A stretch of 64,000 nucleotides of DNA from Haloplanus sp. HW8-1. GTDB taxonomy: Archaea; Halobacteriota; Halobacteria; Halobacteriales; Haloferacaceae. The stretch covers positions 930,001 to 994,000 of the forward strand of contig NZ_CP098518.1 of the NCBI RefSeq assembly GCF_023703795.1, written 5' to 3'. Positions 1-64,000 of this stretch are shown here, piece by piece. Made by a program: the position numbers and the translations under genes. The stretch's first letter is position 1. Each line of letters starts with the position of its first letter. The notes beneath the pieces were generated by a model. The model searched no databases and was not told the DNA's origin. It saw nothing but the letters and a program-made list of their open reading frames with translations.

Positions 1-3459
<3,459 letters not shown>

Positions 3460-3460
<1 letters not shown>

Positions 3461-3815
3461 CGGATCCGTCTGTCGAGTGCGCTCGCGGCGAGTTCGCCCG
3501 CCGTGTTGTGGTCGTCGAGGATCGGATTGACTTCGACGAGTTCGAGCGACCGCACCGCTGCCCTCGTCGTCACCCGTTCGGTGACTCGGGTGGACACCGA
3601 CCTGATGTCCGAGAGGAAATTCGCGTCGTCGCGGCCGGCATCGCGTGTCTCTGTTCGCGGTACGAAGGGGTCGCCGGCGTCGCGAACGTCGAAGTCGGCG
3701 TTCCGGAGCGTGGCTGGGAGGGTAGTAGAGCGGATCACCGGCGGGCCATGTCGCCGCTGCGGCGACTCGTTCCGTCGGCGGTGGACACTCCGAGGACGCG
3801 GATCGGCTCGTGATC
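3460..3815 (-). pseudogene. Arginase remnant (frameshift plus large internal deletion)
   Basis: On the minus strand, one frame near 3740-3815 reads EPIRVLGVST and a degenerate RRSGDMARR ending in a stop; this looks like the N-terminal strand and the RRGVDMGPSAIRYA region of arginase. A second frame then continues with VIRSTTLPATL, NADFDVRDAGD and a PRTETRD segment. It jumps directly to RSLELVEVNPILDDHN and ASALDRRIR, which is the extreme arginase C-terminus. Roughly 190 residues, including every metal-binding His/Asp motif, are missing, so it cannot be functional. The remnant ends on the gyrA stop codon. No intact start is visible. The identification rests on remembered family motifs, not on an alignment. 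Confidence 0.72.
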
Positions 3816-3859
3816 CCGGCCGTATCCGCCGCCGGCACACAGCGTCGCGTGGCGGTCGG

Positions 3860-4807
3860 TCAGCCCGTGTAGGGCGCACAGACGCGGGCGACGCCCTCCT
3901 CGAAGTCGATTTCGGGTTCCCAGCCGGTTGCCTCCCGGAGCTTGGTGGCGTCGGCCATGGTGTCGTGGACGTACACCTCTAGGGGGTTCTCGACGTACTC
4001 GGGGTTGACGTCCGTCCCGAGTTCGTCGTTGATCATCTCGACCATCGTGTTGAAGGTGTAGCTCTCGCCGGTGCCGACGTTGTAGATGCCCTGCAACTCG
4101 TGGTCGGCGGCGAGTTCGATGGCCCGGACCACGTCGTCGACGTGGGTGAAATCCCGGGTCTGGGAGCCATCGCCGAACAGCACCGGCGCCTCGCCGTTGG
4201 CGATGGCGTCGGCGAACTGTGCGATCGTGTTGGCGTACTCGCCTTTGTGTTCCTCGGCGCCGCCGTAGCCCTGGTACACCGAGAAAAAGCGCAGGCCGGC
4301 GAGGGTCATGTCGTAGTGGTGGCCGAAGTACTCGCCGTAGCGCTCCCGCGCGAGTTTCGACGCCTCGTAGCAGGTGCGGGCCTCGACCGGCATGTCCTCG
4401 GGCGAGGGTTCGGTCCGGGAGCCGTAAATCGAGGAGGTGGTCGCGTAGACCACGGTGTCACAGCCGTCCTCGCGGGCCTGTTCGACCGTGTTGACGAACC
4501 CCTCGACGTTGACGCGGGTGGCCTCGCGTTTGTTCTCCTCGACCATCGTATACGAGGAGTACGCCGCGAGGTGGAAGACGACGTCGACGTCGGTGGGCAG
4601 GTCGTCGTCGAGGACGCTCCCGTCGACGAACTCGACGCCGCCCTCGCCGGTCGAGTCGCCGTTCTCGTCGACACCGTCGAGGTTCTCCGGCGTCCCGAGA
4701 TGGCAGTCGTCGAGGGCGATGACCTCGTTGTCGGTCGCGAGGCGATTGGCCAGGTTCGATCCGATGAATCCCGCACCGCCCGTGACGAGGACTCGCTTTC
4801 CGTTCAT
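3860..4807 (-). CDS. NAD-dependent nucleotide-sugar epimerase/dehydratase
   Basis: Extended short-chain dehydrogenase, 315 residues, the usual size for UDP-glucose 4-epimerase relatives. The N-terminal Rossmann motif VTGGAGFIGSNLA (residues about 7-19) binds NAD. An acidic residue follows the second strand (ALDD). The catalytic Ser/Tyr/Lys appear as TTSSIYG and YEASK. The C-terminal VGTGESYTFNTM resembles the sugar-nucleotide binding region. It probably acts in surface glycan or N-glycosylation sugar supply. It is divergent from the regulator that follows; no other glycan gene is nearby, so the exact sugar cannot be named. Confidence 0.88.
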   Translation of the reverse strand: MNGKRVLVTGGAGFIGSNLANRLATDNEVIALDDCHLGTPENLDGVDENGDSTGEGGVEFVDGSVLDDDLPTDVDVVFHLAAYSSYTMVEENKREATRVNVEGFVNTVEQAREDGCDTVVYATTSSIYGSRTEPSPEDMPVEARTCYEASKLARERYGEYFGHHYDMTLAGLRFFSVYQGYGGAEEHKGEYANTIAQFADAIANGEAPVLFGDGSQTRDFTHVDDVVRAIELAADHELQGIYNVGTGESYTFNTMVEMINDELGTDVNPEYVENPLEVYVHDTMADATKLREATGWEPEIDFEEGVARVCAPYTG

Positions 4808-4897
4808 ACCGGGGGAAATCCCGACAGATCCAAAGCCGTATCGCTTTCATCGCGACGGGGAGCCCGGAGCGGGGCCGGTTTTTCCACATCCCTCGAA

Positions 4898-4905
4898 TTT
4901 AATAA
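4898..4905 (+). promoter_or_regulatory. TATA box for the HTH regulator gene
   Basis: The AT-rich octamer TTTAATAA is centred about 26 bases before the ATG at 4928, the archaeal TATA distance for a leaderless transcript. A GGAGG at 4922 lies too close to the start codon to act as a ribosome binding site. Confidence 0.6.
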
Positions 4906-4927
4906 CGCGAGTCACCAACTCGGAGGC

Positions 4928-5461
4928 ATGTCATCAATCGAACTGACGTCGAGCCAGAGGACGATCCTCACGGCCCTGATCAACCTCCATCGCGAAACCG
5001 AGGACGCGGTCAAAGGCGAGGACATCGCCGAGGAAGTCGACCGAAACCCCGGCACCATTCGCAACCAGATGCAGAGCCTGAAGGCCCTCCAACTCGTCGA
5101 GGGTGTACCGGGACCGAAGGGCGGGTACAAGCCGACGGCCAACGCCTACGAGGCCCTCGACGTGGACCAGATGGACGAACCCGCGGCCGTCCCGCTGCTC
5201 CACAACGGTGAGCCCGTCGACACCGCGAACGTGGGCGAGATCGACCTCTCGTCGGTTCACCACCCCGACCTCTGTCGCGCGGAGATTCACGTCCAGGGTT
5301 CCGTCCGTGAGTTCCACGAGGGTGACGAGGTTCGTGTCGGCCCCACCCCGCTCTCGAAACTCGTCATCGACGGGACGGTGGACGGCAAGGACGACACCGA
5401 AAACATCCTGATCCTACGCATCGACGACATGCGAGCACCCGCGGAACAGCCGGAACACTAG
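4928..5461 (+). CDS. Winged-helix transcriptional regulator, Rrf2/TrmB-like haloarchaeal family
   Basis: Protein of 177 residues. The N-terminal part (about 1-75) is a winged helix with SSQRTILTALINLHRE and IAEEVDRNPGTIRNQMQ as the recognition helix, ending in a wing with GPKGGYKPT. The C-terminal half has the pattern of an all-beta ligand or assembly domain (LCRAEIHVQGSVREF, VRVGPTPLSKLVIDG). No cysteine cluster for Fe-S binding is seen, so an Rrf2 label would describe the HTH only. The start follows from the TATA spacing. Target genes are unknown; the divergent epimerase is the nearest candidate. Confidence 0.75.
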   Translation: MSSIELTSSQRTILTALINLHRETEDAVKGEDIAEEVDRNPGTIRNQMQSLKALQLVEGVPGPKGGYKPTANAYEALDVDQMDEPAAVPLLHNGEPVDTANVGEIDLSSVHHPDLCRAEIHVQGSVREFHEGDEVRVGPTPLSKLVIDGTVDGKDDTENILILRIDDMRAPAEQPEH

Positions 5462-5553
5462 CCCGGTCGCGGCCGTCCGAGGCGGCCACTCGCCTTCCGA
5501 ACCGGTCGAATACGTACGTTCGGGAACGGCCACGAGGAGCCGATCCGCCCTGC

Positions 5554-6732
5554 CTACATGTCCGACCAGGCGTCGATGGCCCGGCCGACGGAGGAGACGT
5601 CGGCGATCCAGCGCGCGGCGACCGCCTTCTTCAGCAGTTCGGCGCCGATGCCGCCGAAGGTGTTGACCGGGAGGAGATCGACGCCGTGGGCGACCGCCTC
5701 GTCGCCAACGGAGACGAGCGTCCCCTTGTCGTCGTGAGTCCACGTCCGGAGCGACTGCCCCTTGGCGGCGCGAACGAGGTTCTCGCCGGCGACCTCGGCG
5801 GCCTGCCAGGCGGCCTGTGCCGTCGGTGGGGCGAACTCCTCGGGGCCCTGCTCGACGAGGGCCGTATCACCGATGGCGAATACCCGCTCGTCGCTCGTCT
5901 GGAAGTCGCGATCGGCGTATACCCGGTTGCTCCGGTCGTCCTTGTCGATCTCGGCGTCGGCGATCTCGTCCTGGCCGGTGATGCCGCCGGTCCAGAGGAA
6001 CACGTCGTAGTCGAGTTCGGTCGGATCCGCTTCCTCGCCGCCGCCCACGTAAATCGTCTCTTCGTCGACTTTCGAGACGAACTCGCCGCACATGATGTCG
6101 ATGCCGGCGGCTTCGAGGCGCTTGCGGAGAGCCCCCTGGAGTTCGGGATCGTTGCCCGGGAACACCTCGTCGAGCCCTTCGACGAGGGTCACGTCGATCG
6201 GCGCGCGGTGTTCGTCCCGGTAGGCGGCGATCTCGCCTGCCGACTGGATACCGGAGAGACCGGCCCCGCCGACGACCACCTGTGCGGGGTCGGAGCGGGT
6301 GGCGTCGGCGGCCGCGTCGGCCACGTCGCGATGGACTTCCCGGGCGTCGTCGAGGCTCTTGAGCGTGCGGGAGTGTTCTTTCAGTCCCTCGATGCCGTAG
6401 AACGCCGTGCGACTCCCGAGGGCGACGAGCAGATAGTCGTAGGGAACCGGTTCGTCGTCTTGCAGGTGAATCTCCCGTTCGTCGACGTCGATACCCGTGA
6501 CGTGCCCCTGCCGGAAGGTCGTCTCCGGAGATTTGATCTCGTCGACGGGAATGGAGATCTTGGAGGCGACGCTCGTATCGCGGATCACGCGGTGGGCCTC
6601 GTGGAGAACGAGATGATAGTCGTGCTCGGAGATCCAGGTCAGTTCGGCGCTACCGTCCGCTACTTCTTCGAAGCGAGTGACGGCACCGGCACCGGCGTAC
6701 CCGGACCCGAGAACGACGACCTGAGAGGTCAT
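5554..6732 (-). CDS. FAD-dependent NADH dehydrogenase (NDH-2 type) / pyridine nucleotide-disulfide oxidoreductase
   Basis: Protein of 392 residues with two dinucleotide-binding folds: VVVLGSGYAGAGAVTRFEE at the N-terminus for FAD and VVVGGAGLSGIQSAGEIA near residue 155 for NAD(P)H. The flavin-contacting FAIGDTALVEQGP occurs near residue 290. This layout fits the NDH-2 and sulfide:quinone reductase superfamily, single polypeptides that pass electrons from NADH to quinone at the membrane surface. No redox-active Cys pair of the sulfide:quinone type is obvious, which favours NDH-2. It appears monocistronic, and the downstream gene end is about 90 bases away. Confidence 0.85.
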   Translation of the reverse strand: MTSQVVVLGSGYAGAGAVTRFEEVADGSAELTWISEHDYHLVLHEAHRVIRDTSVASKISIPVDEIKSPETTFRQGHVTGIDVDEREIHLQDDEPVPYDYLLVALGSRTAFYGIEGLKEHSRTLKSLDDAREVHRDVADAAADATRSDPAQVVVGGAGLSGIQSAGEIAAYRDEHRAPIDVTLVEGLDEVFPGNDPELQGALRKRLEAAGIDIMCGEFVSKVDEETIYVGGGEEADPTELDYDVFLWTGGITGQDEIADAEIDKDDRSNRVYADRDFQTSDERVFAIGDTALVEQGPEEFAPPTAQAAWQAAEVAGENLVRAAKGQSLRTWTHDDKGTLVSVGDEAVAHGVDLLPVNTFGGIGAELLKKAVAARWIADVSSVGRAIDAWSDM

Positions 6733-6822
6733 ACTCGCCAGTCGGAATCCATCCGTTATAGGGGTGTTGAAACCGCCGCGGGGGAGTGCGAACCGCCCCT
6801 TGATCTGATAGATAGCGTACAG

Positions 6823-7626
6823 TTACAGCGAGAGGCCGGCGTGCCACGCGCCGGCGTCGGCCTCCTCGCGGCGGCCGTCCATCTCGTGGAGGAGCGCGGC
6901 GGCCAGGCTGCCGACCGCCGCGGCCCGACCCTCCCCTTCGGTGCGGAACTCGCCGGTCGTCCGGTTGGCGAAGACGGTGCACACCGCGCCCGCTCGAAGC
7001 CCGTAGAGGTTCGCGAGCGTCAACACGGCGCTTGCCTCCATCTCGATGTTCTTGACGTTCGCGGTCCGAAGGTCGTCGAGCAACGTCTCGCTCCCGGCCG
7101 CCTCGAAGCCCTCGAATCCCGGGCGGGCCTGCCCCGCGTAGAAACTGTCCGTACTGAGGGTGACGCCGCAGTGGTAGTCGTAGCCGAGGCGTTCGGCGGC
7201 CGCGATCAGCGCCGAGACGACCGCGTGATCGGCGACGGCGGGGTACTCCTCACGGACGTACTCCTCGCTCGTCCCTTCGCCACGGACGGCACCCGTCGTG
7301 ATGACCAGATCACCGACGCCAATCTCCGGGTGGATGGCTCCACAGGACCCCACCCGGAGGAACGTCTCCGCGCCGACGCGAGCGAGTTCCTCGACGGCGA
7401 TGGAGGCGGACGGACTGCCGATCCCCGTCGAGGTAACCGAGAGCGGCGCGCCCTCGTACGTTCCCGTCGCAGTGCGGTACTCACGGTGGCTCGCGACCCG
7501 TTCGGCCTCGTCCCAGTGGTCGGTGACGACGTCGACGCGGTCCGGGTCGCCAGGCAACAACACCGTCTCCGCCACGTCGCCAGGAGCGACGTCGAGGTGG
7601 TACTGCTGGCCGCTATCGTCTGTCAT
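6823..7626 (-). CDS. udp: Uridine phosphorylase / nucleoside phosphorylase
   Basis: Reversible phosphorolysis of nucleosides to base and ribose-1-phosphate. The 267 residues match family size. Visible landmarks are LLPGDPDRV near the N-terminus (phosphate loop), the STGIGSPSASIAVEEL block, RVGSCGAIHPEIGVGDLVI, and VKNIEMEASAVLTLA, whose Glu-Met-Glu contacts the ribose. The cytidine deaminase encoded about 350 bases away on the same strand would feed it uridine, so the two together form a pyrimidine nucleoside salvage set. Uridine is the likely substrate, but purine nucleosides cannot be excluded. Confidence 0.9.
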   Translation of the reverse strand: MTDDSGQQYHLDVAPGDVAETVLLPGDPDRVDVVTDHWDEAERVASHREYRTATGTYEGAPLSVTSTGIGSPSASIAVEELARVGAETFLRVGSCGAIHPEIGVGDLVITTGAVRGEGTSEEYVREEYPAVADHAVVSALIAAAERLGYDYHCGVTLSTDSFYAGQARPGFEGFEAAGSETLLDDLRTANVKNIEMEASAVLTLANLYGLRAGAVCTVFANRTTGEFRTEGEGRAAAVGSLAAALLHEMDGRREEADAGAWHAGLSL

Positions 7627-7718
7627 AGGTGGCCGTACGAAAACGGACGTGAAATAGCTGCGGTGGGCTACTCGTCGTTCGGGACCCTGCGACTGCGGCC
7701 GCGGGACGCGACCGGGGA

Positions 7719-7850
7719 CTACTGGTATTCCGGGGTGACCCAGCTACAGGTCGAACACGCGTGGATGCCCTGCACGTTCAGCACGTCGTTCTCGCAGGAC
7801 GGACAGGTCGACAGTTCGGACGGGTCGGCCGGGCGACTGAGTCGTGCCAT
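7719..7850 (-). CDS. Zinc-ribbon microprotein, 43 residues
   Basis: A tiny ORF between the phosphorylase and deaminase genes. It starts MARLSRPADPSEL and contains two Cys-x2-Cys knuckles, CPSC at residues 16-19 and CSTC at 32-35, followed by a short aromatic tail (SWVTPEYQ). The spacing of about 12 residues between knuckles is that of a rubredoxin-like or zinc-ribbon fold. Such small zinc-binding proteins are common in haloarchaea and mostly uncharacterised. No function is assigned. It is on the same strand as its neighbours and may be cotranscribed. Confidence 0.75.
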   Translation of the reverse strand: MARLSRPADPSELSTCPSCENDVLNVQGIHACSTCSWVTPEYQ

Positions 7851-7972
7851 CTTGATAGTACGATGTCACTCCCAACATAAAAGGCTGCTGTGAGTATGTA
7901 TTGCACAGACGTAATATTGTCTAAGGAAGTTGTGTCTGAATCAGATTTGATGTACGTTCGTTTCGCACAGAT

Positions 7973-8401
7973 TCATTCTCCACTACGTTTGGCTGCTTCG
8001 AGCGTCTCCGGACCGATGGTCGACGGGAGCAGTTCGCCGAGGGTGTACTCGCTCGTCGTCCCGTCGCCCTCGTCACAGACCACCCGCAGGTCGTCGTCAC
8101 AGAACTCCGCGAGGGTCTGGCGACACATCCCGCAGGGCGTGACCCCGTCGCGTGCGCCCGAGGTCACGGCGAGACGGTCGAACGTGCGGTGGCCGTCCGT
8201 GACGGCCGACGCGAGGGCTACCTCTTCGGCGTGGAGGCTGTTGCTGTAGTTGGCGTTTTCGATGTTACTGCCGGTGAAGACGGTGCCGTCGGTGGTTCGG
8301 ATCGCGGCACCCACTCGATACTCCGAGTACGGGACGTACGCCGTATCGAGGGCGTCACGGGCGCGTTCGACGAGGGTGTCGGTCACGCTCGGCCCGTACA
8401 C
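7973..8401 (-). CDS. cdd: Cytidine deaminase
   Basis: Hydrolytic deamination of cytidine and deoxycytidine to uridine. The 142 residues match the small tetrameric class. The zinc site is complete: HAEEVAL near residue 54 supplies His and the proton-shuttling Glu, and PCGMCRQ near residue 92 supplies two Cys. The N-terminal SEYRVGAAI and NIENANYSNS contact the ribose. It pairs functionally with the uridine phosphorylase gene downstream on the same strand. The start could also be a few codons further in; MYGPSVTD is taken because it is the only ATG. Confidence 0.93.
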   Translation of the reverse strand: MYGPSVTDTLVERARDALDTAYVPYSEYRVGAAIRTTDGTVFTGSNIENANYSNSLHAEEVALASAVTDGHRTFDRLAVTSGARDGVTPCGMCRQTLAEFCDDDLRVVCDEGDGTTSEYTLGELLPSTIGPETLEAAKRSGE

Positions 8402-8581
8402 GCCGAGGGCGCATATGGGTTGGCACGACCGGGTCGGTACCGCGTCCGTTCCGTCGTCTGCGACGCCGGAGATCGCTCCGCTGTCGCCGGTTTCGGCGAT
8501 GGGAACCTCCCATCCGAACGACCCGTCGGCCGACGGCTCGCACCCGGGGAACTTTTACTCGCGGAGCGCCGATCGGAACCT

Positions 8582-8797
8582 ATGGCACTCCCGCAGGGTG
8601 AGGCGTCGACACCGAACCGACGGCGCGCGTTGCTCGCGGTGACGCCGTTCTTGTTGCTCGGGCTCGCCGACGTGCTCCTCCTCCTGTTCTGGGGGATCGA
8701 GCCGCTGTGGGCGTTCGCCATCCTTCCACCGATCCTCTTCTGTACGGTACTGGCGTGGCTGGCGTTCAGCACCGACTTCCTCGACGAGCGCACCTAG
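8582..8797 (+). CDS. Small membrane protein, DUF3311-like
   Basis: Protein of 71 residues with two predicted membrane helices: LLAVTPFLLLGLADVLLLLF and LWAFAILPPILFCTVLAWLA, joined by a WGIEP turn. This hydrophobic hairpin with a PLW turn is typical of DUF3311, whose members often accompany sodium:solute symporters; no symporter is encoded beside it here. The C-terminus overlaps that of the convergent acetyltransferase by 4 bases. Function unknown. Confidence 0.7.
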   Translation: MALPQGEASTPNRRRALLAVTPFLLLGLADVLLLLFWGIEPLWAFAILPPILFCTVLAWLAFSTDFLDERT

Positions 8798-9378
8798 CGA
8801 CCGGTGTCGTACTTGTAGGTCGCACTCTCCGGGTCGATGCCGAAATCCTCGGCGTCGGCCTCCGGGGACTCCTCCCCTTCCGCGCCGGGGGTCGCGTTCT
8901 TGAACGCCTCCCGAAGCCGGCCTGGCATCACGAACTCGTCGACGTCCAGGGCCGTCGCGACGGCGTCGGGCTGAACTGCCTCCCGCTTTGCCGTCACCCG
9001 CTCGGCCATCCGCTCCGGAAGCGTACTCGATTCGACGGGGTCGAAGCCGAACCGCGCCAGATAGTTGGGCTGGTCGGTCACCGAGTAGACAGTCTCGAAC
9101 CCCTCGGCGGCCGCCGTCTCGACGAGGCGCTCGACGACGTGGGCGCCGACGCCCTGCCCGCGCCACGCGGGCAGGACGCCGACGCCGGTGAGTTCACAGT
9201 AGTCGCCGGCGTCGGTCTTGTGGATGCGAACCCGGCCGAACCCCGCCCGCTCGTTCGTCTCTTCGTCCACCGCGATGACGTAATCCCGGGACCGGAAGGC
9301 GGCGTCGTCGAGGGCCATCTCCTCGATGTGGTCGAGCAACCAGGCCTCGTCTCGGTTCTTGGCATCCCGGACGTACAT
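8794..9378 (-). CDS. GNAT family N-acetyltransferase
   Basis: Protein of 194 residues with the acetyl-CoA binding motif LPAWRGQGVGAHVVERLVE near residue 70, preceded by the beta strand CELTGVGV and followed by FETVYSVTDQPNYLARFGF, the closing block of the fold. A charged tail of about 60 residues follows and is unusual for a minimal GNAT. ATG 9378 is chosen because the fold begins at once. An in-frame ATG at 9522 would add 48 residues with a hydrophobic stretch (MIPTLIAYGATIFAIVVARV) that does not belong to the GNAT fold. The substrate cannot be deduced. Confidence 0.8.
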   Translation of the reverse strand: MYVRDAKNRDEAWLLDHIEEMALDDAAFRSRDYVIAVDEETNERAGFGRVRIHKTDAGDYCELTGVGVLPAWRGQGVGAHVVERLVETAAAEGFETVYSVTDQPNYLARFGFDPVESSTLPERMAERVTAKREAVQPDAVATALDVDEFVMPGRLREAFKNATPGAEGEESPEADAEDFGIDPESATYKYDTGR

Positions 9379-9760
9379 GCTGCGACGTAGTGAGCCGGGG
9401 GGTAAAAGGATTTGCCGGCAGCAGGGCCCAGAAGGGCTGGAACGTCTTCCCCGCTCGTGGCCCACCCGCGCCACGACGATGGCGAAGATCGTGGCACCGT
9501 ACGCGATCAGCGTTGGAATCAACGCAAACGGGAACGGACTCGGGAATCCACTTCTCCGACGGCACCGTTCGACCGGAAGACGACACCGCTACGGCGCTCA
9601 TAAACGTTCACATGACGCATGAGTATCCCTACCGAGCGGAGTTCATCCGACGAGATGCGCCCTCGTCGTGGAGATCACTGGGGACCGTCGGCCGCGGAAC
9701 GGTGCCATCCGACGTGACGACCGACATACTCAAACGTCCGGTCGCCGTGGTTCCGGCGGG
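9379..9760 (+). other. Intergenic stretch without a convincing gene
   Basis: About 380 bases between divergent genes. On the minus strand, a short hydrophobic reading frame (9400-9522) encodes one possible membrane helix and runs into the acetyltransferase. On the plus strand, no frame has recognisable features. It may hold the remains of a small membrane protein, but this is not strong enough to call. Confidence 0.4.
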
Positions 9761-10384
9761 ATGATGTTGCCGACACACGCCATCGCCGGGATGCTGTTGG
9801 CTCTGCCGGCGGCACTCGCCATGCCCGAGTTCGGGAGTGTCGCACTCGGAGCGGGCTTTCTCGGCGGCGTCCTGCCCGATCTGGACATGTACGTCGGCCA
9901 CCGCGAGACGCTGCACTATCCGGTCTACTACGCGGCCGTCGGCGTGGCGAGTCTACCCGTAACGCTGCTGATTCCGTCGGCGACGACTGTCGGCCTCACG
10001 GCACTCTTGCTCGCTGCGGCGGCCCACAGCGTCGCCGATGTCTTCGGCGGCGGGTTGGAACTCCGGCCATGGGAGGCTACGTCGCGACGTGCCGTCTACG
10101 ACCACTACCATGGCCGCTGGATCGCACCACGACGGGGCGTCGGATACGACGGATCGCCGACCGACCTCCTGTTGACTGTTCTGCTCGCCGCACCCTTGCT
10201 CGCCGTCGTCGGTCCGCCGTACCGGTGGCTCGTCGCCGGCGCACTCGTCGTGGCGATCGTCTACGCATCCGTCCGTCGTACCCTCCCGACGGTCGCGGAA
10301 CACCTCGTATCGTCGCTTCCAGCGTGGACGACGCCCTACCTCCCGGCCCGGTATCGGGCCCGTCACGCCCCGGCCGACGAGTAG
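9761..10384 (+). CDS. Membrane-bound metal-dependent hydrolase-like protein (YdjM/DUF457 type)
   Basis: Protein of 207 residues with about four to five membrane helices. The N-terminus has PTHAIAGMLLALP and GGVLPDLDMYVGHRETLHYP, carrying the His, Asp and His residues (TH, LPDLD, HRETLH) that define the DUF457/YdjM family of membrane-embedded putative metal-dependent hydrolases. A second cluster, AAHSVADVFGGGLELRPWE, is also family-like. It is followed after 9 bases by another polytopic protein on the same strand, so a two-gene operon is likely. Substrate unknown. Confidence 0.75.
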   Translation: MMLPTHAIAGMLLALPAALAMPEFGSVALGAGFLGGVLPDLDMYVGHRETLHYPVYYAAVGVASLPVTLLIPSATTVGLTALLLAAAAHSVADVFGGGLELRPWEATSRRAVYDHYHGRWIAPRRGVGYDGSPTDLLLTVLLAAPLLAVVGPPYRWLVAGALVVAIVYASVRRTLPTVAEHLVSSLPAWTTPYLPARYRARHAPADE

Positions 10385-10393
10385 TCGGCACCG

Positions 10394-11074
10394 ATGGAAC
10401 CGATGATCGACACGCTCGGATTCGGGACGCTGGTGTTCCAGGCCGCCATCGGCGGGATCCTTCTCGAAGCCCTTCGCCGGCGAGACGTGACCGTCGCCGT
10501 CAACGCCGCCGTCGCGTTCGGTCTCGCCGTCCTGCCCACGGCCGCTCTCCCGTGGGTTGCCGACGTCGGGTCTCCCCTCGCGCTGTGGATCGCCGTGGCC
10601 GGCTTGCTCCACTGTCTGGGCATGTTCGGACTCTACGAGTCCGTGTGGTGGTGGGACCATCTGACACACACGGTCTCGGCCGGTCTGGTCGCCGCACTGA
10701 TCTACGCCGCCCTCCTCGTGAGCGCCCCCGACGGGACCGTCACGGGACGACCCCCGCCCACCCTCCCGAGTGCGACGATCCTGCTGACCGTCGCTGTCGG
10801 CGTAGCCTGGGAACTGATCGAACTGATCGCCCGCGAGATCGGAGAGCAGTACGGCGTCGAACCGGTACTCGTTCACTACGGCCGGCGGGACACGGCGCTC
10901 GATCTGGGATTCGACGCCGTCGGCGCGCTCGTGACCGTCGCCATCGATCTCCGCCTCTTCGTGCCAGTCGTCGAACGGCTTCCCGTCCCGACCGGCGTGG
11001 CGCTCCTCTGGAGCGTGAGCGTCGCCATCGCCGGCTCGATACTCGTGTTCGTCGGTCTCCGGATGGCGAGGTGA
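10394..11074 (+). CDS. Polytopic membrane protein, YjdF/DUF2238-like
   Basis: Protein of 226 residues with about six hydrophobic helices. Around residues 75-95 it has SVWWWDHLTHTVSAGLV, and near residue 135 it has VGVAWELIELI; near residue 165 it has DTALDLGFDAVGALV. The pattern of a WDHxxH motif, a WELxE motif and a D-x2-xD segment on successive helices matches the YjdF/DUF2238 family. It lies 9 bases after the preceding membrane protein gene, suggesting cotranscription. Function unknown. Confidence 0.7.
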   Translation: MEPMIDTLGFGTLVFQAAIGGILLEALRRRDVTVAVNAAVAFGLAVLPTAALPWVADVGSPLALWIAVAGLLHCLGMFGLYESVWWWDHLTHTVSAGLVAALIYAALLVSAPDGTVTGRPPPTLPSATILLTVAVGVAWELIELIAREIGEQYGVEPVLVHYGRRDTALDLGFDAVGALVTVAIDLRLFVPVVERLPVPTGVALLWSVSVAIAGSILVFVGLRMAR

Positions 11075-11077
11075 GGC

Positions 11078-11791
11078 CTACACCGCGTCGAGTCCGATCC
11101 GCCGGTCTTCCGGCACGCCGGCGTCACCCACGGCGACCTCGGCCACGCCCTCGGCACCGTCGTCCGGGTCGGGGAGTACGACCGTCCCGCCGGCCAGCAA
11201 CGGTGCGATCACGCCAGCGATCACCGCACGCGGGTCGGCGAGCGACGCCCGGAGCGCGACGGCCCTCCCGTCGTTTAGCTCCGCCGTGTCGACCACGCCG
11301 CTCGCCCGCTCCAACAGGTCGCGGTGTGACCACGTCGACCCGCCGTCGAAGACGACCGGCTCGCCGGGCGACCGCTCACCGGGGGGCATCGACGGGTTCT
11401 CGCTCCAGACGACGCCCTCCCAGTGGGTCGTCGTCGTCGCCGCCGGTGCGCCACCGTACACCAGCACCTTCCGATCGCCGTCGTCGAGGTCACGTTCCCG
11501 GTCGACGTGCCCCATCACGACCCGCGCGTCGGCATTCGCGTCGAACGTGACCCGGGCCCCCAGTAGCGCCGCGCCGAACAGCGTTCCGAGGATCTGGGGT
11601 TCCGGGTCGGGGTCGAGGGCGACGGTCGACCCCTCGTGGACCCCGAGGTGACTGAGCGCGTGGCCGGCCTTCCAGGCGGTCGTACAGAAGTCGCGATAGC
11701 TGATCTCGCGGTCGCGGGCGACGATCCGGAGGGCGATTCGCTCGCTCCGCCGGTCGCGGCCGACGAGATCGCCGAGGACGGAGACGGTCAT
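11078..11791 (-). CDS. Truncated adenylate-forming (ANL/AMP-binding) enzyme-like protein
   Basis: Protein of 237 residues. The first 75 look like the N-terminal domain of acyl-CoA synthetases (ISYRDFCTTAWKAGHALSHL, then GSTVALDPDPEPQILGTLFG and AALLGARV). Near residue 145 is a STWSHRDLLERA segment, and near 190 a VIAGVIAPLLAGGTVVLPD segment that resembles the second subdomain. The ATP-binding P-loop, the hinge, the catalytic Lys and the whole C-terminal domain are absent; normal members exceed 500 residues. It begins directly after the dnaJ stop, so it is transcribed with the chaperone genes. It may be a binding protein rather than an enzyme, or a stable remnant. Confidence 0.65.
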   Translation of the reverse strand: MTVSVLGDLVGRDRRSERIALRIVARDREISYRDFCTTAWKAGHALSHLGVHEGSTVALDPDPEPQILGTLFGAALLGARVTFDANADARVVMGHVDRERDLDDGDRKVLVYGGAPAATTTTHWEGVVWSENPSMPPGERSPGEPVVFDGGSTWSHRDLLERASGVVDTAELNDGRAVALRASLADPRAVIAGVIAPLLAGGTVVLPDPDDGAEGVAEVAVGDAGVPEDRRIGLDAV

Positions 11792-12952
11792 TCAGAAACT
11801 ACTCTTGATCCGCTCGAAGAAGCCCTCGTTCACGTCGACTTCCTCGCCGCCGGCCTCGGCGAACTGCTTGAGTGCCTCGCGTTGCTCCTCGTTCAAGTCG
11901 TCGGGCGTCACGACCTGTACTTGGACGTAGAGATCACCACGCCCCCGACGCCGGAGGCGGGGCATGCCCTTCCCTTTCAGGCGGAACGTCTCGCCGCTTT
12001 GGGTCCCCGACGGGACGTCCATCTCGACGGTACCGTCGAGCGTCGGCACCTCGACGGTGTCGCCGAAGGTCGCCTGTGGGAAGGAGATGGGATGCTGGTA
12101 CTGCAGGTCGTCGCCGTCGCGGTCGAAGTCGGGATGGTCGGCGACCGACACCTCGATCAGGAGGTCGCCGTTCGGTCCGCGGTTTTGCCCGGGCGCACCC
12201 TCGCCCTCCATCCGGAGGGTCTGCCCGTCGCGGATGCCCGCCGGAATGTCGACCGAGAGCGTCGACTCCTCGCGGACCTGTCCCTCGCCGCCACAGGTCG
12301 AACACGTCTCGCTGTAGAGAGTGCCCTCGCCCGAACACCGCCGGCAGGTGCCGGTCTGTTGCATCCGGCCGAACGGCGTCTGTTGGACCTGGGTCACCTG
12401 TCCGCGGCCGTCGCAGTTCGGACATGTCTCCGCGTCGGCGTCGGGCGGGTGCCCCTCACCGTCGCAGTCCGAACACCGTTCCGGTCGGGTGACCGTGAAC
12501 TCGCGCTCGACGCCCTCGAAGGCCTCTTCGAGGTCGAGTCGAAGCGAGGTGCGGAGGTCCTGTCCCTGTCGGGGACGGTCGCCGCCGCCACCGCCACCGC
12601 GACCGCCGCCGAAGAACTGCTCGAAGATGTCCTCGAAGCCGCCGGCGCCACCGCCACCACCGCCGAAGGGGTTCCCACGGGCGCCGCCGGCGCCACCACC
12701 GCCGCCGTCGAAGCCGCCCCGCTTCTCGGCCTGTTCGAAGCGTTCGTGACCCATCCGGTCGTACGCCTGGCGCTTCTCCTCGTCGGTGAGGATCTCCTTT
12801 GCCTTCTGTACCTTCTTGAACTTCTCCTCGGCGTCCGGGTCGTCGCTGACGTCGGGATGGTACTCGGATGCCTTCGTCCGGTACGCCCGTTTGATCTCGT
12901 CTTCGGAGGCATCCCGGGACACGCCGAGTACGTCGTAGAAATCCTCTGTCAT
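11792..12952 (-). CDS. dnaJ: Chaperone DnaJ (Hsp40)
   Basis: Co-chaperone that delivers unfolded proteins to DnaK and stimulates its ATPase. The 386 residues show the full class I layout: J-domain with the HPD motif (EYHPDVSDDPD near residue 32), Gly/Phe-rich linker (about 75-120), four zinc knuckles CSDCDGEG, CPNCDGRG, CRRCSGEG and CSTCGGEG (about 155-230), then the two substrate-binding beta domains. It lies 51 bases downstream of dnaK on the same strand and abuts the truncated AMP-binding gene. Confidence 0.96.
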   Translation of the reverse strand: MTEDFYDVLGVSRDASEDEIKRAYRTKASEYHPDVSDDPDAEEKFKKVQKAKEILTDEEKRQAYDRMGHERFEQAEKRGGFDGGGGGAGGARGNPFGGGGGGAGGFEDIFEQFFGGGRGGGGGGDRPRQGQDLRTSLRLDLEEAFEGVEREFTVTRPERCSDCDGEGHPPDADAETCPNCDGRGQVTQVQQTPFGRMQQTGTCRRCSGEGTLYSETCSTCGGEGQVREESTLSVDIPAGIRDGQTLRMEGEGAPGQNRGPNGDLLIEVSVADHPDFDRDGDDLQYQHPISFPQATFGDTVEVPTLDGTVEMDVPSGTQSGETFRLKGKGMPRLRRRGRGDLYVQVQVVTPDDLNEEQREALKQFAEAGGEEVDVNEGFFERIKSSF

Positions 12953-13003
12953 CAGTTGTCACCTCGTATCGGTCCCACCTATTTCAAAAACGCGGCTCGG
13001 AGC

Positions 13004-14908
13004 CTACGTGTCGTCCTCGTCGTCGTCTTTCTCCTCGAAGTCGGCGTCGACGTACTCGTCGCCGTCGGCGGCACCGGCGCCCGCGTCGGGACCGGGACCG
13101 CCCATGCCGCCCATGCCACCGGCGCCCGCACCCGCACCGCCGGCGCCGGCCTGGGCTTGCTGGGCCTGCTCTTGGTACATCTGCTTGCCGATCTCTTGGA
13201 GTTCCTCGGAGAGCGCTTCGGTCGCGTCTTTCAGGTCTTCCGTCTCCGCGTCCTCGTCGTCGAGGGTCTCCTCGACGTCGGCGATAGCCGCTTCGACCGA
13301 CTCGCGGGTCTCGTCGTCGACGTTCTCCTCGTTCTCTTCGAGGAGCGTCTCGGCGCGCTGAATCGCGCTCTCGGCGTCGTTGCGGGCCTCGATCCGCTCG
13401 CGGCGCTCTTGGTCCTCCTCGGCGTGTTCCTCGGCTTCCTCCTGCATCCGTTCGATCTCCTCGTCCGAGAGGCCGGCACCGCCCTCGATGGTGATCGACT
13501 CGGCGTTGCCGGAGCCCTTGTCCTCGGCCTCGACGTTGACGATGCCGTTCTCGTCGATGTTGAACGAGACCTCGATCTGGGGGGTGCCCGCGGGCGCCGG
13601 CGGGATGCCGGTCAACTGGAACTCGCCGAGCAGTTCGTTCTCCTCGGCAATCTCGCGTTCACCCTGGAAGACGCGGACCTGCACCATCGTCTGGTTGTCC
13701 GCCGCGGTGGTGAAGATCTTCGACTCCTCGGTCGGGATGGTGGTGTTCTTCTCGATCAGGCGCTCGAACAGGCCACCCTTGACCTCGATTCCCAGCGACA
13801 GCGGCGTCACGTCCAGCAGGACGATGTCGTCGACCTCGCCGCCGAGAACGCCGCCCTGGATCGCCGCACCCAGCGCGACGGCCTCGTCGGGGTTGACGTT
13901 CTTTTTCGGCTCTTGGCCCACCAGTTCCTCCACTTTCTCCTGGACCTGTGGCATCCGGGTCGACCCGCCGACGAGGATCACCTCGTCGATGTCGCTTTTC
14001 GAGTAGCCGGCGTCAGAGAGGGCCTGCTCGGTCGGGTCGACCGTCCGCTCCAGCAGGTCGCCCGTCAGCGACTCGAACTTCGCGCGCGTGATCGACGTTT
14101 CGAGGTGGATCGGGCCGTCGTCCGTCGCCGTGATGAACGGCAGGTTGACGTCCGCCTCCTTGCGCGAGGAGAGTTCCACCTTGGCCTCCTCGGCGGCGTC
14201 TTTCAGCCGCTGGAGCGCCTGTCGGTCCTCGCGGAGGTCGATCCCGTGGTCGCTTTCGAACTCCTCGGCGAGGTGGTCGATGATCGCCTGGTCCCAGTCG
14301 TCGCCGCCGAGGTCGTTGTCACCGTTGGTCGCGACGACCTCGTAGACGCCGCCGCCCAGATCGAGTACCGACACGTCGAACGTCCCGCCCCCGAGGTCGA
14401 ACACGAGGACGGTCTGATCCGACTCGTCGTCGAGACCGTAGGCCATCGAGGCCGCCGTCGGCTCGTTGACGATGCGCTCGACCTCGAAGCCGGCGATCTC
14501 GCCGGCGTCCTTGGTCGCCTGTCGCTGCCGGTCGTTGAAGTACGCCGGCACCGTGATGACCGCCTTCTCGACCTCGTCACCGAGGTACTCCTCGGCGTCC
14601 CGCTTGATCTTCTGGAGGATCATCGCCGAGATCTGCTCGGGTGTGTACTCCTCGTCGTCGATCTCGACAGAATAGTCCTCCTCGCCCATGTGGCGCTTGA
14701 TCGACTGGATCGTACGCTCGGGGTTCTGGACGGCCTGGTTTTTCGCCGGCTTCCCGACGAGGCGTTCGTCGTCGGTGAAAGCGACGACGGAGGGTGTCGT
14801 CCGGTCACCCTCGCCGTTTACGATGATCTCCGGCTCGCCTCCCTCCATGACCGCGAACGCGCTGTTCGTGGTCCCGAGGTCGATGCCCAGAATTTTGTTG
14901 CTCGCCAT
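13004..14908 (-). CDS. dnaK: Chaperone DnaK (Hsp70)
   Basis: ATP-driven chaperone, 634 residues. The nucleotide-binding domain starts with [20 protein letters not shown]; the second phosphate loop [17 protein letters not shown] and the adenosine motif [13 protein letters not shown] are present. The substrate-binding domain begins near [14 protein letters not shown]. The C-terminal lid is helical and ends in a Gly/Ala-rich tail with Met and an acidic terminus. It has its own promoter: an AACCTTTAAC element lies about 35 bases before the start. The grpE gene is 160 bases upstream on the same strand. Confidence 0.97.
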
Positions 14909-15068
14909 CTTGTCCGTGATTACCGGTTTAGTTCGGTTAAAGGTTACTAGACGGGCCGAGTCGCCGTTCCCATCCGGGTCGCTCCCGTCGTTCGATTTCG
15001 GAACCGCTCGTCACTCGGCACCGACACCATTTATGTAGAACTGCAATCAGCGGCCCCGGGGCCGCGCC

Positions 15069-15671
15069 TCAGGCCGGTCCCTCGCTGACCGTCACCTGTG
15101 CCTCCTGGATGACCGACCCCGCCATCTCGTACCCGGGACGGTAGACGTCGACGATGGACCCTTCGGGTTCGTCGCTCTCGACGCGCATCATCACCTCGTG
15201 ACGGGTCGGGTCGACATCGTCGCCCGCCTCCGGTTCGATAGCCGACACGTTCTCCGATTCGAGGACGCGATCCAGCGACGCGAGCGTGGACTCGACGCCG
15301 TCCCGGATGTCGACGTCGTCGTCCTGTTCGAGCGCACGGACCAGGTCGTCCCGGACCGGCACCAGACGGGCCACGAAGTCCTCCGTGGCGCGCTCTTTGA
15401 GTTCTTCTTTCTGTTGCTCGGTGCGTTTCTTGTAGTTCTGGAAGTCGGCCTGCTTGCGTTTCAGCCGGGACTCCAAGTCGTCGGCACGGGCCTGCTCCTC
15501 GTCGAGTTCCGCCTCGAGTTCCTCGATACGCGCTTCGAGGTTCCCGACGGCCGCGCCGAGGTCGGCGTCGTACTCGCCGACGCGGTCGGCGAGATCGACG
15601 GCCTCTCCGGCGTCCTCGTCGTCGGGGGCGGCGCCGTCCGTCGTCGTTCCGTCGGCCGTATCCTCTTGCAT
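15069..15671 (-). CDS. grpE: Nucleotide exchange factor GrpE
   Basis: Releases ADP from DnaK. The 200 residues hold an acidic low-complexity N-terminus, a long coiled coil (about 50-110, with RLKRKQADFQNYKKRTEQQK as the family's core), and the C-terminal beta wing with YRPGYEMAGSVIQEAQVTVS. The motif PTRHEVM in the wing is as expected. The promoter is suggested by CCTTAAG about 30 bases before the start codon. Order grpE-dnaK-dnaJ matches other haloarchaea. Confidence 0.95.
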   Translation of the reverse strand: MQEDTADGTTTDGAAPDDEDAGEAVDLADRVGEYDADLGAAVGNLEARIEELEAELDEEQARADDLESRLKRKQADFQNYKKRTEQQKEELKERATEDFVARLVPVRDDLVRALEQDDDVDIRDGVESTLASLDRVLESENVSAIEPEAGDDVDPTRHEVMMRVESDEPEGSIVDVYRPGYEMAGSVIQEAQVTVSEGPA

Positions 15672-15716
15672 ACCCGAAGGAAACGCCTCGGGTCGCTTAA
15701 GGCTTGCAGAACACGC

Positions 15717-16460
15717 TCACTGATACATCCCGAGCGGCCGCGCCTGCGAACTCGTCTCCTCGGCCTCCTGCATCTGTCGGGCCAGTCGGCGCTTGGCTCG
15801 CCTGATCTCCTCCGCGCTGTCGGTGAGTTCGTCAACCGGAATCTCCACGCCGAGCAGCGGGCCGATCCCGCTCTGGAGCAGGTGTGCGGCCGCCCGCGGG
15901 TCCGGGAACTGCGGTGTCGACTCCACGATCAGCCCCAGCGCCGTCGTCCCGGTGCGGACGGCGTGGCTCAACAGCGCTCCCGTCGGCCCCGAGACGAGCC
16001 CCGACTCGTCGGGAGCCTCGATTCCGACGGCTGCGAGGCTATCGTCGGCGTCGCCCGTGGCGATGCCGTACAGCCCCGGCGTCGTGCCGTCATCGCGCTC
16101 CCGACCGATCCCGCTCAGGTAGATGGGAGTCACCTCGTCGCCGTCCGCCCACGCCGACAGACATTCGGCGAACTCCAAGGCCGCCGGGGGTGTCACTGGG
16201 ACGTCGCTCCGGAGTGCGAGCAGGTCCCGTTCCGCGTCGGCGTACAGCCGAACCGGCGTCGTCAGATCGTGGTCGCCGCTCTGATAGGTCGCCACCGGCG
16301 GCAACCCCTCGCAGTGGACGTCCGCGTAGTGGACCATGTCGAACGTCTCTGCGAGGTGGTCGGTCGCGAGTTTGCCCACGAGGCCGACGCCCGGGAGTCC
16401 CTCGACCAGCGTCGGCGCGTCGAGCGATACGTCGTCGTGGTGTATCTCGATCCCGCTCAT
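15717..16460 (-). CDS. PAC2 family protein (proteasome assembly chaperone-like)
   Basis: Protein of 247 residues beginning [20 protein letters not shown], followed by [16 protein letters not shown], the glycine-rich N-terminal signature of archaeal PAC2/PbaB-like proteins. Further conserved pieces are IYLSGIGRE (near 120), [15 protein letters not shown] (near 155), and [20 protein letters not shown] near the C-terminus, ending in a helical tail. Relatives assist proteasome assembly in eukaryotes and archaea; a direct role here is inferred only from homology. The start ATG 16460 is selected because upstream in-frame sequence shows no conserved features and runs towards the divergent cofD gene. 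Confidence 0.83.
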
Positions 16461-16569
16461 GCGAACGCCTTCGACCGGGAGTCCCGTAAGGATGGTGCGT
16501 GGGATGATGTCCCCCCGGGCGTCGGGATCGGCCCCAAAGGCACAAATCCACCCACGCTCTACGGCGCGC

Positions 16570-17562
16570 ATGGTCACGTTTCTCGCCGGCGGGACGGGCA
16601 CGCCGAAGCTCCTCGACGGGGCCGAGGCCGCCTTCGATCCCGCGACGATCACGGCCGTCGCCAACACCGGCGACGACGTGGAACTCGGCGGCCTGCTGGT
16701 CTGTCCCGACCTCGATACCGTCCTCTTTCGGGGTGGCGGCGTCCTCGACCGCGAGACGTGGTGGGGGATCGACGACGACACGACCGCCACTCACGCGGAA
16801 CTGGGGCGGATCGCCGCCGCCGCCGGACTCGACGACGGACCCCGGTATCTGCCACCCGACCGGCAGACTGCCGGCCGTCGCCTCGCCCGCTGGCGGCGCT
16901 TCTCCGGCGTCGCCGAATTCATGGAGATCGGCGATCGGGACCGGGCGGTCCACCTCACCCGGACCAGTCTGCTGGACGAGGGGTCGACTCTGACCGAGGC
17001 GACCCACCGTCTCTCCGACGCCTTCGACCTCACGGTCGATCTCCTGCCGATGAGCGACGACCCCGTGGCGACGATCGTCCACACCGAGGCGGGGGCGATG
17101 CACTTCCAGGAGTACTGGGTGGCTCGCCGGGCCGCGCCCGCGGTCGAGGACGTCGAGTTCCGGGGGGCGGCGTCGGCCGACCCTACCCCCGCCGTCCGCG
17201 ACGCCCTCGACGGCCCGGTCGTGATCGGCCCATCGAACCCCGTCACGAGCGTCGGGCCGATCCGGGCGCTTCCCGGTGTCGAGGCCGCCCTCGACGACAC
17301 ACCGGTCGTCGCCGTCTCCCCCTTCATCGAGGACCAAGTGTTCTCGGGGCCGGCCGCCGACCTCATGCGCGGGGTCGGTCTTGATCCCTCGACCGCCGGC
17401 GTCGCTGAGGCCTACCCCTTCGCCGACGCGTTCGTCCTCGACGACGCGGACGGCACGGCGCTCGACCGCCCGGTCGTGCGGACCGACACCCGGATCGACG
17501 GGCCCGACGACGCCCGGCGGGTCACTCGCGCCGTCGCCGACGCACTCGCGGAGGTACGCTGA
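16570..17562 (+). CDS. cofD: 2-phospho-L-lactate transferase (coenzyme F420 biosynthesis)
   Basis: Transfers the phospholactyl group from its guanylated or equivalent precursor to the deazaflavin Fo, giving F420-0. The 330 residues start with [16 protein letters not shown], the glycine-rich nucleotide-binding start of CofD, followed by [14 protein letters not shown] with the conserved Asp pair. [14 protein letters not shown] near residue 220 and [15 protein letters not shown] near 240 are also characteristic. F420 is present in haloarchaea. The stop overlaps the next start by 1 base, so it heads a tight four-gene operon. Confidence 0.95.
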
Positions 17563-18335
17563 TGCTCGCCCTCGCCAGCCTCAGCGGCGCGGCCGACGCC
17601 GCGTGGGCACGGGAAGGCGCCGCGTTCGCCGACCTCGCCTTCCTCGGCGGCATCGCCGTCGACGACGACGCTCGCGAGGCGGCCCGCGATCTGGTCGCCC
17701 GCGGACGCGAGGAGTTCCTCCCCGAGGACCCGGTCGCCTTCGTCGAGGCCGAACTCGCCGCCCTTTCCGACGCGCCGATCCGCCCCGGGATGAACGTCCG
17801 AAGCGCGACCGTCGACCCGCTCCGGGAGGCCGCAGCGATCTGTGCCCGCCACGACGCGGTCGTCGAGATCAACGCCCACTGCCGACAGGACGAACTCCGC
17901 GCGGTCGGCTGTGGCGAGACACTGCTTCGCGATACGGCGCGTCTGGAACGCTACGTCGCCGCGGCGGCCGACGCCGGGGCGACCGTGAGCGTGAAAGTCC
18001 GCGCCGAAGTCGACGGCGTGGACCTCCCGACGACGGCGCGGCGGCTCTCGGCGGCGGGAGCGGACGCCATCCACGTCGACGCGATGGACAGCGAACCCGT
18101 CGTCGCCGCCGTCGCCGCCGCCGCACCCGACCTCTTCGTCCTCGCGAACAACGGCGTCCGCGACCGGCGGACGACCTGGGAGTACCTCGGCTACGGCGCC
18201 GACGGCGTCAGCGTCGGTCGGCCGAGCGACGACCCCGCGGTCCTTCGGCGGGTCGCCCGCGCGGTCGACGCCTGGGAGTGCCGGAGCGCCGGCGACGCGT
18301 CGACGCTCCGGGGCGACGGGGAGGTGCCCGGATGA
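17562..18335 (+). CDS. tRNA-dihydrouridine synthase-like (TIM barrel) protein
   Basis: Protein of 257 residues with the order of elements of a Dus/dihydroorotate dehydrogenase-like flavin barrel: an N-terminal ALASLSGAADAAWAR, the VVEINAHCRQDELRAVGCG active-site segment with its Cys, VSVKVRAEVDGVDL, then ADAIHVDAMDS and a C-terminal phosphate-binding YLGYGADGVSVGRPSDD. It is shorter than true Dus enzymes and lacks their RNA-binding C-terminal domain. Relatives are found in methanogens beside C1-cofactor genes, so a metabolic role is more likely than tRNA modification. It is coupled to cofD and to the next gene by overlapping ends. Confidence 0.75.
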   Translation: MLALASLSGAADAAWAREGAAFADLAFLGGIAVDDDAREAARDLVARGREEFLPEDPVAFVEAELAALSDAPIRPGMNVRSATVDPLREAAAICARHDAVVEINAHCRQDELRAVGCGETLLRDTARLERYVAAAADAGATVSVKVRAEVDGVDLPTTARRLSAAGADAIHVDAMDSEPVVAAVAAAAPDLFVLANNGVRDRRTTWEYLGYGADGVSVGRPSDDPAVLRRVARAVDAWECRSAGDASTLRGDGEVPG

Positions 18336-19192
18336 GCGATCACCCTCGCCCCGACATGACGCCGGTCGACCACGCCGAACTCGCCCTGTTGCTGGAGGTG
18401 GCGAGCACGCCCAAGCCGGGCAACGTGGACCGTCACCGCGACCACGACGACCTCCGGTTCGAGCATTTCCTCGCGGGAGCGGTGGGCGCTCGCCCCGGAC
18501 TGCAACTGGCCGCCGACCCGGAGCGCCCGCCGATCGGCGACGCCTTCGAGCGCGCGGTTCGCGGCATGAGCCAGCAGGACGGCGACAACACGCAGTTTGG
18601 CTGTTTGCTCTTGCTCGTCCCGCTGGTTCGGGCGGCTGCGACGGATCGGCTCTCCCCCGCCGGCGTCGCCGAGGTGACCGAAGCGACGACCGTCGACGAC
18701 GCCGCGGGCTTCTACCGCGCGTTCGACCACGTCGACGTGGCGGTCGACGACCCGCCGCCGGACGCGGACGCCCTCGACGTACGCCGCGGCGCCGACGCGG
18801 TCCCGGCGCTCCGGGAGCGCGACCTGACGCTTTCGGACGTACTGTCGTTGAGCGCCGAGCGCGACGGCAACGCCCGCGAGTGGACGACCGGCTTCGAGCG
18901 CACGTTCGCGGCCGCCGACCGGGTGCTGGTGGACGAGGGTCCCGTGACCGACCGCCTCGCTCGGATCTTCCTCGACCTGTTGGCCGAACGTCCCGACACC
19001 CTCGTCGCGATCGAACACGGCGACGAGCGAGCCGCAGCGGTGAGTCGACGGGCCGACGCCGCCCGCGGGGATCTGGCGGCCGCCGAGGAACTGGCCGAGG
19101 CGTTCCGCGAGGAGGGGATCAACCCCGGGACCACCGCCGACCTCACTGCGGCGGTGGCCTTCGTCGCGCTCGAACGCGGGGTGCCGGTGTGA
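18332..19192 (+). CDS. Triphosphoribosyl-dephospho-CoA synthase-like (CitG/MdcB family) protein
   Basis: Protein of 286 residues. The N-terminal VASTPKPGNVDRHRDHDDL is the diagnostic CitG family block (E/S-x-P-K-PGLV/N-D), and SQQDGDNTQFGCLLLL holds the second conserved block. The C-terminus contains NPGTTADLTAAVAFVALERG, also conserved. True CitG builds the citrate lyase prosthetic group, but no citrate lyase is visible. Archaeal members of this family cluster with C1-cofactor genes and their reaction is not settled. The start ATG overlaps the preceding stop by 4 bases; the end overlaps the DUF447 gene. Confidence 0.82.
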   Translation: MSDHPRPDMTPVDHAELALLLEVASTPKPGNVDRHRDHDDLRFEHFLAGAVGARPGLQLAADPERPPIGDAFERAVRGMSQQDGDNTQFGCLLLLVPLVRAAATDRLSPAGVAEVTEATTVDDAAGFYRAFDHVDVAVDDPPPDADALDVRRGADAVPALRERDLTLSDVLSLSAERDGNAREWTTGFERTFAAADRVLVDEGPVTDRLARIFLDLLAERPDTLVAIEHGDERAAAVSRRADAARGDLAAAEELAEAFREEGINPGTTADLTAAVAFVALERGVPV

Positions 19193-19794
19193 CGGCGTCC
19201 GGCGACTGGCCGGTCGACCTGCGCGGCGTCACCGAGTCGGTCGTGGCCACGCTCGGCCCGAACGATCGCTGGAACCAGGCGGCGCTCGGCCTCCACGCGC
19301 CCGACGACCCGGCCGATCCCGTGACCGCGACGACGTGGGGACGGACCCGAACCCGTGGCAACTTCGAGCGCCGCGGCGGTGGCGTCGTCCAGTTCACGAC
19401 CGACCCCCGGGAGTTCGTCGACGCCGCCCTCGACGTGACCGAGACGGCCGACCCCGTGCGACCGGGCGCCGCCGCGTGGGTCGAGGTGACGGTCACGCGC
19501 CTCGACGAGGGCGTCGAGGACGGCACCGAGTGGGTCCAGTGGAAGCTCTCGCCCGGCGACCCGACGATCCGATCACGGACGGTCCCCACGATCAATCGCG
19601 GGTTCTACGCCGTCGTCGACGCGACGGTGGCCGCCTCGCGGCTCGACGTGCCCGCCTACGACACTGACAGGCTGCTCGACCGCCTGGCGTATTTCGCCGA
19701 GACGGTCGAGCGCTGTGGCGGGACGGGGGACCGCGAGGCCTTCGCTCGCATCGACGACTTGGTCGGGTGGCGTGAGCGATGGAACGACCCGTAG
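19189..19794 (+). CDS. DUF447 family flavin-binding-like protein
   Basis: Protein of 201 residues starting at a GTG that overlaps the preceding stop. It opens with WPVDLRGVTESVVATLG, then NRWNQAALGLHAPD-like sequence (here NDRWNQAALGLHAP), TTWGRTRTRGNF, and VVQFTTDPREFVDAALDVTE. The later block has INRGFYAVVDATVAASRLDV. The order fits the DUF447 split-barrel fold, which resembles FMN-binding flavoreductases. In methylotrophic bacteria and methanogens, members lie next to methanopterin-linked C1 genes. It closes the cofD operon. Confidence 0.83.
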   Translation: MTASGDWPVDLRGVTESVVATLGPNDRWNQAALGLHAPDDPADPVTATTWGRTRTRGNFERRGGGVVQFTTDPREFVDAALDVTETADPVRPGAAAWVEVTVTRLDEGVEDGTEWVQWKLSPGDPTIRSRTVPTINRGFYAVVDATVAASRLDVPAYDTDRLLDRLAYFAETVERCGGTGDREAFARIDDLVGWRERWNDP

Positions 19795-19919
19795 CTCGCG
19801 CGTATCGGTTGGGATGTCGGCTTCGGTACCCGGTAACCGATCCTCGACCGACCGGCCGGACGACGATTCCGAAGCGTCGTCCGCGGGAAGGTCGTCTCCG
19901 TCAACCGGTGATCGGATCC

Positions 19920-20738
19920 TCAGTACAGATCGCTGTTCATCGCCTCCAGTTCCGTCTCGATGTCGTCGAGGATACCGTTCGTCCGCCGCATCACCTCGAC
20001 CTCCGAAGTACTTGACGAGACTCGTCGTATTCTATCGAAGGCGTCCACCAAGTCGATCGTTCCACCGAACGAATACTCGTTGCCGACGATGTCACTGCAT
20101 TCGACCGTCCACGACAGAGACGGCTCCACTTCCGTCCCTCGTTGGTTCCGCAGGGATAGCTCCTCGGCCGCCACCAGTGGTTCGAGATGATCGACCGTGA
20201 GAGGGTCCTCGTGACCACGACCGTCGGTGATCGTGACGGGCATCCAGTAGTCCCTCCCGGACGAGAGAAACGGCGATCGCCAGGCGTCCTCGCTCTCTCC
20301 GAGCTCCCATTCCGCGGTAAGGTCGACGGCCGCTTCGCGCCCGGTATTTTCTATCAGAAAAACGATAGAATCGTCGATGACGTCGATATCCGCCCGGATC
20401 AACGGCTGATACTCCTTCTCCATGAGCTTTTCTTGGTTCCGAAGGATCTCCGTCTGTCGTTGATAGATGGAGACGAGGATGAACGTCAGCAACAGCGAGA
20501 GGGTCCCGACCAGTATGTCGGCTATCTCGCCGGGCGAATAAGGCAGACGTATCGCGACGAGGTTGAGGACGCCCGTGGTTTCCGCCGCCGCCCAGATGGC
20601 CAGAATCGTGGAGACGACGACGATTTCCCGTCGGTGGGTTCGAAACTGTGTGCGTATGATCTTCGATAACTGTGTCTCGAAGTCTTCTTCGTCCCCATCT
20701 TTTCGCATATATCGCCTCGTTTTTTTGCTTCCGGACAT
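19920..20738 (-). CDS. Hypothetical membrane protein with two N-terminal helices and a soluble C-terminal domain
   Basis: Protein of 272 residues. After a charged cytoplasmic start (about 40 residues), helices IVVVSTILAIWAAAETTGVL and ADILVGTLSLLLTFILVSIY are separated by a short loop. A coiled segment (YQRQTEILRNQEKLMEKEY) leads into a beta-rich domain of about 130 residues starting PLIRADIDVIDDSIVFLIEN that reads like an Ig-like fold, and a C-terminal helix. No family is recognised. The sequence is noticeably less GC-rich than the flanks, so recent transfer is possible. It is convergent with the DUF447 gene. Confidence 0.7.
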   Translation of the reverse strand: MSGSKKTRRYMRKDGDEEDFETQLSKIIRTQFRTHRREIVVVSTILAIWAAAETTGVLNLVAIRLPYSPGEIADILVGTLSLLLTFILVSIYQRQTEILRNQEKLMEKEYQPLIRADIDVIDDSIVFLIENTGREAAVDLTAEWELGESEDAWRSPFLSSGRDYWMPVTITDGRGHEDPLTVDHLEPLVAAEELSLRNQRGTEVEPSLSWTVECSDIVGNEYSFGGTIDLVDAFDRIRRVSSSTSEVEVMRRTNGILDDIETELEAMNSDLY

Positions 20739-20823
20739 GTCGTTTCATAATCATTTCTTCCGTATATAGTCCACTGCCGGATGGATCGAACTCTTTTGAC
20801 TTCCGCGGCGCCAAGACGAAACT

Positions 20824-20830
20824 TTACTAA
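20824..20830 (+). promoter_or_regulatory. TATA box for the S17e gene
   Basis: TTACTAA lies about 27 bases before ATG 20854, which fits leaderless initiation there and not at the in-frame ATG at 20845. Confidence 0.55.
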
Positions 20831-20853
20831 ACGCTCCCGAGGGTATGAGAGAT

Positions 20854-21048
20854 ATGGCTATCAAACCCAAATACGTCAAACAGCTCGGCGGGATCCTCCT
20901 GGAGCGATATCCGGAGGCGTTCAACACGGACTTCGAGACGAACAAGGAGAGCGTCTCGAAACTGACGAACGTCGAATCGAAGGGCGTTCGCAACCGGATC
21001 GCGGGCTACATCACGCGGAAGAAGTCGGGCGCGGCCGCAGAGGCCTGA
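20854..21048 (+). CDS. rps17e: 30S ribosomal protein S17e
   Basis: Small archaeal/eukaryotic ribosomal protein of 64 residues, matching the short archaeal form. It begins MAIKPKYVKQLGGILLERYP and contains VSKLTNVESKGVRNRIAGYI, the helical family core. An in-frame ATG nine bases earlier would add MRD, but family members begin MAIKP and the TATA spacing favours the later start. Confidence 0.95.
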   Translation: MAIKPKYVKQLGGILLERYPEAFNTDFETNKESVSKLTNVESKGVRNRIAGYITRKKSGAAAEA

Positions 21049-21112
21049 GCCGGAGATCTTCTCGGTCCACCACGGTCGGGAGCGGCGGCGTCGCCCGCCT
21101 CGGTCGGCACCC

Positions 21113-22666
21113 TCAGTCGGGCCGCGGGAGTTCGACGTAGAACACGACACCGCTCGGATCGTTGGCTTCGGCCCACACGCGGCCGTCGTACCTGTCGACG
21201 AGGATGTCGACGATGGAGAGTCCGAACCCGCCCCAGTCGCGACTGTGTTCGAATCCGCCGCCGTCGAACAGCGCGTCGCGCCGCGCCGCCGGGATGCCGC
21301 GCCCATCGTCGGCGATGCTCACCGTCACCGTCTCCGCGTCCGCTTCGATACCGACGCTCACCCGGAGCGACTCGGGATCGTTGTGTTTGCACGCGTTCGT
21401 CAGGAGGTGATCGAACACCGTCTCCAGCATGTCGTCGGCGCGGACGCGGAGGTCGGCGTCCGGCGGGGATATCTCGACGGTCGCCGTGGGATACGACTCC
21501 CGAACGCTCTCGACCGCCGCCAAGAGCGGGTCGGCGATGAGGACTCGACGCTCGCTCGACTCGCCGGTCACGTCGGCCGCGAGGCGCCGTGCGGTCTGGA
21601 CGAGGTCGACGATCTCCTCGCTCAGGTGGCGGGCCACGTCGACGTCTTCACGTCGATCCGACGGAACGGCGGCGGCGAGCGAGTCGAGTTTCGCCAACAC
21701 GAGGTTCATGCCGTTGAGGACGTTGTGACGGAGCAGTCGGTTCAGGAACTCGATCCGGGCACGCTCCTCGGCGAGTTCGTGCTCGCGTTGCGTGCGCTCG
21801 GTCACGTCTCGCAGCGCCGAGAGGTGACGTCCCGGGAGGACGTTCGCGGTGGCGGCGAAGGCGACCGTTCGGGTCTCGCCGTCAGGACGGACGAGGTCGA
21901 CCTCGCCGCGCTGACCACCGGCCTCGAGAAACGTCGACCACTGTGCCCCAGTGCTCGCGTCCTCGGGCATGAAGTCCTCGATCCGCTTTCCCACCAGTTC
22001 CGTCCGCGAGAGGCCGAACAGCTCTGCGGCTGCGGGGTTGGCGGCCACGTACCGTCCCCGGTCGTCCGTGATGACGAGTGCGTCGAGTGTCCCCTCGAAC
22101 ACCGCCCGGAACTGGCGCTCCTGTTCGCTCAGCCGCCGGTGGCGACGCCGGGAACGCACGTCGTACCGACTGACGAGCAAGCCGGCGACGGCGCCGGTCG
22201 CGGCCACGTCGTAGGCGAGAAACAGCGGCGACTCGACGACGTGGCCGTGAGCGACGTGCGCGGTGAGCACGTACAGCGAGACGGCTCCGGAGGCCGCGAG
22301 ACCGGTCACGACCCAGAACGCCGTCACCAGCGGCGCCGTGCCATCGTCGCTTCCCCAGCGGAGCCACAGCCCCGTCAGAAGCAACACGGCACCAAAGGAA
22401 AGCGGCAGCAGGTCGCCGGCGACGGAATCGACGGTCGTGGCGTGTCGTGCGGCGTGGAGCACCGGAATCCCCATCAGAAAGAGCCCAACGCCGGCCACGG
22501 CACCGCTTCCGAGACGCCGCCGCCAGGGTACCGGCACGTCGTCGACGACCGCCCCCAGCCACCCGATCAACCCCGCCCGCCGGGGGTGCTCGCCGAGACG
22601 GGTGGTGAAGTCGCCTCCGACGGGCTCTCCGACGCGGTCGTCGGCGTTCCCGTGTCGTTCGCTCAC
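21113..22666 (-). CDS. Membrane PAS-domain sensor histidine kinase
   Basis: Protein of 517 residues. About five hydrophobic segments fill residues 45-165 and form a membrane sensor. A PAS domain follows (FRAVFEGTLDALVITDDRGR to LSALRDVTER), then the dimerisation helix with the phospho-acceptor His in FLNRLLRHNVLNGMN. The ATP-binding domain shows the N box (LLTNACKHNDPE), the G1 box (IADDGRGIPAARRD) and the G2 region (WGGFGLSIVDILVDRY). The H box RHNVLN is typical of the haloarchaeal kinase group. No response regulator lies next to it, so it is an orphan kinase; its signal is unknown. Confidence 0.9.
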   Translation of the reverse strand: MSERHGNADDRVGEPVGGDFTTRLGEHPRRAGLIGWLGAVVDDVPVPWRRRLGSGAVAGVGLFLMGIPVLHAARHATTVDSVAGDLLPLSFGAVLLLTGLWLRWGSDDGTAPLVTAFWVVTGLAASGAVSLYVLTAHVAHGHVVESPLFLAYDVAATGAVAGLLVSRYDVRSRRRHRRLSEQERQFRAVFEGTLDALVITDDRGRYVAANPAAAELFGLSRTELVGKRIEDFMPEDASTGAQWSTFLEAGGQRGEVDLVRPDGETRTVAFAATANVLPGRHLSALRDVTERTQREHELAEERARIEFLNRLLRHNVLNGMNLVLAKLDSLAAAVPSDRREDVDVARHLSEEIVDLVQTARRLAADVTGESSERRVLIADPLLAAVESVRESYPTATVEISPPDADLRVRADDMLETVFDHLLTNACKHNDPESLRVSVGIEADAETVTVSIADDGRGIPAARRDALFDGGGFEHSRDWGGFGLSIVDILVDRYDGRVWAEANDPSGVVFYVELPRPD

Positions 22667-22735
22667 GGGAGTGGCGTTCGAAGGGCCGCCGTATATGCGT
22701 ATTGAACTTCGACGGGGCGGAATCCGGGCGCTTGG

Positions 22736-22984
22736 TCAGAACCGGTCGGTGCGGCCGGACGCGGTCCAGGCGTCGGTCGGCACGTTTCCGGGGACGCGGA
22801 CCGACCGGTGCTGGAGCCCCTCGATCCGCCCGGCGAACGTCCAGGGATCCGTGGTCCGGGCGTCGTCGGACGACTCCGCGGCCGCCGCCGCGGCGAGATA
22901 GCCGTCGCGGACGTGTGCTCCGACCGCGGCGGCGATGGCGGCAGCCTCGTCGTCGGTCGCGTCGTCGGGAATCTCTACGTGCAT
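22736..22984 (-). CDS. pccX: Small subunit of acyl-CoA/propionyl-CoA carboxylase (PccX-like)
   Basis: Protein of 82 residues starting [20 protein letters not shown], with an [19 protein letters not shown] helix and a [21 protein letters not shown]-terminal part. The short length, acidic helix and WxxAGR-like end fit the accessory epsilon-like subunit described in Haloferax mediterranei (PccX), which is needed for activity of the PccA-PccB carboxylase. The start codon lies 1 base after the pccB stop, so the two are co-translated. The partner biotin carboxylase subunit is not in this window. Confidence 0.78.
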
Positions 22985-22985
22985 C

Positions 22986-24536
22986 TCAGATCGGGATGTT
23001 ACCGTGTTTCTTTTCGGGGTTCGACACCCGCTTGGTGGTGAGCATCCCGAGGTCGTCGACCAGTCGCGACCGGGTGTTCTGGGGTTCGATCACGTCGTCG
23101 ATGAACCCGCGGTCCGCGGCCGTGTAGGGGTTGGCGAACTCCTCGCGGTACTCGTCGACGAGACCCTGACGCCGAGCCTCGGGATCGTCGGCGTCGGCGA
23201 GTTCGTCGCTGTAGAGGATGTTCACGGCCCCCTCCGGCCCCATCACGGCGAGTTCTGAGGACGGCCACGCGTAGTTCACGTCCGCGCCGAGGTGTTTCGA
23301 CGCCATGACGCAGTAGGCGCCGCCGTAGGCCTTACGCGTGATGACGGTGAGCAGTGGAACGGTCGCCTCGGAGTAGGCGTACAGAAGCTTCGCGCCGTGG
23401 CGGATGATCCCCCGGTGTTCCTGGTCGGTGCCGGGCATGTATCCGGGCACGTCGACGAAGGTGAGGATCGGAACGTTGAACGCGTCACAGAAGCGGACGA
23501 ACCGCGAGGCCTTCATGCTGGCGTCGACGGTGAGCGTCCCGGCGTTCGACCGGGGTTGGTTGGCGACCAGACCGACCGAACGCCCGTCGAGACGGCCGAA
23601 CCCGACGACGACGTTTTTCGCCCAGTCGCCGTGGATCTCGAAGAATGAGCCCTCGTCGACGATGGCGTCGATCACGTCGGTCATGTCGTAGGGTTTCTGT
23701 GGCTGATCGGGCACCACGTCCGTGAGTTCGTCCGCCGAGCGGTCCGGGTCGTCCCAGGGATCGACCCGCGGCGGATCCTCGACGTTGTTCTGGGGGAGAT
23801 AGGAGAGCAGGCGACGGATGTTGTCGAGGGCCGTCTCCTCGTCCTCGAAGGCGCGGTGGGCGACGCCGGTCTCCGAGGCGTGGGTGACCGCCCCGCCGAG
23901 TTCCTCGAAGGTTACCTCCTCGCCGGTGACCGTCTTGATGACGTCCGGCCCGGTGATGAACATGTGGCTCGTGTCCTTCACCATGAAGACGAAGTCGGTG
24001 ATGGCGGGGGAGTAGACCGCACCGCCGGCACAGGGACCCATGATGCCCGAGATCTGGGGCACGACACCGCTTGCCTGCTCGTTGCGGTGGAAGATGTCGG
24101 TGAAGCCGGCGAGGCTCCGGACTCCCTCCTGGATGCGTGCACCCGCGGAGTCGTTGAGGCCGACGATCGGCGCCCCCACGTCCATCGCCTTGTCCATCAC
24201 CTTGCAGATCTTCTCGGACATGACCTCGCCGAGCGACCCGCCGAAGACGGTGAAGTCGTGGGCGAAGACGAACGTCTTGCGGCCGTTCACCTCCCCGTAT
24301 CCGGTGACGACGCCGTCGCCCGGGAGTTTCTTCTCCTCCATGCCGAACTTGTGGATCCGGTGGGTCCGGAACTGGTCGAACTCGGTGAAGGTCCCGTCGT
24401 CGAGGAAGTAGTCGATCCGCTCGCGGGCGGTCATCTTCCCCTTGTCGTGTTGGGACTCGATCCGGTCTTCACCCCCGCCGAGGAGCGCCCGCTCCCGTTT
24501 TTCCCGGAGTTCCTCGATCCGCTCGTCCATGGTCAT
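22986..24536 (-). CDS. pccB: Acyl-CoA carboxylase carboxyltransferase subunit (propionyl-/acetyl-CoA carboxylase beta)
   Basis: Transfers CO2 from carboxybiotin to propionyl- or acetyl-CoA. The 516 residues hold an N-terminal carboxyltransferase half ([53 protein letters not shown]) and a C-terminal half ([77 protein letters not shown]). ATG 24536 is chosen because [14 protein letters not shown] aligns with typical family starts; upstream in-frame sequence is Arg-rich shadow. It is followed directly by pccX. Confidence 0.93.
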
Positions 24537-24597
24537 GGCCGACCACCTATCATTGTCCACAAAAGGTCCGACCGGCGGCAAAAGGATTCCGCCGCGC

Positions 24598-26016
24598 TCA
24601 CACCGCCGCGCGACCACGCCGCAGGCCGAGAAGCGCCAGACCGACGACGGCGACGGCGGCGCCGGCGGTCGGCCAGAATCCGACACGGGTGTCGACCCCG
24701 AGCGTCGTCAGCAGCGTAAACACCAGAAAGAGGGGAATCGCGACGCCGATGGCCAACAGCCACGGGATCCCGAGCCGTCGCGACAGCGGCCCAGCGCCCG
24801 TCGCGTACTCCGCGACCGCGTCGCGCCCAAGGACCCACCCCGCGAACAGCAGGAAGGCGATCAGCCCCCCGGTGAGCAACAGGTCGACCAGCGTGCCGGC
24901 GACGAAGTCGAAAAGCGACGGTCGAAACGCGGTGATCGTCCCGGTCGTCGCGATGAGTGCCAGGAGCACGCCGACTGCTTTCCGGCGCGACCATCCTCGT
25001 TCGTCGACGAGGATGGAGACCGGAATCTCCAGCATGCTGATCGAACTCGACAGCGCGGCGAAGGCGACCACGCCGAAAAACAGGACGGCGAGGAGCCCGC
25101 CGCCGGGCAGCGCCGCGAACGCACCGGCGATGCCGACGAACAGCGCACCCGGGCCGCCGCTCCCGGGATCGATCCCCTGCGAGAAGAGCAGCGGGAAGAC
25201 CACGAGCCCCGCGAGGACGCCCACACCCGTGTTGAGCAGGGCGATGACCGACCCGTCGAACGGCAGCGATCGATTCTCGTCGATGTAGGAGGCGTACGTG
25301 ATCATGGTGCCGGCACCGACCGAGAGGGTAAACAGCGCCTGTCCGGCGGCGGGACCGAGGATCGAAAAGAAGTTCCTACGGATGGTTTCGAGGTCGAAAG
25401 AGAGAAAGAAGTCGTACCCGGCACCGGCGCCCGCCCGCGTCGACACCCAGACGGCCATCCCGACCAGAAGCGCGAGGACGGCGGGCATCATCACCTTCGT
25501 CCCGAGTTCGATTCCGCGGCGGACTCCACCGAGGACGATCAGGCCGGTGAGCGCGAGAAAGAGGAGGTGGAAGCCGGCGGCCTCGACGCCGAAGGAGATC
25601 GACTCGAAGTAGGGTCCTGGATCGGCGAGGTATGCCGCGCCGTCGGTGACGGCACCGACGATCGAAACCAGCAGGTACCGCAGGATCCAGCCGCCGCCGA
25701 CGCTATAAAAGGAGAGAAGCGCGACGCCGGTGATCGCCGAGATGCCGCCGACGGCGGCCCAGCGTCGCGAACCGGAGAGGTCACCGAGGGCGCCGACTGG
25801 GTTGCGCCGCGCCCGCCGTCCGATGACGAACTCGCCCAGGAGGCCGGGCACCCCGACCGCCAGCACGACGACCAGATAGACGAGCAGGAAGGCGCTGCCG
25901 CCGTTCTCGGCGGTCATCCATGGAAAGCGCCAGATGTTCCCCAGGCCTACCGCGCTTCCCGCGGCGGCCAGGATGAAGCCCGTTCTCGTCCCCCACGTCT
26001 CTCGTGTCATTACCAC
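24598..26016 (-). CDS. Sodium-dependent transporter, NSS/SNF family (copy 1)
   Basis: Neurotransmitter:sodium symporter family, 472 residues, about 12 membrane helices, LeuT-like fold. The signature first helix [20 protein letters not shown] is present, as is [11 protein letters not shown] in the third helix and [15 protein letters not shown] in the sixth to seventh region. Members import amino acids or related compounds with Na+. It is in tandem with a paralogue that follows on the same strand; the two are clearly divergent and may differ in substrate. The C-terminal helix is hydrophobic with an Arg-rich end. Confidence 0.92.
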
Positions 26017-26069
26017 ACCCTGCGTGGATGCCCGTGAAGTGGGTTTCGAGTCCGAAGCCGTCAGTCAGG

Positions 26070-27407
26070 TTAGACCAGCGGTGCCGCGAGCAGTCCCGCC
26101 TTGACCGCGAGGCTCTGGAGGCCGAGCAGGAGCGTCGCCAGCACGCCCAACGGGACGAGCGTGCGGACGAACAGGAGCCACGCGACGGCGCCCGACTCGC
26201 TCAGGCCGGTCCCGCGTCGGAGTTCGGCGACGGCGTCGTCGGTGTCCACCCAGCCGACAAAGAGGAGCAGGCAGAGCACCGACAGCGGAAGCAGGAGGTT
26301 GTAGGCGACGGCGTTGTACCACGAGAGGATGGGAACCCCCAGTGCGCTCGGCACGCCCAGAAGGAAGATGGCGACGCCGAGGGAGACGGCGAGCGTCGAG
26401 CGCGAGCGGTCGGTATTGTCGACGAGGTAGGACGTCACCACTTCGAGGAGGCTGATCGCGGAGGAGAGCGCGGCCAGCAGGAGGACGACAAAGAAGACGA
26501 CCCCGAGGAGGCGGCCGGCGGGTAGCTGTGCGAACGCGCCGGCGAGGGTGATGAAGGCCGCGCCCAGTCCGCCGCTCCCGGGTTCGATGCCCAGCGAGAA
26601 GAGGATGGGAAAGACGACCAGCCCGGCGAGCAGCCCGACGAACGTGTTGAGGAGGACGATGGTCGCGCCGTCGGCCGGCAACGAGTCGTCGCGCCCGAGA
26701 TACGAGGCGTAGGTGATCATCGCGCCCATCCCGAGCGAGAGCGTGAAGAAGGCCTGTCCCACGGCGGCGGGGAGGATGGTTCCGAAGTTCGCGATCAAGG
26801 CGTCGACGTCCGGCGAGAGGTAGTAGGCGTAGCCCGCGGCGCCGCCGTCGAGCGTCCCCGCCCAGGCGGCCAGGCCGCCGAGCAGGAGAACGATGCTCGG
26901 CACCATCAACTTGGTCGACCGCTCGATGCCGTCCGTGACGCCGAAGGCGACGACGCCGACGGTCAGCGCCATGAAGAGGGCGTGGAAGCCGACCGCCTCG
27001 GGGCCCGCGGCGATGGCGCCAAAGTACGCCTCGGAGCCGGAGAAGTACGCACCGGTGGCGCTCCCGAGGACGTACCGGACCACCCAGCCGCCGACGACGC
27101 TGTAAAAGGAGAGGATCCAGAACGCCGAGACGGTGCCGATGAGTCCCACGATACGCCAGTTACGGTGGCCCAGGCGGGCGAAGGCGTCGATGGGGTTGCG
27201 CTCGGCGCGCCGGCCGACGACGAACTCCGCGAGCATGGCCGGAAAGCCGATCAAGAAGACCGCAGCGAGGTAGACGACGATGAAGGCGGCGCCGCCGTTT
27301 GCTCCCGTCTGGAACGGGAACTGCCAGACGTTGCCCAGTCCGACGGCGCTGCCGACGGCCGCGAGAATGAATCCCACCCGCGTCGCCCACGTCTCTCGTT
27401 GTGACAT
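26070..27407 (-). CDS. Sodium-dependent transporter, NSS/SNF family (copy 2)
   Basis: Paralogue of the neighbouring transporter, 445 residues. The first helix reads [20 protein letters not shown], with Gln replacing Arg in the position that is Arg in copy 1 and in LeuT, where it belongs to the extracellular gate. GAMITYASYLGRDDSL and GGWVVRYVLGS are shared with copy 1. It lies 53 bases from copy 1 on the same strand and is transcribed first. Substrate unknown; the gate change hints at a different specificity. Confidence 0.92.
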   Translation of the reverse strand: MSQRETWATRVGFILAAVGSAVGLGNVWQFPFQTGANGGAAFIVVYLAAVFLIGFPAMLAEFVVGRRAERNPIDAFARLGHRNWRIVGLIGTVSAFWILSFYSVVGGWVVRYVLGSATGAYFSGSEAYFGAIAAGPEAVGFHALFMALTVGVVAFGVTDGIERSTKLMVPSIVLLLGGLAAWAGTLDGGAAGYAYYLSPDVDALIANFGTILPAAVGQAFFTLSLGMGAMITYASYLGRDDSLPADGATIVLLNTFVGLLAGLVVFPILFSLGIEPGSGGLGAAFITLAGAFAQLPAGRLLGVVFFVVLLLAALSSAISLLEVVTSYLVDNTDRSRSTLAVSLGVAIFLLGVPSALGVPILSWYNAVAYNLLLPLSVLCLLLFVGWVDTDDAVAELRRGTGLSESGAVAWLLFVRTLVPLGVLATLLLGLQSLAVKAGLLAAPLV

Positions 27408-27493
27408 GGGCCAGGGGTACCCCCACCACGGAAAAAAGGCTCACGGTCCGCGGCGACGGCTGTCACTGTCGTTACAGGCCGTCAACCCGACGG

Positions 27494-28201
27494 TCAGGCC
27501 TCCCCGTAGACCGGGACTGCGGCCCCGCTCGTCGCCGCCGTGGCCTCCGAGGAGAGCACCAGTACCGTCCGCGCGATGGTCGCGGGGTCGACCCACGCGT
27601 CGTGGTCGGCGTCGGGCATCATCTCCCGGTTCATCGGCGTGTCGATGACACTCGGCATGATCGCGTTCGCCCGCACGACGCCCCGATTCTCCTCGGCGAC
27701 GGTCTCGGTCAGGAGTCGGACACCGGCCTTCGAGGCGCGGTAGGGACCGTCGCCCTCACCCCCCGACAGCGACGACCGCGCCGAGACGCTGACGATCGTC
27801 CCCTCGGTCGCCTGGAGATGTGGGAGCGCGTGTTTCGACGCCAGAAACGCGGTCTTCAGGTTCACGTCGAACAAGAAGTCGAACGTCTCCACGTCCGTCT
27901 CGTGGATCGGCGTCCCTCCGCGCCACGTCCCCGCGACGTTACAGAGGTGATCCAGCCGACCGTGTGTCCCGACGATTTCGTCCAACACCCGCGCCACGTC
28001 GTCCTCGTCGGTGAAATCCCCCTGGTAGTAGTCCACCACGTCCGGGTCGACGAGTGACTCCTCGTCGTCCGGCGCGACGATGTCCGCGCCACAGACGGTC
28101 GCTCCGGCGTCGTCGAAGGCAGTCGCGATCGCGCTCCCGAGCGCACCGCTCGTGCCCGTGACCAGGACCACCCGATCCGTGAAGTCGAAGGATGCCGACA
28201 T
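27494..28201 (-). CDS. Short-chain dehydrogenase/reductase
   Basis: Classical SDR of 235 residues. NAD(P)-binding VTGTSGALGSAIATAFDDAG lies at the N-terminus, an NVAGTW segment replaces the usual NNAG, and the catalytic triad is VSVSARSSLSGG...YRASKAG with Ser, Tyr and Lys. The C-terminal IMPSVIDTPMNREMMPD is typical. An acidic residue after the second strand (GADIVAP) suggests NAD rather than NADP. It is divergent from the VOC protein. Substrate unknown. Confidence 0.88.
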   Translation of the reverse strand: MSASFDFTDRVVLVTGTSGALGSAIATAFDDAGATVCGADIVAPDDEESLVDPDVVDYYQGDFTDEDDVARVLDEIVGTHGRLDHLCNVAGTWRGGTPIHETDVETFDFLFDVNLKTAFLASKHALPHLQATEGTIVSVSARSSLSGGEGDGPYRASKAGVRLLTETVAEENRGVVRANAIMPSVIDTPMNREMMPDADHDAWVDPATIARTVLVLSSEATAATSGAAVPVYGEA

Positions 28202-28287
28202 GCGAAACCGTTCGGAACCGCGACACAAAAGCCCGAGGGAGGACGGCCCGCCGAGGCTATTTGTCGGTGGCGGCCGTCGCGGACGAC

Positions 28288-28686
28288 GTGAACCCCGAAT
28301 CGTTCTTCCACGTCGCACTGAAGGTCGAGGACGTCGACGCGTGTGCCGCGTTCTACCGCGAGCAGTTCGGAGCCGAACTGCTGGAGCGGGGCCACGCCGG
28401 CGACGGGGAGGGGGCGACGGCGGTCGAGCACGCGGCGCTCTCGGTCGCCGACAAGCGCGTCTACCTCTTCGACCGGGCACCCTACGAAGCGGCCGGACTG
28501 ACCGACGACCTACCGACCGGCTTCCTCCATTTCGGGTTCGTCGTCGACGACGTCGAGGCGGCCCACCGGGAACTGGCGGCGTCCGGCGTCGAGTTCCTGA
28601 TGGAGCCGTCCGTCTTCGGCGACCTGAAGATCGCATTCTTCGCCGATCCAGCCGGGGTCCGGATCGAACTCCTCGAACACCGGTGA
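28288..28686 (+). CDS. VOC family (glyoxalase/dioxygenase-like) protein
   Basis: One vicinal-oxygen-chelate unit of about 132 residues: FFHVALKVEDVDACAAFYRE opens the first beta-alpha-beta module, GFLHFGFVVDDVEAAHREL the second, and FFADPAGVRIELLEH closes it, supplying the expected metal-ligand His and Glu positions. The start is uncertain: no ATG lies in frame near the fold, and GTG 28288, GTG 28267 and TTG 28261 are all possible. The nearest preceding conserved residue favours 28288. Substrate unknown. Confidence 0.75.
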   Translation: MNPESFFHVALKVEDVDACAAFYREQFGAELLERGHAGDGEGATAVEHAALSVADKRVYLFDRAPYEAAGLTDDLPTGFLHFGFVVDDVEAAHRELAASGVEFLMEPSVFGDLKIAFFADPAGVRIELLEHR

Positions 28687-28737
28687 CGCGACCGCCGCGA
28701 TCGGCCCGCACCCGCCGCGGGTGTGGCGGAGCGGCGC

Positions 28738-29700
28738 TCAGGGCGTCACGACTAGCTTCCCGAGGACGCTGTCTTCCATCACGTCTCGCTGGGCGTCGGC
28801 CACGTCGTCGAGGTCGTACGTGCGCGCCACCTCGATGTCGAGGTCGCCCGTCCCGAGCAGGGAGGCGACCCGCGCGAGCGGATCGCTCAGGTTGGGCGTG
28901 TTGAACATACTCATGAACTGGTAGGTGAGGTCCTTCCCGCGGGCGACGCCGTCGTTCGTGAAGCCGACGGCGGGGTCGTTCTCGCCGATGCCGACGATCC
29001 GGCCGTCGTGGGCGGCCACGTCGGCGTCGAACTGCAGGTAGTCGTCGAGGCGGTGATCGAGGATCACGTCCGGTCCCCCGGCGCTCGCCTCGGTCACGGC
29101 CGCTCGGAGGTCGTCCCGTGCGTAGTCGAGGACGGTGTCGGCTCCCAACTCGTCGAGTCGGTCGTGGTACGCGGGGTCGGCGGTGGCGACGACCCGTGCA
29201 CCCGCGGCCGCAGCCACCTGTACCGCCGCGTGGCCGACGCCCCCGCTTCCGCCGTGGATCAGCGCCGTCTCGACGGGTTCGAGTCCCGCGTGGTCGATCA
29301 GCGCCCGCCACGCCGTGACCGCGGCGACGCCCGCGCCGCCGGCGGCGACGGGGTCGACACCCGACGGGAGCACTGCGAACCGGTCGTCCGGCACCGCCAC
29401 GTACTCGGCACAGCCGCCGTAGTGGTCCTTGCTCAATCCCGTCGCGACGACGGCGTCGCCCACGCTCGCGCCCGCCACGGCGTCGCCGACGGCGACCACC
29501 TCGCCCGCGGCGTCGACGCCGGGGATCATCGGGAGCGTGAACGGTTCGTAGGAGCCCTCGCGGAAGTAGGTGTCAACGGGGTTGATCCCCGCAGCCGCCA
29601 CTTGGAGCAGTATCTCGTCGGGGGCCGGTTCGGACCGGTCGACGTCGTCGACTCGCAGTACTTCGGGACCGCCGTGTTCGTGGTATCGAACCGCGCGCAT
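28738..29700 (-). CDS. Quinone oxidoreductase / zinc-independent alcohol dehydrogenase-like
   Basis: MDR superfamily, 320 residues. The N-terminal catalytic domain reads MRAVRYHEHGGPEVLRVDDV and contains AAGINPVDTYFREG and PMIPGVDAAGEVVAVGDAV; the NADPH-binding motif GGSGGVGHAAVQVA lies near residue 150. The zinc-binding Cys set of alcohol dehydrogenases is missing, which fits a zeta-crystallin-type quinone reductase. ATG 29700 is the start because MRAVRYHEHG is the canonical beginning; upstream sequence is unrelated. It follows the nitrate reductase operon on the same strand after an 82-base gap. Confidence 0.87.
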   Translation of the reverse strand: MRAVRYHEHGGPEVLRVDDVDRSEPAPDEILLQVAAAGINPVDTYFREGSYEPFTLPMIPGVDAAGEVVAVGDAVAGASVGDAVVATGLSKDHYGGCAEYVAVPDDRFAVLPSGVDPVAAGGAGVAAVTAWRALIDHAGLEPVETALIHGGSGGVGHAAVQVAAAAGARVVATADPAYHDRLDELGADTVLDYARDDLRAAVTEASAGGPDVILDHRLDDYLQFDADVAAHDGRIVGIGENDPAVGFTNDGVARGKDLTYQFMSMFNTPNLSDPLARVASLLGTGDLDIEVARTYDLDDVADAQRDVMEDSVLGKLVVTP

Positions 29701-29782
29701 GGGGGGGCGTAGGCGGAGCGGCCGAATAAAGCCACGCAGTCCCTGCCTCGGCGTCGCCGCCGAACGGTCCGTCTCCCAGGGG

Positions 29783-31012
29783 TTACTTGACCGTCTCCAG
29801 CACCCAGTCGTCCGGCGTCGCACGTCGCACCTGGACGTCGAACGACTCGCGTGACTCGTCGGCGACGCGACTCAGGAAGTCGCCGACCGGCGTCGGATCG
29901 CGGTCGCTGACGAGGACGAACCGGTCGCCAGCCGCCAGCGACTCGAAGCGGTCCCGAACCCGTTCCTTTCGCTCCTGCGGTGCGACCCCGCGGATGTCGA
30001 CGGCGTCGTCCGGCACGTCCACCTCGCCCGCGCCGTCGAGGGCGTCGCGAACCCGTTCTCCGAGGTCTGCCACCGCGGCGGGCACGTCGGCGGGGGCCGG
30101 CCGTCCCTGCAGGTCCTGCGTGAAGGGCAGTTCCGCGAGGACGGGCGCGTCGAACCCGTCGAGGGCAGTCTCGTCGAACAGGTCGTTCGACTCGCCACAG
30201 CAGTTACAGACGTATTCGGCCATGTTGACCACGGCGCCGAGGACCGGCACGTCGTTGTCTCGGAACAGTTCCACGGTCCGTTCGGTGTCGCTGACGGCGG
30301 CGTGAAACGGCGTCGTGACGACGACGACGCCGTCGACTGGCACCTCCTGGAGCGTCGTGAGCACCACGTCGCCGGTTCCCGGCGGCAGGTCAACTACCAA
30401 GACGTCGTCGTTGCGCCACGCCGTGTTCCCGAAGAGATCCGAAAGCGCGTCGTGGGCCATCGCGCCCCGCCAGGCGAGGGGTGCGCCGGACTCCATCAGG
30501 CCGACGCTCATCACGTCCATCCCGTCGCGGCGGATCGGGAGGGGGTCGCCCTCCTCGCTGGAGCGCACCGGCCCGCTCACGTCGAGTAGCCTCGGCACGT
30601 TCGGGCCGTGAATGTCGGCGTCGAACAGCGCCACCTCGGCGTCCGCCGCGAGCGTACAGGCCAGGTGGGTCGCCACCGTCGACTTCCCGACGCCGCCTTT
30701 CGCGCTCGCGACGGCGATCACGTGGTCGAACGCCTCGACCCGGGCGCTGTCCTCGCTCGACGGTGCCGCCTGCTCGACGTGGACGCTCTCGACGCCCTCG
30801 ACGTCGTCGACGGCCCGCAAGGTCGCTTCGATCACCCCCTGTCCGGTTTCCTCGTCGACGGCCGTCAGGTCGGTCTCGACCGTCACGTCGCCGTCGTCGA
30901 CGGTCAGGTTCTCGACGAAGCCGGCCTCGAAGACCGAGAGGTCGGCCGCCGGATCGCGAACGGTTCGCAGCGCCGCTTCGACGCGGTCTTTGAGTGTCGT
31001 GGTGTCGGTCAT
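29783..31012 (-). CDS. Mrp/NBP35-type P-loop ATPase fused to a DUF2249 domain, in the nar operon
   Basis: Protein of 409 residues in three parts. Residues 1-80 resemble the MIP18/DUF59 domain (LRTVRDPAADLSVFEAGFVE). About 90-330 form the Mrp ATPase: AVASAKGGVGKSTVATHLAC (deviant Walker A), FDADIHGPNVPRLLD, LPPGTGDVVLTTLQ, and the metal-binding YVCNCCGESN. Residues about 338-409 look like DUF2249, with VDIRGVAPQERKERV, LAAGDRFVLVSDRDPTP and a DDWVLETVK end. The Mrp part fits Fe-S cluster carriers; DUF2249 recurs in respiratory and denitrification gene sets. A second Mrp without the extension lies at 59513. It is the last gene of the nar operon and overlaps the HEAT gene by 4 bases. Confidence 0.85.
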   Translation of the reverse strand: MTDTTTLKDRVEAALRTVRDPAADLSVFEAGFVENLTVDDGDVTVETDLTAVDEETGQGVIEATLRAVDDVEGVESVHVEQAAPSSEDSARVEAFDHVIAVASAKGGVGKSTVATHLACTLAADAEVALFDADIHGPNVPRLLDVSGPVRSSEEGDPLPIRRDGMDVMSVGLMESGAPLAWRGAMAHDALSDLFGNTAWRNDDVLVVDLPPGTGDVVLTTLQEVPVDGVVVVTTPFHAAVSDTERTVELFRDNDVPVLGAVVNMAEYVCNCCGESNDLFDETALDGFDAPVLAELPFTQDLQGRPAPADVPAAVADLGERVRDALDGAGEVDVPDDAVDIRGVAPQERKERVRDRFESLAAGDRFVLVSDRDPTPVGDFLSRVADESRESFDVQVRRATPDDWVLETVK

Positions 31013-31878
31013 AGATCGGGCATACGGTTGAGTCGGTCCTCGCCGGGCAGTAGCCGGCCGTCGTTCTCCAGGGCACCGAAGTTCCGGCGGAACCGTGCCG
31101 GGTCGGCGTCGAGCGCCCGTTCGGCGGTCTGGCGGACCACCGTGGCCGGATCGTCGGTCAGTTCCTGCAGCCGGTCGCGGGCGCGGTTCTCGTCGACGCC
31201 GCCGAGCATGTGCGCCGCCCACTCACGGACCCGTTCGCTCTCGTCGTGACTCAGGTCGAGCAGACGGTCGGCCATCGCCGCCCCCCGGAGCTTGAACAGC
31301 GAGACGGCCGCGTTCCGGCGCACGGCGTGGTGGTCGTCGTCGACGGTAGCCGCGATGTCGTCCTCGTGGGCCTCCCGGTCGAGGTTGTCGAGGGCGACGA
31401 CGGCCTCGGCGCGCACCCAGGGGTCGTCGTCGTCGAGGAGTTCGACGGCGACGGCGGCCGCGCGTTCGCCGCTCGTGCCGGTCCCGTCGCCCCCGTGGGC
31501 GGTCAGCGCCTCCACCGCGAACTGCCGTACGTCGGCGTCGTCGTCGGCCGTGGCTGCCCGCGCGAGTCCGCTGACGACCGCCGACGCCGTCGGTTCGTCC
31601 TTCAGCGCGAGGGCGGCGCGGCGGCGATCGACCGGGTCGTTCGCCTCCAGATCCGCGAGGAGCGCCGCCGCGTCGCTGTCGGCGACCGGTTCCGTGTCGG
31701 CCGCGGACAGTTCCGCCGGCGACGCCTCGCCGATGGTCACGTCCTCGCGACCGACTTCGATGTCCTCCAGTGCCTCGATGTCGCTCCCGACGCCCGGGCT
31801 CCGCATCGGATCGAGTTGTGGGTCCGGCTCCTCGTCGAGGTGTTTCTCGAACTCGTCGTCGTGACCGTCGCAGGTCAT
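31009..31878 (-). CDS. HEAT-repeat protein in the nitrate reductase operon
   Basis: Protein of 289 residues. An acidic N-terminal tail of about 75 residues precedes five or six HEAT/PBS-lyase-type repeats with the core pattern DxxxxVRRxAAxAL, for example DDADVRQFAVEALTAHG, DDDPWVRAEAVVALDNLD, DHHAVRRNAAVSLFKLRG and DESERVREWAAHMLGGVD. Such repeats form protein-binding solenoids. Its position between NarJ-side genes and the Mrp ATPase, with 4-base overlaps on both sides, suggests a scaffold or assembly role for nitrate reductase cofactors. That role is inferred from context only. ATG 31878 is used because the frame upstream is a shadow. Confidence 0.82.
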   Translation of the reverse strand: MTCDGHDDEFEKHLDEEPDPQLDPMRSPGVGSDIEALEDIEVGREDVTIGEASPAELSAADTEPVADSDAAALLADLEANDPVDRRRAALALKDEPTASAVVSGLARAATADDDADVRQFAVEALTAHGGDGTGTSGERAAAVAVELLDDDDPWVRAEAVVALDNLDREAHEDDIAATVDDDHHAVRRNAAVSLFKLRGAAMADRLLDLSHDESERVREWAAHMLGGVDENRARDRLQELTDDPATVVRQTAERALDADPARFRRNFGALENDGRLLPGEDRLNRMPDL

Positions 31879-32714
31879 CGGTCCACCTCCTGGAGCGCGA
31901 GCGTCGCGACGCCGAGGGCGAACGGCACCGCGCGGCCGAGCGTCGCCGGGACGCCGGCGCCGGCGACCAGCGTTATCCCGGCGAGGAGTAGCCACTCGCG
32001 TCGCCGCGCCGCGGCGCTCGCAGCCGTGACGGCCCCGCCGGCGGCGAGCGCGACGACTGGGAGCGGTGTCCCGACGACGCCGCCGGCGACCAGCGTGATC
32101 GCGCCGACGACGAAGGGCAGCGACAGGCCGACGCCGACGACGGCGGCGGTCGCGACGCCGCCGTCGAGCAGGGACCGGGTGGTCGGTGCCGCGACGGCCG
32201 GCGTGATGGCGACGGCCGCGAGGGCGAGCGTCGAACCGGCCGGCCTGAGCGCAGTGACGCCGCCGACGCCGCTCGCGAGGCACACCGCCAGCGCGACCAG
32301 CAGGGCGCCGATCGCGACGCCGTGGACGGTTGGAAGCCGGTCACGGCGGGTGATCGCGACGGTGGCCGTCCCCCCGACGACGGCGACGGCCGCGGGAACC
32401 GCGACGGCAGGCACCGCGAGTGACAGGAGGCCGAAGACGCCGACGAACAGGAGTCCAACCCCCGCCACCGGATCGGTCTCGGTCAGTGCGAAGCAGATGG
32501 TGCCGGCGCCGGCGAGGGCCGTCGCGCCGACTGCCACGGGTTCGACGACGGCGGCCGTCGGTCCCGTGGGCGCGTTGACGAGCGTCACGATCAGGACGCG
32601 AGCGAGAAGGCCGAGGGCGGCCACCCCCGCCGCGCCCGTGACGACGGCCCGCCGCCTGTCGTCGAGGATCGACGGGTACTGCCTCCGACCCTCGGCAGTC
32701 GCACTGGCCGTCAT
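31875..32714 (-). CDS. Polytopic membrane protein of the nar operon
   Basis: Protein of 279 residues with about eight to nine hydrophobic helices, rich in Ala, Val and Gly, after a short charged N-terminus containing RRQYPSILDDRRRAV. No His, Cys or charged residues sit in positions that would mark a heme protein or transporter. No family is recognised. It overlaps the narJ stop and the HEAT gene by 4 bases each and so belongs to the operon. Possible roles are membrane anchoring or transport of a cofactor or nitrogen compound. Confidence 0.75.
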   Translation of the reverse strand: MTASATAEGRRQYPSILDDRRRAVVTGAAGVAALGLLARVLIVTLVNAPTGPTAAVVEPVAVGATALAGAGTICFALTETDPVAGVGLLFVGVFGLLSLAVPAVAVPAAVAVVGGTATVAITRRDRLPTVHGVAIGALLVALAVCLASGVGGVTALRPAGSTLALAAVAITPAVAAPTTRSLLDGGVATAAVVGVGLSLPFVVGAITLVAGGVVGTPLPVVALAAGGAVTAASAAARRREWLLLAGITLVAGAGVPATLGRAVPFALGVATLALQEVDR

Positions 32715-33403
32715 TCCGACCCCTCCAGACGGGCCGCGAGGTCGTTGCGGTCGGCCCGGACGAACGTTTCCAGCAGGGTCGCGAGGTCGCCGTAGACGCC
32801 CGTCCCGGGTTCGCCGTCGAGCCGATCGGCGACCCCTGCGGCGGCGTGACCGAGGTGGCGGTCGTGGAAGTCGAGTCTGGCCGCGGCCGCGTCGGTACGC
32901 TCACCTGCCATCGCGGCCTCCCGCCTGGCGAGATAGCCCGCGAACTCCAGTTCGTATCGCAGGGCGTCGTGATTGTCGCGGGCTGACGGGTCGATCTCCA
33001 ACCCGTAGTACTCGTAGGCCCGCGCCAGGTCGAGGTTCACGTCGTTCCAGGACTGATCGGGCCGGTACTTCGACTCGTAGAGGGGCACTGGCGGACCCTC
33101 GGCGTCGAGCGTGCCGTCCGTCCGATCCTCGTACTCCGCGTGGCCGATCGCGAACAGGTCGTTGTATCGGGCGGCCAGCGTCTCGTAGTCGTCGTCGGTT
33201 GCGAGTGTCGGGACGGTCACGTCGAGGGGCGTGAGATCGAGACATCGCGTCAGATCGGCGTACAGGCGACCGTCGGTGACGGCCTCGTGGAACTCCCGGT
33301 TCGGGTGTCGGAAGGCGCCGGCAAGCGTCGCGAACACCGTCCCGCGGGCGGCTGGGTCGGTCTCGACGCTCCCGCGGTCCTCGGAGCCGTCGGCCGTCGC
33401 CAT
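32711..33403 (-). CDS. narJ: Nitrate reductase chaperone NarJ/TorD family
   Basis: Cytoplasmic redox-enzyme maturation protein that holds apo-NarG until the molybdenum cofactor and Fe-S cluster are inserted. The 230 residues are all-helical with TVFATLAGAFRHPNREFHEA, LATDDDYETLAARYNDLFAI and PPVPLYESKYRPDQSWNDV, the last carrying the YESxY-like loop of TorD proteins. The C-terminal HDRHLGHAAAGVADRL fits the family. ATG 33403 overlaps the preceding stop (TAATG), showing tight coupling. Longer forms start in a non-conserved Arg-rich shadow. Confidence 0.85.
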   Translation of the reverse strand: MATADGSEDRGSVETDPAARGTVFATLAGAFRHPNREFHEAVTDGRLYADLTRCLDLTPLDVTVPTLATDDDYETLAARYNDLFAIGHAEYEDRTDGTLDAEGPPVPLYESKYRPDQSWNDVNLDLARAYEYYGLEIDPSARDNHDALRYELEFAGYLARREAAMAGERTDAAAARLDFHDRHLGHAAAGVADRLDGEPGTGVYGDLATLLETFVRADRNDLAARLEGSE

Positions 33404-34239
33404 TAGGACCCACCCCCGTCCCCGCCGTGGGTACGGAGGACGCCGAAGGCCGTCACTCCGATCACGGCCACGATGGCGACGCCGGCGACGGTCCACAGGA
33501 GCGTCTGGTAGGGCGCCCCCTCGGCACCCTCGCCGGTCGGGAAGTAGTGCCACTCGCTGACCGCCTTCCGTCCGGCGCGTTCGCCGTTACCCCCGTTCCA
33601 GACGGCGACGGCGACGTCGAGTCGGTCGTCGTCGTCGAGTGTCGTTCGATTCTCGCTCGCGCCGGTCACGTCACGTGTGTAGACGACCGTCCAGGTGCCG
33701 TTCGTGTAGGTGGCGTTCGCGTCGACGGTCGGCGACTGGAACGTCGTCGTCGAGCCCGCACCGCCTGCCAACAACTCCTGGGTTGCGCCGTTCCCGGCCC
33801 AGTACCAGACGTTCACGCGGTTGTCCCGTCCACCCATCGCGATCGGCGGGCGCGAACTCGTGTCCACGGGGAACTGGATGGCCGCAGCGTCGGGGAAGGC
33901 TCGCGGCGACCCCGCGGTGACGTTCCGCGTCGGATCCGACCACTGCAGACGGACGTGGAACTGCTCGCCGCTCCGGGCGGCCTGCACGTGGACGCGGTCG
34001 ATGGACGTGTCGCCGGCGTTCGGGACGCCGCTGGGGGCGCTCGCGAGGGGTACGTCGGCGGCGGGCACCCGTGACCAGTCGGGGGCGCTCGGCGTCGAGA
34101 GGTCGGCCTCGGGCATCGTACTCACCGGGATTTCGTGGGCCGGGCGGGCATCGGCGGACGGAACCGCCACGGTCGCCGAGACGACGAGCGCGCCGACGAG
34201 CGCCGCAACCAGTAGCGCACGGGCCCGTCTGTTAGTCAT
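33403..34239 (-). CDS. Heme-binding gamma subunit, ethylbenzene-dehydrogenase-related
   Basis: Protein of 278 residues. A signal peptide covers about 1-32 (RRARALLVAALVGALVVSAT then SADA). The middle is a beta sandwich with FHVRLQWSDPTRNVTAGSPR, AAAIQFPVD, NVWYWAGNG and LDVAVAVWNGGNGERAG, the pattern of the EB_dh heme b domain of DmsA-type enzymes such as ethylbenzene and perchlorate reductases. One membrane helix lies near the end (LLWTVAGVAIVAVIGVTAFG). It replaces the NarI cytochrome of bacterial cytoplasmic enzymes and would pass electrons to NarH on the outer face. It overlaps narH by 8 bases. Confidence 0.82.
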   Translation of the reverse strand: MTNRRARALLVAALVGALVVSATVAVPSADARPAHEIPVSTMPEADLSTPSAPDWSRVPAADVPLASAPSGVPNAGDTSIDRVHVQAARSGEQFHVRLQWSDPTRNVTAGSPRAFPDAAAIQFPVDTSSRPPIAMGGRDNRVNVWYWAGNGATQELLAGGAGSTTTFQSPTVDANATYTNGTWTVVYTRDVTGASENRTTLDDDDRLDVAVAVWNGGNGERAGRKAVSEWHYFPTGEGAEGAPYQTLLWTVAGVAIVAVIGVTAFGVLRTHGGDGGGS

Positions 34240-35284
34240 CGTCGAAGACTCCCAGCCGGTACTGTTTGGCCGGATTCTTGTGCTGGAGCAGTTCCATCAG
34301 TTCGCTGTCGTCGCCCTGCCGGGCGCGCTGGCGCTCGCGCTCGATGGTGTTGAGCGCTTGGTCGACGCCGTCGCCGAAGAGTTCCCGGAGATACCCCCTG
34401 GGAATGCGGTCGACGTCGACCGATTCGCCGTCCTCCGTATGCTGACCGGGGGCGTACGGCGGGATGTAGTAGACGTTTGGCTGGGTGCGGAACTCCGGAT
34501 GCAGGGGCAGCGCCACCTCGTACTCCTCGACGAGCTTGTAGATGGGGCCGTCCTCGTCGTCCAGAAACCCGACCAGCCGCAGTTGGGGCGGGCACTCCTC
34601 GGCACAGGCGGGCGCGTACGTCTCCCCGTCCGGCCCCTCGCCTTCCAGCCGCGGGTAACAGAAGATGCACTTCTCCGATTTCTTCGAGACGGTGTTGTAG
34701 TACACCTTCTTGTACGGACAGCCCTCGACGCAGTAGCGATAGCCCCGACAGCGCTCCTGGTCGACGAGGACGATACCGTCCTCCTCGCGCTTGTAGAGCG
34801 CCTGCCGCGGACAGGCCTCCACGCAGGAGGGGTGGGTGCAGTGGTTGCAGATCCGGGGCAGGTAGAAGTAGTAGCTGTTTGGGTACTCCCCGGCGCCTTG
34901 GTCCTCGTCCCAGTTGGGACCCCACTCCGCCCCCTCGCGCGGGCGGAGAGGCTCGTCGCTCCCCTCGTACATGATCTCGGAGTGGTTGAACTCCCAGGGG
35001 CGGCCGTAGTCCTCGCGGGAGGGAATCTCGCCCGCGACCCGTTCGGAGCCGTCGTCGGTCCACCCGCCGCCGGACTCCTCCCAGCCGCGGGGATAGCCCT
35101 CGCCGGGCTTGGTCTCGACGTTGTTCCAGTACATGTAGTCGGTGCCGCCCCCCTCCGTCCAGAGGTCCTTGCACGCGATGGTACACGTCTGACAGCCGAT
35201 GCACTTGTTGAGGTCCATCACCATCGCCACTTGGTGGTCGACCCCGTCCGCGACGTTGATGTTCGTGTCGTCCTGGGTACTCAT
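34232..35284 (-). CDS. narH: Respiratory nitrate reductase beta subunit
   Basis: Electron-transfer subunit with four Fe-S clusters, 350 residues. The first cysteine cluster is NKCIGCQTCTIACKDLW (residues about 27-43). The second and third are ICNHCTHPSCVEACPRQALY and RCRGYRYCVEGCPYKKVYY, with KCIFCYPRLEGEG and ACAEECPPQLR completing the set. No Tat signal is seen, so it is expected to be exported bound to NarG. Its start overlaps the narG stop by 4 bases. The absence of CxxC changes suggests a full four-cluster chain; one cluster may be a 3Fe type. Confidence 0.95.
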   Translation of the reverse strand: MSTQDDTNINVADGVDHQVAMVMDLNKCIGCQTCTIACKDLWTEGGGTDYMYWNNVETKPGEGYPRGWEESGGGWTDDGSERVAGEIPSREDYGRPWEFNHSEIMYEGSDEPLRPREGAEWGPNWDEDQGAGEYPNSYYFYLPRICNHCTHPSCVEACPRQALYKREEDGIVLVDQERCRGYRYCVEGCPYKKVYYNTVSKKSEKCIFCYPRLEGEGPDGETYAPACAEECPPQLRLVGFLDDEDGPIYKLVEEYEVALPLHPEFRTQPNVYYIPPYAPGQHTEDGESVDVDRIPRGYLRELFGDGVDQALNTIERERQRARQGDDSELMELLQHKNPAKQYRLGVFDDD

Positions 35285-38151
35285 GAGTCCTCACCTCCGT
35301 CGGCGTCGCCGGCGGGCCGCACGTCGACGTTCACGTCGCTGTTGACGCCGGTCGGCCCCCAGTAGTTCGGGAAGAAGTGGAGATGCTCGCCCGTCTCGGC
35401 GGGGTACTGCACCAGTTGTGTCGGCTTCATGTACATCGGCACGAGCGAATTGAAGTTCTCGCGGTCGGGATACTGGAACTTCTCCCACGCGAAGAACTGT
35501 CGGAGCGTCCCCGGTTCACCCGAGGGATAGATCTTGGCCTGTACCTCGACGCTGGCGAGGTCGTTGTACACCTCGACCGTGTCCCCGTCCTCGATGCCCC
35601 GCGCTTCGGCATCTTCGGGGTTGAGGTAGACGACGGGTTCGCCACGCTGGAGGCGGAGCATCTTCTCGCTGTCCCGCCACGTCGAGTGGATCGACCACCG
35701 ACCGTGCGGGGTGTTGTACGAGAGGGGGTAGTCCCCGCCCGTCGACGACGGCGGCTCCTTGTGGGTCGGCAGTTCCTCGCCGAGTTCGAGGAACCAGTCG
35801 TGGTCGATGTAATACTGCTGGCGGCCGGTGAACGTCGGCCACGGCTCCTTGTCGTGGACGTAGCGCTGCCACGGGACGTACGCCTCGCCCTCCTCGATGT
35901 CGGAGGTCCAGTGGTCGCCGGCCGCGAGCAGTCGCTGGGGTTGTTCGACCGTGTCCTCGAAGGTGATCCGCTCGTCGCTATCGCTGGGGTTCGACTCCTC
36001 GGAGTGATCCAGGATGAACTCCGCGGCTGCGCGGTCCTCGACGAGCGCGCCGTCCTGGTCGGTCTCCCAGTCGCGCACGTAGTCGTCGTGGACCGTCGTG
36101 AGGTCGATGGTCCGGTCGAACTTCCGATCATCGACGGGGTCGACGCCGCGTTCCCGGGCCCGTTCCTGAATCTTCGCGGCCAGGTCGCGGAAGATGGCCC
36201 AGTCCGTCCGCGCCTCCCCCAGCGGTTCCACCGCCGGAGTGAACGGGTGAACGTAGGTGTGCATATCCGTCTCCGAGAGGTCGTGTTTTTCGTAGTGGCT
36301 GGCCGCCGGGAGGACGATGTCCGAATACAACGCCGTCGAGTCCATCCGGAAGTTGATATCGACCACCAGGTCGAGTTTGGGCCACAGTTGCTCCTCGACG
36401 GCGACGTTGCCCTTGGCTTGGTTGAAGAGGTTTCCACGCCAGACGAACAGTGTCGAGGGATCGGGCCGGGACCCGTCCTCGCGCTCGCTGGGGTAGACCG
36501 GCATCCATCCCCGGTCGATCGACTCGCGGATCTTCTCGGCCGTGTCGGGGTCGGTGTTGTCGAGGATGCCGGCGTGGAAGTACGTCCACAGCGTCGTGGG
36601 TACGCCGCGAACCGAACCGGTCGGGAACGAGAGTACCTGCCAGCCGTGGAACGTCCAGATCTTCTCCTGACCGACGTAGTGATCGAGACCGGTCCCGGGA
36701 TCACCAAGGTTGCCGGTCAGCGTCACGAGCAACTGGATCGCTCGGTTGCCGAGGTCGTTGTGGTACCAGTCGTTGACGCCCTTGCCGTGGATGATCTTCG
36801 CGGCGTCGGCCCCCGCGAACTCGCGGGCGATCCGCTGGTAGGTGTCTTCGCCGACGCCCGTCTCCTCGTGGACGAACTCGGGGGTGTACGCCGCGAGTTC
36901 GTCCCGCAGGTTCGTCCACACGGAGCGCACGGCGACGGAGCCGTCGGCGGCGTCGACCGACCGATCCACCGACAACTGAGGATCGAAGCCGAGTTCGATG
37001 CTCGCCGCGGAGTCGTGTTGGCCGTCGCGGTCACCGAGCGAGCCCGGGGCCGCCCGGAGGCCGCCGTCGGCGTCGACCATCACGAACACCTTCTCGGGGT
37101 CGTCGGCGTCGGTCGCCAGTCCCACCTCTCCGGCCCGGAGGAACTTGCCCGTGTCTTCGCGGACCAACAGGGGCATGTCCGTCTGCTCTTTCAGGTGGGC
37201 TTCGTCGTACAGCCCCTCTTCGACGATGGTCCGGGCCATGCCGAGCGCGAGGGCGGTGTCGGTGCCGCCTTCCGGGGCCAGCCACTCGTCGGTGTGGATG
37301 GCGGTCTGGGAGTAGTCCGTGAAGATCCCGACCCGCTTTGCCCCCTCGTAGCCCGCGTCGAGGAAGTACTTCGCGTCCGGGATGCGGGTGACGTTGATGT
37401 TCGACCCCCACGCGATCAGGTAGTCGGCGTTGTGCCAGTCGGCGGATTCGGCGTTGTCGGTCTGGGTTCCCCAGGTGATGGGTTGCCCCGGCGGGAGGTC
37501 GGAGTACCAGTCGTAGAAGCTGTGGGAGACGCCGCCGAGGAGGTTGATCAGCCGGCTCCCCGACGCGAAGGAGACGGGGCTCATGGCGGGAATGGGCGTG
37601 AACCCGGAGATGGCGTCGTAGCGCCCCGCCTGCACCTCGTCGATGACGTGGTCGGCGATCTCGGTCAGCGCCTCGTCCCAACTGATCCGCTCCCACTGGC
37701 CCTCGCCGCGCTCGCCGGTGCGACGTAGCGGGTGGAGGACGCGCTGGTCGGCATTGACGTAGTCGGTGTAGCAAGCGCCCTTCTGACAGCCCCGCGGGTT
37801 GGGATCGGGGAGGCTCTCGTCGAAGGTGGGGTAGTCGCCGGCCTGTTCCTCGCGCCAGACCTGGCCGTCCTTGACGAAGACGTTCCACGAGCACGACCCC
37901 GTGCAGTTGACGCTGTGGGTCGACCGTGCGATCGAGTCCCAGTCCCACTCCTCGCGGTAGAGGTCCTCCCACTCGCGGTAGGGGTAGTTCCCGATGGGGT
38001 CGTCGACGGTCTGGAGGCCGCTCATGCCGTCGTCCGCGAAGGAGAGGCCGGTCGCCCCGAGGAAGGAGGCGACACCGAGGCCCTTCACGAAGTCACGTCT
38101 CCCGATTCCCGTGCTGTCCGTCCAATCGTCGTCCGCCGTGTTGTCACTCAT
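35281..38151 (-). CDS. narG: Respiratory nitrate reductase catalytic subunit (Mo-bis-MGD), Tat-exported type
   Basis: Reduces nitrate to nitrite. The 956 residues begin with a Tat signal: IGRRDFVKGLGVASFLGATG, with the twin Arg at 18-19. The FS0 cluster ligands are His79, Cys83, Cys87 and Cys122 in STHSVNCTGSCSWNV and RGCQKGACY. FYDWYSDLPPGQPITWGTQT places the Mo-ligand Asp at residue 218, the position that distinguishes NarG from periplasmic NapA with Cys. Long DMSO-reductase-family domains follow, ending in DTVEVYNDLASVEVQAKIYP. Haloarchaeal NarG is outward facing (pNar), which matches this Tat signal. Confidence 0.97.
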   Translation of the reverse strand: MSDNTADDDWTDSTGIGRRDFVKGLGVASFLGATGLSFADDGMSGLQTVDDPIGNYPYREWEDLYREEWDWDSIARSTHSVNCTGSCSWNVFVKDGQVWREEQAGDYPTFDESLPDPNPRGCQKGACYTDYVNADQRVLHPLRRTGERGEGQWERISWDEALTEIADHVIDEVQAGRYDAISGFTPIPAMSPVSFASGSRLINLLGGVSHSFYDWYSDLPPGQPITWGTQTDNAESADWHNADYLIAWGSNINVTRIPDAKYFLDAGYEGAKRVGIFTDYSQTAIHTDEWLAPEGGTDTALALGMARTIVEEGLYDEAHLKEQTDMPLLVREDTGKFLRAGEVGLATDADDPEKVFVMVDADGGLRAAPGSLGDRDGQHDSAASIELGFDPQLSVDRSVDAADGSVAVRSVWTNLRDELAAYTPEFVHEETGVGEDTYQRIAREFAGADAAKIIHGKGVNDWYHNDLGNRAIQLLVTLTGNLGDPGTGLDHYVGQEKIWTFHGWQVLSFPTGSVRGVPTTLWTYFHAGILDNTDPDTAEKIRESIDRGWMPVYPSEREDGSRPDPSTLFVWRGNLFNQAKGNVAVEEQLWPKLDLVVDINFRMDSTALYSDIVLPAASHYEKHDLSETDMHTYVHPFTPAVEPLGEARTDWAIFRDLAAKIQERARERGVDPVDDRKFDRTIDLTTVHDDYVRDWETDQDGALVEDRAAAEFILDHSEESNPSDSDERITFEDTVEQPQRLLAAGDHWTSDIEEGEAYVPWQRYVHDKEPWPTFTGRQQYYIDHDWFLELGEELPTHKEPPSSTGGDYPLSYNTPHGRWSIHSTWRDSEKMLRLQRGEPVVYLNPEDAEARGIEDGDTVEVYNDLASVEVQAKIYPSGEPGTLRQFFAWEKFQYPDRENFNSLVPMYMKPTQLVQYPAETGEHLHFFPNYWGPTGVNSDVNVDVRPAGDADGGEDS

Positions 38152-38341
38152 TGGTCACGAACACCGTCGCGGTCGCACAGACGGCGCCGGCGACGGCGAG
38201 GGCGAGGCCGGCGGCCGTGCCGCCGCCGACGTCGAGGCCGACGGCCACGAGGCCGAGGCCGAGCAGTTTGCTCGCCGTATCTAGCAGACTATACTCCCGG
38301 TCCGACAGCGGGAGTCGGACGAGCGGGTCGGTCTCAGTCAT
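38144..38341 (-). CDS. Small membrane protein between cytochrome b and narG
   Basis: Protein of 65 residues starting [20 protein letters not shown], followed by one long or two short hydrophobic helices ([36 protein letters not shown]). It overlaps the preceding cytochrome b gene and the narG start by 8 bases each, so it is firmly part of the operon. ATG 38341 is chosen over 38350 because MTETDP begins the conserved charged stretch. It may help anchor the Rieske/cytochrome b module. No family is recognised. Confidence 0.7.
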
Positions 38342-39710
38342 CGCTCCCACCTCCTGCCGTCGGGGCGGTGCCGCCCTCCTCTGTCCCCGACTCCTCGCTG
38401 GCGTCCCGGAGGAGCAGGTAGGTGATCCCGCCGAACAGGGGCGGCACCCCGAGCAGCGCCGCCGTCAGGATTGGGTTGACGACGCCGGTCGACACACCCA
38501 GTACCTGCGCCGCGAGGATGTTGTTCATCCCCGCGATGGACGCGATCATGACGAACGCGACGGCGGCGACGCCGACGGCGGTCTGTCGGGGGCGCTCCAG
38601 GGGATCGGTCGTGAAGTGGGTCGGGCCGGTGCGGTCCACGAAGGGCCACGCCACGATGGCGGCGAAGACGAGGCCGGGGAGGACGATACCGCCGACGAAC
38701 TCGGTGGAGACGTGGACCGGCCCGACCGAGAAGGAGAGCCACGTCGGCAGGAGTTTGAGGAAGCCATACACCCACATCAGAAACCAGTCGGGCATGATGA
38801 GCGCCGGCGTCGACGCGGGGTCGTTCGGGCCGTACTCGGCGACGTTGTGAACCGGGAGGAGGCCGGCCAGCGCCGACAGCGTGGCGGCGGTCAGGAAGAA
38901 GACGACCGCCGAGACGGCGGCCTGGTTCGGGAACGCCGGCAGGCCGACGATCACGCCGTCGTCCTCCCGATCGACCGTCCGCCCGCCCCCCTGCACGTCG
39001 CTCTCGCGTGGCGCCTCGGTGTGTTTCTGCCGAATCAGGAGCGCCATGTGGACCGCCAGTCCCACGGCGATGGCCGCCGGGATGAGAAGGACGTGCATGA
39101 AGTAGAGCCTCGGGATGGTCGCGCTCGTCGGGAACTCCCCGCCGAAGACGATCTCGCCGAGGAAGTCGCCGACGAGCGGCACCGAGACGGTGAGGTTGTA
39201 GCCGATACTGGTCGCGGTGGCCGCGAACTCGTCGAAGGGGAGGGCGTAGCCCGTGTAGGCCGCACCCATCGCCAGCACCGCCAGTCCCGTTCCCACCACC
39301 CAGTTGATCTCACGGGGGTTGCGATACGCCCCCGTGAAAAACACCCGTAACATGTGTAAGCCGATGGAGGCGACGAAGAGGTGGGCCGCCCAGTGGTGGA
39401 GCCGTCGGATGAACATGCCGAACGGGACGGTGTAGGTGATGTGCAACACCGAGGCGAACGCCTCGGGCATCTCCTCGCCTTGGAACTCGGCGACGCTCCC
39501 GTCGTACTCCACGTCCGACGTGGAGGGTTCGTAGAAGAACCCGAGGAAGACGCCGGAGAGGACGAGAAAGAGGAAACAGAACAGGGCGACTTCGCCGAGC
39601 AGGAAGGAGTCCTCCGCGGGGAACGCCTTTCCAAGGAACGACTGACCGCTCCGCAGGTCGAGGCGGGCGTCGAACCAGTCGTACAGCCGCTCGGCGCGCG
39701 AGTCGGCCAC
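38334..39710 (-). CDS. narC: Cytochrome b of the nitrate reductase operon (NarC-like)
   Basis: Protein of 458 residues related to the cytochrome b/b6 of bc complexes. About ten helices. The heme-ligating His residues appear in [20 protein letters not shown] near residue 115-135 and in the fourth-helix region. The PEWY-type loop of Qo sites is seen as [19 protein letters not shown] near residue 330. With the Rieske protein encoded just upstream it should form a quinol-oxidising module that feeds nitrate reductase. The narB-narC pairing matches the Haloferax mediterranei nar cluster. Confidence 0.88.
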
Positions 39711-39712
39711 GA

Positions 39713-40351
39713 CTACCCACCTCCCGGCCCGACGGCGGCCTCGAAGTCGCCCGTGGCGACGAGGACGCCCTCGCTGGACAGCGTGATCGGTAGCTGTGGG
39801 AGCGGCCGCCCCGGCGGGCCGCCCACGACCGCCGCGCCCGCGGTCGGGTCGAACTTCCCGAAGTGACAGGGACAGACCAGTGTGTCGCCCTCACGGTCGG
39901 AGACCATACAGCCGGCGTGAGTACACACCTTCGAGTAGGCCGCGTAGCCACTGACGGTGAAGGCCATGTTTGTCCCGCCGCCGTAGGCGTTCTCGGGGTA
40001 TCGCACCAAGAGCGTCGGCGCGTTCTCGATGCCCGGCCGCGGTTCGGGGAAGACGGTGAGCTGTTCGCCCTCGGCCAGCCGATCCTCGGTGACGGGCGTC
40101 CCGTCGCCGTCGACGAGAGTGATGCCGTCGGAGTAGATCGGTCCGCTGTACCCCCGCTCGAACACCTGGGTGAGGCCGGCGAGCGGGGCGGCGAGGCTGC
40201 CGATGGCGGTCAGTCCGCCGGCCGTCGCGAGCAACTTCGCGACGTCCCGACGGCGGACGGTGGTCCGCGCGCGCTCGTCCGCGAAGATGCTCGGCCGTGT
40301 CGTCTCACCGTGGCAGGGACAGTCCTCGCAGTCGTCGTCCGACGCCGTCAT
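39713..40351 (-). CDS. narB: Rieske iron-sulfur protein of the nitrate reductase operon (NarB-like)
   Basis: Protein of 212 residues. A twin-Arg-like region with a hydrophobic helix ([20 protein letters not shown]) is near residue 35, which would direct export or anchor the protein. The 2Fe-2S cluster ligands are complete: [13 protein letters not shown] and [15 protein letters not shown], the two Cys-x-His boxes. A short N-terminal Cys-rich stretch (CEDCPCHG) is extra and unusual. The start overlaps the upstream gene's stop by 4 bases. It should oxidise quinol together with the cytochrome b encoded next. Confidence 0.92.
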
Positions 40352-40932
40352 CCGTCGTGCCCCCGGCGTTCGGCCACCTCGATGTGTGGCATGAACCACG
40401 CGTAGTAGGCCACGGTCGACAGCGCCAGCGAGGTGAACATCCCCGCGGCGTATAGTCCGAAGTACTGGGTCCGGGCGAGCGTCAGATACTCGCCCGTAAA
40501 GAGCGCCGCGAAGACGATGGCGAGGACGGTCAGCCCGCCCATCGCGATCAACCCCTCGATGGCGTCGGACGCGTCGTGGTACTCGACGATCCAGCGACGC
40601 CCCGTCTCCAGCCACGGCAGGGTGACGACGCCGCCGTCCGTCTCAGCGGCGGCGTCGACGTCGTCCGGGGGCCTCACCGCGTCGTTCATGAAGCGATGCG
40701 CCGCGGTCAGCGCGCCGACGAGGCCGAAGAGCGCGACCCAGACGACGACGCCGACCTGGCTCGGCGACAGTTTGTTCGGCGCATCGACGAAGCCCTCCAG
40801 CGGCCGAATCTCCGTGACACTCTCGTCGATGGCGACTTCCTCCGAGGGCGGTTCGCCGTGGAGCGCGACGAACCACATCGGCAACAGGACCGTGACGATC
40901 ATCGCGCCGATCAGTAGCGTGTTGCGTCTCAT
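40348..40932 (-). CDS. narA: First gene of the nar operon: small membrane protein (NarA-like)
   Basis: Protein of 194 residues with four helices: NTLLIGAMIVTVLLPMWFVA, VGVVVWVALFGLVGALTAAH, LIAMGGLTVLAIVFAALFTG and FGLYAAGMFTSLALSTVAYY. The only common cofactor ligands in helices are scattered His residues (HRFMND, the C-terminal [13 protein letters not shown]), so a heme role is uncertain. Position and order match narA of the Haloferax operon, so the name is used by context. It starts the polycistronic unit; the upstream region holds regulatory palindromes. Confidence 0.75.
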   Translation of the reverse strand: MRRNTLLIGAMIVTVLLPMWFVALHGEPPSEEVAIDESVTEIRPLEGFVDAPNKLSPSQVGVVVWVALFGLVGALTAAHRFMNDAVRPPDDVDAAAETDGGVVTLPWLETGRRWIVEYHDASDAIEGLIAMGGLTVLAIVFAALFTGEYLTLARTQYFGLYAAGMFTSLALSTVAYYAWFMPHIEVAERRGHDG

Positions 40933-40940
40933 GGTTGGGA

Positions 40941-40960
40941 ATCGTTGGCGAGCGAACGAT
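40941..40960. promoter_or_regulatory. Near-perfect 20-bp palindrome upstream of narA
   Basis: ATCGTT and AACGAT arms of a symmetrical 20-mer, ATCGTTGGCGAGCGAACGAT, start 9 bases before the narA ATG. 16 of 20 positions are symmetric. It may bind a dimeric regulator or lie in the leader of the transcript if the TATA box at 40998 is used. No partner site of the same sequence is seen nearby. Confidence 0.45.
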
Positions 40961-40997
40961 GCACTCTCCGCCCACGGATGACCTCACCTGTCGCCGC

Positions 40998-41004
40998 AAT
41001 AAAC
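40998..41004 (-). promoter_or_regulatory. Putative TATA box for the nar operon
   Basis: On the minus strand, GTTTATT lies about 68 bases upstream of the narA start, implying a leader of about 40 bases that contains the 20-bp palindrome. The spacing is typical for archaeal TATA boxes relative to a start site near 40974. Confidence 0.4.
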
Positions 41005-41029
41005 TATCCTGAGAATTGTAATGATTTGG

Positions 41030-41040
41030 GAACAACGTTC
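41030..41040. promoter_or_regulatory. GAAC/GTTC inverted repeat upstream of the nar TATA box
   Basis: GAACAACGTTC is an 11-base inverted repeat about 34 bases upstream of the putative nar TATA box. Its GAAC and GTTC arms resemble the CGAAC-spacer-GTTCG motif reported for haloarchaeal nitrate regulators, though the spacer here is 3 bases rather than 4. It is also close to the sucC promoter on the other strand. Confidence 0.35.
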
Positions 41041-41150
41041 GGGGCGGGATTTATGCGTGGGCCGGTTCCCAGTCGGGGACGCGGCGGGCAGCGGACCGGA
41101 TGATCGACACTACTAACTCCCGGTCACGGGAACTCGGGAACGACCCGAAC

Positions 41151-42296
41151 ATGAAACTTCACGAGTATCAGGCGAAGGGCGTCTTCGCCGACGCCGGGAT
41201 TCCGACGCCGGACTCCCAGTTGGCGACGAGCGTCGACGAGGCCGTCGATGCCGGGGACGCCCTCGGCTATCCGGTGGCAGTCAAGGCACAAGTCCAGGTC
41301 GGCGGGCGGGGCAAGGCCGGCGGCATCGAGATCGCGACCGACGCGGACGAACTCCGCGCGGCCGCCGAGAACATCCTGGGCATGGATCTCAAGGGATACC
41401 ACGTCGACCGCGTCCTCGTCGAGTCTGCCGTCGACTTCACGAACGAACTCTACCTCGGCGTGACGATGGACCGCGGCGAAGGCGAACCCGTCGCCATGGT
41501 CTCCTCCGAGGGCGGCGTCGACATCGAGGAGGTGGCCGCGGAGACACCCGAGGCCATCGCCCGCGAACACGTCGATCCCGCGTTCGGGATGCACTCCTAC
41601 CAGGCCCGGAAGGCGGTCTACGAGGCGGACATCCCCCGCGACGTCTCGCGGGCCGTCTCCTCGGTGCTGGAGACGCTGTACGACCTCTGGGAGGCCAACG
41701 ACGCCAGCGAGGCGGAGATCAACCCGCTGATGGTGACCGACGGCGGCGACGTCGTCGCCGCGGACGCCGTGATGAACGTCGACGACGACGCCCTCTTTCG
41801 GCACCCCGACCTCGCCGACATGGAGGAGGAGTCCTACACCGACGACCTCGAACGCAAGGCCGGCGAATACGGCTTCGACTACGTCCGTCTCTCGGGGAAC
41901 GTGGGCATCATCGGCAACGGTGCCGGTCTCGTGATGGCGACGCTCGACCTCGTCGATCATTACGGCGGCGAGCCCGCGAACTTCCTCGACATCGGCGGCG
42001 GCGCCAAGGCCGAACGTGTCGCCAACGCCCTCGATATGGTCTTTTCGGACCCGAACGTCGACTCGGTCGTGTTCAACATCTTTGGCGGCATCACTCGCGG
42101 CGACGAGGTGGCCCGCGGCATCAACGAAGCGCTCTCACAGTTCGACGAGATTCCCAAGCCCGTCGTGGTCCGCCTCGCCGGTACCAACGCCAGCGAGGGG
42201 ATGGAGATCCTCGATACCAGCCTCGTACGGGTCGAGGAAACCCTAGAAGAGGCCGTCCAGCGTGCCGTCGACGACGCCGCGGAGGTGACGAACTGA
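41151..42296 (+). CDS. sucC: Succinate-CoA ligase, ADP-forming, beta subunit
   Basis: TCA-cycle step converting succinyl-CoA to succinate with ATP or GTP formation. The 381 residues start [18 protein letters not shown], the standard family start; an in-frame ATG at 41100 would add 17 non-conserved residues. The ATP-grasp domain holds [20 protein letters not shown] and EINPLMV. The C-terminal CoA-ligase part has [16 protein letters not shown] and [17 protein letters not shown]. The stop overlaps the sucD start by 1 base. A TTTATG at 41049 might serve as TATA box, which would imply a leader of about 75 bases. Confidence 0.96.
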
Positions 42297-43165
42297 TGAG
42301 TGTGTTAGTCGACGCTGACACCCGCGTCGTCGTCCAGGGCATCACCGGCGGCGAGGGCAAGTTCCACGCCGGGCAGATGATCGAGTACGGCACGAACGTC
42401 GTCGCCGGCGCGGTGCCCGGCAAGGGCGGCCAGGACGTCGACGGCGTCCCAGTCTACGACACCGTCCACGAGGCGGTCCGAAAGGAGGACGCCGACGCCT
42501 CCGTCGTCCTCGTCCCACCGGCCTTTGCGGCCGACGCGCTGTTCGAGGCGCTCGACACCTCGCTGGATCTGGTCGTCGCCATCACCGAAGGCATCCCGAC
42601 CCAGGACATGGCGAAGGTAAACCGTCGGCTCCGCGAGACTGACACCCACCTCGTCGGGCCGAACTGTCCCGGCGTCATCACGCCCGGCGAGGCGAAACTC
42701 GGTATCCTGCCGGGCAACATCTTCGCCCCGGGGAAGGTCGGGCTAGTCTCCCGGTCGGGCACGCTGACCTACCAGGTCGTTGACAACCTGACCAGCCGAG
42801 GCATCGGTCAGACGACCGCCATCGGCATCGGCGGCGACCCGATCATCGGCACCTCCTTCATCGACGCTCTCGAACTCTTCGAGGCCGACGAAGAGACCGA
42901 GGCGGTCGCCATGTGCGGTGAGATCGGTGGCGAAGACGAGGAGGAGGCCGCCGAGTACATCGCCACGCAGATGGACACGCCCGTGGCGGCGTTCATCGCC
43001 GGGCGGACGGCCCCGCCGGGCAAGCGCATGGGCCACGCCGGCGCCATCGTCTCCGGGAGCGGCACCGGGACGGCCGAGAGCAAGATCGACGCGCTCAACG
43101 CCGCGGGCGTTCCCGTCGGCGACACCCCCGAGGAAGTCGCCGACCACATCGAGGGCTACCTGTAG
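42296..43165 (+). CDS. sucD: Succinate-CoA ligase, alpha subunit
   Basis: Forms the phospho-His intermediate with SucC. The 289 residues open with a CoA-binding Rossmann domain ([20 protein letters not shown]). [20 protein letters not shown] is conserved. The catalytic His is in the C-terminal block [19 protein letters not shown], near residue 245. The length equals the family norm. It is co-translated with sucC. Confidence 0.96.
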
Positions 43166-43233
43166 CGACTTTCGCCCCGACTGCCCGCTCACGGGCGTGA
43201 CCGACCCCGCCCGGCCTACGGTGCCGTCGACGA

Positions 43234-44076
43234 CTAGTCGTCGGTCGCTTCGTCGGCGGACTCGGCGGTCGCCTCCGTCCTATCCAGGGGCGGCAGCGAC
43301 GACAGGGGCCCGTGGTAGGTCGACCGATAGCCAAAGAGGACGTCGTGACCGTCGTCGGACATGAGGACGGGCCAGAACTCCTCGTCGGCGACGAGCGAGT
43401 CGCCGTCGACGTCGGCGAACCGGTCCCCGGGCGCGACGCGTTCGAAGTTCTCGCCGCGGAAGTGGTACGTCCGCCCCGGTTCCTTGTAGATGGGTTCGGT
43501 CACCTCGTAGAACTCCGGGTTCGGATCCGGCGGATCGCCGGGGAGGACACCCGTAACCTGGAGGAAGGCAACCAGACAGTCGTAGGCGTTGTCGGCGGCC
43601 GCCGCCGACCCCTGGTGGCCCGCCTCGATGTCGACGAAGCCCGGCAGTTCGGCGGATCGGCCGTCGGCGACGACGGTGAAATCGACCACCTGTTCGACGG
43701 GCAGGTGAGCCACGATCCCGCGTTCCCGTCCGTCCAGACACGCCACGTTGGCGAAGGGACGAGCGTACGAGACCGTCGAGTGGATGCCGAGCGCGGTACA
43801 GCCTCGCACTTCGGCCATGAGTTCGTGCGCCAGTCGCTCCTCGTACTGGTCGCTCTCCGGATCGCCGGGGAGACACCGGTTGAGATCCGTATCGACGTAG
43901 CGGACGCCCCGTTCGAGGGCACGTTCGTTGGCGACGATCAGTTTCGCCGGGCGGTCGACGTCCGGGTCCTCGTCGAGGAATCGCTCGATGGCACGGGCAC
44001 CACAGGGTTCGTCCCCGTGGATCGCCCCGACGACGGCTACCTCGGGGGTGCCCTCGCCGAGCGTGTAGACCTGCAT
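43234..44076 (-). CDS. Succinylglutamate desuccinylase/aspartoacylase family zinc hydrolase
   Basis: Zinc-dependent deacylase of the M14-like AstE/AspA family, 280 residues. The zinc site starts with AIHGDEPCGARAIERFLDE (His and Glu), and the second His lies in TALGIHSTVSYARPF. VDTDLNRCLPGDPES carries the DLNR substrate-carboxylate motif. The C-terminal beta domain (VTEPIYKEPGRTYHFRGENF) is typical. Haloarchaeal members have unclear substrates. ATG 44076 is chosen because MQVYTLGEG starts the domain; longer ATG forms are not conserved. Confidence 0.85.
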   Translation of the reverse strand: MQVYTLGEGTPEVAVVGAIHGDEPCGARAIERFLDEDPDVDRPAKLIVANERALERGVRYVDTDLNRCLPGDPESDQYEERLAHELMAEVRGCTALGIHSTVSYARPFANVACLDGRERGIVAHLPVEQVVDFTVVADGRSAELPGFVDIEAGHQGSAAAADNAYDCLVAFLQVTGVLPGDPPDPNPEFYEVTEPIYKEPGRTYHFRGENFERVAPGDRFADVDGDSLVADEEFWPVLMSDDGHDVLFGYRSTYHGPLSSLPPLDRTEATAESADEATDD

Positions 44077-44232
44077 GGGCGTGTCTCCGACGCCCGTGAC
44101 CGAAAAACTGTCCCATCGGGAGCGCCGATAACAAGCTTGATACTCGTCGCCGGGGACCGTTCGGCCAATGAGCACCCGAGTCAGCCGTCGGGAGGTGAGG
44201 ACGACGACCGGCCCGGACGGTCGTCCGGATCG

Positions 44233-45420
44233 GTGATCCCGTCGCCGCCGCGGGCCATCGCCCGCCGACTCGCCGCGACGGCCCGTTTATCCACGGCGAA
44301 GCGGGCGATCCTGGGATACTACGCGGAGACCGGCCGTCTCGATTACCGTGCGCTCCGGATCAAGTCGGCGGTCGACGACACGCTCGATGCCATCCTCGAC
44401 GACGTGTACGACGAGATCGAGGTCGCCGTCGCCGACGAACTGGGCGTCGACGAGGACGGAGTGACGTTCGCCTACGAGACGAAGCTCACGCTGCCGGCGG
44501 AGCTGACCCTGGGCTATCTGTACCGTCGGGCGCTCGGCCGGTCGACGGCGGGCTACGATCCCGTGGCCGACGAGACGACGGGTCTTCGCGGACGGGTCGG
44601 ACTCGTCGATCCGTCGGCCCCCGCGAACCGCGAGGCCCGCGAGTACGTCGAACGGGCGGAGGAAGCGACGGCGCTCATCGTCCAAGCGCTGCTCGATGGC
44701 GACATGCGCGACGCGATCAACGACGACGAGTTCGCGGACTTCGAGGTGTCGGTGGCCGGCGACCCGGTTCCCGACCCCCGCCGGGTCGCCGAGATCGCAC
44801 AGGCACACCTCCAGGACGTCGTCGAGACGGCGTTCGACCGCGCGCCCGATGCGGTCAGGACCGCCTACGACGACGCAGTCGAGCGATCGGAGGCCCACCA
44901 GGAACAGGACGACCGCTTCCGTGACCTGCTGGCGGCCGCCCTCGACGGCGACGTCGACGCTGCCGGGCGCATCGACGCCGAGTACAAGTTCGCGCCCGTT
45001 CCTGCGGACGCTCCGCTTCCAGCGCGCGAGCACGACCTGCCCTATCTGCGGACGCAGTACGACCGCGTCGGCGTCATCTACCGGGGGATGCTCGACGCCT
45101 ACCGCGGCATCGGCTTCGAGATCCCAGACGCGTTCGGCACGTCCATCGTCCTCGCGATCATCGGCGCGCAGATCTGGTTGGACGACGTCGACGACTACCG
45201 GGACGACGTGGCCGAGGGACAACTCACGCCCGTCACCGCCGAGTACGTCCTCGCTGGGGACGACGCGACGGCCTACGAGAACGTCGTCTCCATCACGGAG
45301 CGGTATCTCGATCTGGCGCGGGCCCACGCGGAGGCGGCCGGGTCGCCACTCAACGGCATCGCCATCGAGTACATCCTTCGCTCCGGGGAACCGGGGCGAC
45401 TGCCGGGAAGCGAGGCGTAG
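44233..45420 (+). CDS. Unknown all-helical haloarchaeal protein with an Asp-rich DDVDD motif
   Basis: Protein of about 395 residues if started at GTG 44233; TTG 44137 in frame is an alternative and would add a Ser/Gly/Asp-rich head. It is mainly helical, with AKRAILGYYAETGRLDYRAL and DPAAPANREAREYVERAEEA-like stretches (the actual text is DPSAPANREAREYVERAEEA). Near residue 310 there is GTSIVLAIIGAQIWLDDVDD, followed by YRDDVAEGQLTPVTAEYVLA. The Asp-rich DDVDD on a hydrophobic helix and a following charged loop resemble the Asp-rich sites of prenyl or terpene synthases, but no second DDxxD is certain. Function unknown. Confidence 0.7.
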   Translation: MIPSPPRAIARRLAATARLSTAKRAILGYYAETGRLDYRALRIKSAVDDTLDAILDDVYDEIEVAVADELGVDEDGVTFAYETKLTLPAELTLGYLYRRALGRSTAGYDPVADETTGLRGRVGLVDPSAPANREAREYVERAEEATALIVQALLDGDMRDAINDDEFADFEVSVAGDPVPDPRRVAEIAQAHLQDVVETAFDRAPDAVRTAYDDAVERSEAHQEQDDRFRDLLAAALDGDVDAAGRIDAEYKFAPVPADAPLPAREHDLPYLRTQYDRVGVIYRGMLDAYRGIGFEIPDAFGTSIVLAIIGAQIWLDDVDDYRDDVAEGQLTPVTAEYVLAGDDATAYENVVSITERYLDLARAHAEAAGSPLNGIAIEYILRSGEPGRLPGSEA

Positions 45421-45624
45421 CTACCCGGGAGCGCCGCCGCCGCCACCGGCGTACATCCGGCCGACCTCCTCGAGATCCGTCGAGCCACAGTTGTCACACG
45501 TGACGGATTCCTGCTCTTCGCTACTCGTGAAGGTCGTCTCGCACTCTTGGCACTCGTAATCGTAGAGGACCGTCTCCCCTTCGTCCGGAGCCAGTAGTTC
45601 TTTCACCTTGTCCATGAGGCTCAT
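45421..45624 (-). CDS. Zinc-ribbon protein, FmdB-like, 67 residues
   Basis: Begins MSLMDKVKELLAPDEGET and carries YECQECETTF and VTCDNCGSTDLEEV, two Cys-x2-Cys knuckles about 18 residues apart, followed by a glycine-rich tail (MYAGGGGGAPG). The YECxxC start is typical of FmdB-type regulatory zinc ribbons, which also often end in Gly/Ser-rich tails. The role is unknown. Its end abuts the end of the convergent helical protein gene. Confidence 0.78.
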   Translation of the reverse strand: MSLMDKVKELLAPDEGETVLYDYECQECETTFTSSEEQESVTCDNCGSTDLEEVGRMYAGGGGGAPG

Positions 45625-45680
45625 ACGGTACCACCATCCGAACGTTATCAGTTATCATTCATAATTGTTCGTGTTGTCCA

Positions 45681-46283
45681 TCAGTTGCGTCCCAGGTCGA
45701 GGGTCGAGCCCTCCGCCACCAGTACGCCGCGGTCGATCGCGGTCTCGATGATCCGCTCACACTGGGGTTCGGATACGTCGTACGCGCCGGTCACGAGTCC
45801 GGTCAGGTCGGCCCGATCCATCGGGAACTCGCGGTTCTGGAGGAGACGGAGGACCTTGTAATACTCCGCGGGAACGTCGTCATCGTCGTCGGCCTCCCGC
45901 GTTCCTTCGCCCCCACTCGGCGACCCTTTGTCGTCGGTGGCCGATCCAGCCGCCGCCGCTCCGTCCTCCTCGGTCGTCGCGTCGTCCGCCGCGGTGCCAG
46001 TCGGGCCGTCCGGGGGCCCCGCCGAGTCTCCGTCGTCGGTCGCCGACTCGAAGGTGACTTCCTGGTGTGACGCGGGGGCTGGATCGACCGATCCCTCACC
46101 GGACTCCGGATCGGCCGCCCCGGCCAGCGGTTCCACCACCCGGCGAAGCTTCTCGTGACAGTCCGAACACAGCACCGCCGACCGTCCGTCCCCGGAGGGA
46201 TCGAGGCGTTCCGGTACCACCTCGTACTCTCGAAGCGAGTCGCCGACGGCGCCACAGAAGTAACACGACCGCAACTGGACCAT
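45681..46283 (-). CDS. Zinc-finger and winged-helix-like protein with a long acidic linker
   Basis: Protein of 200 residues in three parts. The N-terminal treble-clef-like zinc site is SCYFCGAVGDSL plus VLCSDCHEKL (about 6-45). A low-complexity linker of about 85 residues rich in Ala, Asp, Gly and Ser follows. The C-terminal 65 residues (PAEYYKVLRLLQNREFPMDR to GVLVAEGSTLDLGRN) read like a winged helix. This suggests a DNA- or RNA-binding regulator. No family name is recognised. Confidence 0.72.
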   Translation of the reverse strand: MVQLRSCYFCGAVGDSLREYEVVPERLDPSGDGRSAVLCSDCHEKLRRVVEPLAGAADPESGEGSVDPAPASHQEVTFESATDDGDSAGPPDGPTGTAADDATTEEDGAAAAGSATDDKGSPSGGEGTREADDDDDVPAEYYKVLRLLQNREFPMDRADLTGLVTGAYDVSEPQCERIIETAIDRGVLVAEGSTLDLGRN

Positions 46284-46401
46284 ACCCGCACCTCCTGCAG
46301 GCGCGTGCTAAGTGTTTTCCCTCCGGCCTCACCACGGCCTGTGTGACCGTTCGTCAGCATACATCGCAGATATTTCCACGTCCATCCTCGAACACCACGA
46401 A

Positions 46402-46412
46402 AATATTTAATT
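46402..46412 (+). promoter_or_regulatory. TATA box for the 37-residue zinc protein
   Basis: AATATTTAATT lies centred about 32 bases before the ATG at 46439, near the TATA distance for a leaderless or nearly leaderless transcript. Confidence 0.55.
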
Positions 46413-46438
46413 AGCGACGGTACGTTGGTGGCTGTGTG

Positions 46439-46552
46439 ATGGCACGCTACGTCTGCCCCGGCTGTGATCGGGAACTGGAAGCGGGGCCGTTTCGGATGAC
46501 CTGTCCGACCTGTGGCGGACGGCTGATCAACTACCGACGGTCCCGGTCCTGA
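46439..46552 (+). CDS. Rubrerythrin/zinc-ribbon microprotein, 37 residues
   Basis: A complete small gene with its own TATA box. It reads MARYVCPGCDRELEAGPF then RMTCPTCGGRLINYRRSR, giving two Cys-x2-Cys knuckles (CPGC and CPTC) 13 residues apart and a basic tail. This is a minimal rubredoxin-like zinc ribbon. The compact size, basic end and strong promoter suggest a real protein. Function unknown. Confidence 0.75.
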   Translation: MARYVCPGCDRELEAGPFRMTCPTCGGRLINYRRSRS

Positions 46553-46576
46553 CCGACGCCATCGCGCCTGCCGCGG

Positions 46577-47371
46577 TCAGTGGACGAGTTCGTCCCGATC
46601 GACCGGTTCGGCCGTCTCCCAGTACTCTCCGAACGTTTCCGTCGCCCAGGTACGAACCGCCGTTTCGTCGGTGTCGACCGATGCTTGGAGGACGCCGTTC
46701 GTATCCCGCAGGAGCATGTGTACGACGCCGTCGGCGACGGTGACGGCCAGTGGAATCTCCCCGTCACGGACCCGCACTTTCGCGGCCGGCGTGTCGAGCA
46801 ACGAGTCGAGTCGTCGCCGCAAGCCGTCGTCGTCGGCGACGGCGTCCAGGGCCCGTCGGGAGAACACTCCTCGGGACGTCATCTCGCCGGCGCTTGCCCG
46901 CTCTTCGATCACCGTGAGGCTCCCCTCGTTGAACGCGTGGGAGAACACCCGGACGCTCTCGGCGGTGCGGAGGATGTCGAGCACCCGCTTGACCGGTGCG
47001 TTCGGCTTCGTTCCGCTCGGGACGGTGATCGTCGCGTCCTTGAACCGTCGCAGATCGACCCCGAGCGCATCGGTCGGGAGATACCGAACGATCGGACGGA
47101 GTTCGCCCTCGATCTCCATGATCTCCAGCAGATCGAGGAAGCCGTCGGCGACGAGTTCCCCGGTCGCGGTGGCGACGTATCCTCCCTCGGCGCGTCGAAT
47201 CCACGACCGATCCTCGAAGTCCCGGAGGATCCGCCCCAGTGTCGCCTGCGAGGCGCCGGTTGCCACCGCGAGATCCGTCCGGGTGTGTCGCTCCCTCACG
47301 AGGCGTCGAAGCACTGCCACCCGGTTCGACGAGAGGGCGAGGAACTCGATCTCCGACAGTGCGGACTCCAT
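46577..47371 (-). CDS. HTH transcriptional regulator with C-terminal FilR1-like domain
   Basis: Protein of 264 residues. The N-terminal winged helix (IEFLALSSNRVAVLRRLVRE, then LAVATGASQATLGRILRDFE and a GGYVATATGELVA wing) occupies about 1-75. The rest (ELRPIVRYLPTDALGVDLRR to TFGEYWETAEPVDRDEL) resembles the FilR1 domain of archaeal regulators, likely a ligand-binding module. ATG 47371 is chosen because MESALSEIEFLALS matches the family start. It is divergent from the EamA gene and could regulate it. Confidence 0.78.
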   Translation of the reverse strand: MESALSEIEFLALSSNRVAVLRRLVRERHTRTDLAVATGASQATLGRILRDFEDRSWIRRAEGGYVATATGELVADGFLDLLEIMEIEGELRPIVRYLPTDALGVDLRRFKDATITVPSGTKPNAPVKRVLDILRTAESVRVFSHAFNEGSLTVIEERASAGEMTSRGVFSRRALDAVADDDGLRRRLDSLLDTPAAKVRVRDGEIPLAVTVADGVVHMLLRDTNGVLQASVDTDETAVRTWATETFGEYWETAEPVDRDELVH

Positions 47372-47516
47372 ACCCGCAGTCCTCCCCGACGAGACAAACC
47401 ACTTTCGCCCCGTGAAATCGTTGCACGCTCCGCAGGACTGTGACGGTCTACGCCTATTTCTTGCCATGAAATAATTTATGAATTAAAATATACGTGGGCG
47501 GCACGTACGGTGGTCA

Positions 47517-47588
47517 ATGAGTCACCTACTGCGGTTCTCGGCTTACGGAACGGGCGGTAACCTCCCCTTCGACGGGGTGGGGGAGTGA
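47517..47588 (+). CDS. Upstream ORF coupled to the EamA gene
   Basis: A 23-codon ORF (MSHLLRFSAYGTGGNLPFD then GVGE and stop) whose TGA overlaps the GTG start of the exporter. A TATA-like ATTAAAATA at 47482-47490 puts the transcription start near 47513, so this ORF would be the first, leaderless one on the mRNA. Its second half overlaps a GC-rich hairpin (CTCCCC paired with GGGGAG). It could control translation of the exporter. It is not conserved-family evidence, only an arrangement. Confidence 0.4.
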   Translation: MSHLLRFSAYGTGGNLPFDGVGE

Positions 47589-48565
47589 ACGCGGCGAATC
47601 GCCGCTCGCTCGCCGCGTTCGCGGTGGCGGGTATCCTCTTTGGCGGCACCTTCGTCGCCGCGAAAGCCGGCCTCGCGTACTTCCCGCCCCTGCTTTTCGT
47701 CGCCCTCCGGTTTGACGTCGCCGCAGTGGCGCTGCTCGGGTACGCCGCGCTCACGACGGACCGCGTGGACCTGTTTCCCCGGACGTGGCGCGACGCCGCC
47801 GGCATCCTCGCTACCGGCGTGGTCGCCATCGGGATCACGAACGCCCTGCTGTTCGTGGGACAGGAGCACACCACGAGCGCCGTGGCCGCCATCGTGTTCA
47901 GTCTCAACCCCATCCTGACGCCCCTCTTCGCGTCCCTCCTGCTCGCGGACGAACGACTCTCACTCCGGGGCGTTGCGGGCATGGCCCTCGGCTTCGTCGG
48001 CGTCGCCATGGTCGTCAACCCCGATCCAGCGACCCTGATGGCCGGCGGCGTCGGCAAGGCCATCCTCTTTACCGGTGCGGTCTCCGGCGCACTCGGCAGC
48101 GTCCTCATCAGGTGGGCCGGTGGCGGGCTGTCGAGCACGGTGCGTACCGCTTGGGGACTCCCCTTCGCGGCCCTCTGTTGTCACCTGTTCAGCGTGTGGG
48201 CGGGCGAATCCCCCGGCGCGATCACGTGGGCACCCGAGGCGGTCGCCGCCCTCACCTACGTGGGCCTACTCGCCGGGGCAGTGGCGTACATCGCCTACTT
48301 CGGCCTCCTCGACGCAGCGGGCGCCATCCGTGCGAACCTCGTGTTCTATGTGGTGCCCGTCGTCGCCGCGGTTGGTGGCTGGGCGCTCCTCGCCGAGACG
48401 ATCACGGCCCTCGCCGTCGTCGGGTTCGGAACCATCTTCGTCGGCTTCGCGGTGATCGGCAGCGAGTCGATTGACCTTCCGTCGATCCGCCACCGGATCG
48501 TGGGCGGCAGCAGCGAGTCGCTCGACGTTGGGACCGACGAACCACGGGGGTTCGAGGCGGACTGA
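47585..48565 (+). CDS. EamA/DMT family exporter
   Basis: Protein of 326 residues with ten membrane helices, formed of two EamA repeats: the first starts near FAVAGILFGGTFVAAKAGLA and ends near MALGFVGVAMVVNPD; the second runs from VGKAILFTGAVSGALGSVLI to VGFGTIFVGFAVIGS. The conserved Asn-rich SLNPILTPLFASLLLADERL lies in the first repeat. DMT members export amino acids, sugars or metabolites. The start is GTG and is coupled to a small upstream ORF. Substrate unknown. Confidence 0.9.
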   Translation: MNAANRRSLAAFAVAGILFGGTFVAAKAGLAYFPPLLFVALRFDVAAVALLGYAALTTDRVDLFPRTWRDAAGILATGVVAIGITNALLFVGQEHTTSAVAAIVFSLNPILTPLFASLLLADERLSLRGVAGMALGFVGVAMVVNPDPATLMAGGVGKAILFTGAVSGALGSVLIRWAGGGLSSTVRTAWGLPFAALCCHLFSVWAGESPGAITWAPEAVAALTYVGLLAGAVAYIAYFGLLDAAGAIRANLVFYVVPVVAAVGGWALLAETITALAVVGFGTIFVGFAVIGSESIDLPSIRHRIVGGSSESLDVGTDEPRGFEAD

Positions 48566-48567
48566 GC

Positions 48568-48711
48568 GCGGTTATCGCCTACGCGGACGATGTGGACGCC
48601 GACGTGATCGTTCTCGGGCATCGAGGGTTGACCTATGGGTGGTCCACTCACCTCGGGAGCGTGGCCGACTGCGTCGTTCGGAACGCGGGGCGGCCCGTCC
48701 TCGTCGTCTGA
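48568..48711 (+). pseudogene. Universal stress protein (UspA) C-terminal remnant
   Basis: A 47-codon frame directly after the EamA gene reads AVIAYADDVDADVIVLGHRG, then GSVADCVVRNAGRPVLVV and stop. This matches the C-terminal part of UspA domains (YA-x-x-xDADLIVxGxRG and GSVxxxVVRxAxxPVLVV), with the ATP-binding GxRG loop. The first two thirds are missing and no start codon is seen, so it is a decayed gene rather than a functional one. It may have been joined to the EamA region by a deletion. Confidence 0.7.
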
Positions 48712-48753
48712 GGCTTCGGTTCGACTTTTCTCCCTCCGTCTCGTAGTCCCAAT

Positions 48754-49181
48754 ATGGATCACGTCGACTACGTGTACACGACCGGGATGGACGAATCCGA
48801 CCTCGATACTCGTCTCCGGGAGGAAACGAGCGCCGTCGTCGCTCTCGCCGACGGCGACGAAGCCTACGCAGTCCCGCTGAGCGACCATTACGACGGCGAC
48901 CGACCCTCCTCCGTATCAGCACCCACGACGACAACGCCGAGAAGCGTCGCTTTCTGGAGACCACCGAGACCGCCACGTTCGTCCTGTACGCTGACGACCC
49001 CGGATCGTCCTGGAGCATTCACGTCCGCGGGCCGATCCGAAAGTGGGACGACGACCCCGACGAGACGACGCTCAACCAGTGGTTCCCGCCCTTTCGGCTG
49101 TTCGACGAGGCCGTCGGAGACGTGTCCTTCTCGCTGTACGAACTGGAGATGGACACCGTGATCGGTCGGGAACAGGTGTGA
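48754..49181 (+). pseudogene. Pyridoxamine 5'-phosphate oxidase-like (flavin split-barrel) gene with a frameshift
   Basis: The first frame gives MDHVDYVYTTGMDESDLDTR, VVALADGDEAYAVPLSDHYD, then becomes Arg-rich nonsense near 48905. From there another frame continues with LLRISTHDDNAEKRRFLETT, TATFVLYADDPGSSWSIHVR and a normal end (YELEMDTVIGREQV). Both parts are typical of haloarchaeal pyridoxamine phosphate oxidase-related proteins, so one base has been lost or gained near 48905. It could be a real pseudogene or a sequencing error. Normal members are about 145 residues. Confidence 0.78.
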
Positions 49182-49304
49182 GCGGTCGTCGAGTGGGACG
49201 TGACTTCCCGCCTCGGGCGTGTTTCCCGGTCGGAAACGGTTGGGGGCGTCGTATCGATCGGCTCCGAGACGCGTATGCGATCACACATCGTCGGTAGGAG
49301 TAGG

Positions 49305-49378
49305 AGCCAGGGGTGGGATTCGAACCCACGAAGTCTCGATTACAAGTCGAGTGCATGAACCGCCCATGCTCCCCTGGC
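49305..49378 (-). tRNA. tRNA-Thr (anticodon UGU)
   Basis: The minus strand folds as a cloverleaf of 74 bases. The acceptor stem pairs GCCAGGG with CCCTGGC. The anticodon stem CTCGA/TCGAG holds the loop CTTGTAA, giving anticodon TGT for threonine ACA codons. The T arm is GTGGGTTCGAATCCCAC. The CCA end is not encoded. Confidence 0.95.
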
Positions 49379-49389
49379 ACGCCGACAGC

Positions 49390-49875
49390 TTATCCGTCCC
49401 CGCGGGAGCGTTTATCGTTTTCGACCTCCTGCTCCAACGTGATCCGGTCGGGTCGATATCCCCGTCGCTCGTACAGGCGGATCGCGTCCTCGTTGTCGGC
49501 CATCGCTTCCACGCTGATGACGTCGGCACCCCGATCACGAAGAGCCGTCTCGGCGGCGTCCAGTAGCGCCGTGCCGACGCCGGACCCCCGCTGCTCGGGG
49601 ACGACATAGAGGTCGTGGACGCGTCCGCGGACCGCGTCCTGCACGAGCGGTCCGCGCTCGATGCCGTACCGGACGAAGCCGACGAGCGTCGCCGCCGCTC
49701 GGGCGACGTCGAGGCGTCCGTCAGCGGCCGCGCGGGCCATCCTCTCCCTGATCGGCTCCCGACTCGCCTCCGCACGGATGTGGGATCCGTACCGACGCTG
49801 GCCGGACGCGAGCGACACCCAGAAGTCGGCAACCTGCGCCGCGTCGGCCGGTTCCGCCGGTTCGACGGTGACCAT
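49390..49875 (-). CDS. GNAT family N-acetyltransferase
   Basis: Protein of 161 residues with a complete GNAT fold: VTVEPAEPADAAQVADFWVS at the N-terminus, strand-forming VGFVRYGIERGPLVQ, the acetyl-CoA motif VVPEQRGSGVGTALLDAAE near residue 95, and SVEAMADNEDAIRLYERRGY near residue 125 as the last motif. The substrate is unknown; the layout resembles ribosomal-protein or small amine acetyltransferases. It lies beside tRNA-Thr and is divergent from the liv operon. Confidence 0.85.
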   Translation of the reverse strand: MVTVEPAEPADAAQVADFWVSLASGQRRYGSHIRAEASREPIRERMARAAADGRLDVARAAATLVGFVRYGIERGPLVQDAVRGRVHDLYVVPEQRGSGVGTALLDAAETALRDRGADVISVEAMADNEDAIRLYERRGYRPDRITLEQEVENDKRSRGDG

Positions 49876-49993
49876 GTTCGGTCTACGGGGACGCCGCCGA
49901 AGTCAGTTCCGTCCGGTCGCATCCTCGAACTGTCCATCAGTTAAAAGAAAGGTTTATACTTGCGTCACGTTCCCACACAGCACGAGAGGATCA

Positions 49994-51109
49994 ATGGGAT
50001 TTACCGAATCGTTCACGGGCGGGCGACGGCTGACGGCCGACCGAATCCTGGCGGCCGTGTTCGTCGCCGTCGGGCTCTTTCTCGCCGGCGATCTACTCTG
50101 GGGGCTGTTGGTCTCCGGTGCGATCCGCTTCTCTCGCGTCGGCTCCCTCGTCTGGGACGGCATCATGCGTGGCCTCGTCGTCGGGCTGGCCGGCATCGGC
50201 CTCTCGATGACCTACAGCATCCTGAACTTCGCGAACTTCTCGCACGGTGACTACATCACGAGCGGCGCGTTCGCCGGGTGGGCGACGACCTACCTGCTCG
50301 CCGGTCTGGGCCGAGCGGACGTGGGGTCGCTCCTGCTCGTCGGTGCCGGTGGTTCGGTCCTCGGCGGGGCACTCGGCATCGGCGTGACGACGACGCCCGT
50401 GGCGGTCGCGGCTGGTGTCGTGGTCGCCGGCGTCGTCACCATCCTACTTGCGCTGGCGCTCGACCGGGTCGTTTACGAGCCCATCCGCTCGGAGAGCGGG
50501 ATCACCCTGCTGATCACGAGCATCGGCGTCGCGTTCGCACTTCGCTACCTGATCCAGTTCGTCTTCGGCTCCAGCGTTCGCGGAACCACCGCTGCCGGCG
50601 CCATCCCGCAGGTGCCGCTCTACTTCGTCGACGGGGTCGTCCGCGTCGACGCCCACGACGTCACCCTCCTCGTCGTCTCCGTGGGGCTGATGCTCGCCGT
50701 TCATCTCCTCCTCCAGCGGACGAAACTCGGCAAGGCGATGCGGGCGATGTCCGACGACGAGGACCTCGCGCGCATCACGGGCATCCCGACCGAACGGGTC
50801 GTCCGTGCGACTTGGATCGTCGGCGGCGGCCTCACCGGCGTCGCCGGCTACGTGTTCGTCCTCTGGAAGGGGACCCTCGGGTTCAACGACGGCTGGCTGC
50901 TCCTCCTCCTGATCTTCGCGGCGGTCATCCTCGGCGGGATCGGCTCCATCTACGGCGCCATCGTCGGCGGCCTCGTCATCGGCGTCACAGCCTCCGTCTC
51001 CGTGCTCTGGATCCCCGCCGCCTTCTCGCGGGCCGCCGCGTTCGTCGTGATGATCGTCATCCTGCTCGTCCGCCCCCAGGGGCTGTTCTCCGGGAGGTCG
51101 ACCGCATGA
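49994..51109 (+). CDS. livH: Branched-chain amino acid ABC transporter permease LivH
   Basis: Membrane permease of 371 residues with about eight to nine helices. The typical LivH block is GLAGIGLSMTYSILNFANFS and HGDYITSGAFAGW. The C-terminal part has the EAA-like segment RAMSDDEDLARITGIPTERV, which contacts the ATPases, then an AAVILGGIGSIYGAIVGGLV helix. ATG 49994 is chosen; upstream in-frame sequence is a shadow. A TTTATA element at about 49953 gives a start site close to 49982. First gene of the liv operon. Confidence 0.94.
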   Translation: MGFTESFTGGRRLTADRILAAVFVAVGLFLAGDLLWGLLVSGAIRFSRVGSLVWDGIMRGLVVGLAGIGLSMTYSILNFANFSHGDYITSGAFAGWATTYLLAGLGRADVGSLLLVGAGGSVLGGALGIGVTTTPVAVAAGVVVAGVVTILLALALDRVVYEPIRSESGITLLITSIGVAFALRYLIQFVFGSSVRGTTAAGAIPQVPLYFVDGVVRVDAHDVTLLVVSVGLMLAVHLLLQRTKLGKAMRAMSDDEDLARITGIPTERVVRATWIVGGGLTGVAGYVFVLWKGTLGFNDGWLLLLLIFAAVILGGIGSIYGAIVGGLVIGVTASVSVLWIPAAFSRAAAFVVMIVILLVRPQGLFSGRSTA

Positions 51110-52461
51110 GCGCCGTCGACTCCGCGAGACGGCTCTGGGAGGAGGACGCGGCCAAGATCACTGCCGTCCTGTTCGCCATCTACGCCGCGTATCTACTGAG
51201 CGGGCTCGTCCTCGGCTACAGTCTCCGTGGCCAGTTGAACTCCCTTGCGTCGCTGACTTTCTACATCGGCGTCTTCGCCACGCTCGCGCTCGCGCTGAAC
51301 CTCCACTGGGGGTACACCGGCCTGTTCAACATCGGCGTCGTGGGCTTCATGGCCGTCGGCATCTACGTGATGGCGTTCGTCTCCAAACCCCTGTACGGCT
51401 CCGGCGGCGCAGCCCAGGTCGGCGGCCTCGGTCTTCCCATTCCGGTCGGCATCCTCGCCGGGATGGCCGCCGCCGCGCTCCTCGGGTTCGTCGTCGCCCT
51501 TCCCGCGCTCCGCCTCCGCGCGGACTACCTCGCCATCGTCACCATCGCCATGTCAGAAATCGTTCGCTTTACCTTCCTCTCCTCGACGTTCCAGCGGTTC
51601 CAGGTCCCTCACACCCTCGCCGGAGACACCACCCGCGTCGGCTTCGGCGGTGGGAGCGGCCTCATCCTCGATTTCCCCGACCCCCTGCTGGCGTTCATCG
51701 ACATGCTCGGTCTCTCGGGCGTCTACGGCGGCCTCGTCGCACTCGTCGGGCGGGTAGTGCCGAACAACCCCGACCCCATCGTCCACAGCCTGGTCTACGG
51801 GATCGTCCTCCTCGGGATCGTCGCCGCCTACTTCTGGCTCCTGAAGCGGACCGGCGAGTCGCCGTTCGGCCGCGTGCTGAAGGCGATCCGTGAGGACGAG
51901 GACGTGGCCCGCGCCCTCGGCAAGAACACCGACCGGTTCAAGATCAAATCGTTCATGCTCGGTTGTGCGCTGATGGGTCTGGTCGGCATCCTCTGGCTGA
52001 TGGGACAGGGGGCAGTCACGCCCAACTTCTTCCGCCCGCGACTCACCTTCTTCGTCTGGATCGCGCTCATCATCGGCGGCGCCGGATCGAACACCGGCAG
52101 CGTGATCGGGGGGGCCATCTTCGCGGCCGCACTCTACCAGGGACCGCTGTACTTCCAGAACCTCGTCACGAGCGTCTTCCAGCCCGGCGACGCGCCGGGG
52201 AGCTTCGGGCCCGCCGTCGCGCCGCTGATCGCCGAACTCGATCCCGTCCCCTTCCTGGTTTATACGCTCGACTCCGTCCGCCAGCTCCAGCTCGTCGTCA
52301 TGGGCGTGGTGTTGGTCTGGCTGATGCACAACCGCCCCCAGGGGATACTCGGCCACCGCAAGGAGACGGCGGCTGCCATTCCTCTCGTCGGTCGATCGGC
52401 CACCGAGGCGGCCGGGAACGAGGCCGCCACCGAATCCGACGGAGGTGAGGAGGGTGAGTGA
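51106..52461 (+). CDS. livM: Branched-chain amino acid ABC transporter permease LivM
   Basis: Permease of 451 residues. FATLALALNLHWGYTGLFNI and GVVGFMAVGIYVMAF form the LivM core, followed by ALPALRLRADYLAIVTIAMS. RVLKAIREDEDVARALGKNT is the EAA-like loop that docks with LivG/LivF. ALIIGGAGSNTGSVIGGAIF is the last conserved helix. The C-terminus has a charged extension after HRKETAAAIP. It overlaps livH by 4 bases and livG by 8 bases. Confidence 0.93.
   Translation: MSAVDSARRLWEEDAAKITAVLFAIYAAYLLSGLVLGYSLRGQLNSLASLTFYIGVFATLALALNLHWGYTGLFNIGVVGFMAVGIYVMAFVSKPLYGSGGAAQVGGLGLPIPVGILAGMAAAALLGFVVALPALRLRADYLAIVTIAMSEIVRFTFLSSTFQRFQVPHTLAGDTTRVGFGGGSGLILDFPDPLLAFIDMLGLSGVYGGLVALVGRVVPNNPDPIVHSLVYGIVLLGIVAAYFWLLKRTGESPFGRVLKAIREDEDVARALGKNTDRFKIKSFMLGCALMGLVGILWLMGQGAVTPNFFRPRLTFFVWIALIIGGAGSNTGSVIGGAIFAAALYQGPLYFQNLVTSVFQPGDAPGSFGPAVAPLIAELDPVPFLVYTLDSVRQLQLVVMGVVLVWLMHNRPQGILGHRKETAAAIPLVGRSATEAAGNEAATESDGGEEGE
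52441..52448 (+). promoter_or_regulatory. Shine-Dalgarno site selecting the livG GTG start
   Basis: GGAGGTGA lies 5 bases before GTG 52454, inside the end of livM. It argues for that start over GTG 52445. Confidence 0.6.
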
Positions 52462-53260
52462 CGCCGCGGAGCGGTCGCGACCCGAGGTCACCGACACGCC
52501 ACTCCGGGTCGAGGGACTGGAGAAGCGCTTCGGCGGCATCACCGCCGTCGACGGTGCGACGTTCGAGGTCGAGCGGGGCACCCTCACGGGGCTGATCGGG
52601 CCGAACGGTGCCGGCAAATCGACGACGTTCGATCTCATCACCGGGATGCTCACCCCCGACGCCGGGAGCGTTGTCTTCGACGACGAGGACATCACCGGGC
52701 TCGACCCTCACCGGATCGCCGACCGCGGTCTGGTCCGCACCTTCCAGATCGCCCGCGAACTCAAGGAGATGACGGTCCTGGAGAACATGATGCTCGCCCC
52801 GAAGGCCCAGCGTGGCGAGCGGCTCTGGCGGTCGTTCCTCCCCGGCGCCCGCGGGAGCGTCGTCGAACAGGAGACGGAACTGCTCGATCGGGTGTGGGAG
52901 ACCCTGGAGTTCTTCGAGATCGAGCACCTCGCCGAGGAGTACGCCGGCAACCTCTCGGGGGGGCAGCGAAAGCTGCTCGAGATGGCGCGGGCGCTGTTGA
53001 CCGATCCCGACGTCCTGCTGCTCGACGAGCCCTTCGCCGGCGTCAATCCGACCCTCGAGAGCCGACTGCTCGAACACGTCCACGAACTCCGGGATCAGGG
53101 GTATACGTTCCTGCTCGTCGAACACGACATGGATCTCATCATGAACAACTGCCGGCACGTTATCGTGATGCATCAGGGACGGATCCTGACCGAGGGGACC
53201 CCCGCGGAGGTCAAGGCGAACGAGGAGGTCATCGAGGCGTATCTGGGAGGCGACGTATGA
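52454..53260 (+). CDS. livG: Branched-chain amino acid ABC transporter ATP-binding protein LivG
   Basis: ATPase of 268 residues. Walker A is GLIGPNGAGKSTTFDLITGM; the ABC signature is YAGNLSGGQRKLLEMARALL; Walker B is DVLLLDEPFAGVNPTLESRL, with the H loop in LLVEHDMDLIMNNC. TFQIARELKEMTVLENMMLA, the LivG family loop after the Q loop, is present. The GTG start at 52454 follows a Shine-Dalgarno sequence. It overlaps livF by 4 bases. Confidence 0.95.
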   Translation: MSDAAERSRPEVTDTPLRVEGLEKRFGGITAVDGATFEVERGTLTGLIGPNGAGKSTTFDLITGMLTPDAGSVVFDDEDITGLDPHRIADRGLVRTFQIARELKEMTVLENMMLAPKAQRGERLWRSFLPGARGSVVEQETELLDRVWETLEFFEIEHLAEEYAGNLSGGQRKLLEMARALLTDPDVLLLDEPFAGVNPTLESRLLEHVHELRDQGYTFLLVEHDMDLIMNNCRHVIVMHQGRILTEGTPAEVKANEEVIEAYLGGDV

Positions 53261-53973
53261 GTGTTGACGGTGACTTGCTCGTCGTCGAGGACCTCGACGC
53301 CGGCTACGACGACCTGCAGATCCTCGACGGCGTCGACCTGACCGTCGACGACGAGGAGTACGTGACCATCGTCGGCCCGAACGGCGCCGGCAAGTCGACC
53401 GTGATGAAGTCCGTCTTCGGGCTGACGACACACATGGGCGGGACGATCCGGTTCGACGGCGCGGACATCACCGATCGCTCGCCCGAGGAGATCATCCACG
53501 AGGGCATCGGCTACGTCCCCCAGTCCGACAACGTGTTCGCGTCCCTCTCCGTCCGGGAGAACCTGGAGATGGGCGCGTACATCCTCGACGAGATCCCAGA
53601 AGAGCGGCTCGGGGCGGTGTTCGAGCGCTTCCCGATCCTCGAAGAGCGACAGGCCCAGTCCGCGGGGACGCTCAGCGGCGGGCAACGCCAGATGCTCGCG
53701 ATGGGACGGGCGCTCATGCTCGATCCGGGACTCCTCCTGCTGGACGAACCCAGTGCCGGTCTCGCCCCGGATCTGGTCGACGAGATGTTCGATCGAATCG
53801 ACGGGATCAACGACGCCGGGACCGCGATACTGATGGTCGAACAGAACGCGAAGGAAGCACTCCGGCGGTGTGATCGCGGCTACGTCCTCGCCAACGGACG
53901 GAATCGGTTCGAGGGCGACGGACGGACGCTCCTCGACGACGAGGAAGTCCGCCGCGAGTTCCTCGGCGGCTAG
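53257..53973 (+). CDS. livF: Branched-chain amino acid ABC transporter ATP-binding protein LivF
   Basis: ATPase of 238 residues, partner of LivG. Walker A is TIVGPNGAGKSTVMKSVFGL; Q loop region GIGYVPQSDNVFASLSVREN; signature GTLSGGQRQMLAMGRALMLD; Walker B LLLLDEPSAGLAPDLVDEMF; H-loop region ILMVEQNAKEAL, where Gln replaces the usual His, as is common in LivF. The stop codon TAG at 53971-53973 interlocks with the stop of the convergent substrate-binding protein gene. Confidence 0.95.
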   Translation: MSVDGDLLVVEDLDAGYDDLQILDGVDLTVDDEEYVTIVGPNGAGKSTVMKSVFGLTTHMGGTIRFDGADITDRSPEEIIHEGIGYVPQSDNVFASLSVRENLEMGAYILDEIPEERLGAVFERFPILEERQAQSAGTLSGGQRQMLAMGRALMLDPGLLLLDEPSAGLAPDLVDEMFDRIDGINDAGTAILMVEQNAKEALRRCDRGYVLANGRNRFEGDGRTLLDDEEVRREFLGG

Positions 53974-55283
53974 CCCGACAGCGCCGTCTCGATGACCGAG
54001 GAGTACGACGACTCACCGATGTTGAACGCCACCTGATCGGTGACCGTCCCGTCGAAGGCGTTCTCGAACACTTCGGTGAAGCGATTCGAGAGCTGTTGGC
54101 CGTAGTCGTTGTTGACGTAGAGCGTCGCAGCCGTCGAGTTACCGAGCCGATCGGAGGCTACCTGTGCCATCACCCGTCCCTGTAGCTGATCCGAGGGGGC
54201 CGTCCGGAAGATGTAGTCGTCGTCCTCGAGGTTGGTGACCGAGAGCGCGGTACTCGACGGCGAACAGCCGACGATCTGGTTGGGGATGAACACTTCCTGT
54301 GAGACGGGGACGTTCACGCCCGAAGACGCCGAGCCACAGACGCTCGGCATGCCCGCGTTGACGAGCGTCTCCGCCGCCGTGACCCCCGCCGAGGGCGAGG
54401 TTTGGGTGTCCTCGACCTGCGCGTTGACCTCCAGATCCAGGTCCGAGTCGTTGACCTGCCGGGCCGGCAACTGGGCCGCCTGGATCATCGGGCCGCCGAC
54501 GGACGCGAGGTCACCCGTCTCCGGCAGCAGGATGCCCACGTCGATGGTCCGGCCCACCCCGCCCGGTCCGCTGTCGGCGCTCGGCCCGCCGCCATCCGGG
54601 TTCTCGCTCTCGAAGTTCTGGACCTCGATCTGTGTGGTTCCTTCGGTGTCGGCGCCCTGGAACTCCCAGATGGAGTAGGCCGCGGAGGCGGGGTCGCCCG
54701 CCGAATTGAAGTTGGTCGAACTGGAGGCGCCCTGGTAGTTGATGTCCTCGCCGTTCGCCGCCGCTTCGACGGCGTCGAGGAAGTTCTGGGGGCCGTACTC
54801 GTCGCCGCCGGGGTTGGCGATCCGGCGCATCTGATCCTTGACGGACGTCCCGTCGTTCTCCCCCGCCGCCGCGTTCGCGAGGATCTGAATGGCGACCGAG
54901 TCGTAGGACTGTGAGGTGAACACGCCCGGCGAGGAGTCATACTGGTTCTGGAACAACTCGTTGAACGCCTCCTGGTTGGGCCCGCCCGCGGCGGGCGCCG
55001 TTCCGATGACGTTGGCCATGTCGTTGCCGACTTGTCCGGGCATGGCACCGTCGCGGAGGCCGTCCGGGACGAGGATGTCCTGTTCGCCACTCGACATGGA
55101 GTAGTAGTCGCGGAACAGCTGGATCCCGCTCTCGGGGTAGCCGATGACGACGAGCATATCGGGTCCGCCGTCGCCGCCGTCGCCGCCGCCGTTACCGTTG
55201 CTGCCGATACATCCTGCGAGTCCGACGGTACCGGCCGTTCCGGCACCGACCAGGAAAGCACGTCGACCGATATCGCGTACCAT
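53970..55283 (-). CDS. Substrate-binding lipoprotein (LivK-like) with circularly permuted domain order
   Basis: Lipoprotein of 437 residues. A Tat-like/lipoprotein signal has GRRAFLVGAGTAGTVGLAGC (lipobox LAGC, Cys25), then a Gly/Asp linker (28-40). Unusually, the mature part begins with what is the C-terminal half of a periplasmic-binding fold type I: PDMLVVIGYPESGIQLFRDY, VFTSQSYDSVAIQILANAAA, GASSSTNFNSAGDPASAAYS (about 41-229). After a second linker (GGGPSADSGPGGVG) comes the family N-terminal half: RTIDVGILLPETGDLASVGG, VCGSASSGVNVP, LYVNNDYGQQLSNRF, SYSSVIETALSG (245-437). In the family these run in the opposite order and ALSG would continue directly into PDMLVV. It should feed the adjacent transporter. 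See findings. Confidence 0.85.
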   Translation of the reverse strand: MVRDIGRRAFLVGAGTAGTVGLAGCIGSNGNGGGDGGDGGPDMLVVIGYPESGIQLFRDYYSMSSGEQDILVPDGLRDGAMPGQVGNDMANVIGTAPAAGGPNQEAFNELFQNQYDSSPGVFTSQSYDSVAIQILANAAAGENDGTSVKDQMRRIANPGGDEYGPQNFLDAVEAAANGEDINYQGASSSTNFNSAGDPASAAYSIWEFQGADTEGTTQIEVQNFESENPDGGGPSADSGPGGVGRTIDVGILLPETGDLASVGGPMIQAAQLPARQVNDSDLDLEVNAQVEDTQTSPSAGVTAAETLVNAGMPSVCGSASSGVNVPVSQEVFIPNQIVGCSPSSTALSVTNLEDDDYIFRTAPSDQLQGRVMAQVASDRLGNSTAATLYVNNDYGQQLSNRFTEVFENAFDGTVTDQVAFNIGESSYSSVIETALSG

Positions 55284-55305
55284 ACAGTGTGCAACGGTCG
55301 GATAA

Positions 55306-55313
55306 TTTATAAA
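55306..55313 (-). promoter_or_regulatory. TATA box of the substrate-binding protein gene
   Basis: TTTATAAA (also AT-rich on either side) is centred about 26 bases before the start codon at 55283, which implies a leaderless transcript. Confidence 0.65.
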
Positions 55314-55403
55314 CTCTTCCGAGAACTTTCCCCAGTCGCTGGCGTTGCCCGCCGCGACGTCTCCGCGACGCGTCGTCGGTTGGTACCGGAGGGGCCGCGC
55401 GTC

Positions 55404-55718
55404 TCAGGCGTCGCCGACGAACGCTTCGGCGCCCTCGTAGAACCAGTAGCCGTTCTCGCGCATCGCCTCGCCGAGGGCACGGTGGAGTGCGACAAAGTCC
55501 TCGAACTCGTCCTCGTCGACACCCTCGAAGACGTCGCGCACCGAGACGACCGTCTCGAAGTCGATTCGCACGGGGTCGTCCCCGTACTCCTCGACGAACG
55601 CCGCGACGTCGAGCGGGAAGTCCTCCTCTTCGTCCACCTTCTTCGCGATGACGGCGTGACCGTACTTCCGTCGGCCCTCGCTTCCCTCCTCGCCGTCGGG
55701 GTCGTGTGGCCAGTCCAT
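55404..55718 (-). CDS. Small acidic haloarchaeal protein (DUF5785-like)
   Basis: Protein of 104 residues. It begins MDWPHDPDGEEGSEGRRKYG and continues HAVIAKKVDEEEDFPLDVAA, FVEEYGDDPVRIDFETVVSV, RDVFEGVDEDEF and ends in an HRALGEAMRENGYWFYEGAE region. The combination of WPHDPDGEEGSEGRRKYG and a C-terminal aromatic WFYEGAE matches a haloarchaeal family of unknown function that I believe is DUF5785. No catalytic residues stand out. It may be an accessory protein for nucleic acids or translation, but there is no direct evidence. Confidence 0.68.
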   Translation of the reverse strand: MDWPHDPDGEEGSEGRRKYGHAVIAKKVDEEEDFPLDVAAFVEEYGDDPVRIDFETVVSVRDVFEGVDEDEFEDFVALHRALGEAMRENGYWFYEGAEAFVGDA

Positions 55719-55781
55719 ACCCGACCCTCGGACGGGCGGCCCAAAGCCGTTACGTTCGGTCCGCGAAAAGTGGGGGGTCGG

Positions 55782-55901
55782 TCACCACGGGGTGAACCGG
55801 TGTACGTTTCGGGCGTGTTCGAGGAGTTCCTCCGTCGAATCGAAAGACTCACCACACCCACACCGGTGCAACGACGCCGGGGTCGACCCCTGTGTCGACA
55901 T
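55782..55901 (-). CDS. C2H2-like zinc-finger microprotein, 39 residues
   Basis: A compact ORF with MSTQGSTPASLHRCGCGESF then DSTEELLEHARNVHRFTPW. The Cys-x-Cys followed by His-x4-His at the far end gives a single C2H2-type finger (CGCGESF...EHARNVH). A TATA-like ATTATATATG about 30 bases upstream of the start supports expression. Small C2H2 proteins are known in haloarchaea. Function unknown. Confidence 0.72.
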   Translation of the reverse strand: MSTQGSTPASLHRCGCGESFDSTEELLEHARNVHRFTPW

Positions 55902-55998
55902 ACACGACCGTTGTACGTCCACATATATAATTATTGTTCGGATCGTTTGGTGACGTGTATCGTGGTGACTCGTCGCACGGTCGCCTTTCCACTGGCGG

Positions 55999-56019
55999 TC
56001 GCGACAAAACGGTGGGACT
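55999..56019. repeat. 21-bp direct repeat copy B (att-like)
   Basis: TCGCGACAAAACGGTGGGAC followed by T, identical to the sequence at 56186-56206, which includes the 3' end of tRNA-Ser. The similarity continues imperfectly into the flanking sequence (CGCCAGTGG versus CCCCAGTGA on the other strand), as expected for an old attachment site. Confidence 0.75.
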
Positions 56020-56185
56020 TCCGCGAGTGAGCGGTCACCGACAGATCGAGACGAACGGAGTGAATCGAGAGAGGTCGGTCGGACTCGGATTCGAACCACG
56101 GTCGGACGCTATCTTGCTCGCTTCGCTCGCAAGACTGCGACCCCCCCGATTCGAATCTCAGTGGCCGCTTTTCGCTCACTGGGGT

Positions 56186-56206
56186 TCGCGACAAAACGGT
56201 GGGACT
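56186..56206. repeat. 21-bp direct repeat copy A (att-like, tRNA-Ser 3' end)
   Basis: Same 21-mer as at 55999. About half of it lies inside the tRNA-Ser acceptor and T-stem boundary, and half downstream of the 3' end. That is the usual location for attachment sites of integrative elements using tRNA genes. Confidence 0.75.
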
Positions 56207-56280
56207 GGGATTCGAACCCAGGAAGCCGTGAGGCTACCTGCTTTCAAGGCAGGCGCAATGGGCCGCTCTGCCATCCCACC
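56197..56280 (-). tRNA. tRNA-Ser (anticodon UGA)
   Basis: 84-base class II tRNA on the minus strand. The acceptor stem pairs GGTGGGA with TCCCACC. The anticodon stem CCTGC/GCAGG carries the loop CTTGAAA with anticodon TGA for serine UCA codons. A long variable arm (TAGCCTCACGGCTTC) and the T arm CTGGGTTCGAATCCCAG complete it. No CCA is encoded. The 3' end is duplicated 187 bases downstream. Confidence 0.94.
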
Positions 56281-56608
56281 ACGACCTGTCGGTCGTAACC
56301 CTGCGCAGTCCGGCGATTATCTCAATCCATCGGTCAATCCAGCATGAACTCCGCTCAACCCATCGAACCTGAGTCGAACCGACTCCAAACCGCTCACACG
56401 CCGGATCATGGCAGGTACACGGACGTCTGACCGGGAATCAGTTGAAGGTGTCGTTCTTATTAGCGAGCCAGCCCTCAACGCGCTGACTGAGTGGTAACGT
56501 ATCTCGACAACGTCAAGCTTGCCGTCAGATCCTCCTTCGGGTGCAACGACGATCCGTTGGGTACGGATATCAAGGTCGAAGGCGGAAAGTCGGGGGGTCG
56601 TACAGCCG
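56281..56608. other. Gap of about 330 bases, no gene recognised
   Basis: Between tRNA-Ser and the integrase remnant. The base composition is less GC-rich. Reading frames are short and show no recognisable domain; the stretch may contain the N-terminal part of the decayed integrase, but no motif is certain. Confidence 0.5.
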
Positions 56609-57048
56609 AGGGACTACTCCACCAACCTGGAACGGCAGCGGACTAGAGATACTGTCCTCGAATACGAGAGCGTCCAGTCCTACGCCACCCTCGCTCCAGA
56701 GAAGCGACGGCAGCGAATGATGTGTTTCGCGGAACGCTTCGCGAAAGGGTGAACGATATTGGCCGAGAAGACTGGGAGTGGGCTAGCGGCGTCAAATACG
56801 TCTCTCTCGTCAACGTGTCCCTCGACGGAGGACTCCGCCCGGTCGAAGCCGGTCGCGCAACCGTCAATCGGGCCGTCTCGACGACTGCGTCCTCCGGATT
56901 CCCGAAGAAGAATCGTCGAAGAGCACCGGTGACTGGCAGGTGCGTCTCACCGAAACGACGACTGGTGTCTAGCTCGGTCGCTGGAGGAACGCGGGTTATA
57001 CGACAGACACGCCGATACGGACGCGCTCGACGACATCGGATGGTGTAG
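56609..57048 (+). pseudogene. Tyrosine recombinase/integrase remnant with several frameshifts
   Basis: Pieces in different frames fit the haloarchaeal XerC/D-like integrase in one order. Frame at 56609: RDYSTNLERQRTRDTVLEYE, VQSYATLAPEKRRQRMMCFA, ERFAKG. Next frame: REDWEWASGVKYVSLVNVSL, DGGLRPVEAGRATVNR (the GLRPxE box holding the first catalytic Arg). Next: VLRIPEEESSKSTGDWQVRL, TETTTGV. Last: LEERGLYDRHADTDALDD. The catalytic HxxR and Tyr parts are missing. It stands near a tRNA-Ser with duplicated end, so it is the scar of an integrated element. Confidence 0.78.
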
Positions 57049-57054
57049 TGATCG

Positions 57055-57624
57055 TCAGGCGACCAGATCCTTGTTAATAATCACCGTCTGTGAGGGGTTG
57101 TGAACAACGCGTACGGAGATCGCGCTCCCTCGTCTCAGTTCACAATCCCCTTTTGCTATCCGGAAAATAATGCTGTCGCCAGTGGTGTACTGCCCTCCCT
57201 GTAAGAGCGCCACGCCGTTATCCACACCGTCTACCTGATTGTCGATCGTATTCAACGAACTCTCGTCAAAAATGTCATCCCCCTCGATTTGCCCATCTGA
57301 TTCGCGGATCGCATTGCCCGATCCTGCTGGAAGATTGACTATTCGTCCTTGTTTCGTTCCTGCTTCACACTCAGCCCGCACCGATATCTCGATATCCGAG
57401 ACTGCGATAGAGTCACCGGCAACATGCATCAATTTGACAATACTTCCACTGTCCCCTTCTTGTGGTATAAACTCGCCACTCGTCTGAGCAACCATCGGCG
57501 CGGGGTCGTTGAGGTTCTCTGTAAAACCGAGAGCGAACGAAGCGATAGTCGCGGCTAAGATAACGACAATCGCGACCAGTAAAATAACCGAGATAACGGA
57601 CGAGACGGCTCGATTTCCACGCAC
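57055..57624 (-). CDS. Type IV pilin-like (archaeal pilin N-terminal domain) protein
   Basis: Protein of 189 residues. It starts MRGNRAVSSVISVILLVAIV, a class III signal of haloarchaeal pilins (Arg-rich n-region, AVSSVISVILLVA-type hydrophobic helix), followed by an Ala/Ser-rich stretch. The head ends at ASFALGFTENLNDPAPMVAQ, then an extracellular beta domain with GGQYTTGDSIIFRIAKGDCE and a C-terminal VRVVHNPSQTVI. The signal would be cut by the prepilin peptidase PibD. Base composition is clearly lower in GC than the flanks, and it lies beside the integrase remnant, so it may be a transferred accessory pilin. Confidence 0.85.
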   Translation of the reverse strand: MRGNRAVSSVISVILLVAIVVILAATIASFALGFTENLNDPAPMVAQTSGEFIPQEGDSGSIVKLMHVAGDSIAVSDIEISVRAECEAGTKQGRIVNLPAGSGNAIRESDGQIEGDDIFDESSLNTIDNQVDGVDNGVALLQGGQYTTGDSIIFRIAKGDCELRRGSAISVRVVHNPSQTVIINKDLVA

Positions 57625-58020
57625 GATCTGTATCTCGAGTCGTATGATAATACAGGGTCGTTTGAACCCTTTATTGTATCGACTCCGTATTCAGCCCGCT
57701 GCTCCTGTCGATTGCTGAGAACTTCAAGAGAGACCTATTCACAACATCCGACCGACGTTGCCAACGGCTGACTTCGGGGAGGCGCGGAACAGCATCACCT
57801 CCCGACGCTCCCATCCGTCCAGATGTAGATCCCGATCCAGAACTGAGCCACGTATTTTGTTACCAGGGTCACGTGCCGATGGATGCTCCCGCCGGGAGTT
57901 CGCCGATCTGAGGTTCCTGTCTCGGAAGATGCGCGCAATAGGTCGCTCTCTCACCACGGCGCTTCGAACCCCCTGCCGATCAGAGGCCGTTCGCCGTCCT
58001 TGCGGACGGATCGTCGACGC
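57625..58020. other. Gap of about 395 bases, no gene recognised
   Basis: Contains the AT-rich promoter region of the pilin gene (TATTATCATA on the minus strand near 57648) and then about 300 bases with only short, unrecognised reading frames on both strands. The end of the DUF2064-like gene follows at 58021. Confidence 0.5.
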
Positions 58021-58776
58021 TCAGCTCCGGACGAGCCGTGGCTCCGCCCCATCGCGATCCACCCGGAGGCCAATCCGGTCCAGAAACGCGGCGGTGTTCG
58101 CGGGGACGATCCGTTCGGCGTCGACTCGCGCGTTCAGGAGGGGGAGCACGTCCACCAGGTCCGCGCCCGTCTCGAGGACCGGCTGGATCGGCAGGAAGTC
58201 GACGTCGTGGCCGGCGTCGCGTCCCCGGTCGGTGAGCGTCTCCACGGCCGGCGGGGTGAACGCGTCGGCGAAGTCGACGGGGTCGGTGAAGCCGGCGTAG
58301 TAGACCCGCCCGCGGGTCGACGCGCCGAGGACGACTTCGGCTCTGCGGAGCTTCATCGCCGCGTTGTCGACGAGCGTACGGGTCAGAAACGGCGCCGACC
58401 CCTGAACGACGGCCGCGGAGGTGACGCCTTCCTCGCGCAAGAGATGCGTGATCGTGTTGCCCGCACGGGCGTCGAACGCCGATCCGACCTGTGGCTCGAA
58501 CCGTGCGTCGCCCGGATCGTCGAGGGCGCCGGCCGCGAGCGCCCGGACCGCCGCCTTCGCGGTCGTGTCGGTGACGTGTTCGGACGGCAGGAGGTCGTCC
58601 GGACGGTAGTTGACGAGGAGGTCGCCACCCGAACGGGAGACGGCGACGAAGACGTCGCGACACATCGCGGCGTAACACTCCGCGGCCTCTGCCTCGGTCA
58701 GGGGGCTGGTCGCCGCGAGGTCGGTCGCGACAAGTCCCTCGCGTGGGGGGTCCGCCATGACAGCGATGGTGGTCAT
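58021..58776 (-). CDS. DUF2064-like protein (glycosyltransferase-A-like fold)
   Basis: Protein of 251 residues. It starts TTIAVMADPPREGLV, then LTEAEAAECYAAMCRDVFVA, an AGNTITHLLREEGVTSAAVV block, VQGSAPFLTRTLVDNAAMKL, and VVLGASTRGRVYYAGFTDPV, followed by DFLPIQPVLETGADLVDVLP. The order is that of DUF2064, which resembles nucleotide-sugar transferases: an N-terminal basic strand, a middle DSP-like site (here GSAPFL) and a GGxYxxG-like end. The Asp-Ser-Pro metal site is changed to Gly-Ser-Ala-Pro, so catalysis is doubtful. Function unknown. Confidence 0.62.
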   Translation of the reverse strand: MTTIAVMADPPREGLVATDLAATSPLTEAEAAECYAAMCRDVFVAVSRSGGDLLVNYRPDDLLPSEHVTDTTAKAAVRALAAGALDDPGDARFEPQVGSAFDARAGNTITHLLREEGVTSAAVVQGSAPFLTRTLVDNAAMKLRRAEVVLGASTRGRVYYAGFTDPVDFADAFTPPAVETLTDRGRDAGHDVDFLPIQPVLETGADLVDVLPLLNARVDAERIVPANTAAFLDRIGLRVDRDGAEPRLVRS

Positions 58777-58821
58777 GGCTCCCGTTCGTGGCGGCGTGGC
58801 CTTGAACGCGCCGGTCCGGGA

Positions 58822-59469
58822 TCAGTCGCGGGCGCCGCTTCGGCCCTTCGTCTGTCGATAGTCCCGGTCGAGCACCGACTCGGCGACGTGTTCGACGAAC
58901 GCGTCGGTGTCGGCGTCGGTCTGATCGCTCAGGCCCTGCATCGGAACGAGTTCGAACCCGCGTCCGCGGATCGTCGTCGCGTGACACTCCTCGACGGAGA
59001 GCGCGTCGGCGTCCCGCGTCGTGTGTTCGACCGCCACCCCCCGAAGTGCCAGCGCACCGATCGGGACGATGATCTCCGGATTGATCATCCGCACGTCGGC
59101 GGTCAGATAGGCGTCACAGGTCGCGACTTCCTCGTCCGTCGGTCCGCGGTCGGGGTGCCGACAGCGGGTGAGGTAGGTTAGGTAGGCATTGTCGAGTTCG
59201 GGTTCGGCGGCGTCGGCTGGCGAGTTCGAGAAGCCGAGGTCGCCCAGGATCCGCTGGAGGCGACGGCCGGCGTCGTCGCCGGTGAAGGGGATGCCGGTGC
59301 GGTCCGCTCCGGGTCCGGGCCGGCCGCCGACGAACATGAAGTCCGCTCCCACGTCGCCGTAGCCGTGGACGACGTTCGTCCGCACGTCACGGAGGTTCGG
59401 GCAGTTCCGACACTCCTCGTCCATGCCGAACGGGTTGTCGGGGTGTTCCTGTGCTGGGTCCACACGCAC
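58822..59469 (-). CDS. Uracil-DNA glycosylase, family 4/5-like
   Basis: DNA repair enzyme that removes uracil. Of 215 residues, CRNCPNLRDVRTNVVHGYGD carries two of the Fe-S Cys ligands, followed by FMFVGGRPGPGADRTGIPFT. The usual GEAPG motif appears as GGRPG, a less common variant. YLTYLTRCRHPDRGPTDEEV contributes a further Cys (RCRHP), and VPIGALALRG is conserved after CDAYL. The C-terminal His/Met region is VPMQGLSDQ. Substrate specificity may be shifted by the motif changes. The frame starts at ATG 59469, just downstream of the Mrp gene on the same strand. Confidence 0.8.
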   Translation of the reverse strand: MRVDPAQEHPDNPFGMDEECRNCPNLRDVRTNVVHGYGDVGADFMFVGGRPGPGADRTGIPFTGDDAGRRLQRILGDLGFSNSPADAAEPELDNAYLTYLTRCRHPDRGPTDEEVATCDAYLTADVRMINPEIIVPIGALALRGVAVEHTTRDADALSVEECHATTIRGRGFELVPMQGLSDQTDADTDAFVEHVAESVLDRDYRQTKGRSGARD

Positions 59470-59512
59470 TGCAAGGCTCCCCTGAGTGAAAAGCGGTCGG
59501 TCCCGACCGGGC

Positions 59513-60541
59513 TTAGGAGTTCGAGACGCGCCGCCGGTTGACGACGCCGACGTTGTTGGCGACGTCCTCGGTGATGACGCGGAAGGCGTCGGCTGTGGGG
59601 TTGTCGTCTTTCAGGACCATCGGCTCGCCACCCGTTCGGATCTCGGGGTCGAGCGGGACTCCTCCCAGATAGGGGAGGTCGTTGGCCTCCGCTAGCCCGC
59701 GACCGCCGCCGGAGCCGAACACGTCGTGTTCGCCGCCGCAGTCCGGACAGATGAAGGTGCTCATGTTCTCGATCAGACCGAGAACGTTCGTGTCGTGGCG
59801 GCCGAACATCCGGATGCCCTTGCGGGCGTCGTCGACGGCGACTTCCTCGGGCGTGGTGACGATGACGGCACCGGTAAGCGGGAGGGTCTGGAGGATGGTG
59901 AGTTGGGTGTCGCCGGTACCGGGTGGCAAGTCGAGCACGAGGTAGTCGAGTTCGCCCCACTTCACGTCCTCGACAAGTTGGGTGAGCACCTGGTGGACCA
60001 TCGGGCCACGCCAGATGACCGGGTCGTCCTCGCCGACCATGAACGCCATACTGATGAGCTTCACGCCGAACCGCTCGGGCGGGACGATGGTGTCGTCGTC
60101 GGTCGTAGTCGGGGGATCTTCGGAATCGAGCATCCGGGGGACGTTCGGCCCGTAGACGTCGGTGTCGAACAGGCCGACACGAGCCCCGAGTTTCGACAGG
60201 CCGGCCGCGAGGTTCACCGCGACGGTCGATTTGCCGACGCCGCCCTTCCCGGAGGCGACCGCCACGATGTTTTTCACGCCCGGTAACACCTCGTCGTCGC
60301 GTAGTTCGGCCGGCCGTTTCGCCGTGAGATCCACGTCCAGTCCGGCCGCCCCGAGGGTCTCCCGTACGTCGGCGGCGATGGCACTCTCCGAGGGGGCGTA
60401 GGGCGCCCCAAGTGCCAGCGAAACCTTCGCCGTCTCCCCCTCGACGGCCACGCCGTTGACCAGTCCCAGCGACACGATATCGTCGCCGAGATCGGGGTCG
60501 GTCACCTGGCCGAGCAACTCCCGTACGTCGGCTTTGTCCAT
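59513..60541 (-). CDS. Mrp/ApbC-type Fe-S cluster carrier ATPase
   Basis: Protein of 342 residues. A MIP18-like N-terminus (LLGQVTDPDLGDDIVSLGLV) is followed by the deviant Walker A GKGGVGKSTVAVNLAAGLSK, FDTDVYGPNVPRML, LDLPPGTGDTQLTIL and the cluster-binding STFICPDCGGEHDVFG (Cys-x2-Cys). This is the usual Fe-S cluster assembly ATPase. ATG 60541 is preferred because MDKADVRELLGQV is the domain start. It is divergent from moaA. A separate paralogue with a DUF2249 extension belongs to the nar operon. Confidence 0.93.
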   Translation of the reverse strand: MDKADVRELLGQVTDPDLGDDIVSLGLVNGVAVEGETAKVSLALGAPYAPSESAIAADVRETLGAAGLDVDLTAKRPAELRDDEVLPGVKNIVAVASGKGGVGKSTVAVNLAAGLSKLGARVGLFDTDVYGPNVPRMLDSEDPPTTTDDDTIVPPERFGVKLISMAFMVGEDDPVIWRGPMVHQVLTQLVEDVKWGELDYLVLDLPPGTGDTQLTILQTLPLTGAVIVTTPEEVAVDDARKGIRMFGRHDTNVLGLIENMSTFICPDCGGEHDVFGSGGGRGLAEANDLPYLGGVPLDPEIRTGGEPMVLKDDNPTADAFRVITEDVANNVGVVNRRRVSNS

Positions 60542-60669
60542 GCGGTAGCCTCGGCGAGAAGGTCTGATAAGGGTTTTGTCGCGCGTGGGGACGAGAAACC
60601 GATCGGACCAACACGGACCGGACGGATGTAACTGCTGTTGGTTACATAATGCCCGGAAGAGGGTCGACA

Positions 60670-60675
60670 TTTAAG
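60670..60675 (+). promoter_or_regulatory. TATA box of moaA
   Basis: TTTAAG lies centred about 29 bases before ATG 60702 and fits an almost leaderless transcript. The Mrp gene is transcribed away on the other strand. Confidence 0.5.
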
Positions 60676-60701
60676 CCTCTCCGGACGAACGATACGGTAG
60701 A

Positions 60702-61709
60702 ATGCTGGAGGACGACTTCGGGCGGGAGGTATCGGGCGTACGCGTCTCGCTCACCGACCGCTGTAACTTCGACTGTGTCTACTGCCACAACGAAGGACTC
60801 GGTGACACGCGGGGGCCGATGGAGCCACAGGACGACGAGATGTCGACCGACGACGTCGTCACCTTTCTCGAAGTCGCCACGGAGTTCGGCGTCGACAGCG
60901 TGAAGTTCACCGGCGGGGAGCCGATGCTCCGGGACGACTTGGAGGAGATCATCCGTCGGACGCCGGACTCGATGGAAGTGTCGATGACGACCAACGGCAC
61001 CTACCTGCCCGGTCGCGCCGACGCCCTGGTCGACGCCGGCCTCGAACGCGTCAACGTCTCGCAGGACGCCCTCGACCCGGAGGCGTTCGCGGAGATCACG
61101 AAGTCGGGAGCCTACGAGAAGGTGATGGAGGGGGTCGACGCGGCGCTCGACGCGGGGCTGGACCCCGTGAAACTGAACATGGTCGTCTTCGAGCACACCG
61201 CGGGCTACGTCGAGGGCATGGTCGACCACGTCGCCGAAAACGAGGGGCTCCAGCTCCAGTTGATCGAGTACATGCCCGAACTCACGGGCAAGCCCGAGTG
61301 GAACGTCGACATCGAACGCGTCCACGACTGGCTGGCAGATATCGCCGACGAGGTCGAACACCGCGAGATGCACGACCGCAAGCGCTACTGGGTGAGCGGG
61401 ACCGCCCCGGACGCTCCGGCCGCGCCTCCGGACGATCGAGGGATGGTCGAAATCGTCGACCCCGTCGAGAACCCGACTTTCTGTGCCAACTGCCACCGGG
61501 TCCGGGTCACCCACGAAGGCTACCTGAAGGGCTGTCTCAACCGCAACGACGACCTCCGGTCGATGGGCGAGATGACGAAAGCCGAGATCCGCGAGACGTT
61601 CCGTGAGACCGTCGCCAACCGCGTCCCCTACTACGGCGAGTACATGATCCGGAACGACGACGGTGAATGGGAGGTCAACGAGAAGTACCTCGGCACGCCG
61701 ACGGCCTGA
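60702..61709 (+). CDS. moaA: GTP 3',8-cyclase MoaA (molybdopterin biosynthesis)
   Basis: Radical SAM enzyme for the first step of molybdenum cofactor synthesis. The 335 residues carry the SAM cluster [17 protein letters not shown] (Cys-x3-Cys-x2-Cys near residue 22) and [17 protein letters not shown]. The second 4Fe-4S cluster that binds GTP is [20 protein letters not shown] near residue 262. [12 protein letters not shown] and [12 protein letters not shown] are typical. The GGxG-like C-terminal tail of bacterial MoaA (GG) is replaced by YLGTPTA here. It would supply cofactor for the nitrate reductase in this window. Confidence 0.94.
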
Positions 61710-61769
61710 CCGCAACCGCCCTCTGTTTTGTCGTGCGAGGCCGGCACACGCCCCTGGCCTTTCGTGATG

Positions 61770-61778
61770 TTTAAGTAT
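61770..61778 (+). promoter_or_regulatory. TATA box of the tRNA-Ser/S13/S4/S11/RpoD transcription unit
   Basis: TTTAAGTAT at this position gives an expected start near 61801. The following leader before tRNA-Ser is about 110 bases and is highly structured (see next entry). Confidence 0.55.
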
Positions 61779-61840
61779 CGCCCCCGGGTTGAACCGAGTG
61801 CATACGCTGCAGGGGCGCCCGGCCCCGAGTCCGGAAGAGC

Positions 61841-61888
61841 GATGATTCGGACGACGAATCATCTGCCAGCAAATCCGCATGGATTTGC
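61841..61888 (+). promoter_or_regulatory. Two perfect hairpins in the leader of the ribosomal alpha operon
   Basis: Hairpin 1 pairs GATGATTCG (61841) with CGAATCATC (61855) around a 5-base loop. Hairpin 2 pairs GCAAATCC (61869) with GGATTTGC (61881) around GCAT. Both stems are perfect. They end 26 bases before tRNA-Ser. They may guide tRNA processing or control expression of the downstream ribosomal genes. Confidence 0.6.
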
Positions 61889-61913
61889 GAGGGCGACGAT
61901 ACAGAACGCAAGT

Positions 61914-61998
61914 GTTGCGGTAGCCAAGCCTGGCCCAAGGCGCAGGGTTGCTAACTCTGTGGCGTCAAGCCTCCGGGGTTCGAATCCCCGCCGCAACG
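61914..61998 (+). tRNA. tRNA-Ser (anticodon GCU)
   Basis: 85-base class II tRNA. Acceptor GTTGCGG pairs with CCGCAAC. The anticodon stem CAGGG/CTCTG carries TTGCTAA, giving anticodon GCT for AGC and AGU. The long variable arm and the T arm CGGGGTTCGAATCCCCG follow. It is the first product of the operon that continues with S13, S4 and S11, an arrangement known in haloarchaea. Confidence 0.93.
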
Positions 61999-62015
61999 CT
62001 CGCACCCACATACAC

Positions 62016-62540
62016 ATGAGTGCAGAAGAACCACAGGACGGCTCCCCCGATGACGACGAAGACCTTCGGTACTTCGTCCGAATCGGCCAGACCGACCTCG
62101 ACGGGACGAAAGCCGTCGAGCGGAGCCTCACCGACATGAACGGAATCGGCAAGCGCACGGCGCGCATCGTCGCCGACGCGGCCGACGTGGATCGAACCGC
62201 CACGTTCGGTCGCCTCGACGACGACGAAATCGACCGCGTAATCGAGGTCGTGGAGAACTTCGCCGACGAAGTCCCCGAGTGGATGGTGAACCGCCGGGAC
62301 GACTTCTACACCGGCGAAAGCAGCCATCGAGTCGGCTCCAACCTCAGCCAGACGCGCACGCAGGACATCAACCGGATGAAGATGATCGACTCCTACCGTG
62401 GCGTCAGGCACAAGCGCGGCCAGAAGGTGCGCGGCCAGCGGACGAAGTCCACCGGCCGCACCGAAGGCACCATCGGCGTCAACGTCGAGGCCATCAAGGA
62501 GGACATGGCCGAGGAAGCCGCCGAGGAGGAAGAGGCCTAA
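62016..62540 (+). CDS. rps13: 30S ribosomal protein S13
   Basis: Protein of 174 residues of the archaeal/eukaryotic S13 type. After an acidic head it has [40 protein letters not shown] (helix-two-turn-helix) and the C-terminal RNA-binding tail [20 protein letters not shown]. The acidic C-terminal end is typical for halophiles. It starts 17 bases after tRNA-Ser and continues with S4 almost without gap. Confidence 0.97.
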
Positions 62541-62541
62541 C

Positions 62542-63069
62542 ATGACGACCGGCAAGAACACCAAGTTCTACGAGACGCCGAATCACCCGTATCAGGGCGA
62601 GCGCATCGCCGAGGAGGCGGACCTCCTCGATCGCTACGGCCTGAAGAACAAAGAGGAGCTCTGGCGGGCACAGTCCGAGCTACGCTCCATGCGTCGCGAG
62701 GCGCGGCGACTGCTCGGCGACGCCCAGGGCGACGTCGAGGTCGCGGCCGAGGCGGGCAGCGAGTTCGTCGCCCGCCTCCAGCGACTCGGCATCCTCGGGA
62801 GCGAGGACGACATCAGCGACGTCCTCTCGCTCGAGGTGACGGACCTGCTCGAACGGCGACTGCAGACGGTCGCCTACCGGAAGGGGCTCGCACACACGCC
62901 CCAGCAGGCCCGTCAGTTCGTCAGTCACGGACACATCACCGTCGACGGCGCACGCGTGCAGACGCCCTCGAAGAAGGTGGAAATCGACGAACAGCCGACC
63001 GTCGACTTCGACGAGAACAGTCCGCTCGCGGACGACCTGCACCCCGAACGCGCGGAGGCCCAGGAATGA
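62542..63069 (+). CDS. rps4: 30S ribosomal protein S4
   Basis: Protein of 175 residues. It begins [20 protein letters not shown] and contains [20 protein letters not shown]. The S4 RNA-binding domain is [40 protein letters not shown]. The start codon is 1 base after the S13 stop, and the stop overlaps the S11 start by 4 bases. S4 nucleates 30S assembly. Confidence 0.97.
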
Positions 63070-63455
63070 GCGCCGAAGAGGAGGACAAGTGGGGTATCGC
63101 CCACGTCCACGCGTCGTTCAACAACACGCTCATCACGATCACCGACCAGACCGGCGCGGAGACGCTCGCCAAATCCAGCGGCGGGACGGTCGTGAAACAG
63201 AACCGCGACGAGGCGTCGCCCTACGCCGCCATGCAGATGGCCGAAGTGGTTGCCGAGGAGGCCATCGCGGCCGGCGTCGAGGGCGTCCACGTCCGCGTGC
63301 GCGGCCCCGGTGGCAACGGCAACAAGTCCCCCGGGCCGGGCGCACAGGCGACGATCCGTGCGCTGGCCCGTGCCGGCCTGGAGATCGGTCGCATCGAGGA
63401 CGTCACGCCGATGCCGCACGACGGCACGCGCGCGCCGAAAAACAGCCGCCTCTAA
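63066..63455 (+). CDS. rps11: 30S ribosomal protein S11
   Basis: Protein of 129 residues. [20 protein letters not shown] opens the fold, followed by [40 protein letters not shown] and the conserved end [18 protein letters not shown]. Length and all blocks match. The next gene starts 4 bases after the stop. Confidence 0.97.
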
Positions 63456-63459
63456 CATC

Positions 63460-64000
63460 ATGGTAGCCGACTTCGAGGTCGAGTTCATCGAACGCGACGA
63501 CCGGAACGCGCGGTTCCTCGTGCGAGGAGTCACGCCGGCTTTCGCCAACGGCATCCGCCGGGCGATGATCGCCGACGTGCCGACCTTCTCCATCGACACC
63601 GTCCGGTTCGTCGAGAACTCGTCGGTCATGTTCGACGAGATGATCGGTCTCCGACTGGGGCTGGTGCCGCTGACGACCCCCCTCGACGACTTCGAGGTGG
63701 GCGAGACGGTGACGCTGGCGCTCGACGTCACGGGACCGGATACGGCCTACTCGGGCGACATCGAGACGTCCGAGCCGCTGGTCGAACCGGCGGACGACAA
63801 CATCCCGATCATCGAACTCAAAGAGCAACAGCGGATCGAACTCGAGGCGGACGCCGTACTCGAAACGGGCCGCGACCACGCCAAACACCAGGGCGGCGTG
63901 GCCGTCGGCTACCGCCATCTCCAGCGCGTCGAGGTCGTCGACGACGCCGGCGAGTTCGACGAGGGCGAACCGAACATCCTTCGCGGGGTCATCGAGACCG
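63460..64000 (+). CDS. rpoD: DNA-directed RNA polymerase subunit D (3' end outside window)
   Basis: Archaeal homologue of Rpb3/alpha, here the first 180 residues. It begins [20 protein letters not shown] and continues [40 protein letters not shown] and [16 protein letters not shown], the alpha-domain strands that pair with subunit L. The part before the window edge enters the insert that in many archaea carries an Fe-S site; in the visible sequence no Cys-rich block occurs. It follows S11 after 4 bases in the ribosomal operon. Confidence 0.96.

Follow-up and report, generated by a model that had tools for sequence, protein, structure and literature searches.

In the 64-kb window, that is, the whole stretch of DNA analyzed here, a tRNA-Ser(UGA) gene lies on the minus strand at 56197..56280 (RF00005, 56.9 bits; ARAGORN, 56196-56281), with base 56197 as N73. 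The identity profile of 134 tails and the sequence itself mark its 3′ part, T1 (tRNA positions 52-73; 56197..56218, minus strand), as a block that is copied behind the gene. Directly after N73 comes a first tail hairpin, HP1 (56163..56196, minus strand), for which we had the evidence of folds, consensus and covariation. It is followed on the same strand by A′ (56150..56162), in which the host tRNA's T-loop and 3′ T-stem strand recur in inverted form (the complement of positions 54-65), by the HP2 core (56098..56149), whose conserved ends are degenerate here (TCGGGGGG ... CGACCGT) and surround a variable hairpin with GCGAGCGAAGCGAGC, and by T2 (56076..56097), a direct copy of tRNA positions 52-73 with two mismatches. 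The stretch 56076-56196 is one complete unit of a class-wide family, and the covariance model described below matches the minus strand of the window at 56077-56197 (986077-986197 in the genome) with 93.1 bits and an E-value of 8.4e-16.

A second unit, of type B, comes next on the minus strand. It begins with a hairpin-forming spacer without a T-loop copy (56020..56075), which was recognized from its sequence and is of a sequence type that other species also have behind tRNA-Ser. Then come T3 (56010..56019), where the tRNA 3′ end is present for the third time (positions 64-73), and a partial second copy of HP1 (55990..56009). What stands behind tRNA-Ser(UGA) is a two-unit array of a structured tRNA-tail element. 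Type-B units, seen in the window and at three other loci (L008, L018 and L061), end in a copy of the acceptor strand only and occur behind Ser, Ala and Arg tRNAs.

A preliminary description of this locus had reported a 21-bp perfect direct repeat, and we found it as described: TCGCGACAAAACGGTGGGACT occupies 55999-56019, where T3 belongs to the distal copy, and 56186-56206. No third copy occurs in the 64-kb window, even when three mismatches are allowed, and 100 shuffles gave none. The imperfect extension of the repeat was likewise confirmed, as 30 bp at 93% identity (55990-56019 and 56177-56206) that take in the partial HP1 copy. On the minus strand, the repeat comprises the last 10 nt of tRNA-Ser(UGA) and the start of its 3′ flank, in agreement with the claim that it covers the tRNA 3′ end. 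Both T-arm-like stretches noted between the copies, GATTCGAATC and GGTTCGAATCC, are there; the spacer, given as 167 bases, has 166 (56020-56185). These features had been read as an attachment (att) scar, in which the spacer would be what an integrated element had left behind, with tRNA 3′ fragments accumulated from several insertions. Several duplicated tRNA 3′ ends are indeed present, but the spacer did not prove to be such a remnant: no remnant of an element or integrase lies between the copies in the window, and the 166 nt consist of the class-wide hairpin units.

As a separate observation, the interval 56282-57980, between tRNA-Ser and a DUF2064 gene (58021-58776, minus strand), looks inserted and contains an archaeal type IV pilin (57055-57624, Pilin_N). 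In another genome (G010, locus L003), DUF2064-like sequence seems, by eye, to adjoin the tRNA directly.

Anatomy and distribution of the tail unit

A full unit measures about 70-120 nt and consists of HP1, A′, the core TCAGGGAG...CGACCGTGG and T2. T2 is a direct copy of positions 52-73 of the host tRNA, and A′ is an inverted copy of positions 54-65; together they form the host-matched HP2, which closes on the conserved core, and HP1 joins the tRNA to HP2. Among the 134 tails, identity between T1 and T2 was 0.88-1.0 from positions 52/53 to 73, compared with 0.12 at position 51 and 0.46 at the first base past 73. These limits of the copied block are those expected of an integrase T-loop attachment site, and on this point the preliminary description was right. 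The position of A′ was taken from the conserved core, independently of pairing, in 141 of 169 tails (the 28 without a recognizable core were left out). Its pairing with T2 was 0.85-0.93 at positions 57-62, 0.63-0.67 at 63-65, 0.43 at 66 and 0.20 at 67; none of 2000 shuffles reached the observed mean. Because pairing falls away from position 66, A′ mirrors the T-loop and the 3′ T-stem strand only. The core ends TCAGGGAG and CGACCGTGG are kept, and the hairpin between them varies in length and sequence. Alignment of 16 tails gave two hairpins with compensatory changes, with 28 double changes compared with 7.9 in shuffles (0 of 500 shuffles reached this level). As for a coding reading of the spacer, unit lengths differ by non-multiples of three, and hairpin loops vary freely. 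The window and 12 loci gave only tRNA and SRP RNA as Rfam families above gathering, and none for the tail. A K-turn in the core was considered and rejected on inspection by eye, which found no bulge.

Units stand behind some 25 kinds of tRNA, each carrying the 3′ end of its own host. In the genome of the window, 12 of 44 chromosomal tRNAs had a model match downstream (E <= 1), as did 20 of 45 tRNAs in a second genome (G006), and 26 of the 29 matches at E <= 1e-4 in these two genomes were on the same strand as a tRNA and at most 200 nt downstream of it. A model-free test in the genome of the window found a copy of the tRNA's own 3′ end (at least 18 of 24 positions) in the 450 nt downstream of 11 of the 44 chromosomal tRNAs, compared with 0 of 44 upstream, and none of these 11 copies was matched as well by another tRNA. 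The tRNA counts from these two genomes are the less biased frequencies. The later tails come from loci that were fetched as matches, which biases the set to strong tails, and 134 of 176 is therefore not a frequency; the genomes were read in fetched stretches rather than in full.

Two observations concern unusual tRNAs. The 200-kb contig C3 of the genome of the window carries 12 ARAGORN tRNA genes within 10 kb (L127, G000:C3:4500-15000), possibly a virus- or plasmid-borne tRNA set; no core motif was found behind these 12, and their best downstream copies had 5-9 mismatches in 20. In another genome (G008, a stretch among L250-L269), ARAGORN calls a tailed tRNA-Pyl(CTA), which is more likely a miscalled arginine-type tRNA because the copied 3′ end is that of tRNA-Arg(TCT) tails.

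A search with tRNA-Ser(UGA) and its flank matched 12 of 12 genomes in the genus. Most of these genomes have additional copies of the T-loop-to-acceptor part behind tRNA-Ser(UGA), and weaker matches turned out to be tails behind tRNA-Ala, -Lys, -His and -Leu, each with the 3′ end of its own tRNA. The covariance model built from the aligned tails of this search matched all 12 genus genomes. At E <= 1e-4, the cut-off of the class survey (its E-values are approximate), the model matched 283 of the 292 genomes of the class and, counted by genus, 74 of 77. The phylum sample gave 50 matches among 294, all within the class and labelled as own, same family or same order; the non-matches were 3 from these groups, 17 labelled 'same phylum' and 224 further rows. 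A search of 84,980 species for the exact core pattern gave 46 loci, all from Halobacteria by title. Within these loci, the exact core has 47 places, 44 of them with a called tRNA upstream. Two of the exceptions are located where the stored stretch ends; in the last one (L206), the upstream sequence is tRNA-like but received no ARAGORN call. A second core pattern (TCAGGGAG ... CGACCGTGG) occurred exactly in 70 of 116 class genomes, covering 35 of 45 genera, and its reversed-pattern control was absent among the matches listed. Here a called tRNA lay upstream in 28 of 30 fetched loci, and in one of the remaining two (L304) the tail follows a tRNA-Pro 3′ end that has been displaced. The unit was not found in the virus, phage and plasmid sets searched, and the one viral pattern match (L168) had no tRNA and was in unrelated sequence. 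The tail is a class-wide element, present in nearly all haloarchaea examined. Our literature search found no earlier description of a haloarchaeal tRNA tail; subscription papers were mostly beyond its reach, and absence from print is unproven.

The class-wide survey rules out the att scar of one element as the main account of the locus. Integration of one element or several into tRNA-Ser(UGA), with an att scar left behind, would agree with the copied block, since a block from the T-loop to N73 is one known type of integrase site (PMC8371274). However, the same unit stands behind many tRNA kinds across the class, its inverted arm is matched to each host tRNA, and it was not found in the viral contigs, phages and plasmids searched; the spacer is a conserved unit and not the remnant of an element. 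Related genomes largely show the same arrangement without elements, an outcome that the preliminary description itself had named as speaking against its reading. We consider an att scar very unlikely.

Gain, loss and integration at tailed tRNAs

The preliminary description had proposed comparing strains for occupied and empty sites, and both versions were seen in related genomes. In 51 comparisons of tail-less with tailed orthologues, the tail-less flank scored 32.5 on average against the flank after the last T2 and 19.5 against the flank after T1. Clear empty sites were found at Gly(CCC), Leu(CAA), Leu(GAG) and Ser(UGA), and the flank scores after T2 and after T1 were 86 vs 12 for Gly(CCC) and 80 vs 12 for Ser(UGA). 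The opposite direction was seen for Gly(GCC), for Asp(GTC) with one genome and for part of Val(TAC), as if HP1 had stayed while T2 decayed, and many tail-less/tailed pairs had no likeness in either direction. The clean empty sites in related species thus show that a unit is gained or lost as a block with the tRNA copies as its exact limits. Two or three units may also stand in an array. Recombination between short direct repeats, including deletion, is documented for Haloquadratum (PMC3119063), and it would be enough for unit losses and arrays.

Inheritance was assessed from nearest relatives among 75 of 83 tails. In 40 of these 75, the HP1 most similar to a given HP1 came from the same tRNA of a different genome (3.9 in shuffles), and the corresponding value for the core was 23.7 (3.5 in shuffles). 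The units are therefore passed on mostly vertically, and some core variants are common to different tRNAs with unrelated HP1. In one genome (G011; L255, from about 1357), an AT-rich insertion with a 189-aa ORF directly follows T2 of tRNA-Ser(UGA), and no further tRNA 3′ copy was found past this insertion in the 19.9 kb fetched.

These data bear on the main rival to the reading that we prefer, namely, a small mobile DNA repeat of about 85-110 bp that is tied to tRNA genes and is of the MITE, SMR or REP-like kind. It would duplicate 22 bp of its target on insertion at the 3′ end of the tRNA and be recognized as single-stranded DNA hairpins. Such a repeat would fit the clean empty and occupied sites among relatives, the core variants shared by tRNAs with unrelated HP1 and the lack of a sense-strand G.U preference in most stems (see below), as for DNA-level hairpins, and small mobile repeats of about 110 bp are on record for haloarchaea (PMC3119063). 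However, exact cores stood behind a called tRNA at nearly all places under both patterns, and no dispersed population was seen; the HP1 counts are a sign of vertical inheritance; and insertion alone would not give an A′ that matches the host tRNA. On balance, a mobile repeat appears unlikely.

The tail might also be a mutational by-product without function, in which template switching at the near-palindromic T-arm produced A′ and T2, and unequal crossing-over produced arrays and losses. This agrees with the tandem arrays, with the distribution of T2 mismatches, which are commoner at positions 66-73 than at 57-65, as in decay, and with repeat-mediated deletion, which is known in haloarchaea (PMC3119063). 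Nevertheless, a host-independent core (TCAGGGAG ... CGACCGTGG) spread over so many genomes and genera is hard to obtain from mutation alone, and we regard this origin as improbable.

The genome of the window holds two real integrations. One is a 14.9-kb element at tRNA-Pro(TGG) with a tyrosine recombinase (PF00589) and a displaced 16-nt tRNA 3′ end (L305, G000:C1:27700-43100), and the other is an element of about 5.7 kb at tRNA-Arg(TCT), also with a tyrosine recombinase (PF00589) and with a displaced 13-nt 3′ end (L306, G000:C1:1703900-1710400). For the att-scar reading they cut both ways: elements do integrate into tRNA genes of this very genome, but they are kilobases long and bring a recombinase. 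Both displaced ends keep their tail after them, and the tails were therefore in place before both elements; at tRNA-Pro, the sequence past the intact gene resembles the flank after the distal T2. Real integrations in this genome push an existing tail away from its tRNA. It could be argued that T2 acts as a decoy, a second attachment site that draws integrases off the working tRNA, since T2 still contains the 3′ block on which integrases of this kind act. However, both elements integrated at T1 and not at T2, even though the T2 of tRNA-Arg(TCT) has the whole 13-nt site, and a decoy role seems extremely unlikely. In a further genome (G004; L256, 932 and 19082), a second copy of the 5′ half of tRNA-Ser(UGA) lies 18.15 kb upstream of the intact gene, as might result from an element whose attachment site was on the anticodon side.

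RNA or DNA level and the preferred reading

Strand energy and G.U pairs were tested in 110 of the 134 tails. The tRNA-sense strand had the better fold energy than the antisense strand, with counts of 91 vs 18 for HP1 and 104 vs 6 for HP2. G.U pairs were not in excess in the sense strand for HP1 (75 sense vs 78 antisense) or for the HP2 outer stem (41 vs 39); the inner stem had a weak excess (114 vs 86), and 39 distinct short inner hairpins contained 6 G.U and 1 A.C. Since most stems have no G.U excess, the sense-strand energy bias lies in tandem GA motifs and purine loops, and these would have their effect in RNA or in single-stranded DNA. There was no sign that T2 positions 66-72 are kept for pairing with the 5′ acceptor strand, with 27 changes keeping and 41 breaking the pairing. 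Where T1 and T2 differ, A′ matched T1 in 18 cases and T2 in 3; A′ therefore does not track changes in T2, which is what drift of T2 would produce. Tailed tRNAs had no weaker T-run behind them than tail-less ones, and terminators thus give no support for read-through. Selection on the tail at the RNA level is not established, and we infer its RNA-level function.

At the DNA level, we also considered a gene-less cassette that would be mobilized as single-stranded DNA and inserted by a chromosomal tyrosine recombinase into the matching tRNA, restoring its 3′ end. HP2 would then fold to a double-stranded T-loop site, like attC or a folded phage site, with an overlap at 54-60, an arm at 61-65, the imperfect arm TCAGGG/CCGTGG and the variable terminal hairpin. 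If true, this would explain why A′ stops at 65 and T2 at 73, why most stems have no RNA-type G.U bias and why the sites are clean, and the E. coli rtT repeats would be another instance. Both the cassette and this assignment of the parts of HP2 are speculative and quite improbable.

The reading that we prefer follows the rtT repeats of E. coli, which are poorly understood. In E. coli MG1655, three exact copies of AATCCTTCCCCCACCACCA stand behind tyrV at a spacing of 178 nt, and the direct copy is the last 19 nt of the tRNA. The tyrV unit contains an inverted T-arm/acceptor copy (17 of 20 positions; 0 of 300 shuffles), and the predicted fold has this inverted copy paired with the direct one. The first direct copy also marks exactly where the annotated RttR RNA ends. 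It is on this E. coli precedent that we prefer an RNA-releasing tail. The RtT model (RF00391) matched 0 of 59 class genomes at E <= 0.001, with a positive E. coli control; the likeness to E. coli is therefore one of layout and not of homology, and the tails lie outside that Rfam family.

The anatomy of the tail, its class-wide association with host tRNAs and the clean gain and loss of the block between T1 and T2 were observed directly, and we hold them with high confidence. Overall, we lean slightly toward the whole rtT-type reading, a haloarchaeal tRNA tail with an RNA product and turnover by recombination. The tail would be cotranscribed with the tRNA, and tRNA 3′ processing, which is the task of tRNase Z, would act at T1 and at its mimic T2 to release an RNA of about 100 nt with two hairpins. 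Recombination between the 22-bp direct copies would account for tail loss and tandem growth. By analogy with RttR, the tail-derived RNA itself is quite possible, though not quite probable. The tail may be either a new family of small RNAs that arise as tRNAs mature or a mobile repeat tied to tRNA genes, and it is directly testable in genetically tractable haloarchaea. Short repeats of tRNA 3′ ends in haloarchaea should not be taken for integration scars until the spacer has been checked.

Comparison with known systems

With archaeal tRNA attachment sites (attL/attR), the tail shares a direct repeat of the tRNA 3′ part, a 5′ limit at the T-loop and the existence of occupied and empty sites. Unlike these sites, it has no element or recombinase between the copies, and it has a conserved spacer and a host-matched inverted arm. 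Integron attC sites have conserved outer arms, small internal mismatches and a variable terminal hairpin, and folded phage attachment sites form a double-stranded site from folded single-stranded DNA; the tail, with its conserved outer arms, small mismatches and variable terminal hairpin, is like them in layout alone. The small mobile repeats of haloarchaea that are described in PMC3119063 measure about 110 bp, favor palindromes and have an unexplained mobility. The Haloquadratum SMR/PATEs among them resemble the tail in being about 110 bp long, hairpin-rich, gene-less and variable in presence between strains, but they target other mobile elements, whereas the tail sits behind tRNAs and carries host tRNA sequence.

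In their sequences, the haloarchaeal tails share the three-part layout of the rtT repeats. As in E. coli tyrT/tyrV with RttR (RF00391), units stand behind the tRNA, occur in tandem and end in an exact copy of its 3′ part, at the tRNA 3′ terminus, and an inverted copy pairs with the direct one. The inverted copy covers the acceptor and T-stem in E. coli, whereas it covers the T-loop and T-stem in haloarchaea. Additionally, the E. coli repeats are bound to one tRNA locus and measure 178 nt, compared with many tRNA kinds and about 70-120 nt in haloarchaea, and CCA is encoded in E. coli only. The E. coli rtT repeat, an isolated oddity, thereby gains a parallel to its three-part layout in another domain.
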